Source: Candidatus Competibacteraceae bacterium (GTDB taxonomy: Bacteria > Bacteroidota > Bacteroidia > CAIKAF01). From it: DNA of 37,972 nt. Every line of letters starts with the position of its first letter. Positions within the stretch are counted from its first letter, which is position 1. Below, one piece after another: positions 1 to 37,972 of the stretch. The notes below the pieces were generated by a model. The model searched no databases. It saw only the letters and a list, made by a program, of their open reading frames with translations, and was not told the DNA's origin. The stretch is taken from assembly GCA_014879445.1 (NCBI GenBank), contig JACSSC010000012.1, positions 1 to 37,972 of the forward strand, written 5' to 3'. The position numbers and the translations under genes were made by a program.

Positions 1-486
1 AATAAAAAATGAAACCAAAATAAAGATAATAGATTGGCGATACTGTGTAATAGGAAATGAAAAGATATTATGTTGCAACATATACAAAGAGAGAAAAGCA
101 ACTGTCATTGAATCTGCGGCAACGATATAGCTATTGTAGGAATTTATATTACTGAAGAGAAAGTTTTCTAAAACCCATCCGGCAAAATGCAGTACAGCAA
201 AAATAGCCAAAACTGAAGTGAAAGATGTGCGTTCGGGATGATAACAACGATAAATCCGAAAAAGAAAATAAAGCAATAAAGGAAAAGAAATCAGAGCATA
301 TGTATTAGCAAATGTATGATTGAAAATACCCCAATTAGAGGTTAGAAACATAATCAAATGATAGAGAAATTCTAAAGTAAGAAAAATTAAAAAAGAACTA
401 CCAAAAACATGCTGACTGCGTTTAATAAACAAGAGTATTATGCTTAAAAACAGACAAATCAGGATAACAAATACAAGGAATTCCAT
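1..486 (-). CDS. Multi-pass membrane protein, C-terminus cut by window edge
   Basis: An open frame starts at the ATG at 486-484 and reads leftward with no stop to base 1, giving at least 162 residues. The protein is strongly hydrophobic: an N-terminal segment (about residues 3-20) is followed by further hydrophobic stretches near 28-47, 55-75, 87-105 and 118-135, separated by short basic loops such as KRSQH and RIYRCYHPERT. This is the pattern of a polytopic inner-membrane protein. I recognise no family; it could be a stand-alone membrane protein or the membrane-embedded N-terminus of a larger protein such as a sensor kinase. It lies 49 bp downstream of the 103-residue gene in the same direction, so they may be co-transcribed, although a hairpin sits between them. 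Confidence 0.72.
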   Translation of the reverse strand, partial: MEFLVFVILICLFLSIILLFIKRSQHVFGSSFLIFLTLEFLYHLIMFLTSNWGIFNHTFANTYALISFPLLLYFLFRIYRCYHPERTSFTSVLAIFAVLHFAGWVLENFLFSNINSYNSYIVAADSMTVAFLSLYMLQHNIFSFPITQYRQSIIFILVSFFI

Positions 487-502
487 GGGTTGTTAAGGTA
501 AA

Positions 503-528
503 ATTCCCCTTTAATTAAAAAGGGGAAT
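503..528 (-). terminator. Hairpin between two minus-strand genes (possible attenuator)
   Basis: A 10-bp perfect inverted repeat, ATTCCCCTTT (503-512) and AAAGGGGAAT (519-528), with a 6-base loop. In the minus direction the stem is followed by TTTACC, a short U-run only. It sits between the stop of the 103-residue gene and the start of the membrane-protein gene, so it could partly terminate or stabilise the upstream message. Confidence 0.5.
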
Positions 529-535
529 GATTTAA

Positions 536-847
536 TTACATGTCGGAATTAAGTTTGTTTGGTTTACCACAAATAGGAGGGCAAAGAAGAGTTCTTTCTG
601 CAAGTACTGATAATACATCATCACCATCTGCTGTAACACCACAAGCAACAGGATGAATCATGCCATTGGCATCCAATCCATAATAAAAGCGGATGCCGAC
701 AACATCCTGAATGTTGAGAATTTCTCTAAGAGCTTGTTGGCTAATGTAGCCACCTTTGGGTTGGTTGGGATACTCTGATCTAAAACTTGCCGTCATGGCT
801 GAAGCTTCTCCGATGTCAATTGAATGATCTTCTTCTCCTGTAAACAT
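536..847 (-). CDS. Small conserved-looking hypothetical protein (103 aa)
   Basis: A 103-residue soluble, acidic protein with no signal peptide or membrane segment. Visible landmarks are an N-terminal FTGEEDHSIDI segment, a central GIRFYYGLDANG segment followed by VACGVTADGDD, and a C-terminal CPPICGKPNKLNS segment with two cysteines. I associate this layout (GIR.YYGLD, then a CPP.C tail) with a recurrent small Bacteroidota family of no known function; that is recall, not a search result. A -10-like TATGTTTG lies about 57 bp upstream of the start. The next gene in the same direction is the partial membrane protein, so the pair may form a small operon. No function can be assigned. Confidence 0.8.
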   Translation of the reverse strand: MFTGEEDHSIDIGEASAMTASFRSEYPNQPKGGYISQQALREILNIQDVVGIRFYYGLDANGMIHPVACGVTADGDDVLSVLAERTLLCPPICGKPNKLNSDM

Positions 848-903
848 AATGTGTAAATTTTTAAGTTAATAATTCGACCAAATTATTTATTAATTTTAAA
901 CTT

Positions 904-911
904 CAAACATA
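904..911 (-). promoter_or_regulatory. Candidate -7 element for the 103-aa gene
   Basis: On the minus strand this reads TATGTTTG, an exact match to the Bacteroidota -7 consensus TAnnTTTG. It would start transcription about 50 nt before the ATG at 847. No TTG at the usual distance stands out, so this is a weaker call than the other promoters in the window. Confidence 0.4.
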
Positions 912-968
912 CTTCACGAAAAACAAATTGAATCATCCAAATTATCAATAAGTTACAAGACAAAATGC

Positions 969-1001
969 CGTATTAATACGTATCCATTACGTATTAATAC
1001 G
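969..1001. repeat. Two identical 12-bp palindromes forming one large inverted repeat
   Basis: CGTATTAATACG occurs at 969-980 and again at 990-1001, each copy a perfect palindrome, with centres 21 bp apart. The whole block is also a perfect inverted repeat with 14-bp arms (CGTATTAATACGTA at 969-982, its complement at 988-1001) around TCCAT. It lies between the porP stop (1019) and the start of the 103-residue gene (847). It could be a tandem operator for a dimeric regulator or a stem-loop ending the porP transcript; no T-run follows it on the minus strand. Confidence 0.75.
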
Positions 1002-1018
1002 CAATATGATTAAAAAAA

Positions 1019-1999
1019 TCAGAAATAAAAACAAGAAGAAGATTTACGTTTGTTTAGATGGCGCCCCCACTCGAAAGACAAACTAATTTCGTGAGTACCC
1101 CACTGATTAAGAGCAAGGCCATTAACAGGCATATCAAATGAATATCCAACATAAAACTTTTTGTGCACACGATACATTGTAGTAAAGATGATGCTTTCGT
1201 GATAACGATACGTCATTCCGGTATAAAATTTATCGAGCCAAATGGTTGATACCCCGAGTTCGAAAACAACAGGCGCATCAGCTTGGAATTTAAATAATCC
1301 ATTTGCTTTCAAAGCCCAATTTGGATGAAGTGTAAACACGTAACCTCCAGTAAGATAGAAGAGCGGATCAAAAATCTGAGCATTATTATTGCTGTGATTA
1401 CCTGACGCTAATCCGTTGGTGCGACTAAGCAATCGGGGCACAGAAAACCCTGCATAAAACTTATCTGCAAAATAATAAGCCCCCACACCGGCATTAGGGC
1501 TAAGAATAAGTTGATTGGTGCGCAGTGGGTCTGACTGATCAGCTTCGTTGACAGCTAGGTTTGAGAAATTTGTTTGAATTATATCCATTCCCACATTCAT
1601 GCCGATAGAAAGACGATGAAAATTTTTATTAAGACGAAAAGAATAAGCTGCTTGGGCATATACCCCCTGCATGGCACGGGCTCCCGTAATATCATTTTCG
1701 ATAACGAGGCCCATGCCCAGATTTTTGTCTTTCAGCGGCCCCTGGATAGAAGCAAATTGAGTCATTGGGGCGCCTTTAATTCCTACCCATTGGAAGCGAG
1801 CATTGATAGTTGCATTAGATACATTCTTTGCGCCGGCATAAGCAGGATTAATAAGCAGGGGATTGAGAGTGTACAACGTGGACTGTGCCTGCTGCTGGCC
1901 AAACAGCATCGACGAAGTAAGTAACCACAAAGCAAGCACGATATATTGCACAAAGGGTAAGATGAAGCGAATTATATTTGTATGGCGTAGTTTCATCAT
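1019..1999 (-). CDS. PorP/SprF family type IX secretion outer-membrane protein
   Basis: Encodes 326 residues: a signal peptide (hydrophobic about residues 10-33, ending near FGQQQ) and then a beta-barrel-like protein. The NPLLINPAYAGAK segment near the N-terminus is the hallmark of PorP/SprF proteins, and the rest is alternating aromatic/polar strands typical of the family, close to its usual length of about 300-330. In Flavobacterium johnsoniae SprF is needed for secretion of the adhesin SprB, and family members usually sit directly downstream of their cargo gene. Here porP follows the giant SprB-repeat gene and a 197-residue gene with only an 8-bp gap, so it is probably the dedicated outer-membrane partner of that cargo. 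Two adjacent ATG codons are possible starts. The name sprF would be premature without phylogeny. Confidence 0.92.
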   Translation of the reverse strand: MMKLRHTNIIRFILPFVQYIVLALWLLTSSMLFGQQQAQSTLYTLNPLLINPAYAGAKNVSNATINARFQWVGIKGAPMTQFASIQGPLKDKNLGMGLVIENDITGARAMQGVYAQAAYSFRLNKNFHRLSIGMNVGMDIIQTNFSNLAVNEADQSDPLRTNQLILSPNAGVGAYYFADKFYAGFSVPRLLSRTNGLASGNHSNNNAQIFDPLFYLTGGYVFTLHPNWALKANGLFKFQADAPVVFELGVSTIWLDKFYTGMTYRYHESIIFTTMYRVHKKFYVGYSFDMPVNGLALNQWGTHEISLSFEWGRHLNKRKSSSCFYF

Positions 2000-2007
2000 T
2001 AATTAAT

Positions 2008-2601
2008 TTATACAGGTTGCATAGAAAAAGAAATTGTTGTTGATAATGTTTTTACAGCAGGTCTGTGCAGTTGATTGCAAATTAATTCGGTTTGATGTGC
2101 TATGCGTGTATGCATATATTCAATCAACAGATTTTCGCCCATATGTATAATCATTTCAGAGCCATTGGCATCAATGATACGTAAGCTTTGCACAGAGGGA
2201 ACTCTTCCGGCAAAAGTATCAAGCAATTCTTTGCGAACAGCGTATGCCTGTTCTGAGCTTGATTGACGAAAATCGCATCTAACATAAAACAAATGGTCAT
2301 TCAAGAAGTGATATTCCACATCAACAGGAAGATTAAACAACTCCATCGGATAATAACTTGCATGATGAACCGATGCCAGTTTATTATTAAAAACCAATTG
2401 GGGGTATCCGTATTTTTTTCTCAAATCGTTTGTAGAAATAGAGAAATCAACTGATAATGGTTGTTGGGCATGAATAACACCGCTAAGACAACGCCTATAC
2501 AAAATTTCATCAAACGCAATTCGATATTGATAACGGGTGAATTGTGGCGTTATATGAGAGCTGTTTTTTTTGAAAATCGATAAAATAGGGAATCGTTTCA
2601 T
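2008..2601 (-). CDS. Unrecognised 197-aa protein between T9SS cargo and PorP/SprF
   Basis: A 197-residue protein with no signal peptide, lipobox or membrane segment, so probably cytoplasmic. The N-terminus is basic (KRFPILSIFKKNSSH), the middle is mixed alpha/beta in character, and histidines are frequent (HHAS, HFLNDH, AHQTE). I recognise no domain. It starts 21 bp after the stop of the 1844-residue cargo gene and ends 8 bp before porP, all on the minus strand, so co-transcription is very likely. By position it may act in making, chaperoning or regulating the cargo, but nothing in the sequence proves that. ATG at 2601 is the first in-frame start. Confidence 0.82.
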   Translation of the reverse strand: MKRFPILSIFKKNSSHITPQFTRYQYRIAFDEILYRRCLSGVIHAQQPLSVDFSISTNDLRKKYGYPQLVFNNKLASVHHASYYPMELFNLPVDVEYHFLNDHLFYVRCDFRQSSSEQAYAVRKELLDTFAGRVPSVQSLRIIDANGSEMIIHMGENLLIEYMHTRIAHQTELICNQLHRPAVKTLSTTISFSMQPV

Positions 2602-2622
2602 AATATTTACATTTGGTTTATT

Positions 2623-5600
2623 TTAATAATCTAATTCAACAAAACCGGTGAGTGTATCATAACCATCTCCAAGGTCTATTACATAGTAATAGGTAGCTTC
2701 TGGGAGATAACCATTTCCAGGCAGATGACCGGTGTTTGCTATGCCACGAAAACTTCCATCGTATTGTTGCATATCAAATACCAAGCTACCCCACCGGTTA
2801 TAAATTTGTACGCGATTGTTGGGATATAACCTATCTAAATCATGTATTACCCACTGATCAGCATATCCATCATAATTAGGTGTCAACAATTCAGGAATGA
2901 GAAGATTTTCTACACATCGAATCTGATAGAACCCAATAGTTTGGCATCGATTAGCATCTGTTATTGTTACAGCATGGCTACCGTTCACTGCTATAGAATT
3001 ATTCATTTCAGACACGCCATTCGACCAAGCGAATGTATATGGCTGCACGCCACCCGTTACATCTATTTGAATAAGCCCTTCAGCTACACCACATTTACCG
3101 GGGATAATTGTATCTAAGCTAACCATTAGCATTTCGGGCTCATCAATCATAACATGGATCGTATCTCTGCATCCATACATATCCATTGCAACTATAAGAT
3201 GTTCGCCCGAAATAAGATTTTCAATCAAATCGGTCTGAGCAAGCTGCCCATCAGCCCAAACTGAATATGCAGGAGTTCCTCCTTTGATATCAAGTAACAC
3301 TCTTCCATCATTACGCCCAAAACAACTTACATGATGCAGTTCATCAAGCTCCAGATGAAGTTCTTCAGGTTGCTTAACCAATACATCAAACTCAGCAACA
3401 CAATTATGATTATCTGTAACAGAAAGCAAATAATTGCCCGCCATCAAATTGTTTAACATTACGTTAGTTGAGTTGAACTGGGGCCAGAAATAAGATAAAT
3501 TGCCTGAGCCACCCGAAGCATAAACTTCAACAGCACCATTATTTTTACCAAAACATGTCGGCATTTGAATTTGAATATCATCAAGAACAATTTGTGACGG
3601 TTGATTTAACTGTACATTTTCAACATAGATACAACCGTTATCATCGCTTACTTGAATATCATACATACCAGCAGTTAATGAAGATATTGTAGCAGATTCG
3701 TTAATATTATATGAGTTGCCGTTAGTGCTATATTGATATGTATATACTCCGTTGCCTCCATTTGCCACAATTTCTATCATTCCGTTATCCGCACCAAAAC
3801 AATCAGGTTGATGCAGCACAAATGTGGCTGAAACAAAATTTGTATCATACATAATAAAGAATAGCGTGTCTGAACAAAGATTATCATCAACAATAACAAC
3901 TTGATGTTGCCCAGGAGATAAATTTTGACAAACCGAACCGGCGAATGAAGCATCATGACTCCATGAATAAGTATAAGTTCCTGTTCCTCCATTCGTTTCA
4001 AGAGATACCTGGCCATTAGATGCTGCACACTGAGAAGGTATTAATGTAAATGAGTTATGGAGTGCGGATGGTTCAAATATTTCAACTTCGATATTTGCCT
4101 GACAACCCTTGTAATCATTTGCTGTAACCTGATATAAACCTGCAGTAAGATGATTTGCCGAGTGAACATTCAGATTAACATCATGCGACCATACATAGGT
4201 GTAACTGCCATTTCCACCGTTAGGATGAATTACGATCTCGCCATCATTGCCATTATGACAAGAAACTTCACTGGTCAATGCTTGTAAAAACATAGAGTCA
4301 GGTTGATTAATCCAAACGAAAATTGTATCTGCACACACTTGTTCAAATCCATTTTGAGTTACAATATGCTGATACCATCCGGAACTTAGATTTGACAAGG
4401 TAGAATCGTTTGTCTGTATGAAAGCAGATTGAGATAACCAAGAACCCGAATACTGTCCGTTTCCACCAGCAACATGCCAGTGAATCTCACCATCATCATT
4501 ACCAAAGCAGGTAACCGGTGTAACTGAATGGGGTTGTGAAATGGTATTGGCCACAGTAATTTGTCGAATATCTGTTACTTTGCATCGAGCGGAATAAGTT
4601 ACATCCACTTGAAGAATTTCGGATTGTTCTACCCAATATGGGGTAGCAGTAATTCCATTGCTCCACACAAGCGACTCAAAAGAGCCAAAACCATTTGTAT
4701 TAACAGGATAAGGAAGCTCCTTACAGCCAATGATGGTATCAGGTCCTAAACCATTGATAGGATCGCCGGGAATAAATATCCAATTGATATTATTCCCCAA
4801 ATTTTCACCGCCCACATTGACGATATATTGATTATTTAAACAAAAATTATCAATCGCCTCAATATCTCTCAATCGGGCATGTTGCACATCAAGGTGACAA
4901 GCCGGATGAGAAATTTTAGCACGTATGCCGGGTAGTGATGACTGGACAGTAGTACGAAAACAGGGCGTGCCTTTTGAAATCAAAATGTCAGAAATATTCT
5001 GAGTTGCATTGCTTTCAAGTTCATAAATTCTGCCTTCAGAAAAAATAAGGGTATCAAAAATATTTGAACCATATATTTTACCATTGCCTGCAAATGATAC
5101 CCATTCAAAACTTACAGGATACTGATAAAAAGAAGAAACTAATAAACCATTTCCTGTTTCGTTTGTATAGTCAACTTTTTTAAAGTGCATTTGCTGATGA
5201 GTTCCACTGAGATAAAGCGCTGGTGCTGAATGCCTCATAAATAAAACAACATCGTCGGTATAAACAGTATGCAAATTATGATGAAATGAGAATAATGCAT
5301 TACCATATATATTAAACACTGAACCTAAAGCATTATATTCGAATTGCGTACCGGCAAATGGCAAATAATTCGCCGTATAATTTTTCACACTAATTGCATG
5401 ACCTTGTGTAAAAAAAGAGCCTGAATAATGCTCGATTCCGGCTGCAGGCATATAGATATCATCGCTAAGATAATAACTTCCGACTCCAGCAAAGATTAAA
5501 CGACCAGGAATGAGTACCTGATTGGTCTCAACAGTACGTGAAGATGACGTTAGCATACGAGTTGGTCCGCTGAATGAAATCCATAGTCCGAAATCATATC

Positions 5601-8157
5601 TCAATCCACCATAGTTATTAAGTTGATATACCGGAGATCCTGATAGTACACGATTAGTACCTGTTCCGGGCATCCAGTTCATGCCGGTATAATTAGAATT
5701 TGTATTGATAAACACCGTATCATTAAGTGGAAAAGAATTGTGATGAAAAACTACGCTGTCAATAAAACCGGGCAAACAACCATTCACATTATACAGATAT
5801 GCATCATTATAATTACCAGCATGAGGCAACACGTCAATATTCCAATTATCAGATTGTGACCAAAATGGTTGTGCCCCTTCACCATTCCAGTAAAAAATGC
5901 GTGATGATGCCGGATTATCAAATATTATATTTGTATTATTCTGATGATCCGCTCCATTATTAATATGAATAGGAGCATTTCCATTCAGATGAATATTCTT
6001 GCAAATGAGATTGTGTACAGTATCATTTGAAATTCCGGCAAAATGAATTGTTGTTTGTTGCACGGGATGAGAAGATGTGAGATATGCCAAATCATTACAA
6101 ACATCGGTTAATACATCTATTCCCTGATTAATACGAATCAATCTGTTATTTTGAATTTCAACACGATATCCTCCATGAATAATTAATGAGTCGGCTTGTG
6201 TTGCAGAAGTATTATTTGCAACCGGAAGATTTGTGATAATTGCATTAGCACCAAGCTCAATTTTGCGAAAAGCACATTTCTGATTCATAGTAATGACGGG
6301 CTGAGACAATGGATTATGAAAAGTCAAATCATAAAACTGCAAATCATTATTACCATGAATCTGAAACATTGGAGTAAGATTAAATTGATATGGGAAATAA
6401 ATCATTGAGTGATTAGATTCAAGATCAAAGTTGTTTGAGTGTAAAACAAAGTTGCCGGGATATCCTTGAGCATTTCCCATCTGCATCTTAGAGCCGACAA
6501 TATTAAGATTACGATAAGCCATAGGTAATTTAGTCGGGCTGGATGAATAACTAGCCGCAATCAAGTCGTTTGACTGCAAAATAATGGTTCCTTGATTATG
6601 ATAGATAGCTTTATTGCCATGTGCTATATTGAGCAAACCGTCAACAATCCATTCTCCTGTTCCAAAAAAAGCAATATGATTACCAAAAGCAAGATTACGA
6701 GTATGCAGTATATGTTGCTCATGGCCGTAAAAATTTGTCTGAATATTCAAATCCATGTATATTAATCCACGAAAATCAATACCGCCACGAATGTGCATGG
6801 CGCCCTTTTGAGTTGCATTAAAAACAGGTGGAGCAGGCATCGCTTGTTCAAAGCGAATATCGTGCATGAAAGCATGATTTGTTATTATTAATGAATCGCC
6901 AGCTACAAAACCTGACATGGCATCCACTACGACATCTGTATTAAAATCAGGAATACAACCAGAAGGGATACCACCACTTGTATAAGACCAGTGAGAACCA
7001 TCATTCCATTTTCCTTGCCCACCAACCCAATATAAAGTTTGAAGTGATGTATTGCCAAACTGAATCTGCTGATTGTTTCCCAAATCAACACCATTCATTA
7101 TTGTCAACATGCCTGTCGATGATTTGGTATTCGCAATAGCAGTATTATATAACTGTATAGTATTGGGAAAAATTAAATTGATTCGATTACCATGAATTTC
7201 ATTTCCATCTGTAATCATATAACGACTATGACAATTTACAGATTGAAAAATCTGATGAATTTCATAACCGGCAACAAAAGGCGACTCTGTAAAAGTGCAA
7301 ACAGCAGATTCGCTTAATAAATGAAGATTGCTGATATAATAATTTTTCGCATTCGTTTGTTTAGATCCCAACAAGTTTATATCGCCTTCAGCATATATAT
7401 TCTCAAATGATGCATAACTCATCATACCATCCAACATCATTTCGCCACCAGGTACAAAGCGTACATCATAAAATTGAACTGAACCGCTGAGGAAAATTAA
7501 TTCTTTAATCAGCAAGTTTGAATAAGATGCAAGAAAAGACGATGAATTATTGAGATTAATAATAAGTTTCTCTGTTGTTAGATTTGAATTTTGACAATTC
7601 AATATTTTTGACTGAGCATTATTATCAAGAATAACACTTAACGCCTCCACTGAAAAACCCTGCATATTAAATGTACCAGAAACAACTTTTAAGATGCTGT
7701 AAGGAATCATTAAATCATTTTGTAAAGAAACTGATCCTTGTTTTTTTATTTCTATCATTCCCAATAAAAAATTTGCATTCGTGCCGATTGTTATGGATAC
7801 ATTACCGCTTCCGGTAAATTCCATAATTCCTCCGCCGGTAATAGATGAAGCACCTTGAATATTCAAACTTCCACCTACAAGTATTTTCCATCCCGATTGA
7901 ACAACAAGCATCAACTGAGATCCATTATATGTAATACTCTTACATGAGGCGTTTGCATTTCCTATCTCAATCATTCCGGCAAAACCGTTTGGTATGATTA
8001 CATCATCTGACAAAGATGGCACACTCTGTGGTTGCCAATTAGAAGGATGGTTCCATTGGTTCGAAACAGTGCCTGTAAATGTATGTAATGCATGTAATGA
8101 AAAAATCTGACCTGAAAATAGGAGGATAAAAACTAATTTTTTAATTGTTGGATTCAT
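2623..8157 (-). CDS. Giant SprB-repeat surface protein with T9SS type B (gliding-motility) C-terminal domain
   Basis: The chosen start, ATG at 8157, gives 1844 residues and a good signal peptide (MNPTIKKLVFILLFSGQIFS). An in-frame ATG at 8226 would add 23 residues ahead of it and weaken the signal. The first two thirds form an extended beta-rich region with three spaced motifs of the type W.G....W....NW (near 35, 385 and 760). From about 1215 to 1720 there are seven SprB-type repeats of about 78 residues, each beginning like V.CFG.NDG.I and carrying a GG.G.YTY.W core. The last ~90 residues (PELLTPNYDGYADQW ... IYNRWGSLVFD ... TGFVEL) are the gliding-motility-associated type B sorting domain used by T9SS cargo. 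It heads a likely operon with a 197-residue protein and a PorP/SprF protein, so it is probably secreted to the surface as an adhesin or filament. It is much smaller than F. johnsoniae SprB. Confidence 0.9.
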   Translation of the reverse strand: MNPTIKKLVFILLFSGQIFSLHALHTFTGTVSNQWNHPSNWQPQSVPSLSDDVIIPNGFAGMIEIGNANASCKSITYNGSQLMLVVQSGWKILVGGSLNIQGASSITGGGIMEFTGSGNVSITIGTNANFLLGMIEIKKQGSVSLQNDLMIPYSILKVVSGTFNMQGFSVEALSVILDNNAQSKILNCQNSNLTTEKLIINLNNSSSFLASYSNLLIKELIFLSGSVQFYDVRFVPGGEMMLDGMMSYASFENIYAEGDINLLGSKQTNAKNYYISNLHLLSESAVCTFTESPFVAGYEIHQIFQSVNCHSRYMITDGNEIHGNRINLIFPNTIQLYNTAIANTKSSTGMLTIMNGVDLGNNQQIQFGNTSLQTLYWVGGQGKWNDGSHWSYTSGGIPSGCIPDFNTDVVVDAMSGFVAGDSLIITNHAFMHDIRFEQAMPAPPVFNATQKGAMHIRGGIDFRGLIYMDLNIQTNFYGHEQHILHTRNLAFGNHIAFFGTGEWIVDGLLNIAHGNKAIYHNQGTIILQSNDLIAASYSSSPTKLPMAYRNLNIVGSKMQMGNAQGYPGNFVLHSNNFDLESNHSMIYFPYQFNLTPMFQIHGNNDLQFYDLTFHNPLSQPVITMNQKCAFRKIELGANAIITNLPVANNTSATQADSLIIHGGYRVEIQNNRLIRINQGIDVLTDVCNDLAYLTSSHPVQQTTIHFAGISNDTVHNLICKNIHLNGNAPIHINNGADHQNNTNIIFDNPASSRIFYWNGEGAQPFWSQSDNWNIDVLPHAGNYNDAYLYNVNGCLPGFIDSVVFHHNSFPLNDTVFINTNSNYTGMNWMPGTGTNRVLSGSPVYQLNNYGGLRYDFGLWISFSGPTRMLTSSSRTVETNQVLIPGRLIFAGVGSYYLSDDIYMPAAGIEHYSGSFFTQGHAISVKNYTANYLPFAGTQFEYNALGSVFNIYGNALFSFHHNLHTVYTDDVVLFMRHSAPALYLSGTHQQMHFKKVDYTNETGNGLLVSSFYQYPVSFEWVSFAGNGKIYGSNIFDTLIFSEGRIYELESNATQNISDILISKGTPCFRTTVQSSLPGIRAKISHPACHLDVQHARLRDIEAIDNFCLNNQYIVNVGGENLGNNINWIFIPGDPINGLGPDTIIGCKELPYPVNTNGFGSFESLVWSNGITATPYWVEQSEILQVDVTYSARCKVTDIRQITVANTISQPHSVTPVTCFGNDDGEIHWHVAGGNGQYSGSWLSQSAFIQTNDSTLSNLSSGWYQHIVTQNGFEQVCADTIFVWINQPDSMFLQALTSEVSCHNGNDGEIVIHPNGGNGSYTYVWSHDVNLNVHSANHLTAGLYQVTANDYKGCQANIEVEIFEPSALHNSFTLIPSQCAASNGQVSLETNGGTGTYTYSWSHDASFAGSVCQNLSPGQHQVVIVDDNLCSDTLFFIMYDTNFVSATFVLHQPDCFGADNGMIEIVANGGNGVYTYQYSTNGNSYNINESATISSLTAGMYDIQVSDDNGCIYVENVQLNQPSQIVLDDIQIQMPTCFGKNNGAVEVYASGGSGNLSYFWPQFNSTNVMLNNLMAGNYLLSVTDNHNCVAEFDVLVKQPEELHLELDELHHVSCFGRNDGRVLLDIKGGTPAYSVWADGQLAQTDLIENLISGEHLIVAMDMYGCRDTIHVMIDEPEMLMVSLDTIIPGKCGVAEGLIQIDVTGGVQPYTFAWSNGVSEMNNSIAVNGSHAVTITDANRCQTIGFYQIRCVENLLIPELLTPNYDGYADQWVIHDLDRLYPNNRVQIYNRWGSLVFDMQQYDGSFRGIANTGHLPGNGYLPEATYYYVIDLGDGYDTLTGFVELDY

Positions 8158-8283
8158 GACTTCGTCGATTTCTGTTGGCAATGTATGCCTCAGAATATTC
8201 GATAAGCAAGGATGCAATTGCTGCATTTTATATGCATTATCAGCAAGTATGCATGAATAATTACAGACAGTTGTAAGTAGAAT

Positions 8284-8310
8284 TACGTATGCCTAAAGTG
8301 GGCATACGTA
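8284..8310. terminator. 10-bp stem-loop between copA and the cargo operon
   Basis: TACGTATGCC (8284-8293) and GGCATACGTA (8301-8310) are perfect inverted repeats around a 7-base loop. It sits 21 bp after the copA stop on the minus strand and may end that transcript, but no strong U-run follows. The arms contain TACGTAT, also present inside the palindrome block near 980, so a shared DNA-binding site is an alternative reading. Confidence 0.5.
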
Positions 8311-8330
8311 TAAAAATGAAAATTGAAATA

Positions 8331-10511
8331 TTATAATGATGCAGTACGAAGGCGGATGCTATTCAGCACAACACTCACCGAACTAAATGCCATAGCAGCG
8401 GCTGCAATCATGGGATTTAGCTGCCATCCGGTTAATGGATAAAAAACACCTGCAGCAAGTGGCACTGCCAGGATATTATAAAAAAATGCCCAAAATAAAT
8501 TCTGTCGAATCACACGTAATGTCTTTATCGAAATCCGAATTGATGTATGCAACAAGCGCAGATCAGAACGTATAATTGTAATATCGGCCACTTCTCTGGC
8601 AACATCAGTGCCACTTCCCATTGCAATACTAACATCGGCATACGACATAGATTCAGCGTCATTCATGCCATCACCAACAACTGCCACAACACGGCCTTCA
8701 GCTCTTATACGTTGAACAATTTTTGATTTATCCTCAGGCAAACACCCAGCATAATATTTTTTAATCCCCGTTAATGCAGCAACTATTTTGGAAGGATTTT
8801 CTTGATCACCTGTTGCCATCACAAAATCAATGCCCTCATCTTTCAGTTTTTGAACAGCTGCTGCTGCTTCATTCTTTATAGTATCAGAAACCACTGCCGC
8901 CATCAATATTTCTTTATCAGTTCCCAACAATACATATCCTGGCCATTGCTTGGTTTGTTCTTCAATCATTTCATGAAAAGATGTTTCAAACATAAGTTTA
9001 TTGCCCGTTTGATATGTAGTTCCATTATATGATGCCACAATACCCTTTCCAGGAATTTGAGAATAATTATCAACGCTTAGTACTTCAACACCTATTCGTT
9101 GTAAATAATCGGCCAAAGCTCGTGAAACCGGATGCGTTGATTGCCTTACCATCGAATAAAAAACCGATAATGATAAATTATTATCCGACGGATGCTTCAA
9201 TACAACCAGTTCATTGATACTTATTTTCCCTTCAGTAAGTGTACCCGTTTTATCTATAACAATAGTTTGAATCGATCCTGCCTTTTCAAGGACTTCTGCA
9301 TTTTTAATAAGAATTCCTTCTTGAGATGCTCGACCAATTCCGGCAATTATGGCTGTTGGCGTTGCTAATCCCATTGCACAAGGGCAAGCAATAATTAAAA
9401 CTGCAACCGTAGAAAAAACGGCGCGATGAATTTCTCCAGAAAAAAATATCCAGGCAAAAAAAGTTAATGCTGCAATAACTAAAATAGTCGGTACAAAAAT
9501 AGTTGAAATACGATCTACCTGACGCTGAACAGGGATTCTTGATTCCTGAGCATCCTGAATGCGCTGCACCATTGCAGATAAAAAAGTTTGGCTGCCTGTA
9601 GCAGTAGCTTTTATTCTAACAGCGCCATGCATATTAATAGAACCTGCCTTTACCATTTCTCCCGATAATTTCTCAATCGGAATGGACTCGCCGGTAATAA
9701 AACTTTCATCCACCAAAGCATTATCATACAAAAAACCATCAGCGGGAAATGTGCAATGTTCTTTGATCCATAATTCATCTCCGGGCATCAACATCTGAAC
9801 AGGTACTTCGACCTCTGCCCCATCTTGAATGATAATAGCAGTAGTCGTCTGGCGTTCGATTAGTTTGCGAAGCGATACAGCAGCCCTAAATTTAGCTTTC
9901 TCTTCGATGGTTTTTCCTAATATTATAAATGATATAATCATTCCAGCCGGCTCAAAATATACATGTAATACATGATCAGCATGCATGATAATCCCATGAT
10001 AAACCAATAGGTATGTGCTATAAAAAAATGCAACTAACGTACTCAAAGAAACAAGCATATCCATCCCCATTCGGCCAGTACGAAGAGAAAAAAAAGCATT
10101 GCGATGAAATGAAAATCCCACAACAAAAACCAAAGGGATAGCCAACAAAAACATAACCCATGCGGCAAGAATAGAATGCATATATATCATTCCTATCAGC
10201 ATGAGAGGAACAGCAAACAAGAAGGCAAAAATCGTTTTTCGTACTTCCTTGAGATAAACGGTTTTGCGAATTTTAAATGGATCTATCTCTTTTCTGTCAA
10301 TAACTAATCCATATCCATGACGTTCGACTGCCGCCTGAATAGATTGTGGCAGAATCAAAGATGAATCATACTGTACCGACAATGTATGCGTAGCAAAATT
10401 AACACGTGCGCCTGAAACCCCTATCAAAGAAGCGACGATGCCCTCAACACCCGAAGCACAGGCCGTACAAGACATACCTGTAACAGGAAAAACATCAACC
10501 ACAATTGGCAT
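8331..10511 (-). CDS. copA: Copper-translocating P1B-type ATPase (CopA-like)
   Basis: A 726-residue heavy-metal pump with one N-terminal HMA domain carrying GMSCTACASG (Cys15, Cys18) for Cu+ binding. Transmembrane helices follow, then an actuator TGES motif, then the intramembrane CPC motif (Cys376-Pro-Cys378) that marks Cu+/Ag+ specificity. The phosphorylation site is DKTGT (Asp420), with an SxHP motif in the nucleotide domain and GDGMNDAESM in the hinge. The final helices contain the family-typical YN....PLAAG and MAFSSVSVVLNS segments. It exports copper from the cytoplasm using ATP. It starts 35 bp after a small lipoprotein gene and is probably read through from parE; no CopZ or metal regulator is next to it. 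All catalytic motifs are intact. Confidence 0.96.
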   Translation of the reverse strand: MPIVVDVFPVTGMSCTACASGVEGIVASLIGVSGARVNFATHTLSVQYDSSLILPQSIQAAVERHGYGLVIDRKEIDPFKIRKTVYLKEVRKTIFAFLFAVPLMLIGMIYMHSILAAWVMFLLAIPLVFVVGFSFHRNAFFSLRTGRMGMDMLVSLSTLVAFFYSTYLLVYHGIIMHADHVLHVYFEPAGMIISFIILGKTIEEKAKFRAAVSLRKLIERQTTTAIIIQDGAEVEVPVQMLMPGDELWIKEHCTFPADGFLYDNALVDESFITGESIPIEKLSGEMVKAGSINMHGAVRIKATATGSQTFLSAMVQRIQDAQESRIPVQRQVDRISTIFVPTILVIAALTFFAWIFFSGEIHRAVFSTVAVLIIACPCAMGLATPTAIIAGIGRASQEGILIKNAEVLEKAGSIQTIVIDKTGTLTEGKISINELVVLKHPSDNNLSLSVFYSMVRQSTHPVSRALADYLQRIGVEVLSVDNYSQIPGKGIVASYNGTTYQTGNKLMFETSFHEMIEEQTKQWPGYVLLGTDKEILMAAVVSDTIKNEAAAAVQKLKDEGIDFVMATGDQENPSKIVAALTGIKKYYAGCLPEDKSKIVQRIRAEGRVVAVVGDGMNDAESMSYADVSIAMGSGTDVAREVADITIIRSDLRLLHTSIRISIKTLRVIRQNLFWAFFYNILAVPLAAGVFYPLTGWQLNPMIAAAAMAFSSVSVVLNSIRLRTASL

Positions 10512-10546
10512 ACAGATTCCTATTATATAATATTAGATTGATACGA

Positions 10547-11284
10547 CTACTCCTCGAAGCATTCGTATTCATACGTATAAGTTACATTTCGTGAAGCAGG
10601 CAATCCGTTTTCGTTGTATAGATATGTATTTGATTCCTGATTCTGCAAAACATTCATACTATTATAAGACAATATCTCTGTAATATTGTTTGCACAGAAC
10701 GAAGAAAAATCAGTATCAGATACTAGCTGCATTAACATAAGAAAACGCAAAGGATAATATGGGTTTACGGCCTGATCATACGAATAAAGTTTATATTCTC
10801 CACTATTACGAACCTTTTTTACAACATTCCCATTTTGCCAATACAAAGTATCTGCATACAATAATGTGTTACTATTATCATAAGCATAATTTAAAAAAGG
10901 ATCACCATGATTGTCATAGTGTAAGATGTAATTCAACACAAGAGATTCACAATATCCGTCTTGATTGCTATCAGAATGTACATAAATAGATTTGATTCGA
11001 CCAGATGGATCATAAGCTATATAGAAAAAAAACATAATCTTTCCCGTATAATCATACATACGGTTCGTTGATGGAATTCCGTTTTCAAAATCTACGTAAA
11101 TAGAATAAACTAGAATACCATTAGTATTGTATAATTTAATATGATCGGGTATTTGGTTGTCGTTGTAATTAACTGATACAACCACACTGCCATCTGAAAG
11201 CAAATGCTTAAAACGACAAATCGTTTGTTTTTCAGCGCAGGATGTTAAAATCAGAATAGTAAGTAATAGAAATAATAATCTCAT
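10547..11284 (-). CDS. Hypothetical lipoprotein (245 aa)
   Basis: The N-terminus MRLLFLLLTILILTSCAEKQ is a lipoprotein signal peptide with lipobox LTSC and lipidated Cys16. The mature part is rich in Tyr and Asn and holds repeated short strands of the kind LYNTNGILVY..YV, MYDYTGKIMFFFYI and YLYNENGLPASR. These resemble the YD-like / DUF4595-like beta hairpins seen in many Bacteroidota lipoproteins, suggesting an extended beta-sheet. That domain link is by eye only. It lies 7 bp after parE and 35 bp before copA on the same strand, so it is probably co-transcribed with both. No function is evident. Confidence 0.78.
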   Translation of the reverse strand: MRLLFLLLTILILTSCAEKQTICRFKHLLSDGSVVVSVNYNDNQIPDHIKLYNTNGILVYSIYVDFENGIPSTNRMYDYTGKIMFFFYIAYDPSGRIKSIYVHSDSNQDGYCESLVLNYILHYDNHGDPFLNYAYDNSNTLLYADTLYWQNGNVVKKVRNSGEYKLYSYDQAVNPYYPLRFLMLMQLVSDTDFSSFCANNITEILSYNSMNVLQNQESNTYLYNENGLPASRNVTYTYEYECFEE

Positions 11285-11291
11285 AAAAAAA

Positions 11292-13142
11292 TTAAATGGT
11301 TTCTGCTAAATCGAGCTCAACTTTTAGGTTGTTGATAATAAAATCCTGTCGTTCGGGTGTATTTTTCCCCATATAGAAAGTGAGAAGAGCATCAATTGCG
11401 CTATCTTTTCGAATAACGACAGGTTCAAGGCGAATGTCTTCATTGATAAACTGGCGGAACTCGTCAGGTGAAATTTCACCTAATCCTTTGAAACGTGTTA
11501 TTTCGATAGATTTGCCTAGTTTGTCCATCGCTTTTTGTTTTTCCTGATCATCATAGCAATATATCGTTTCTTTTTTATTACGTACTCTAAAAAGAGGTGT
11601 CTGCAAGATATAAAGATGACCGGCCTTTACTATATCAGGAAAGAATTGTAGAAAAAATGTAATGAGAAGAAGACGGATATGCATACCGTCCACATCGGCA
11701 TCAGTAGCTATTACAATATTATTATAGCGAAGATTATCAATTCCATTTTCAATATCTAATGCATGTTGTAAAAGATTAAACTCTTCGTTTTCGTAAACAA
11801 TTTTTTTACTTAGGCCATACGTATTTAGTGGCTTACCCTTTAAACTAAAAACGGCCTGAGTATTTACATTACGCGCTTTAGTGATGGATCCGCTAGCCGA
11901 ATCACCCTCTGTAATAAATAACGTAGTATTTAATCTGTCGGCGTGATTGGAAGAGAAATGAACACGACAATCGCGAAGTTTTCGATTATGAATAGCTGCC
12001 TTTTTGGCACGTTCACGGGCAATTTTTTTGATACCCGCCAATTCCTTTCTTTCTTTCTCGCTGGCAATAATTTTCTCAAGCAATACCTGAGCAATTTCAG
12101 GATTTTTGTGAAGAAAATTATCTAACTCAGTTTTAACAAAATCCATAATAAAGGAACGAATACTAATGCCGTTTGGCGACATATGCTGTGACCCTAATTT
12201 AGTTTTTGTTTGTGATTCAAAAACCGGCTCAATTACCTTAATACTTACTGCGGCAATGATAGAGCTTCGAATATCGGAAGGATCAAAATCTTTTTTATAG
12301 AATTCACGTACTGTTTTGACAACCGCTTCTCTAAAAGATGCTTGATGTGTGCCTCCCTGCGGAGTATATTGGCCGTTTACAAAAGAGTAATATTCCTCTC
12401 CGTATTGATGACCGTGAGTCATCGCTATCTCAATATCTTCACCTTTTAGGTGTATGATGGGATAATTGATTTCGCCACTCAAATTGGCCTGCAATAAATC
12501 AAGCAGTCCATTCTCGCTCCGAATAGATGCGCCATTAAATCGAATCGTAAGTCCGGTATTGAGGTAGGCATAATTCCACAACATTTTTTCCACATAACTG
12601 CTGCGATAATGGTAATTGTGAAAAATTTCATCATCGGGTATAAAGCTAATGATGGTGCCCGGCTTTTCTGAGGAGGATTGAACAGCGGTTTCTTTTTGCA
12701 ACTCACCACGGCTAAACTCAGTAATTTTCGTTTTATTATCTCTAACCGATTGCGCCATAAAATAATTAGATAGCGCATTCACAGCTTTGGTTCCAATACC
12801 ATTTAATCCAACAGATTTTTTGAATGACTCTGAGTCATACTTAGCACCCGTATTAGGTTTAGCTACGCAATCAATTAATTTACCAAGTGGAATCCCACGA
12901 CCATAATCCCGTACACGAACTTGTTGATTTTGAATTTCCACATCAATCAAATTGCCATTCCCCATTACAAATTCATCTATGGAATTATCTATAATTTCTT
13001 TTAGCAGTATATAGATACCATCATCGTGTGAAGACCCATCGCCAAGTTTACCAATATACATTCCCGGTCGCAAACGAATATGCTCTTTCCAATCAAGCGA
13101 ACGTATATTTTCTTCGGAATATGAAATTTTCTTCTCTGCCAT
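11292..13142 (-). CDS. parE: DNA topoisomerase IV subunit B (type IIA topoisomerase ATPase subunit)
   Basis: Read from the ATG at 13142 (616 residues, [18 protein letters not shown]); the frame stays open upstream but only to a TTG that overlaps the promoter. GHKL ATPase motifs are clear: EIIDNSIDE (Asn/Asp for Mg-ATP), DYGRGIP and [14 protein letters not shown]. The transducer QGGTHQ segment follows, then the Toprim domain with EGDSASGS (Glu412) and [10 protein letters not shown], and finally the [12 protein letters not shown] and RQDFIINNL region. Length and the [16 protein letters not shown] wording fit Bacteroidota topoisomerase IV B rather than GyrB. With ParA/C it decatenates replicated chromosomes. 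No parC gene follows here; a lipoprotein gene and copA do. A strong TTG-N19-TATATTTG promoter sits right upstream. Confidence 0.94.
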
Positions 13143-13158
13143 TATCAATTTTATGAAA

Positions 13159-13188
13159 CAAATATAATGAAAACAGCCCATAAAGCAA
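13159..13188 (-). promoter_or_regulatory. parE promoter
   Basis: On the minus strand TTG (13188-13186), a 19-base spacer, then TATATTTG (13166-13159) match the Bacteroidota -33/-7 consensus exactly. The expected start point is only about 10 nt before the parE ATG at 13142, so the leader is very short. This supports 13142 rather than the upstream TTG as the true start. Confidence 0.78.
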
Positions 13189-13282
13189 GGGGAATAGGCA
13201 TATGTTATCAACCGCCAATCGTAAAAAATCTTTGGTTTAAACCCCTAATCTTATTAGAATTAGAAGGACAAAAACAATGTAT

Positions 13283-13313
13283 TTGGGAAAAAACAAAAAA
13301 GTTGTTATCTTTG
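13283..13313 (+). promoter_or_regulatory. tRNA promoter
   Basis: TTG (13283-13285), a 20-base A-rich spacer and TATCTTTG (13306-13313) form a full-consensus Bacteroidota promoter. The predicted start is some 17 nt before the tRNA. A small GCAC-AAAA-GTGC hairpin (13324-13335) lies in the leader just before the mature tRNA 5' end and may guide processing. Confidence 0.8.
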
Positions 13314-13336
13314 CACCCCTAAAGCACAAAAGTGCA

Positions 13337-13411
13337 GGGCCCATAGCTCAGTTGGTTAGTAGCACCTGACTCATAATCAGGGGGTCGCTGGTTCAAGCCC
13401 AGCTGGGCCCA
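13337..13411 (+). tRNA. tRNA with CAU anticodon, probably tRNA-Ile2 (lysidine type)
   Basis: A full cloverleaf can be drawn: acceptor GGGCCCA/TGGGCCC with discriminator A, anticodon stem CCTGA/TCAGG with loop CTCATAA (anticodon CAU), and T-arm GCTGG-TTCAAGC-CCAGC. No CCA is encoded. G1-C72 pairing argues against initiator tRNA. The C4-G69 and C5-G68 pairs and the GGTCGCTGGTTCAAG stretch resemble E. coli tRNA-Ile2, whose C34 is changed to lysidine by TilS, more than elongator tRNA-Met. I therefore favour Ile2, with Met as the alternative. The D-arm is odd: it reads GCTC-AGTTGGTTA-G-T-AGC, with one extra T beside the 13-22 pair, which leaves a bulge. A promoter and a terminator flank the gene. 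Confidence 0.9.
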
Positions 13412-13421
13412 CAACAAACAC

Positions 13422-13457
13422 AAGGGTTTCAGACCTATAAAGTTTGAAGCCCTTTTT
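13422..13457 (+). terminator. Intrinsic terminator of the tRNA
   Basis: AAGGGTTTCAGAC (13422-13434) pairs with GTTTGAAGCCCTT (13442-13454), allowing two G-U pairs, and is followed by a T-run to 13457. This is a well-formed rho-independent terminator 10 bp after the tRNA. Confidence 0.82.
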
Positions 13458-13512
13458 CTATTTCAGATTTCATTCATAGCTTGACTTCCGATTTTATCGT
13501 TTGGGGGGCGCT

Positions 13513-13533
13513 GTCCGCCCTTTTGGGGCGGAC
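13513..13533. repeat. GC-rich palindrome next to the duplicated tRNA end
   Basis: GTCCGCCC (13513-13520), loop TTTTG, GGGCGGAC (13526-13533): a perfect 8-bp GC-rich stem in otherwise AT-rich DNA, preceded by a run of six G. The second tRNA-end repeat begins exactly where the stem ends. It may be a small interspersed palindromic element; I see no other copy in the window. Confidence 0.6.
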
Positions 13534-13555
13534 CAGCTGGGCACACAACAAACAC

Positions 13556-13589
13556 AAGGGTTTCAGACAATCAATGTTTGAAGCCCTTT
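13556..13589 (+). terminator. Second, duplicated terminator hairpin
   Basis: Same stem sequences as the tRNA terminator (13556-13568 and 13576-13588) with a different loop and a shorter T-run. It has no gene of its own immediately upstream. Confidence 0.6.
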
Positions 13590-13726
13590 ATTATTTCCAT
13601 ACAAAACGGCCTTATTTTGTTCAATTCAAATAACATTGTCCGTTCAATTTCGTGGTATAATTTGCTTTTAAATAATATTAATTTTCTTGATAATATATTT
13701 TTAAAATGATTCAGCAGGCATAGCGA

Positions 13727-15415
13727 TTATCTGCCACAAGCCACATTATCACCACGAGTATCAGCACCACCTTCCCATTTACCACCAGGCGTTTTAACTA
13801 TCGCACTAACCCGACCTATCGGACTTCGAAACTGAATCGTATAACCCATTCGACGCAATGAATCTACTAAAACAGCCCACTCTTCCCAAGCAGGTTCAAG
13901 AAATAATACATCAGGCATCCACTGGTGATGAAATCTGGGCTGATTTACCGATTGCTGCATACCCATATTAAAGACCAAAACATTCAATAGATTTTGCAAT
14001 ACTGTAGTAATGATAGTAGCCCCACCCGGCGAACCTATCACCATCACCGGGTTATTGTCTTTCAATACAACAACAGGAGTCATTGAGCTAAGCATCCGTT
14101 TATTAGCTTGTATGCGATTTGCCTTCCCTCCCAATAATCCAAATTGATTTTTTTCACCCGGTTTAACTGAAAAATCATCCATTTCGTTATTCATAATGAA
14201 TCCGGCACCGTTAACGATAAGGCGACTTCCATACGCACTATTAATTGTAGTAGTAAGCGACACGGCATTGCCAAAAGCATCCACTATGCTAAAATGGGTG
14301 GTTTGTTCGTGCTCGTGAAAAGAAATCTCCCCTGGCAAGATAGAAGTAGAAGGCGTAACTTGATGAACAGGGAACATTTCAAGCCGATTAGAAAGATATT
14401 CTTTACTTAACAATTCAGATAAAGGAATTTGAATAAAATCAGGGTCGCCAAGAAACATAGATCGGTCAGCGTATGCACGCTTTTCCAATTCAGCTATTAG
14501 TTGGATATAAGAAGCGGAATGATGTTTATAATTTTGCACGTGAGTCATTTCCAACCATGACAAGATTTGAGCCAAGGCCAGACCTCCACTACCAGGAGGT
14601 GGCATCGTGATGATGCGATAATTCAGAAAAGAGATTTCTATCGGCTTACGCCAAACACTTCGATAAGCTAATAAATCATCTTTCTGCAAAATACCTCCCG
14701 AATTATTAACAGCAGCAATTAAGGTATCAGCTATCGCTCCTTTGTAAAAACAAGAAGGGTTGTGAGCAATCAGTATAAGCGTTCGAGCCAAATCGGGCTG
14801 TCGTAGGGTATCACCCTCTTTCCATCTGCGAGATGTAAAGACATTCATCCCATTAATAGAATCCAATTCATGTCTTACAGCATTGATTTCTTCCACATCG
14901 AGTGATGTAAGTACAAAACCATTTTCCGCCCAATGGATAGCCGGTTGTAGAAGTTCATACCAAGATTTTGATCCATACTTGCGATGAAGCTCAAACATCC
15001 CATGTACCGACCCTGGCACACCACAAGCAAGCCCGCCGAGTAACGACGCACGTTGTTGAACAGTACCATCAGGATGCAAATACATCTTTTCGTGTGCCGC
15101 CATGGGTGCTGTTTCACGAAAGTCAAGGCAAATATTTTCGCCATACTGAGTGTGTGCAATCATAAAACCGCCTCCACCAATATTCCCTGCCTGTGGATAA
15201 ACAACAGCTAATGCAAAATGCACAGCAATGGCTGCATCAAATGCATTCCCTCCATCAAGCATTATCTGTAATCCGACTTCGGATGCTTCACGACGCGCCG
15301 AAACGACCATCATGCTATCAGCCAAAGGATGACAAGTTGAACACGTTGCAGATTGATTTTTTTTCTGACATGCATAAAAGGTTAAAGCAAGAGTAAGGGC
15401 ACAACATGCACTCAT
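13727..15415 (-). CDS. ggt: Gamma-glutamyltransferase, probable lipoprotein
   Basis: From ATG at 15415 it has 562 residues; an in-frame TTG at 15433 would add six. It is an N-terminal nucleophile hydrolase that cleaves glutathione and transfers the gamma-glutamyl group. The segment DGGNAFDAAIAVHFALAVV is followed by NIGGGGFM and the substrate-binding FRE motif (DFRETAP). The self-cleavage site and nucleophile is the first Thr of TTHFS (Thr372), then GNAVSLTTTIN and the oxyanion GSPGGATI loop. The N-terminus (ALTLALTFYACQKK) looks like a lipoprotein signal with Cys16, placing the enzyme at the envelope; the lipobox FYAC is not ideal and the n-region lacks a basic residue from the ATG. The 3' flank to 13600 holds only AT-rich DNA. 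Confidence 0.93.
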   Translation of the reverse strand: MSACCALTLALTFYACQKKNQSATCSTCHPLADSMMVVSARREASEVGLQIMLDGGNAFDAAIAVHFALAVVYPQAGNIGGGGFMIAHTQYGENICLDFRETAPMAAHEKMYLHPDGTVQQRASLLGGLACGVPGSVHGMFELHRKYGSKSWYELLQPAIHWAENGFVLTSLDVEEINAVRHELDSINGMNVFTSRRWKEGDTLRQPDLARTLILIAHNPSCFYKGAIADTLIAAVNNSGGILQKDDLLAYRSVWRKPIEISFLNYRIITMPPPGSGGLALAQILSWLEMTHVQNYKHHSASYIQLIAELEKRAYADRSMFLGDPDFIQIPLSELLSKEYLSNRLEMFPVHQVTPSTSILPGEISFHEHEQTTHFSIVDAFGNAVSLTTTINSAYGSRLIVNGAGFIMNNEMDDFSVKPGEKNQFGLLGGKANRIQANKRMLSSMTPVVVLKDNNPVMVIGSPGGATIITTVLQNLLNVLVFNMGMQQSVNQPRFHHQWMPDVLFLEPAWEEWAVLVDSLRRMGYTIQFRSPIGRVSAIVKTPGGKWEGGADTRGDNVACGR

Positions 15416-15474
15416 GCAAACAGAAAAAGTCAAAATATTTGAAAGATGTAATTTGATAAATATAATTTATAAAC

Positions 15475-15482
15475 CAAAGATA
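15475..15482 (-). promoter_or_regulatory. Candidate ggt -7 element
   Basis: Reads TATCTTTG on the minus strand, matching TAnnTTTG, about 60 bp before the ggt ATG. No TTG lies at the expected distance upstream, so the promoter may be weak or need an activator. Confidence 0.38.
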
Positions 15483-15576
15483 GAAATCCGAAATGAAATT
15501 TTTGAAATTAGATGCTAATAAGGGATATCAAATGTAAATCTGAGATAATAAAATCCGCCTATTGAAGGCCACAACG

Positions 15577-15598
15577 CATTATGAAAGGTGTCATAATG
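15577..15598. repeat. 8-bp inverted repeat in the ggt/aminotransferase control region
   Basis: CATTATGA (15577-15584) and TCATAATG (15591-15598) form a perfect inverted repeat with a 6-base gap. It lies 162 bp upstream of the ggt start. It may be an operator or simply a hairpin; nothing decides between these. Confidence 0.45.
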
Positions 15599-15741
15599 TT
15601 AAGGTGATTAGGATAAAACTGAAAAAATAGTTATTTCTAAAAAAATGTTTGAATACAAATAAACAGTATCTATCCCCGTCATTTTGTAATTAGCAAAAAG
15701 CCAACCGTCTCAATAATAAGGTCAAATTTAGCTTAAACCAA

Positions 15742-15758
15742 TTGATAATAATTATCAA
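15742..15758. promoter_or_regulatory. Fur-family 7-1-7 palindrome
   Basis: TTGATAATAATTATCAA is a perfect 8-1-8 palindrome whose 15-bp core TGATAATAATTATCA matches the published 7-1-7 Fur/Zur/Per box (TGATAATNATTATCA) at every fixed position. It lies in the 0.5 kb divergent region, 327 bp from ggt and 174 bp from the aminotransferase gene, about 40 nt downstream of the predicted minus-strand start point at 15796. No iron gene is adjacent, so the regulated target is unknown. Confidence 0.6.
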
Positions 15759-15802
15759 CCAAAGAAAATTTCGGGAAATCCGTTGGTTTTGCGACTCATT
15801 CC

Positions 15803-15832
15803 CAAAACTATGACTGAATATTATAGAATCAA
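15803..15832 (-). promoter_or_regulatory. Second minus-strand promoter in the divergent region
   Basis: TTG (15832-15830), 19-base spacer, TAGTTTTG (15810-15803) on the minus strand fit the consensus fully. A transcript starting near 15796 would pass through the Fur-like palindrome and, if continuous, give ggt a leader of nearly 400 nt, or else an independent small RNA. No convincing ORF lies between it and ggt. Confidence 0.5.
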
Positions 15833-15849
15833 AACAATGATAAAAAAAG

Positions 15850-15890
15850 AGACCTAAAAGCAATTCTCGAATAATTTGGAATTTAGGTCT
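15850..15890. promoter_or_regulatory. Inverted repeat overlapping the aminotransferase promoter
   Basis: AGACCTAAA (15850-15858) and TTTAGGTCT (15882-15890) are perfect 9-bp arms 23 bp apart. The right half falls in the spacer of the promoter at 15876-15906, so a bound protein would block it. As RNA it would form a long-loop hairpin. Confidence 0.5.
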
Positions 15891-15906
15891 TGAGCATGTA
15901 TGTTTG
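15876..15906 (+). promoter_or_regulatory. Promoter of the aminotransferase/manC gene run
   Basis: TTG (15876-15878), 20-base spacer and TATGTTTG (15899-15906) match the Bacteroidota consensus. The start would be about 20 nt before the ATG at 15932. It probably drives the tightly packed genes downstream. Confidence 0.75.
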
Positions 15907-15931
15907 TCGTTTATAGAAAGTACTTATCATA

Positions 15932-17194
15932 ATGTTAGCAGTATCAAAAAAAGCAGGAAATCTGATTGGCTCAGAAATTATCCGATTGGCCGGAGAGATC
16001 AATGAAAAGATTAAACAAGGACAAACCATTCACAATTTCACAATAGGCGATTTCAACCCATCGTTATTCCCCATTCCAGAAATGCTGAAAGAAAGGATTA
16101 TTTACCATTATCAGCACAATCAAACCAATTATCCACCCGCCGATGGGGTGGCTGAACTACGTGAATCCGTTTCTGAATTTCTTTCACACCACGGCGGATT
16201 ATCATACAGTGCAAAAGACGAAATCATTATTGCAGCGGGTGCTAGGCCTGTGATATATTCGATCTTCCAAACTATAGTTGATCCTGGAGAAAAAGTAATT
16301 TTCCCGGTTCCATCTTGGAATAATAATCACTATACATTCTTAAGTAATGCACAGGAAATTATCATAGAAACATCACCTGAGCATAATTTTATGCCATCAG
16401 CAGATGATATTCGTCCACATATTCAAGAGGCCGTTTTGCTGGCGCTTTGCTCACCTTTAAATCCAACAGGCACGGTGTTTAAACGTGAACAGCTGGAAGA
16501 GATTTGCGATATGATACTAGCAGAAAACCGGCGCAGGGAAGGGAAGCAAAAGCCGCTCTATTTGATGTATGACCAAATCTATTGGTTGCTTACCTTAGGC
16601 AACACAGAGCATGTTGATCCGGTTTCGCTTCGACCTGAAATGCGCAACTATACACTATTTGTTGATGGGATTTCGAAAGGATTTGCAGCTACAGGTGTTA
16701 GGGTAGGTTGGTCATTTGGGCCTGCTCCTGTTATGCAAAAAATGAAATCCATATTAGGCCATATTGGCGCTTGGGCGCCACGTGCAGAGCAATTAGCAAC
16801 TGCTGATTTTTTGCGCAATCACCAAGCTGTAGATGAATATTTAAACTGGATTCGGGAGCAAGCAGGAATCCGACTATTTGGATTCTATGATGGCTTCAAA
16901 CAGCTGCGTGCTGAAGGATACCAAGTAGATGCTATCATTCCACAAGGAGCAATATACTTAACCGTCCAGTTTGATTTAAAAGGAATGCGCCGTCCTACCG
17001 GCGAGATATTACAGGGAACAGATGATATAATGACTTACTTGCTTTCAGAAGCAGGGTTTGCGATTGTACCATTTTTTGCATTTGGTTCTTCACGCGATTC
17101 AAACTGGTATCGGGTATCAATTGGCACTTGTCAAACAGAAACCATTCCCACAATCTTACACAAAATTAAAAATGCTTTAAGTCGCCTATCATGA
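15932..17194 (+). CDS. PLP-dependent class I/II aminotransferase
   Basis: A 420-residue fold-type I aminotransferase. The sequence shows the usual N-terminal substrate segment (IGDFNPSLFPIP), a YPPADGVAELRESV segment, a GARPVIYSIFQ phosphate-loop region, NPTG (177-180), Asp214-Q-I-Tyr217 contacting PLP, and the Schiff-base lysine in DGISKGFAATGVRVGW (Lys249). A C-terminal YRVSIG arginine would bind the substrate carboxylate. It moves amino groups between amino acids and 2-oxo acids; the closest wording is aspartate-aminotransferase-like, but the substrate cannot be read from sequence. Its stop overlaps the manC start by 4 bp (ATGA), so translation is coupled. The ATG is the first start after the promoter. 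Confidence 0.92.
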   Translation: MLAVSKKAGNLIGSEIIRLAGEINEKIKQGQTIHNFTIGDFNPSLFPIPEMLKERIIYHYQHNQTNYPPADGVAELRESVSEFLSHHGGLSYSAKDEIIIAAGARPVIYSIFQTIVDPGEKVIFPVPSWNNNHYTFLSNAQEIIIETSPEHNFMPSADDIRPHIQEAVLLALCSPLNPTGTVFKREQLEEICDMILAENRRREGKQKPLYLMYDQIYWLLTLGNTEHVDPVSLRPEMRNYTLFVDGISKGFAATGVRVGWSFGPAPVMQKMKSILGHIGAWAPRAEQLATADFLRNHQAVDEYLNWIREQAGIRLFGFYDGFKQLRAEGYQVDAIIPQGAIYLTVQFDLKGMRRPTGEILQGTDDIMTYLLSEAGFAIVPFFAFGSSRDSNWYRVSIGTCQTETIPTILHKIKNALSRLS

Positions 17195-18282
17195 GTGCAA
17201 ATACCTCCTTGTATGCAGTGATTATGGCCGGAGGCGTTGGAAGCCGTTTTTGGCCGATGAGTCGCAAGCGTCATCCCAAACAATTTATAGATGTATTGGG
17301 TACCGGTGAAACACTAATTCAATCAACTTATCGGCGATTGCTTCGATTATGTCCTCCTGAAAATATTCTAGTGGTAACAAACAAAGATTATGTTTCGATA
17401 GTAAGAGAGCAATTACCCAATATCTCGGAACAAAATATTTTAGCTGAACCCGCCCGTAAAAACACAGCACCCTGCATCACTTATGCAGCATGGAAAATTT
17501 TCAAAAGAAACAACAAAGCACGTATGATAGTGGCGCCTTCCGACCACATCATTACACGTGAGGATGATTTTGTTCGCATTTGCGAACAGGCCTTTCAATA
17601 TGTATTAAGCTCTCCCCAGCTTCTCACTATCGGCATAAAGCCATCACGCCCTGATACAGGATACGGATACATTCAGTTTGACCCGAAATCTGCAGACAAA
17701 AATGGGATTATGGAAGTAAAAACTTTTACTGAAAAACCCACTGTTGAATTGGCTGAACAATTTATTGAAAGCGGAGAATTTGTATGGAACTCCGGCATGT
17801 TTGTTTGGTCAGCCGACACCATACTTGAAGAGTTGAAAACGCATCTTCCTGATGAATACGCGCTTTTTGCCGAACACGAAAAAGCATATGATACAAATCA
17901 TGAGGAGTCAGCAATGGCTAAGGCCTATGCTGTTGTTAGAAATATCTCTGTTGACTATGGGCTCATGGAAAAAACGAATCATGCCAAAGTGATACCTGCT
18001 GATATCGGATGGAGCGATTTGGGCACCTGGGGCGCTCTATATGATGAACTAAAGAAAAACAAAGGAACAAATTCCGTCATCGGCAATCAAGTAATGATGT
18101 ATGATTCTTCACATTGCATTGTGCATGTACCCAAAAACAAACTTACCGTTATTCAAGGATTAGAAGGATTCATCGTAGCTGAAAAAGATAACATGTTACT
18201 GATTTGCAAGATGAGCGATGAACAAAAAATAAAAAACTTGGTAAACGAAATCAAAATTGAGAAAGGGGATGAATTTCTATAA
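17191..18282 (+). CDS. manC: Mannose-1-phosphate guanylyltransferase
   Basis: A 363-residue nucleotidyltransferase making GDP-mannose from GTP and mannose-1-phosphate. The nucleotide-binding signature is intact: AVIMAGGVGSRFWPMSR then KHPKQF-like HPKQFIDV (residues 9-32). It is followed by EPARKNTAPCI, the metal-binding APSDH motif, FTEKP and WNSGMFVW, and it ends in VNEIK. It is the short form without the C-terminal phosphomannose isomerase domain found in bifunctional ManC/AlgA. It overlaps the aminotransferase by 4 bp and the next lipoprotein gene by 14 bp. GDP-mannose would supply the two GT4 enzymes encoded further along, one of which looks mannosyltransferase-like. Confidence 0.95.
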   Translation: MSANTSLYAVIMAGGVGSRFWPMSRKRHPKQFIDVLGTGETLIQSTYRRLLRLCPPENILVVTNKDYVSIVREQLPNISEQNILAEPARKNTAPCITYAAWKIFKRNNKARMIVAPSDHIITREDDFVRICEQAFQYVLSSPQLLTIGIKPSRPDTGYGYIQFDPKSADKNGIMEVKTFTEKPTVELAEQFIESGEFVWNSGMFVWSADTILEELKTHLPDEYALFAEHEKAYDTNHEESAMAKAYAVVRNISVDYGLMEKTNHAKVIPADIGWSDLGTWGALYDELKKNKGTNSVIGNQVMMYDSSHCIVHVPKNKLTVIQGLEGFIVAEKDNMLLICKMSDEQKIKNLVNEIKIEKGDEFL

Positions 18283-18724
18283 AAACATTTCATCATTTTC
18301 TTTCATATTCCTAACATTCATAGTAGGAATAATAATCATAACAAATGCGTGCAAAACTTCACGTATATGCAACAATAGTGCATGCCATCCTGTAATCAAA
18401 GACCCTTTGTTATATGACTCCACAGGAAGTACTTTTGAATTACATCGCGTATGGATTGAACAACAATGCTTAAAAGCAGACGTATCATACAGTGGCGGAT
18501 GTGGTACTGCAACTTTTGCTTTGGTTTGGAACGGAAGCATGATGAAATCACTTCCACCGCAAATTCCGATGAAAATCATTTTTGACGATCAGGACAACTG
18601 TCGTTCTATTATTCATAAAACGCTGTGTTTTCCACTACACGACATTTATGAAAGTACGTTTGTCATCCTGCTTCATGGATACGAACATCCGCTTAGCGTA
18701 GAAAAAAATGAAAAAAAACAATAA
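18269..18724 (+). CDS. Small cysteine-rich lipoprotein (151 aa)
   Basis: The ATG at 18269 is chosen over a TTG 12 bp upstream; it overlaps the 3' end of manC in another frame. The N-terminus is a hydrophobic signal ending TNAC, giving a lipidated Cys28. The mature part has several more cysteines (CNNSACH, QCL, GGCG, DNC, TLC). The pattern KADVSYSGGCGTATFALVW followed by DNCRSIIHKTLCFPL resembles small Bacteroidota lipoproteins with a VSYSGGC..H.F motif that I recall without a known function. It sits between manC and an SDR gene, 6 bp before the latter, so it is in the same transcript. No role can be given. Confidence 0.8.
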   Translation: MNFYKNISSFSFIFLTFIVGIIIITNACKTSRICNNSACHPVIKDPLLYDSTGSTFELHRVWIEQQCLKADVSYSGGCGTATFALVWNGSMMKSLPPQIPMKIIFDDQDNCRSIIHKTLCFPLHDIYESTFVILLHGYEHPLSVEKNEKKQ

Positions 18725-18730
18725 AAACAT

Positions 18731-19720
18731 ATGCAAGAATCATTAAAGATTGCCCTAACGGGCGGTTCGGGTCATTTGGGATCAGAAATAGTAAGACAAC
18801 TACTTCAACGCGGACACACTGTTAAAGCATTGATACATCATGACCGAAAGGCATTGGATGGTTTGGATATTGAATTGGTTAAGGGCTCACTGCAAGATAT
18901 TGAATCGCTCAAAGAATTAGTTAAAGGTTGTGATATTCTGATTCATTCAGCTGCATTAATTTCTATCAGTGGCGCTCAGGGAGGTGCTGTAAATAAAACC
19001 AATGTGGAAGGGGTGAAGCATCTTTATGATGCAGCCACAGCAGAAGGCATAAAAAAAATCATTCATATTTCATCCATACACGCATTTCAGCAAACCCCAA
19101 CATTAGAGATGCTCAATGAAGAATCACCTTGGGTGGATGATTCAGCTTTTGCATATGATGTTTCGAAAAGAAGAGGGCAAGAACTAGCATTATCATACAT
19201 TGACAAAGGTATGGAGGTTGTTGTGCTTAATCCAACATCTATCATCGGACCACCCGATCACAAACCCTCACTACAAGGGAAAGCGATAATTGATATATAT
19301 AAAGGAAAGGTTCCAGCAGTATTTGATGGTGGATTTGATTTTGTAGATAACCGAGATGTGGCCACAGCTGTAATTAATGCCATAAACAAAGGCCGTTCAG
19401 GCGAAAATTATTTGCTTGCCGGAAAATGGATTAGTATGTATGATATGATGAGATTAGTGAACTTGGCAACCGGGAAGCATCGTAAAGCTGTCAGATTGCC
19501 TTTCTGGTTTGGTTTTGCCATTGAACCATTCTTTCGATTTTGGGGATGGATTACCCGCACCGAACCATTATTCACAAAAGAATCGCTCGAAATTCTTCGT
19601 ATCGGCAATCGCAACATCAGTTCAGAAAAAGCAAAACGCGAACTCAACTTTAATCCACGCCCTTTAGAAGAAGCATTTTCCGATTCTTTTAGTTGGTTCA
19701 AAACAAATGGTTATCTTTAA
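18731..19720 (+). CDS. Extended SDR: NAD(P)-dependent epimerase/dehydratase family protein
   Basis: A 329-residue extended short-chain dehydrogenase. The Rossmann dinucleotide motif TGGSGHLG is at residues 10-17, the catalytic Tyr142-x3-Lys146 in AYDVSK, and the catalytic serine in HISSIHAF (near 114-115). NPTSIIGP and DFVDNRDVATAV follow in the substrate part, as in dihydroflavonol-4-reductase-like and 3-beta-hydroxysteroid-dehydrogenase-like members. It oxidises or reduces a carbonyl/hydroxyl substrate with NAD(P). Four bases separate it from the next gene, a steroid-5-alpha-reductase-like enzyme, so the two may act on the same lipid or prenyl compound; that is inference. A sugar-nucleotide epimerase role is the other option. 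Confidence 0.88.
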   Translation: MQESLKIALTGGSGHLGSEIVRQLLQRGHTVKALIHHDRKALDGLDIELVKGSLQDIESLKELVKGCDILIHSAALISISGAQGGAVNKTNVEGVKHLYDAATAEGIKKIIHISSIHAFQQTPTLEMLNEESPWVDDSAFAYDVSKRRGQELALSYIDKGMEVVVLNPTSIIGPPDHKPSLQGKAIIDIYKGKVPAVFDGGFDFVDNRDVATAVINAINKGRSGENYLLAGKWISMYDMMRLVNLATGKHRKAVRLPFWFGFAIEPFFRFWGWITRTEPLFTKESLEILRIGNRNISSEKAKRELNFNPRPLEEAFSDSFSWFKTNGYL

Positions 19721-19723
19721 CAA

Positions 19724-20491
19724 ATGGAAGTTATCATAACGTACGACCTCTATCAATGGCTTGCACTGGCCTGGATGGGAATAGGCATATTAGTATTCTT
19801 TTATTTATTTATTCAAACCGCTCCTTATGGCCGTCACACAACTACTTCATGGGGGCCGCTTATTGATAACCGACTGGGGTGGTTCATCATGGAATTTACG
19901 GTTTTGCTTGTATTATACGGTTGGCTTTTGTTGATTCGGTTTAATCTCTCAATCACCTCATGGCTCATGATTGGGTTATTTACGTTTCACTACTTAAACC
20001 GAAGTTTTGTTTTTCCTCTACGCATTCGCACTTCCGGAAAAAAAATGCCTTTTCTGATTGCTCTCATGGCTATCGTTTTCAATCTCATGAATGGTTCATT
20101 GTTGGGTATCTACTTTGCATGGTTTGCTGATTATCCCGACAACTGGGTATATGATCCTCGTTTTATTGCAGGTATATTATTGTTTATTACAGGTATGGCC
20201 ATCAACTGGCATGCCGACACTCGATTAATTAACCTGCGGAAACCTGGTGAAACCGGCTACAAAATACCTCATGGTTGGTTGTTTAAATATATCAGTTGCC
20301 CGAACCTTTTTGGAGAAATTATTGAATGGCTTGGTTTTGCTATTCTTACTTGGAGTTTGCCAGGTGTTGTTTTCTTTGTATGGACATTCGCCAATCTAGT
20401 ACCCAGGGCATTTGCTCATCACCGCTGGTACCGCAATCATTTTTCAGATTATCCTCCTAACCGAAAAGCAGTTTTCCCATTCATATGGTAA
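19724..20491 (+). CDS. Steroid 5-alpha-reductase family membrane protein (3-oxo-5-alpha-steroid 4-dehydrogenase-like)
   Basis: A 255-residue polytopic membrane protein with about six hydrophobic segments. The C-terminal third carries the family signature: PHGWLFKYISCPNLFGEIIEWLGFA, split by eye into the P.G.LF..ISCPNYFGE-type NADPH site, then ANLVPRAFAHHRWYRNHFSDYPP..RKAVFPF. This region is the steroid_dh domain of SRD5A proteins, which reduce a C=C bond next to a carbonyl using NADPH; SRD5A3 in eukaryotes takes part in polyprenol-to-dolichol conversion. The bacterial substrate is unknown. It begins 3 bp after the SDR gene and overlaps the following glycosyltransferase gene by 7 bp, placing it in the glycan-linked transcript. 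Confidence 0.87.
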   Translation: MEVIITYDLYQWLALAWMGIGILVFFYLFIQTAPYGRHTTTSWGPLIDNRLGWFIMEFTVLLVLYGWLLLIRFNLSITSWLMIGLFTFHYLNRSFVFPLRIRTSGKKMPFLIALMAIVFNLMNGSLLGIYFAWFADYPDNWVYDPRFIAGILLFITGMAINWHADTRLINLRKPGETGYKIPHGWLFKYISCPNLFGEIIEWLGFAILTWSLPGVVFFVWTFANLVPRAFAHHRWYRNHFSDYPPNRKAVFPFIW

Positions 20492-21486
20492 CCGCCATCA
20501 ATGGCAGATTTGTTGGGCAACAGATATCGGGCGTACAAACGTATGCACGTAGATTTACTTCCTATCTCCTTTCACAAAATCTATCATGTAAGGTATTTTC
20601 TCCCATTGATACCGACCCGAAAAATCATATTCCCGTCACACAAACAGGCATGCTGAAAGGCCATCCATGGGAGCAATTTTCTTTACCAAATACCCTACGA
20701 AATCATCAATCACCGCTACTATTAAATTTTTGCAATACGGCTCCGCTCTCATACTCTCGTCAGATTATTACTATCCACGATTTAGCATTTGTGTATCATC
20801 CCAAATCATTTCATCCATTATTTACAGCATATTATAAATGGCTTATTCCTCGCATTTTACGCAAAGCACTTGCCATCATAACTGTTAGTACACAAACTGC
20901 CAACGAGCTACAGTTGCATTATCGTGTTAATGCAAATCGCATTCACATCATATATAACACTGCAACCATCCATCAGTTATCCAGTAAAACCCGAAATGAT
21001 TTTATTTTATCAGTAGGAAGCATTCAGCCACGTAAAGATTACGTGACATTATACAATGCATATATACAATCTAACACCACGCGTAAATGGATTATTGTGG
21101 GTTCACTTTCAGATTCCTTTTCTATTGACAAAAAACTTTGGCAGACATTGCAGCAACATCCATTGATTGAGATAAGAGAAAATATTAGCGAAGAAGAACT
21201 AGATACACTCTACGCAACATGTGCCATGTTGATTTCAGGATCCTATTATGAAGGATGCAATCTCCCTGTTTTAGAAGCAGTTCAGGCGGGTTGTCCTGTT
21301 ATAGCTACCGACATTCCAGTGCACCGTGAATTGTATAAAAACAGCATACAATATTTTAAGCCAGGCGATGCGCATACCTTATCTGCACTCATCAACACTT
21401 CGCCGACTGCATCCAATAATTATTTCCCTGATTATACCATCGAAAAACAAGGTCCAAAATTAATGAAGCTTATTCATGCCTTATAA
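20485..21486 (+). CDS. GT4-family glycosyltransferase
   Basis: A 333-residue GT-B fold enzyme. The N-terminal GRFVGQQISGVQTYARRF motif is typical of group 1 (GT4) transferases. ITIHDLAFVYHP and ITVSTQTANEL lie mid-protein, SVGSIQPRKDY opens the nucleotide-sugar domain, and the E-x7-E region reads SYYEGCNLPVLEAVQAGCPVI, with a Ser-Tyr-Tyr lead. It transfers a sugar from a nucleotide donor, perhaps GDP-mannose from ManC, to a growing glycan on the cytoplasmic face. Its ATG overlaps the end of the reductase-like gene by 7 bp. A 54-bp AT-rich gap separates it from the next transferase. Donor and acceptor are not readable from the sequence. Confidence 0.9.
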   Translation: MVTAINGRFVGQQISGVQTYARRFTSYLLSQNLSCKVFSPIDTDPKNHIPVTQTGMLKGHPWEQFSLPNTLRNHQSPLLLNFCNTAPLSYSRQIITIHDLAFVYHPKSFHPLFTAYYKWLIPRILRKALAIITVSTQTANELQLHYRVNANRIHIIYNTATIHQLSSKTRNDFILSVGSIQPRKDYVTLYNAYIQSNTTRKWIIVGSLSDSFSIDKKLWQTLQQHPLIEIRENISEEELDTLYATCAMLISGSYYEGCNLPVLEAVQAGCPVIATDIPVHRELYKNSIQYFKPGDAHTLSALINTSPTASNNYFPDYTIEKQGPKLMKLIHAL

Positions 21487-21540
21487 GAGTAGATTTTTTT
21501 TCAAAACAATAAACATTTACTGTATTTTTATCGAACCATT

Positions 21541-22665
21541 ATGCGCATAGCAATTATACATGATTGGCTAATTACGCCTGGAGGTTCTGAAAAGGTGCTA
21601 AAGGAATTATTGTACTTGTTGCGAAATCATGATACCACGCTTTTCACATTAATGGATTTTTTATCTGATGAAGACAGATTGAATTTTTTATTTGGGAAAA
21701 AAACTCAAACATCATTTCTGCAAACCATACCGGGCATACATCGCAATTATAAATATTATCTACCACTTTTCCCCAAAGCCATTCGCTCACTAAACACATC
21801 CGACTTCGACCTAATTATTTCTTCCTCCCATTCGGTGGCAAAAGGTGTAAGAAAATATCCTGGTCAAATGCATATTTCATACTGCCACACACCCATGCGC
21901 TACATTTGGGATTTGCGCAAACAATACATGATTGATCATGGAGTTAACAGCGGATTGAAGCGATTGCTTGTAAAACCGATGGTGAAGAAACTTAGAAAAT
22001 GGGATTATGAAACAGCAGCAAACGTAGATTTCTTTATTGCCAATTCTAAACATATCAGCAAGCGTATCAAACAGCATTATGAAAAGGAATCTACAGTGAT
22101 TTATCCGCCTGTAAACACTTCTTTCTTTTCAAGTTATGAAAAAAAAGAAGATTTTTTTGTTACAGCATCACGGCTTGTTCCATACAAAAAAGTAGGATTG
22201 ATAGCCGAAGCATTTGCCGCCTTGCCTGATAAGCGACTTATCATTATTGGAAATGGAAGTTGTTGGCAACAAATTCGAAAAAATTTGTCTTCTAATATTG
22301 AAATGATACAATACGACACAAGCGAAGTGTTGCGCTATTACTTGCAAAGAGCACGCGCCTTTATCTTTGCTGCTGAAGAAGATTTTGGTATCACACCTGT
22401 TGAGGCAATGGCTTGTGGAACACCCGTTATCGGATACAACAAAGGGGGGCTCCTTGAAACCGTAAAAGATGGAATAAGTGGGCAATTTTTTCAGCATCAA
22501 ACTGTAAAAAGTATTGTGGATGCCATATATCGTTTTGAAAATGATGCCGAGATTTTTCAACCTCAAAAAATCAGTCAAACTGTTGCACCATTTTCTCAAT
22601 TACGATTTAGAAAAGAAATTTCTGATTATTTATTCTCACATGCGGGACTGACATGCTCAATGTAA
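21541..22665 (+). CDS. GT4-family glycosyltransferase, mannosyltransferase-like
   Basis: A 374-residue GT-B enzyme. It opens with IIHDWLITPGGSEKVLKEL and carries SSHSVAKGV, SYCHTPMRYIWDLR, FIANSKHISKRIKQ, PPVNTSFF and ASRLVPYKKVGLI. The catalytic E-x7-E segment is EEDFGITPVEAMACGTPVI. The HDW..GG.EKV start and YCHTP.RY.WD motif match WbaZ-like mannosyltransferases of polysaccharide clusters, which agrees with manC nearby. It would add mannose from GDP-mannose to a lipid-linked oligosaccharide. Its end overlaps the O-antigen-ligase-like gene by 13 bp, which points to coupled translation and a common glycan pathway. Confidence 0.91.
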   Translation: MRIAIIHDWLITPGGSEKVLKELLYLLRNHDTTLFTLMDFLSDEDRLNFLFGKKTQTSFLQTIPGIHRNYKYYLPLFPKAIRSLNTSDFDLIISSSHSVAKGVRKYPGQMHISYCHTPMRYIWDLRKQYMIDHGVNSGLKRLLVKPMVKKLRKWDYETAANVDFFIANSKHISKRIKQHYEKESTVIYPPVNTSFFSSYEKKEDFFVTASRLVPYKKVGLIAEAFAALPDKRLIIIGNGSCWQQIRKNLSSNIEMIQYDTSEVLRYYLQRARAFIFAAEEDFGITPVEAMACGTPVIGYNKGGLLETVKDGISGQFFQHQTVKSIVDAIYRFENDAEIFQPQKISQTVAPFSQLRFRKEISDYLFSHAGLTCSM

Positions 22666-23852
22666 AAAAAATATTTAACATTTGTTGGTTGCTTCTTATG
22701 TGCATCCCGCTTATCCCACAGCAATGGGTGTCTTATGTTATCATCGTTTGGGGAATTATAGGACTAGCTACATTTGATAAAAAATTATTTTCACATCATC
22801 GCTTCTTTTATTTTCTTATACTCTCTTCTCCTTTTTTTTTATACTTGATACAAGCGCTTATTTCGAATGACTCTAATGACTGGTTCTCGGTAGAAAAATC
22901 AAATAGCTACTGGATATTTCCGCTCATAATTTTATTCAGCAAATTTATACCTGAAGGTAAAAATGCAGATCAATTGCAACTCATCTTTGTTTTCAGTATT
23001 GTAGGCATTGCCATACTATCATGCGTATATTTTATTATCAATGGATTTGAATTATACCCCAACATCCCAAATGATTTTTTCTCAATTTACCGTGAAAACA
23101 TGAATCGTTTACTACGTATTCATCCTTCATATCTTTCTGTAATGTGTGCATTTTCTATTATAATTCTATTTAATCGGCTACATACTGTTCAGAAAAAACA
23201 CCCTCTTCATTTCATCTTAATTTGCCTCCTCATCGTTTTTATGTTCTTTCTTTCTGCCCGTTTGGTTTGGATTGCATTGACTATTACATGTGGATTATTA
23301 CTTATTATCAGATTTATTCGTCATCATATTAGTTGGAAATGGATTCTAACATCAATACTTATCATTTCTTCCATTATTGGTATGACTTTGCTTAATCCAA
23401 GATGGGGTGAATTTATTTCATTCAAGCAAGATACAGTACAAGACAATTCATTAAGTGTTCGAGCAGTTATTTATACATGCAGTTATAAATCAGCGCAAAA
23501 ACATTACCTAGTAGGTACAACAACCGCCATCATGAAAAAAGAATTATCCGACTGTTTTGGCGAATCACCTGTTTTTCGCTTACACCAATTCAATACACAT
23601 AATCAATACTTCGATTTTCTCATATCGTTTGGCTTATTAGGATGGCTAATATTATTTGGCATTTTAGGGCTTTCATTTTACATTGGGATACGCGACAAGA
23701 ATATGCTACATATCAGCTTTGTAATGCTATTTATCATTTGCCTGCTTGGAGAAAATATGCTTTCACGACAATCAGGATTGGTATTTTTTATGCTTTTTAA
23801 TACATGGTTTATAGCACAATCTATGAATAGTTCAGAAAAGTCATCCCTTTAA
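22653..23852 (+). CDS. O-antigen ligase / polymerase-like membrane protein
   Basis: A 399-residue protein with about ten transmembrane segments and a larger periplasmic loop (near 260-320) containing SVRAVIYTCSY and the HNQYFDFLISFGLLG motif. This topology and the HN.Y.......G..G segment are typical of the O-antigen ligase (WaaL) / Wzy superfamily. WaaL joins undecaprenyl-linked glycan to lipid A core, Wzy polymerises repeat units; sequence alone does not separate them. It overlaps the mannosyltransferase-like gene by 13 bp and is the last glycan gene in this run. An intrinsic terminator is not visible before the next gene, nfu, 51 bp away. Confidence 0.85.
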   Translation: MLNVKKIFNICWLLLMCIPLIPQQWVSYVIIVWGIIGLATFDKKLFSHHRFFYFLILSSPFFLYLIQALISNDSNDWFSVEKSNSYWIFPLIILFSKFIPEGKNADQLQLIFVFSIVGIAILSCVYFIINGFELYPNIPNDFFSIYRENMNRLLRIHPSYLSVMCAFSIIILFNRLHTVQKKHPLHFILICLLIVFMFFLSARLVWIALTITCGLLLIIRFIRHHISWKWILTSILIISSIIGMTLLNPRWGEFISFKQDTVQDNSLSVRAVIYTCSYKSAQKHYLVGTTTAIMKKELSDCFGESPVFRLHQFNTHNQYFDFLISFGLLGWLILFGILGLSFYIGIRDKNMLHISFVMLFIICLLGENMLSRQSGLVFFMLFNTWFIAQSMNSSEKSSL

Positions 23853-23903
23853 CCTAAACTTTTTTCACAATTTTTGGTTTACTTTGCAAAGAATAATAGT
23901 CCT

Positions 23904-24485
23904 ATGAATACTCCATCACCTGTATTTGTTTATGCCGAATCAACACCCAATCCGTTAACACTAAAATTTGTAGTAAATCGAGGACTGCTACCCGATCGTA
24001 GTGTAGAGTATCTTAATGTCGGCGAGGCATCTGATTCGCCGATTGCCGTGACATTGTTTTCCCACCCCTTTGTTTCATCACTATATATTACACGTAACTT
24101 TATTACAGTTACTCGCCACAATGAATATGAATGGGTTGAAATCATGCCTCAGATTCGAGAATCCATTCGTGTATTTCTTGAATCAGGTGAAAGTCCATTC
24201 TCACGACTTCCAGAAAAAGAAGAAATAGTCATTGAAAATAAACAGCCCTTAGGAGAAACGGAATCAAAAATTATTGAGATACTTGATGAATATATACGTC
24301 CGGCAGTTGAACAAGATGGTGGAGAAATTGCATTTAAGCAATTTGAAAACGGGATAGTACATTTGGTCTTGAAAGGTTCATGCAGCGGATGTCCTTCATC
24401 CACATTTACCCTTAAAGCTGGCATCGAGCAACTATTATGCAAGATGGTACCCGGTGTTCAGGGAGTAATGGCCGAGAACGGCTAA
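23904..24485 (+). CDS. NifU-family (Nfu) Fe-S cluster carrier protein
   Basis: The ATG at 23904 gives 193 residues; an upstream in-frame TTG at 23874 is unlikely. The N-terminal half (ESTPNPLTLKFVVNR ... LFSHPFVSSLYITRNFITVTR) is the Nfu N domain, and the C-terminal half is the NifU-like domain with the cluster-binding motif Cys160-Ser-Gly-Cys163 in GSCSGCPSST. EYIRPAVEQDGGEI precedes it, as is usual. The protein holds a transient [4Fe-4S] cluster and passes it to target enzymes; aconitase, encoded in this same window at 33861, is a well-known client type. It is not a SUF operon member here. It lies convergent to the ABC permease gene with 18 bp between stops. Confidence 0.93.
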   Translation: MNTPSPVFVYAESTPNPLTLKFVVNRGLLPDRSVEYLNVGEASDSPIAVTLFSHPFVSSLYITRNFITVTRHNEYEWVEIMPQIRESIRVFLESGESPFSRLPEKEEIVIENKQPLGETESKIIEILDEYIRPAVEQDGGEIAFKQFENGIVHLVLKGSCSGCPSSTFTLKAGIEQLLCKMVPGVQGVMAENG

Positions 24486-24503
24486 TTACATTTTTTGAGA
24501 GTT

Positions 24504-25553
24504 TTATTTTCCTTTCAAACGATTCTTTAAACCATTTCCAGCAAAAGTAAATGCCAGCACCATAAGCATGATGCAAATACCAGGTAACAAAGTAAGCCAC
24601 GGCATTCCCGTAATTAAATAATTTTTGTGCGATTCAATCATACTTCCCCAAGCGGGTACTGGTGGCTGAACGCCAAATCCCAAAAAACTCAATCCTGATT
24701 CAACTAAAATAGCTGAAGCAAAATTTGATGCCGCTATAACCAAAACCGAAGGAAAGGTATTGGGCAAAAGATGAACAAATAATATCCGCAGATGTGTAAA
24801 ACCTAATGCTCGACCAGCTTCGGCAAATTCTTTTTCACGCAAACTCAACATTTGCCCTCTCACAATTCGAGCTACATCAACCCACATGGTTAGGCCAACA
24901 GCAACAAAAACTACTGCCGTTCCTTTGCCCATTGCAATAGCAAAAATCAGCACCAACAACAATGTTGGAATACTCCAAAAAACATTCATCAACCAGCTTA
25001 GCATAGCATCAATAAATGACCGAAAATATCCGGCTATAGCGCCAATAAAAACGCCGGTAATAACAGAAATAATAACTGCCACCAATCCGATGGTAAACGA
25101 GATTCGTGTTCCAATAATTACACGACTAAGCACATCTCTTCCCAAGGCATCTGTTCCAAGCCAAAATGTTCGATTACGAATAATGCCCTGCGGTTGAAAA
25201 ATTGTATCATGATATGCAGCTGTAATTACATATGGTTGTGATTGGTTCATTTGCACTTCAGAAAGGGCAATCCAATTTTGCTTTACCGGTTTACCGAATA
25301 GCCATTGACTAAGATTACCTACAGAAGATGAAACGCTATCATGAGTAACAAGAAATTGGGCATTAAATCCGGGAGATTGCAAAGAAAGTTCTGGAAATTG
25401 CTGATCAGCATTTGGCGAATGATCCGGAGCAATCACATACGCAAATAGAGATACAAATGCACAAAGCAAAATCCAACTCACGCCCCAAATTGATGCCCAG
25501 TCGCGAACTTTAATTCGCACTTTAGAACCGATATTTTTTCTCTCCTTATTCAT
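24504..25553 (-). CDS. Oligopeptide/dipeptide ABC transporter permease (DppC/OppC type)
   Basis: A 349-residue inner-membrane permease: an N-terminal cytoplasmic stretch and one helix, then a long periplasmic insert (about residues 45-130), then five helices of the BPD_transp_1 fold. FWLGTDALGRDVLSR is the DppC/OppC hallmark before the core, and the ATPase-coupling EAA loop reads FAEAGRALGFTHLRILFVHLLPN. LSFLGFGVQPPVPAWG follows, as in the family. It normally pairs with a DppB-type permease and DppD/F ATPases to import peptides or nickel, or to export in some cases. None of these partners is nearby; instead it overlaps a GT2 glycosyltransferase gene by 8 bp. Confidence 0.93.
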   Translation of the reverse strand: MNKERKNIGSKVRIKVRDWASIWGVSWILLCAFVSLFAYVIAPDHSPNADQQFPELSLQSPGFNAQFLVTHDSVSSSVGNLSQWLFGKPVKQNWIALSEVQMNQSQPYVITAAYHDTIFQPQGIIRNRTFWLGTDALGRDVLSRVIIGTRISFTIGLVAVIISVITGVFIGAIAGYFRSFIDAMLSWLMNVFWSIPTLLLVLIFAIAMGKGTAVVFVAVGLTMWVDVARIVRGQMLSLREKEFAEAGRALGFTHLRILFVHLLPNTFPSVLVIAASNFASAILVESGLSFLGFGVQPPVPAWGSMIESHKNYLITGMPWLTLLPGICIMLMVLAFTFAGNGLKNRLKGK

Positions 25554-26658
25554 TTATTCGTCTGCCTTTCCATAAAATATGACCTGAAAAAACCGATAAA
25601 GAAGCTACGCATGGAACATAAATCCAATACACAAGCGACAAAGGTAAAATATAGCGCAAGAGTTTCCGCTGTTGCGTATAACCTGTATAAAGAAAAACAA
25701 ATGCAAAATCAGCTATGGCTTTGATTACCCACGCTATAACGAACATCAACCATTCCCCTTGTAGTACAGATCCCAACAGGGCAATCCATAAAAAAGCATT
25801 AAAAGCAAATACGATAAAAGACAACCATCGTGCATCCAAGTCAATATATGCCCTTGCTTTACCTGCCCAACGTAATCGTTGCTGCCAAAATGCTGAGAAA
25901 CTATCAGGAGAAGTGGTATGAACAGCATATGCAGGACTTACAACATACATTATTGAATCATTGCCATATGCTGCTTTAATTTTATGCAATAAAAAAACAT
26001 CATCTCCAGAAACCATTCTGTCATCAACATACCCATTAACATGAAAAAAAGCCGAACGTCTGAATGCCATACTGGCACCGTTACATAATACAGGATGATG
26101 ATTTCCACATAGTGCAGCCGAAGATGCAGCAAGGGTAGAAAATTCGAGAGAAAAAATGCCTGAAAGCAAAGTTGATGATTTTATCATGTTTACCCATCCA
26201 CATACAAAGTAAATATGAGAATCATAAAAAGAAGCACAAAGACCATGAATCCATTCTTTACCTGGAATGCAATCAGCATCTGTAACGACGACAATATCTC
26301 CTGATGCATGATAAACTCCTAAAGTGATGGCTGCCTTTTTCCCTTCTTCATTTTCTAACTCAAGACAAATCACTCCATTGAATGATTTAATTACATCCCA
26401 TGTATTATCGTCGGAATGATCATTAATACAAATAATCTCATATTGATTTTGCCAATCATCAACTTGAGTTAAACGATGTAAAAGAAATGCGATATTTTTT
26501 TCTTCATTCCGGCATGGAATAATAATGCTGACACGAAGTGGAATCCGAGTATCGGGCACAACTTGTCTTCGCAGCATACGCTGCCATCCCAAGATAAGAA
26601 ATGCCACAAAAAGTAGATATAGTAATCCATAAATAAGAGCTATCATTGTCCACATCAT
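25546..26658 (-). CDS. GT2-family membrane glycosyltransferase
   Basis: A 370-residue processive-type GT2 enzyme. A helix at residues 5-24 precedes the GT-A domain with VSIIIPCRNEEKNI, the first Asp in CINDHSDD, the DxD-like VVTDADCIP, a GDDVFL segment and the QxxRW motif (QQRLRWAGK). Three or so C-terminal helices follow. Such proteins extend or transfer sugars to lipid carriers or membrane lipids at the cytoplasmic face. The gene starts inside the end of the LPG-synthase-TM-like gene (ATGA overlap) and ends inside the start of the permease gene, so all three are translationally coupled. The substrate is not evident. Confidence 0.91.
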   Translation of the reverse strand: MMWTMIALIYGLLYLLFVAFLILGWQRMLRRQVVPDTRIPLRVSIIIPCRNEEKNIAFLLHRLTQVDDWQNQYEIICINDHSDDNTWDVIKSFNGVICLELENEEGKKAAITLGVYHASGDIVVVTDADCIPGKEWIHGLCASFYDSHIYFVCGWVNMIKSSTLLSGIFSLEFSTLAASSAALCGNHHPVLCNGASMAFRRSAFFHVNGYVDDRMVSGDDVFLLHKIKAAYGNDSIMYVVSPAYAVHTTSPDSFSAFWQQRLRWAGKARAYIDLDARWLSFIVFAFNAFLWIALLGSVLQGEWLMFVIAWVIKAIADFAFVFLYTGYTQQRKLLRYILPLSLVYWIYVPCVASLSVFSGHILWKGRRINE

Positions 26659-27632
26659 GCATCAGATTGATTGATTACAGAAGCTCTTGCAATAAAATAA
26701 TATCCTACCAAAGCAGGAATTGCCAAATTCATCACCCAAATAAGAAAAGAAACAGTAACAACCGCCGGCGCAGGTGAATGAGAAAGTTGAAAAATCCAAA
26801 CAAGAACCGACCCTCTTGTGATGACTTCACTTACAGAAAAAGTTGGAATAAAAGCTGAGATAAAAAAAACCGTTGCCATCAACATTTGAAAATCCAGCCA
26901 AGATATTTGAATAGAAAACGCCATAAACAACAAGTAGTATTGAAAAGAAAATACGAGGTATCTAATAAAACTAATCAATAATATCCAAAGTATGGTTGAG
27001 ACAGAGTATGACTTCCAAACTGAGATATCTGCACGCCATCGTCTAAGGAATTTCCATAAAGTAAGCGCTTTCCCAATGCGTGGAAGTTGCAAAAGAATTA
27101 CAAAAACCGAAAGCCAAGCCAGCAAACATACAAAGCTGACTAGATAAAAAAAGTAAGCAGGATAATCAGAAATAAAAGAAGAGAACCGAAACAACAGATA
27201 AGGTACTGAAGCGATTCCCATAATAAGCGTTATAGACCATTGCGCCAAGTTACCTGCCACAGATGCCATAAAACCCTTGATGCGAAGTCCTTCGGGAAGA
27301 TGAATGATTTTTCCTGCAAACTCGCCAATACGTGCCGGAGTAAAAATAGCTACACTTACACCCGACAATACTCCAATCAAAGATTTGGTCAACGATAAAT
27401 CGAAGAAAGGATGCAATAGAATTTTCCATTTTATAGATTCCAAGCCCCAATTTAACAGCATAAGAAAGAAAACAATGGGCAAATATCCCACCAAATCAAT
27501 ATGCCATATTTTCATTTCAGACGAATCGAAACGGAACCATTGATAGAGAATATAGCCCATGCCCAAAGTCAACACAGCCCATTTTATCAAACTGATTACT
27601 ATACGTGCATATCTATTTCTGATTTGATGCAT
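26655..27632 (-). CDS. Lysylphosphatidylglycerol-synthase TM region / UPF0104 family membrane protein
   Basis: A 325-residue polytopic protein with about eight hydrophobic segments. It shows the family-typical order: an N-terminal helix, NWGLESIKWKILL, then the conserved GVLSGVSVAIFTPARIGEFAGKI loop (the TP.R.GE motif), and a late helix region with ISAFIPTFSVSEVITRGSV. This matches the integral membrane part of the MprF flippase (PF03706), without an aminoacyl-transfer domain. Such stand-alone proteins are thought to move lipids or glycolipids across the membrane. Next to a GT2 glycosyltransferase, a role in a glycolipid is plausible but inferred. Confidence 0.88.
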   Translation of the reverse strand: MHQIRNRYARIVISLIKWAVLTLGMGYILYQWFRFDSSEMKIWHIDLVGYLPIVFFLMLLNWGLESIKWKILLHPFFDLSLTKSLIGVLSGVSVAIFTPARIGEFAGKIIHLPEGLRIKGFMASVAGNLAQWSITLIMGIASVPYLLFRFSSFISDYPAYFFYLVSFVCLLAWLSVFVILLQLPRIGKALTLWKFLRRWRADISVWKSYSVSTILWILLISFIRYLVFSFQYYLLFMAFSIQISWLDFQMLMATVFFISAFIPTFSVSEVITRGSVLVWIFQLSHSPAPAVVTVSFLIWVMNLAIPALVGYYFIARASVINQSDA

Positions 27633-27694
27633 AAAAGAAGGACTTGATTTTTTTTACGACCTTTGCAGAGCGCGGTATAAAATTACTGTAATAA

Positions 27695-28261
27695 TTGGGA
27701 AATCAACGAATCATATTAGGCATAGACCCAGGCACGAATATAATGGGGTTTGGAATTATTGAAATCATCAATAATCAGCCGAAATATATCTTAATGGAGG
27801 CGAAGCATCTGAACAAAAACCGAACAGAGGGATTGGAAAAGCTCGGCTTAATCTATCACGAAACCATAAACATCATTCAGCAATATAGCATAACCGATGT
27901 TGCTATTGAAGCTCCATTTTATGGAAAGAATATACAATCAATGCTAAAACTCGGCAGGGCTCAAGGCATAGCCATTGCAGCGGCTATACATCAAAAAATT
28001 AGTGTTCATGAATATGCTCCGCGTAAGATAAAACAGTCCATTACAGGTAGAGGAAGTAGCAGCAAAGAGCAAGTGTCATCTATGCTACAACGCATATTGT
28101 GCTTTACGCATAACGAAAAACACTTTGATGCTACAGATGCATTAGCTGTTGCATTGTGTCATTTTTTTCAACAAAATAACTCAGCGAATAAACCTACCAA
28201 GAAATCAAACAATTCTTGGAGTTCATTTATCAAGCAAAATCCTGATCGGCTGAATCCTTAG
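27695..28261 (+). CDS. ruvC: Crossover junction endodeoxyribonuclease RuvC
   Basis: A 188-residue Holliday-junction resolvase. The four acidic catalytic residues are present: Asp11 in ILGIDPG, Glu72 in VAIEAPF, and Asp145 and Asp148 in HFDATDALAVALCH. RAQGIAIAAA and the Y.PR.IKQSITGRGSSSKEQV loop also fit. The start must be the TTG at 27695: the codon just before it is TAA, and the next ATG lies beyond the first catalytic Asp. A TTG start probably lowers translation. The stop overlaps that of the convergent yqeY gene by 4 bp. RuvC normally acts with RuvA and RuvB, which are not here. Confidence 0.94.
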   Translation: MGNQRIILGIDPGTNIMGFGIIEIINNQPKYILMEAKHLNKNRTEGLEKLGLIYHETINIIQQYSITDVAIEAPFYGKNIQSMLKLGRAQGIAIAAAIHQKISVHEYAPRKIKQSITGRGSSSKEQVSSMLQRILCFTHNEKHFDATDALAVALCHFFQQNNSANKPTKKSNNSWSSFIKQNPDRLNP

Positions 28262-28710
28262 GCGCTTAGTAAGGATTTAACCGCCGCAGAGATTCTTTTT
28301 CCTTCGGCTTTTCCAGATAATCTTTTAGAAGCTATGCCCATCACTTTCCCCATGTCGGCAGGTCCTGTTGCACCCAACTCCGCCACCACTTCTTTTACTG
28401 CTTGCATCAATTCCTCATCAGAAAGCTGCGCTGGTAAATAAGAAGATATGACATCAATCTGTAATTTTTCTTCTTCAGCTAAATCCTGACGTTGTTGTGA
28501 TACATAAATATCATATGAATCTCTACGTTGCTTAACCAGCTTTTGCAATATTTGAATTTCGGCATCAGACGTAAGCCCATCATTGCCTCCTTTTTCCGTT
28601 TTGGCCAAGAGAATTGCTGACTTTACAGCACGCAAGGCATTCAGTCGTTGGCTATCTTTGTCAAGCATGGCCTTCTTTATGTCATCATTAATAATATTTT
28701 CCAAACTCAT
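28258..28710 (-). CDS. GatB/YqeY domain-containing protein
   Basis: A 150-residue protein read from the ATG at 28710 (a TTG two codons upstream is less likely). It matches stand-alone YqeY proteins along its length: a helical N-terminus (DDIKKAMLDKDSQRLNALRAVKSAI), EIQILQKLVKQRRDS, EEKLQIDVISSYLPAQLSDEEL, and the C-terminal MGKVMGIASKRLSGKAEGKRISAAVK tail, quoted here in parts. The domain is the tRNA-binding module at the end of GatB in the Asp/Glu-tRNA amidotransferase; in isolation its role is not settled. It is convergent with ruvC with overlapping stop codons, which leaves no room for a terminator between them. Confidence 0.92.
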   Translation of the reverse strand: MSLENIINDDIKKAMLDKDSQRLNALRAVKSAILLAKTEKGGNDGLTSDAEIQILQKLVKQRRDSYDIYVSQQRQDLAEEEKLQIDVISSYLPAQLSDEELMQAVKEVVAELGATGPADMGKVMGIASKRLSGKAEGKRISAAVKSLLSA

Positions 28711-28770
28711 TATCAAAAAATTAAAAGATTAAATAATCATATAAAAATACAAAGTAGTATGCAAAAGACA

Positions 28771-29715
28771 TTACGTATCCATTTGAACTTCCCAAACCAT
28801 AATTTGATGATCATCGCCGCAAGATATAAGCAAGTTTTCAAATTCGTGCCATAAGAGATTATTGACAGAACGGTTATGACTTTGGGAATACGCAAAATTG
28901 ATACGAGTTAATGGTTGTAAGGTATTCGGGTCCCAAATTTTAATGGTTTTATCTCTGCTTGCAGAGGCAAGCATTTTATTATCAGGGGAAAAGCAGAGTT
29001 GATAAATAGCATAGTTATGAGCCGGCACGGACTGCATCAAAGAAAAATTATTTTTAATATCCCAACGTCGTATGTGTGCATCACGTGAAGCTGAAATCAA
29101 CGTATGTGAAGATGTATCCAAACGAACCACATTAACAGCCCAAGGGTGTGCCTGAAACTGATGAATAACAGAAAAACTGTCAGCATTTAATACATATACA
29201 AATCCATCAGCTACTGCTAAAAACAATAGATTGGAAATGATATCAATCTCCATTCCTCTTATTTTTTGATCCGCCATTTTTTTATAAAAGATTGGTTGTT
29301 GATTATCCAAATCCCAGGCCGAGAATTCGCCGTTGCTGGTAGTAGCGTATAATCGTTGTGCCTTTTCGTTCCAATGCATTGAGAAGACGCCCGATTTATG
29401 AAAATCAATTCGCTTGATAGGTTTTGATGCATTAAGGTCAATCAGGGTTATAGCACCTGACGATTCGCCAACCGCCAACCATTTTCTATCTGGAATAAAA
29501 CAAAGCGAATATACTGATGATACGGCCTGTGCAACAGCTATGGCCGAATCGGGCTGAGACAAATGCCATGCAGCTATCCACTTATCGCCACCAGCGGAGT
29601 AGAACATATCATGATCAGGGCCTTTGCAAAGGGCATAAACAGGTTGTCGGTGACCTGAAAGCTGAGCTCTTTTGGCAACCCGGACGCGAACATTCGGGCT
29701 GATTGGGTTAGTCAT
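28771..29715 (-). CDS. Seven-bladed WD40 repeat protein
   Basis: From the ATG at 29715 it has 314 residues and no signal peptide, so it is probably cytoplasmic. Seven WD-type blades can be counted, ending in WHL, IDL, WDL, LNA, WDI, WDP and WEV. The later ones are near canonical (SPDNKMLASASRDKTIKIWD). This makes one closed beta-propeller, a protein-interaction platform with no enzymatic site. The ATG overlaps the stop of the PorE-like gene by 8 bp, so the two are translated together although one product is exported and the other is not. Small WD40 proteins of this sort are common in Bacteroidota and of unknown role. Confidence 0.9.
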   Translation of the reverse strand: MTNPISPNVRVRVAKRAQLSGHRQPVYALCKGPDHDMFYSAGGDKWIAAWHLSQPDSAIAVAQAVSSVYSLCFIPDRKWLAVGESSGAITLIDLNASKPIKRIDFHKSGVFSMHWNEKAQRLYATTSNGEFSAWDLDNQQPIFYKKMADQKIRGMEIDIISNLLFLAVADGFVYVLNADSFSVIHQFQAHPWAVNVVRLDTSSHTLISASRDAHIRRWDIKNNFSLMQSVPAHNYAIYQLCFSPDNKMLASASRDKTIKIWDPNTLQPLTRINFAYSQSHNRSVNNLLWHEFENLLISCGDDHQIMVWEVQMDT

Positions 29716-31324
29716 CCTCCAACAAAAAAGAACGGTTGATGACTTCTGCCTTACCTGAAAGTTGAGGAATTTGAATAACCTCTTCAATCGGCTTATAATC
29801 CTTTGCTTTAATTACGATTCTATATTTAGCACCACCCGGTAAAGTCACAAAATATTCTCCGTTTTCATTGGTTTGCAGTTCTTCAATTACTTTTCCATTT
29901 TCATTTTCGATACGAACCATTACCTCAAGGGCTTCTCCATCCCTTTTATCAATAACGCGACCTTTAAGAATAGCAACTGCATTGCCTACAGATATAGATT
30001 TACTTGCATATTGATATTGTTCGAGATTTGGAATTTCGTATTCAGATAAGTCCACCTCATAAATATCATATCCTCCATGGCTATCATCACGCTGTGTGGT
30101 GATATATCCAGTAAGCCCGTCGGCAGAAATCGTAAATTGTTTTTCTTCGCCTAAGGTGTTAATTGGATAACCCAGATTGATAGGTTTTGTCCATTTTCCA
30201 TCCACCCAGTCGGATTTGAAAATATCATATCCACCCATAGATTCTTTGCTATTAGAGCTAAAATACATGGTTTTCCCGTTGGGATGAAGAAAAACAGAGC
30301 TTTCATCATCAATGGTATTCACTTCTGATATATTAGTAGGTTCACCATATTCAAAACTTCCGGTTTTTTTAGCTACCCAAATATCACCATTGCCCTTTCC
30401 CTTGCCCGGACGCTCGCTGATGAAATAAAGATGTTTTTTATCGGATGTCATGCAAGCACCCGTTTCAAAATAAGTAGTATTAACCTTTCCTCCTACAGGT
30501 TCGGGTTCACGCCATTCTCCATTTTTCTTCTTTTTAGAGTAATAGATATCTCCTCCACGAACGCTGCGATATACAAAAATTACGTTTCCATCTGAAGATA
30601 TACTTAAATTAGCATCATGATCAGGCGTATTTAACTCGCCTGAAAGCCGCTCTGCCTCTGTCCATTTACCTGTAGCCGAATCGAGTGAAGAAATCCAGAT
30701 ATCCTGATAATAAATTTTAAAAGCCGGATCCATTTTCCCTCCCACATTTTCAGGTCTTGCCGTAGTAAAAATAAAAGTATTGCCATCAGCTGTAATGGAT
30801 GGATTGCTTTCTGGATATTCGGAATTAATGGCGACACCCATATTGCTAACGGTAGCTTTCACCGGATTGGCCAATAATTTTTTGGCTAAATCTACCTGAT
30901 AGATATATTCATTTACAATATGCGAAGAAGCCGTTTTCCCTTTGAGTTTGGATTTATAAGCTGCTAAAGACGTTGCTGATTCATCCAACATACCGAGGCG
31001 ATGTTCGGCTCTTCCGAGCCACATTTGAGCATCTTTCCCTGTCTTAGGTTTCAGTGCTACAGCTTTGGTGAGATAAATATGTGCTTCTGTAAACTTACTT
31101 AATTCAAAAGCCGTTTTTCCGCATTGATAATTTACCTCGCCATTATCTGGCACATTGCGATGCACTTCTCTGTATAATCGGTAAGCATCTTCGAGATTTC
31201 CTTTCTCAATCTGCTCCATGGCAGTCATCATTTTAAGGCGATCGCCTGCTGTCATTTTTTGTGCATTAACCTGTAGCGCAAACAGCGTTACAAATCCTAA
31301 AAAGAACATTGCATTTCGTATCAT
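29708..31324 (-). CDS. TPR/PD40/carboxypeptidase-regulatory-like protein, PorE-like without OmpA domain
   Basis: Read from ATG at 31324 (538 residues), which gives a clean signal peptide ending VNAQ; an ATG ten codons earlier is possible. Order of parts: TPR region (about 20-140; GNLEDAYRLYREVHRNVPDNG and following), a PD40/TolB-type beta-propeller (about 160-430) with repeats such as ESNPSITADGNTFIFTTAR, DANLSISSDGNVIFV and DESSVFLHPNGKTMYFSSN, then a carboxypeptidase-regulatory-like Ig fold (about 445-538; LKGRVIDKRDGEALEVMVRI). This is the PorE layout, but the usual C-terminal OmpA peptidoglycan-binding domain is missing. It probably sits in the periplasm or outer membrane and may serve type IX secretion or another envelope complex. 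folD lies upstream on the same strand. Confidence 0.88.
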   Translation of the reverse strand: MIRNAMFFLGFVTLFALQVNAQKMTAGDRLKMMTAMEQIEKGNLEDAYRLYREVHRNVPDNGEVNYQCGKTAFELSKFTEAHIYLTKAVALKPKTGKDAQMWLGRAEHRLGMLDESATSLAAYKSKLKGKTASSHIVNEYIYQVDLAKKLLANPVKATVSNMGVAINSEYPESNPSITADGNTFIFTTARPENVGGKMDPAFKIYYQDIWISSLDSATGKWTEAERLSGELNTPDHDANLSISSDGNVIFVYRSVRGGDIYYSKKKKNGEWREPEPVGGKVNTTYFETGACMTSDKKHLYFISERPGKGKGNGDIWVAKKTGSFEYGEPTNISEVNTIDDESSVFLHPNGKTMYFSSNSKESMGGYDIFKSDWVDGKWTKPINLGYPINTLGEEKQFTISADGLTGYITTQRDDSHGGYDIYEVDLSEYEIPNLEQYQYASKSISVGNAVAILKGRVIDKRDGEALEVMVRIENENGKVIEELQTNENGEYFVTLPGGAKYRIVIKAKDYKPIEEVIQIPQLSGKAEVINRSFLLEDD

Positions 31325-31395
31325 AACTATTCCTTGCTTTATATTGGTTGGCATATAATTGCTGCTAAAAATAAATAACTTTCATGTATTTCATA

Positions 31396-32283
31396 TCAGT
31401 TGGTAGTGTAAATTTCCTTTCGGGCCGATTTTAGTGTGTTTGTCAAAAGACCAATACGTGTCATAGGACCCACCCCGCCTGGCACCGGTGTAATGTATGA
31501 GCAAAGAGGTGCTACTGCTGCAAAATCCACATCGCCTACTAAACGAAATCCTGCTTTTTTGGATGAGTCCTCAATGCGGGTAATGCCAACATCAATAACC
31601 ACTGTGCCCGGCTTTACCATATGGGCTTTCAAAAACTCAGGGATACCGATAGCAGCAATAATAATATCTGCTTGAAGAGTATATTTTTCTAAATCTTTGG
31701 TTTTGCTATGACAGATGGTAACGGTGGCATTACCGGGATATGCATTTCGTGACATTAAAATGCTGGCCGGCGTGCCTACAATATTACTTCTTCCCAGCAC
31801 TACACAATGCTTACCTGCTGTTTCAATCCCATAATATTCCATAAGCTTAATAATGCCAAATGGTGTAGCCGACACGTAGGTTGGCAAACCAATTGACAAA
31901 CGACCAACATTTTGCGGATGGAAACCATCCACATCCTTTTCGGGGGCTATGGTTTGGGTAACCCGATCAACAGATATATGACCAGGCAATGGCAATTGAA
32001 CAATCAACCCATCAATATCCGGATTTTGATTGATTTCAATAATAGTGCTTAAAAGTTTCTCTTCCGTAACCTGCGAATCAAAGCGAAAAAGCGATGAAGT
32101 AAACCCAATGGCTTCGCAATCTTTAATTTTGGCGGCCACATATGTATGGCTAGCGCCATCGTCACCTACCAAAATGGCGCAGAGATGAGGTTTTTTTCCG
32201 CCTGAAGCAATCCAATTAGATACTTCTTGCTGAATATTCTTTTTCAACTCCTCTGATACGCTTTTACCATCAATTAACTCCAT
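31396..32283 (-). CDS. folD: Bifunctional methylenetetrahydrofolate dehydrogenase / methenyltetrahydrofolate cyclohydrolase
   Basis: From ATG at 32283 it has 295 residues, the normal FolD length; the TTG two codons upstream is not needed. The catalytic segment [17 protein letters not shown] holds Tyr48 and Lys52. [23 protein letters not shown], the NADP-binding [14 protein letters not shown] and the C-terminal [12 protein letters not shown] motif are all intact. It interconverts 5,10-methylene-, methenyl- and 10-formyl-tetrahydrofolate in the cytoplasm, feeding purine and formyl-methionine synthesis. It starts 15 bp after ffh and is very probably transcribed with it. Confidence 0.96.
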
Positions 32284-32298
32284 ATACAATTATTTAAG

Positions 32299-33630
32299 TT
32301 AGTTCATTCCGGGCATATTTCGCATCACACTTTTCATATTTTGCTTATTGCTCATCATCTTCATCATTTTACGCATATCATCAAACTGCTTTACCAACTT
32401 ATTAACTTCTTGTATGGATGTTCCGCTACCCTGAGCAATACGTTGGCGTCTGCTACCATTCAAAAGAGTTGGATTGGCTCGTTCTTGCGGTGTCATCGAA
32501 TGAATAATAGCTTCAATTCCCTTGAATGCATCATCATCAATATCCAACCCCTTCATCATTTTTCCCATACCGGGTATCATACCCATTAGGTCTTTGATGT
32601 TGCCCATCTTTTTAATTTGCTGAATCTGGGAAAGAAAATCATCAAAGTCGAATTGATTTTTGGCAATCTTTTTCTGAAGTTTGCGTGCCTGTTCTGCGTC
32701 GAACTGCTCTTGCGCCTTTTCAACCAACGAAACAATATCACCCATCCCCAAAATACGGTCAGCCATACGTTGCGGATAAAACACATCCAGCGCTTCCATC
32801 TTCTCACCTGTTCCAACAAACAACACCGGCTTATTTACAACGGCCTTAATAGTAAGCGCTGCTCCTCCTCGTGTATCTCCATCCAACTTGGTAAGAATAA
32901 CTCCAGTAAAATCAAGTTTGTCGTTGAACGACTTGGCCGTATTTACAGCATCCTGTCCTGTCATGGCATCCACCACAAACAAGATGGCATCCGGCTTAAC
33001 AGCTTGCTTGATGTTGGATATTTCTGTCATCATTTCTTCATCCACAGCCAAACGTCCGGCGGTATCAATAATGACAACCTGAAACCCTTTTTGCTTTGCT
33101 TCTCGTATGGCATTTTGCGCAATCTGAACCGGATTATTATTTTCCCTTTCCGAATATACTACACATCCCACTTGCTCTCCCAGCACATGCAACTGATCAA
33201 TCGCAGCTGGTCTGTACACGTCAGCAGCAACGAGCATCACGCTTTTGCCTTTTTTGTTTTTTAGAAAAGTCGCCAACTTGCCTGTATGCGTAGTTTTTCC
33301 TGAACCTTGCAAACCCGCCATTAATATAACCGACGGGCTTCCTTTGAGAGATAATTCTATATTCTCTCCTCCCATCAAGGAAGTCAGCTCTTCATGTACA
33401 ATCTTAATCATGAGCTGACCTGGCGATACCGATGTCAAAACTTCTCGTCCTAATGCCTTTTCTTTTACCGTTTCAGTAAACTGTTTGGCTATTTTAAAGT
33501 TTACGTCAGCATCCAACAATGCTCGCCTTACTTCTTTTAAGCTTTCGGCCACATTAATCTCTGTAATTTTCCCCTGCCCTTTGAGAACCTTAAATGCTTT
33601 ATCAAACTTATCGGACAAACTTTCAAACAT
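32299..33630 (-). CDS. ffh: Signal recognition particle GTPase Ffh/SRP54
   Basis: A 443-residue SRP54 protein with N, G and M domains. The N-terminal helical bundle carries ALLDADVNFK, and the G domain has G1 GLQGSGKTT (106-114), the insertion-box DVYRPAAIDQL, DTAGRLAVDEEMM and TKLDGDTRGGAAL. The methionine-rich M domain (MGMIPGMGKMMKG, then GSRRQRIAQGSGT and many Met) binds signal sequences and 4.5S RNA. It targets nascent membrane proteins to FtsY and the Sec translocon. No 4.5S RNA gene is visible in the window. It has its own promoter at 33654-33682 and leads into folD. Confidence 0.97.
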   Translation of the reverse strand: MFESLSDKFDKAFKVLKGQGKITEINVAESLKEVRRALLDADVNFKIAKQFTETVKEKALGREVLTSVSPGQLMIKIVHEELTSLMGGENIELSLKGSPSVILMAGLQGSGKTTHTGKLATFLKNKKGKSVMLVAADVYRPAAIDQLHVLGEQVGCVVYSERENNNPVQIAQNAIREAKQKGFQVVIIDTAGRLAVDEEMMTEISNIKQAVKPDAILFVVDAMTGQDAVNTAKSFNDKLDFTGVILTKLDGDTRGGAALTIKAVVNKPVLFVGTGEKMEALDVFYPQRMADRILGMGDIVSLVEKAQEQFDAEQARKLQKKIAKNQFDFDDFLSQIQQIKKMGNIKDLMGMIPGMGKMMKGLDIDDDAFKGIEAIIHSMTPQERANPTLLNGSRRQRIAQGSGTSIQEVNKLVKQFDDMRKMMKMMSNKQNMKSVMRNMPGMN

Positions 33631-33653
33631 AATGCTGCTTTTTTATCAGAGGG

Positions 33654-33682
33654 CAAAGATAGGTAAAATCGGCATGAGACAA
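33654..33682 (-). promoter_or_regulatory. ffh promoter
   Basis: On the minus strand TTG (33682-33680), an 18-base spacer and TATCTTTG (33661-33654) match the Bacteroidota consensus. The start would be about 17 nt upstream of the ffh ATG. Confidence 0.75.
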
Positions 33683-33785
33683 GCCCTTCGCATTCCATAA
33701 TTTATGGATGTATCACAGAATGAAAAATATTTAAAATATTGATTATCAGATAGTTTTTAAGTTAGTTGTAGAAAATGACCATCGT

Positions 33786-33818
33786 TTGTATCCCCCTCCG
33801 CGTATTTTAATATTTTTG
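33786..33818 (+). promoter_or_regulatory. acnA promoter
   Basis: TTG (33786-33788), a 22-base spacer and TATTTTTG (33811-33818), the latter an exact TAnnTTTG match. The spacer is at the long end of the usual range. The leader would be about 37 nt, with no obvious SD. Confidence 0.65.
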
Positions 33819-33860
33819 CACCCGTAATATCATTTCAGTTATTTTCAATTCCATACAACA

Positions 33861-36566
33861 ATGAATCAGGATTTATTTACTTGCCTCAAGACACTCAAAA
33901 CGCCCAATGGCGATGTTAACTTTTACAGTTTAAAAGAATTGGAGAAACAGGGTTTTCCGATTTCATCCATGCCGTTTTCAATTCGTGTATTGGTTGAAAA
34001 TGCCTTACGTAATTATGATGGACTTCGTGTTACTGAAGAAAACGTGCGAACTGTTTTAGGTTGGTCGGCCAAACAAGCAAGCGATAAAGACATTCCTTTC
34101 ATGCCTGCACGCGTACTTTTGCAGGATTTTACTGGTGTTCCCTGCGTGGTTGATTTGGCTTCTCTTCGTGCCGAAGCTGCACGCAAAGGAAAAGATGTAA
34201 GTAAAATTAATCCGCTAATTCCTGTTGATTTAGTTATTGACCACTCTGTGCAGGTTGAGTATTTCGGAACTAATCTGGCTTTGGAAAAGAATGTGAATCT
34301 TGAATATAAAAACAATGCCGAAAGATATATGTTGTTGAAATGGGCACAAAAGGCCTTCAATAATTTTTCGGCGGTTCCTCCCGGCATGGGCATCTGTCAT
34401 CAGGTCAATCTTGAGTACCTGAGCAAAGTCGTTTTGGTTCGCAATGGAGTAGCTTTCCCTGATTCGTGCTTTGGTACCGACAGTCATACACCTATGGTAA
34501 ATGGTATTGGGGTTGTTGCTTGGGGAGTTGGAGGTATTGAAGCCGAGGCCGCTATGCTTGGACAACCCTCATATTTCATTATGCCTGAAGTAGTAGGTCT
34601 CAAACTCACAGGCAAACTGCCTCATGGCGCAACAGCTACCGACTTAGTGTTGGCTGTTACACAACTGCTTCGCAAACATGGCGTAGTGGGCAAATTTGTG
34701 GAAGTATTTGGCGACGGGCTGAATAACCTTGCTGTAACCGACCGTGCTACCATCAGCAACATGAGTCCCGAATTCGGTTGTACCATCACATATTTCCCGG
34801 TAGATGATCAAACCATTGAATTTTTGTGTCGTACGGCACGTGATGAAAAAGTTGTGCAAACCGTAGAAGCTTATTGCAAAGAAAACATGCTATGGCGCGA
34901 AAACGAATCGGCCATTCAATACAGCACAGTTGTAGAACTCGACTTAAGCACTGTTGAACCGGCTGTTTCAGGTCCTAAACGCCCACAAGACCGTATTGTG
35001 CTAAAAGATTTAGACAAAACTGTACGAAAAGTTTTAGCCGAACAATATCAGCGCGAATTCGTGCCTATAGATGAACGATGGACAACCGAGGTGCAGGGCA
35101 AAATGAAAACAGTTAAAATTACCCAAGGCGCCGAGCAATATCAACTCAGCGATGGAGCTGTCGTTATTGCTGCTATTACCTCTTGTACAAATACATCAAA
35201 TCCTTCCGTCATGTTGGGTGCCGGACTGGTAGCTAAGAAAGCTGTTGAGCGTGGTTTGGATATCAAACCATGGGTAAAAACCTCATTAGCTCCCGGCTCA
35301 AGAGTGGTTACAAAATATCTTGAAAAAGCCGGACTGACGCAATATCTGGATGCTTTGAAGTTTCATACTGTTGGTTATGGTTGTACAACATGCATCGGTA
35401 ATTCAGGTGCCCTGCCACCCCATATTGACAAAGCAATTACCGAAGCCGACCTTGCTGTTGCATCCGTATTAAGCGGAAATCGCAATTTTGAAGCACGTGT
35501 TCATCCTAATGTAAAAATGAATTTCCTGGCTTCGCCCATGTTAGTTGTAGTATATGCCATTGCCGGACGGACAGACATAGACATATATAACGAACCGATA
35601 GGGTATGACAAAAACAGCGAGCCGGTATATATGAAAGATATTTGGCCCGATGACCAAGAGATAGCCAATGCATTAAATTCGGCACTCGACCCTAAAGATT
35701 ACGCATCCAACTATGCAACTGCTTTTGATGGCGACGAAGCATGGCAAGCCCTGAATGCACCAACAGGTCAACTCTTCGAATGGGACCCCATTTCAACATA
35801 TGTTAAAGAAGCACCATTTTTCCAAAATATCTCAGAGCAGGTGTCAGCACCAAAAAATATCATTGATGCCAAAACATTATTGGTATTGGGTGATTCTATA
35901 ACAACTGATCATATCTCACCGGCTGGTTCATTTAAAGATACCTCGCCTGCCGGAAAATATTTGATTGAAAAAGGCGTAACAAAAGCAGAATTTAATAGCT
36001 ATGGTGCCCGACGAGGCAATCATGAAGTAATGATGAGAGGTACTTTTGCTAATGTTCGTATTAAAAACAAGCTGGCCTCAAAAGAAGGTGGGTTTACAAT
36101 CAATCATGTATCCGGCGAAGAAACTACCGTGTTCGAAGCTGCCGAATACTATAATCAACATCAAATCCCTACCATTATTTTGGGTGGAAAAGAATACGGA
36201 AACGGATCCAGTCGCGACTGGGCAGCCAAAGGACCTAATCTCTTAGGCGTTAAAGCCGTTATTGCTGAATCATTTGAACGGATTCATCGCAGTAATTTGG
36301 TTGGAATGGGTATTCTTCCCTTATTATATAGTGATGATCAAAATGCAGAAAAATTAGGACTAACCGGACATGAATCATTTACCATAACCGGCATTGAAGA
36401 AGGATTAATCCCTCAGCAAATAATACAGGTAAAAGCCGTTGGAAAAGACGGAAAAGTGACCCTGTTTAATACAAAATCGCGCCTTGACTCTCAAATTGAA
36501 ATTGAATATTTCAAAAACGGTGGCATATTAAATTATGTTCTAAGGCAATTTCTAAAACAATCATGA
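33861..36566 (+). CDS. acnA: Aconitate hydratase (AcnA type)
   Basis: A 901-residue citrate-cycle enzyme that isomerises citrate to isocitrate through cis-aconitate. The three [4Fe-4S] ligands are present: Cys442 in ITSCTNTSNPSVM, and Cys508 and Cys511 in GYGCTTCIGNSG, the same spacing as E. coli AcnA/IRP1. The N-terminal substrate segment CFGTDSHTPMVNGIGV is intact. The C-terminal swivel domain carries DSITTDHISPAG, NSYGARRGNHEVMMRGTFAN and EYGNGSSRDWAAKGP, where the Ser of SSRDW is catalytic. Length fits AcnA. A promoter lies just upstream and a strong terminator 15 bp downstream, so it is a single-gene unit. The two ends of the frame agree with the family. Confidence 0.97.
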   Translation: MNQDLFTCLKTLKTPNGDVNFYSLKELEKQGFPISSMPFSIRVLVENALRNYDGLRVTEENVRTVLGWSAKQASDKDIPFMPARVLLQDFTGVPCVVDLASLRAEAARKGKDVSKINPLIPVDLVIDHSVQVEYFGTNLALEKNVNLEYKNNAERYMLLKWAQKAFNNFSAVPPGMGICHQVNLEYLSKVVLVRNGVAFPDSCFGTDSHTPMVNGIGVVAWGVGGIEAEAAMLGQPSYFIMPEVVGLKLTGKLPHGATATDLVLAVTQLLRKHGVVGKFVEVFGDGLNNLAVTDRATISNMSPEFGCTITYFPVDDQTIEFLCRTARDEKVVQTVEAYCKENMLWRENESAIQYSTVVELDLSTVEPAVSGPKRPQDRIVLKDLDKTVRKVLAEQYQREFVPIDERWTTEVQGKMKTVKITQGAEQYQLSDGAVVIAAITSCTNTSNPSVMLGAGLVAKKAVERGLDIKPWVKTSLAPGSRVVTKYLEKAGLTQYLDALKFHTVGYGCTTCIGNSGALPPHIDKAITEADLAVASVLSGNRNFEARVHPNVKMNFLASPMLVVVYAIAGRTDIDIYNEPIGYDKNSEPVYMKDIWPDDQEIANALNSALDPKDYASNYATAFDGDEAWQALNAPTGQLFEWDPISTYVKEAPFFQNISEQVSAPKNIIDAKTLLVLGDSITTDHISPAGSFKDTSPAGKYLIEKGVTKAEFNSYGARRGNHEVMMRGTFANVRIKNKLASKEGGFTINHVSGEETTVFEAAEYYNQHQIPTIILGGKEYGNGSSRDWAAKGPNLLGVKAVIAESFERIHRSNLVGMGILPLLYSDDQNAEKLGLTGHESFTITGIEEGLIPQQIIQVKAVGKDGKVTLFNTKSRLDSQIEIEYFKNGGILNYVLRQFLKQS

Positions 36567-36580
36567 TATCTTGATTTTCA

Positions 36581-36608
36581 AAAGAAAGGGGCTCTTGCCC
36601 CTTTCTTT
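36581..36608 (+). terminator. acnA intrinsic terminator
   Basis: A perfect 12-bp inverted repeat, AAAGAAAGGGGC (36581-36592) and GCCCCTTTCTTT (36597-36608), around a TCTT loop, starting 15 bp after the acnA stop. The T-rich 3' arm serves as the U-tract; it is symmetric enough to act in both directions. Confidence 0.85.
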
Positions 36609-36796
36609 ATAATCATCTCAAATCATTGCATCCTACACATATTTTTGGTCTTTTCATTTTATATCTTAGCTTTCAATTAACTCATGCCTTATAAATATAC
36701 TATCTATATTCTTCAGGGGTAAAATACCAACATTTGTTGATTGCTTTCTCTTCCCTATTTCCTTTTTATTATTTATTTCTGCCCTAATCCCATTAA

Positions 36797-37203
36797 ATAA
36801 TTTTAGCCAATCTTTATTTACAAATAGGTAATTTTTTTGATGATTTACATTCAGATAATATTCGGTTAGTTCCTCAGGAACAGTTATGGCCCCCACCGAG
36901 TACTTATTATAATATTGACAATGTATCACTTTCTGAAGTCGAGGAATTACCCTAACCCAACATTATCAGTCCTAACGGAGATAGATTGAACGATGCCGGC
37001 ATAGTACCTGTGCCGGCAACACCCATGCACTTGCGAATATGCAACCGTGGGGGCGTTTGGTGTATGAAAGCGAAAATTACACCAACAACTGGAGTGGCGA
37101 AACCATACAAGGTTAAAAAGTTACCGATTGTACCTACTTTTATGTATTAACCATGCCCCACGCCCCACTCAAAAAGGGGTTTATTCAGGTGATTAGGGAG
37201 TAG
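36797..37203 (+). pseudogene. Decayed T9SS type B cargo gene (C-terminal remnant)
   Basis: Reading + strand in one frame from 36797 gives ANLYLQIGNFFDD ... PSTYYNIDNVSLSEVEELP, then an in-frame TAA (36953-36955), then PNIISPNGDRLND and LRICNR. After a one-base deletion near 37046-37048 the next frame continues as WGRLVYESENYTNNWSGE, TIQG, a second in-frame TAA (37114-37116), KVTDCTYFYVLTMPHA and GFIQVIRE ending at TAG 37201-37203. SPNGD.LND, NRWGRLVYES, TDGTYFYVL and the final GF..VIR are the hallmark pieces of the gliding-motility-associated sorting domain, and YYNIDNVSL the end of a preceding beta-sandwich domain. Two stops and a frameshift make it a clear pseudogene. The 5' end is unresolved: 36667-36796 is AT-rich with short signal-peptide-like scraps. 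Confidence 0.87.
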
Positions 37204-37269
37204 ATATTAGGAAGAAGTAATTAGATTGATTCCTTGCCACATATTAAAAAACACATGGCTGGCAATCAG

Positions 37270-37296
37270 AAAAAAAAAGGGAGCCGAAGCTCCCTT
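37270..37296 (-). terminator. Intrinsic terminator of the T9SS type A cargo gene
   Basis: On the minus strand AAAGGGAGC, a TTCG tetraloop, GCTCCCTTT and a further run of T (complement of the A-run 37270-37277). It is a textbook rho-independent terminator 22 bp after the stop at 37318. The plus strand has only a short T-run here, so it mainly serves the minus strand. Confidence 0.88.
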
Positions 37297-37317
37297 TGAT
37301 TTCATTCACTATTTATA

Positions 37318-37972
37318 CTAATGACGTTGGTTAATGATAACCTGACGAGTTATGATTCCCTCCTCGGTTAATATCTGCAAATAATATGTAGCTGCAGATA
37401 AATGGCTGAAATCGAATGTCTGAATTGATGCCATCAGGTTTTGGGTGTACACCACTTGACCAAGCGTAGTAATCAATCTTATGGAAACTGATCCGCGAGG
37501 CATCTCACTCAAAGACAATGTAAATTGACCTTGGTTGGGATTAGGATATACAGAAATACTGATATCGTCTGAATCAGAATCAAGGCCACTGCAATCAATA
37601 ACCTCTACAACTTGAGTTTGAGTAGCCGTATTACCTGCGGCATCTTCATATTCCCAAGTTACTGTATAAGTACCTATAGCTGTATATGAAGTTGGATCTG
37701 TCGTTGTTGCTGTAATCGTACCATCACAGTTATCAGTTGCTGTTGGATATGTTGAAATGGTAACAGCACAACCAATAATATTTGACAAGGATGCTATATC
37801 AGGTACGGGGGCGTCATTATCTCCAACAAACGCTGTTTGTGTTTGCGTAACGGTATTTCCATTACCATCATCATAGGTCCAGGTTACTGTATATGAGCCG
37901 GGTACTGTATAGCTTGTCGGATCGCTTGTTGTGGCCGTAATTGAACCTGAGCAGTTATCGGTTGCCGTAGGT
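37318..37972 (-). CDS. T9SS type A sorted repeat protein, N-terminus beyond window
   Basis: The frame is open to the right window edge, giving at least 217 C-terminal residues; the internal TTG at 37788 is not a real start. Two tandem HYR-like/Ig-like repeats are visible with a 75-residue period: each contains PTATDNC.G.ITATT.DPTSYT, a YTVTW.Y.D..GNT.TQTQ strand and then an APVPDI linker. The last ~80 residues (ISVYPNPNQGQFTLSL ... GQVVYTQNL ... YYLQILTEEG) are the type A T9SS C-terminal sorting domain. The protein is therefore exported through the type IX system and probably anchored at the surface. The paired cysteine (DNC and IIGC) in each repeat suggests a disulfide. No PorP/SprF-type partner is needed for type A domains. 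Confidence 0.9.
   Translation of the reverse strand, partial: PTATDNCSGSITATTSDPTSYTVPGSYTVTWTYDDGNGNTVTQTQTAFVGDNDAPVPDIASLSNIIGCAVTISTYPTATDNCDGTITATTTDPTSYTAIGTYTVTWEYEDAAGNTATQTQVVEVIDCSGLDSDSDDISISVYPNPNQGQFTLSLSEMPRGSVSIRLITTLGQVVYTQNLMASIQTFDFSHLSAATYYLQILTEEGIITRQVIINQRH

Follow-up and report, generated by a model that had tools for sequence, protein, structure and literature searches.

A signal-less 197-residue protein encoded between a giant T9SS cargo and a PorP/SprF-family shuttle is probably an optional helper or regulator of giant exported proteins

The C-terminal signal, the motor and the shuttles of the outer membrane have received most attention in work on the T9SS. To our knowledge, the production and export-competence of very long preproteins (1,400-2,800 aa) before Sec have been little studied, and a cytosolic protein family linked to such cargos would offer a handle on this pre-Sec step or on cargo-specific regulation. 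The window analysed here, a stretch of 37,972 nucleotides from a Bacteroidota genome (contig JACSSC010000012.1), carries three minus-strand genes which encode, in 5' to 3' order, a giant cargo, a 197-residue protein and a PorP/SprF-family protein (Table 1). A PorP/SprF gene directly behind a type B cargo gene is the usual, not universal, arrangement, orphans being present in F. johnsoniae (PMC12618676). In most other loci of the PorP family that have a cargo neighbour, the cargo is directly upstream; here the small gene intervenes. The preliminary description of the locus supposed that its product might be a novel component of the type B route. What, then, is this protein, and does it belong to that route?

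Table 1. Features of the three-gene locus, with positions in the window
Feature	Positions	Strand	Remarks
Giant type B T9SS cargo, 1,844 aa	2623..8157	-	Signal-peptide start at 8157; ORF by the mechanical rule 2623..8226
Cargo domains			Signal peptide; N-terminal 'NW..P..DDVIIPNG' region; 7 SprB repeats; C-terminal CHU_C/TIGR04131 sorting domain
Intergenic gap, 21 bp	2602..2622	-	Cargo stop to start of 197-aa gene
197-aa basic signal-less protein	2008..2601	-	
Intergenic gap, 8 bp	2000..2007	-	Stop of 197-aa gene to PorP/SprF start
PorP/SprF-family T9SS shuttle, 326 aa	1019..1999	-	
Hairpin (CGTATTAATACG...CGTATTAATACG)	969..1001	-	Just 3' of PorP stop; z -4.1; probable end of transcript

The order, strand and spacing of the genes, as first described, are borne out by ORF calls and coordinates. 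The cargo scores well above the cut-offs of CHU_C (PF13585, 76.6 bits against 27, E 1.7e-21) and TIGR04131 (43.3 bits against 35, E 3.1e-11). It also has seven SprB stretches and a hydrophobic N-terminus from the Met at 8157 (maximum hydropathy 1.87 in the first 45 residues), and with sorting domain, SprB repeats and signal sequence it is an SprB-like T9SS type B cargo. The third protein exceeds the cut-offs of both PF11751 (211.8 bits, E 1.8e-62) and TIGR03519 (222.1 bits, E 1e-65), with a maximum hydropathy of 2.25 in its first 45 residues. Its C-terminal tail, SSSCFYF, has a single Cys and lacks the Cys-Xaa-Cys of F. johnsoniae SprF and close homologues; the shuttle belongs to the PorP/SprF family without being closely homologous to SprF.

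The small ORF is a true gene and not a chance frame, because the same trio is retained in a congener (G002) at 44% protein identity; between the two small genes dN is 0.48 and dS is saturated. The tight same-strand packing (21 and 8 bp in the window, 19 and -4 bp in the congener), together with the hairpin after PorP, suggests that the three genes form a single, co-transcribed operon, and favours the making of the small protein together with the giant one. No Rfam element was found in positions 1-12000.

The preliminary view of the 197-residue protein as soluble, signal-less and without a known family was corroborated by hydropathy and database searches. The protein is basic (pI 9.0), has neither signal peptide nor membrane segment (maximum hydropathy 0.63 in the first 45 residues), and found no match in Pfam, including the receiver domain (PF00072) and BamE/SmpA-OmlA (PF04355), nor in NCBIfam, PHROGs, PADLOC or PDB sequences. 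Sequence matches to choline kinase (E 0.024) cover 44 residues and were judged to be due to chance, and the family profile gave only short, chance-level matches to PDB sequences. A single-sequence search of genome contigs returned nothing, and an alignment query returned only three loci already known, from Bacteroidetes MAGs. By profile searches, however, the protein belongs to an undescribed, very divergent and patchily distributed Bacteroidota family of basic, signal-less proteins of about 200 aa, defined on sequence by about 25 members with conserved motifs. No member has a signal peptide and most are basic. One weak match from the genome of the window itself (G000:C58) is spurious, being inside a RecQ-like gene, and tblastn detected no plasmid copy. 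The matches in G230 and G867 fall within frames of 493 and 1,279 aa.

A giant exported neighbour, defined as at least 1,000 aa, on the same strand and within 700 bp, accompanies 7 of 16 independent family loci, compared with 2 of 184 controls, which were genes of matched size drawn from five genomes carrying cargo-linked members (Fisher test, 1.7e-7); an eighth giant (G022) is cut at 856 aa by the contig end. The small gene lies 3' of the giant in G000, G002, G020, G109, G304, G269 and G105 and 5' of it in G022 and G229, so that the association survives swapped gene order, and on the family tree cargo-linked members group together. T9SS type A tails are present on linked cargos of G229, G269 and G105 and, weakly, of G109, G020 and G182. 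About half of the 16 loci have no giant cargo neighbour (G039, G335, G727, G656, G877, G731, G163, G850). Several of the linked giants are mutually homologous, and the loci are therefore not fully independent. Because homologues nevertheless cluster with very large cargos, the family cannot clearly be placed mostly away from T9SS cargo genes, and its association with giant T9SS cargo, as first proposed, holds and broadens beyond type B. A constant position between SprB-like and PorP-like genes, in contrast, does not exist: beyond the genus of the window, the linked cargos have a type A tail or none that is recognised, they lack an adjacent PorP gene, and the small gene may precede or follow them.

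Nor do these observations support a novel component of the type B secretion route. The family occurs in only 15 of 395 genomes of the class and 1 of 36 in the genus of G229, in one or two copies per genome as against many T9SS cargos. Cargos without the gene are the rule, and a sister genus (G012) has an orthologous cargo-PorP pair that lacks it. In F. johnsoniae, moreover, a type B CTD and its SprF shuttle suffice to secrete a reporter (PMC12618676).

An AlphaFold2 model built from 20 aligned members (pLDDT 83, against 43 for a two-sequence input) predicts a tandem alpha-beta3 fold with core pLDDT of about 94. It aligns best with the double-wing domain of YdcD from E. coli (8wj5; Z 8.5 by VIA-align for 110 residues at 3.1 A), followed by N-terminal domains of SCP/CAP proteins (4h0a, 4ifa; Z 7.9 for 4h0a, and 6.7), but Foldseek gave E 2.4e-3 and TM 0.36. 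We found no literature on the YdcD domain. Viral structure matches were scattered and uninformative.

Distant relatives elsewhere in Bacteroidota likewise tend to adjoin giant exported proteins, so that the 197-residue protein probably has a genuine, though optional, part in helping or regulating such proteins. More specifically, and tentatively, we favour a cytosolic protein-binding companion, a pilot or chaperone, of one giant surface protein. After its translation in the cytosol the giant would leave by Sec and then by the T9SS, to be collected at the outer membrane, in this locus, by the PorP/SprF-like shuttle; the small protein, co-made with it and presumably cytosolic, would most likely bind the preprotein before or during Sec export through its predicted basic adaptor fold. 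It would be an optional accessory of particular giants of types A and B rather than a step of the T9SS route. The linkage to giants, the type A tails, the uniform lack of signal peptides, the prevailing basic charge and the well-predicted core favour such a companion. The unlinked half of the loci, the homology among linked giants, the many cargos without the gene and the sufficiency of CTD and SprF weigh against it.

A signalling or regulatory adaptor, which works with REC proteins and sets the timing of the giant's production or the drive of the T9SS motor without touching the cargo, is a somewhat less likely reading. A conserved cassette of TPR histidine kinase, REC-GerE regulator and stand-alone REC protein ends with the family gene in G850, G905 and G788, in G163 the family gene follows a LuxR-type response regulator by 8 bp, and in G012 a stand-alone REC protein (PF00072), followed by a strong terminator-like hairpin, fills the slot between cargo and PorP. 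The basic charge would fit acidic REC partners, and PorX of F. johnsoniae binds GldL, a protein of the T9SS motor, through its CheY-like domain (PMC10951265). Of the 16 independent loci, however, only 2 have a REC neighbour, as do 5 of the 184 controls (Fisher test, 0.10, not significant), no regulator adjoins the cargo-linked loci, and the replacement in G012 is a single case.

It is less probable still that the gene is a passenger with an unrelated house function, co-inherited or hitch-hiking with variable surface-protein modules. The patchy distribution, the unlinked loci and the homologous giants would agree with this, whereas linkage across several families, always on the same strand, in either order and far beyond the controls, and the tight spacing in the window and its congener argue against it. 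An immunity-like protein that neutralises a toxin-like giant, suggested by the adjacent secreted giant and by the YdcD match (ydcD presumably adjoins rhsE), is very improbable, as the giants carry SprB, PKD, laminin-G and T9SS tail domains and no toxin domain, the family also occurs in signalling cassettes, PADLOC gave no match, and a common fold shows no function.

The boldest proposal, that the whole family is a previously undescribed cytosolic, cargo-specific T9SS export component with a double-wing/BLIP-like fold, piloting or chaperoning giant type A and B cargos and elsewhere in Bacteroidota partnering receiver-domain signalling proteins, we consider unlikely as a whole.

Repeated alpha-beta3 units like those predicted here are found in YdcD, the SCP/CAP N-terminal domains, OsmE (4dm5) and a putative BLIP (3d4e); neither the protein nor the family profile has detectable sequence similarity to them, and SCP proteins, OsmE and BLIP are exported, unlike the signal-less protein. 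Secreted relatives within the phylum (L127:8253-8735, L129:8569-9075, L131:2183-2713, L128, L130) match the family profile to profile over about 134 columns (E 2.7e-9) and have 'FRNV.WG ... K(Y/F)G.P' motifs in common with it, but differ in their N-terminal hydrophobic signal sequences and unrelated neighbourhoods; a secreted relative matches PF04355 weakly (E 0.058). The family is basic, whereas type III class I secretion chaperones are usually acidic. The latter (SycN-YscB, 1xkp; AvrPphF ORF1, 1s28) are likewise small and soluble, encoded beside their substrates and broadly alpha-beta3-alpha-beta3-alpha; their fold, considered because of strand order, is not clearly matched, the Z of 3.4-3.5 being tied with unrelated folds such as protein kinases. 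The regulators PorX/PorY (PMC10951265, PMC5005315) are cytosolic two-component proteins with a tie to the T9SS, and at some loci the family gene follows that of a REC protein; the 197-residue protein itself has no REC or PglZ domain. Similar in layout is sprB-sprF of F. johnsoniae (Fjoh_3952-3951; PMC9143113, PMC12618676), likewise a tight unit of a giant SprB-repeat CHU_C/TIGR04131 cargo and a same-strand PorP/SprF gene, from which the window differs in the single-Cys tail of its shuttle and in the additional signal-less gene between the two.

The data support the view that the 197-aa protein and part of its family are cytosolic companions of particular giant T9SS cargos. Its gene lies between a type B cargo gene and a PorP/SprF gene (table), and the order, strand and gaps (21 bp after the cargo, 8 bp before PorP/SprF) claimed in the preliminary description are confirmed by ORF coordinates. 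The strong hairpin beyond the PorP stop makes the three genes look like a single transcription unit, and we infer their co-transcription. The protein was also rightly described as soluble, signal-less and of no known family: a search for a signal sequence found none, and Pfam, NCBIfam, PHROGs, PADLOC and PDB sequences gave no match. PorP tails read VSCFYF in sister-genus orthologues, SDCFF in another PorP clade and SPRYF in many others. Because SprF of F. johnsoniae bonds GldK via its Cys-Xaa-Cys tail (PMC12635249), a one-Cys tail may mark shuttles riding the gliding track.

Features of the window and of loci (L) in comparison genomes (G)
Locus	Feature	Coordinates	Strand	Remarks
Window	type B cargo, 1,844 aa	Met at 8157, stop at 2623	minus	seven SprB repeats, type B sorting domain
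Window	197-aa ORF	2601-2008	minus	no database match
Window	PorP/SprF protein, 326 aa	1999-1019	minus	assignment unambiguous; tail KSSSCFYF, single Cys
Window	103-aa protein downstream of unit	536-847	minus	no match in Pfam search
Window	hydrophobic protein, at least 162 aa, downstream of unit	1-486	minus	no match in Pfam search
Window edge	T9SS type A cargo C-terminus	37318-37971	minus	HYR_4C domain
L033 (G012)	128-aa stand-alone REC protein	4341-4727
L086	two tandem, quite different family copies	7742-9135		behind single 2,354-aa giant
L126 (G656)	995-aa protein and family member	5285-8272 and 8507-9139		divergent; 995-aa protein SecDF-like by eye
L146	four-gene cassette	1369-5879		domains checked
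L147	four-gene cassette	4440-9008
L148	four-gene cassette	4943-9452

Among 16 genomes of the taxonomic family, which are also the entire available order, the protein was found in only one congener (G002), with its position kept (19 bp after the cargo, 4-bp overlap with PorP). Comparison of the two sequences (dN 0.48, dS saturated; 44% identity versus 59% for the cargo and 71% for PorP) indicates that the gene is constrained and evolves faster than both neighbours. The whole unit appears to be missing from the other two congeners, since the protein has no match there and even their best PorP relatives are far more distant (37-41%). In the sister-genus genome G012, orthologues of both the cargo (E 2e-284) and PorP (45% identical) are retained, and the slot between them is occupied by a stand-alone receiver (REC) protein, with a strong terminator-like hairpin behind it. 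At most other PorP loci with a cargo neighbour in the taxonomic family, the cargo is directly upstream, with zero intervening genes.

Profile searches, fruitless in the databases, place the protein in an undescribed family. With the two-sequence profile, other families of the class yielded weak candidates; one of these as query recovered the window protein (E 7e-4) and five further genomes, and iteration enlarged the set to about 25 members (184-230 aa). Identity to the window protein is mostly 13-20%, and the members share the motifs I.F....FG, GKPR, FYK..I, Q.HF....FFY....F, KY and D.N. All full-length members lack a signal sequence, and most have a pI around 9 or more. Profile-profile comparison supports a distant subfamily (E 4e-9) and also matches secreted relatives, which carry signal sequences (E 2.7e-9), both values being somewhat optimistic because both sequence sets were profile-selected. 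Distribution is patchy: at least 15 of 395 class genomes, at least 10 of 395 phylum genomes with remote secreted forms counted (lower bounds, as the best few candidates per genome were scored), and 1 of 36 genomes in the genus of G229.

AlphaFold2 with 20 sequences gave a confident model (mean pLDDT 83; about 94 across most of residues 30-170), ordered as helix, three strands, helix, three strands and helix, plus an additional helical stretch at the N-terminus. The best VIA-align match is the E. coli YdcD double-wing domain (Z 8.5, 110 residues, 3.1 A), followed by N-terminal domains of SCP-domain proteins (Z 7.9, 6.7) and TagH, with OsmE and a putative BLIP ranking lower. A tandem alpha-beta3 fold is likely rather than proven, because Z near 8 can reflect a common arrangement. 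The match to type III chaperones is weak (Z 3.4-3.5), kinases scoring equally well.

Linkage of the family to giant T9SS cargos is significant: 7 of 16 family loci have a protein of 1,000 aa or more encoded within 700 bp on the same strand, against 2 of 184 control genes (Fisher 1.7e-7), a comparison qualified by homology among several linked giants. Without the window, 6 of 15 loci are giant-linked. Loci were counted once per genus or cassette. Further limits on the comparison are the use of longest-ORF calls, the omission of contig-edge loci (G152, G236 twice, G487), and controls (150-260 aa; 800 kb of sequence) drawn from five genomes. Giant exported proteins adjoin the family gene on the same strand in G000/G002 (G000 being the window's genome), G020 (two tandem family copies), G109, G229, G269, G105, G304 and G022 (giant cut at the contig end), on a side that differs among lineages; in G182 the neighbour measures 634 aa and its type A tail is weak. 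On the tree, most cargo-linked members are gathered in a single group with weak support (10 of 13 rows), with G269 in addition. Recognised tails outside the window's genus are type A (G229, G269, G105; weakly G109, G020, G182), and none was found on the G304 giant.

Some other members neighbour regulators. A four-gene cassette conserved in three genera (G850, G905 and G788) runs from a TPR-histidine kinase through a REC-GerE regulator and a stand-alone REC protein to the family gene, whose product has 228 aa, and in G163 the gene lies 8 bp behind a LuxR-type regulator. Neighbours are metabolic or unrelated in G039, G335, G727, G656, G877 and G731; the protein of G656 that resembles SecDF by eye might deserve attention in connection with a Sec-related role.

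Tentatively, we favour a preprotein-binding pilot or chaperone, as which the 197-aa protein would serve its cargo. A signalling adaptor is a somewhat less probable reading: the REC protein in the swapped slot of G012 and binding of the motor protein GldL by the PorX receiver domain (PMC10951265) make REC linkage mechanistically suggestive, but this linkage (2 of 16 loci versus 5 of 184 controls) is not significant alone and is weaker than the statistically strong cargo linkage. The evidence is indecisive between pilot or chaperone and adaptor. That the gene is hitch-hiking is unlikely, and an immunity-like role is highly improbable.

The earlier interpretation is partly supported and broadened. 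The family is undescribed, shows significant giant-cargo linkage and has a confident model; any mechanism is putative. The proposal of a new part of the type B route is not supported: SprF-SprB binding has been reported (PMC9143113), a reporter needs no more than a type B CTD and its SprF shuttle to be secreted in F. johnsoniae (PMC12618676), and the family, being rare, mostly type A-linked and replaceable or absent, does not look like a general type B component.
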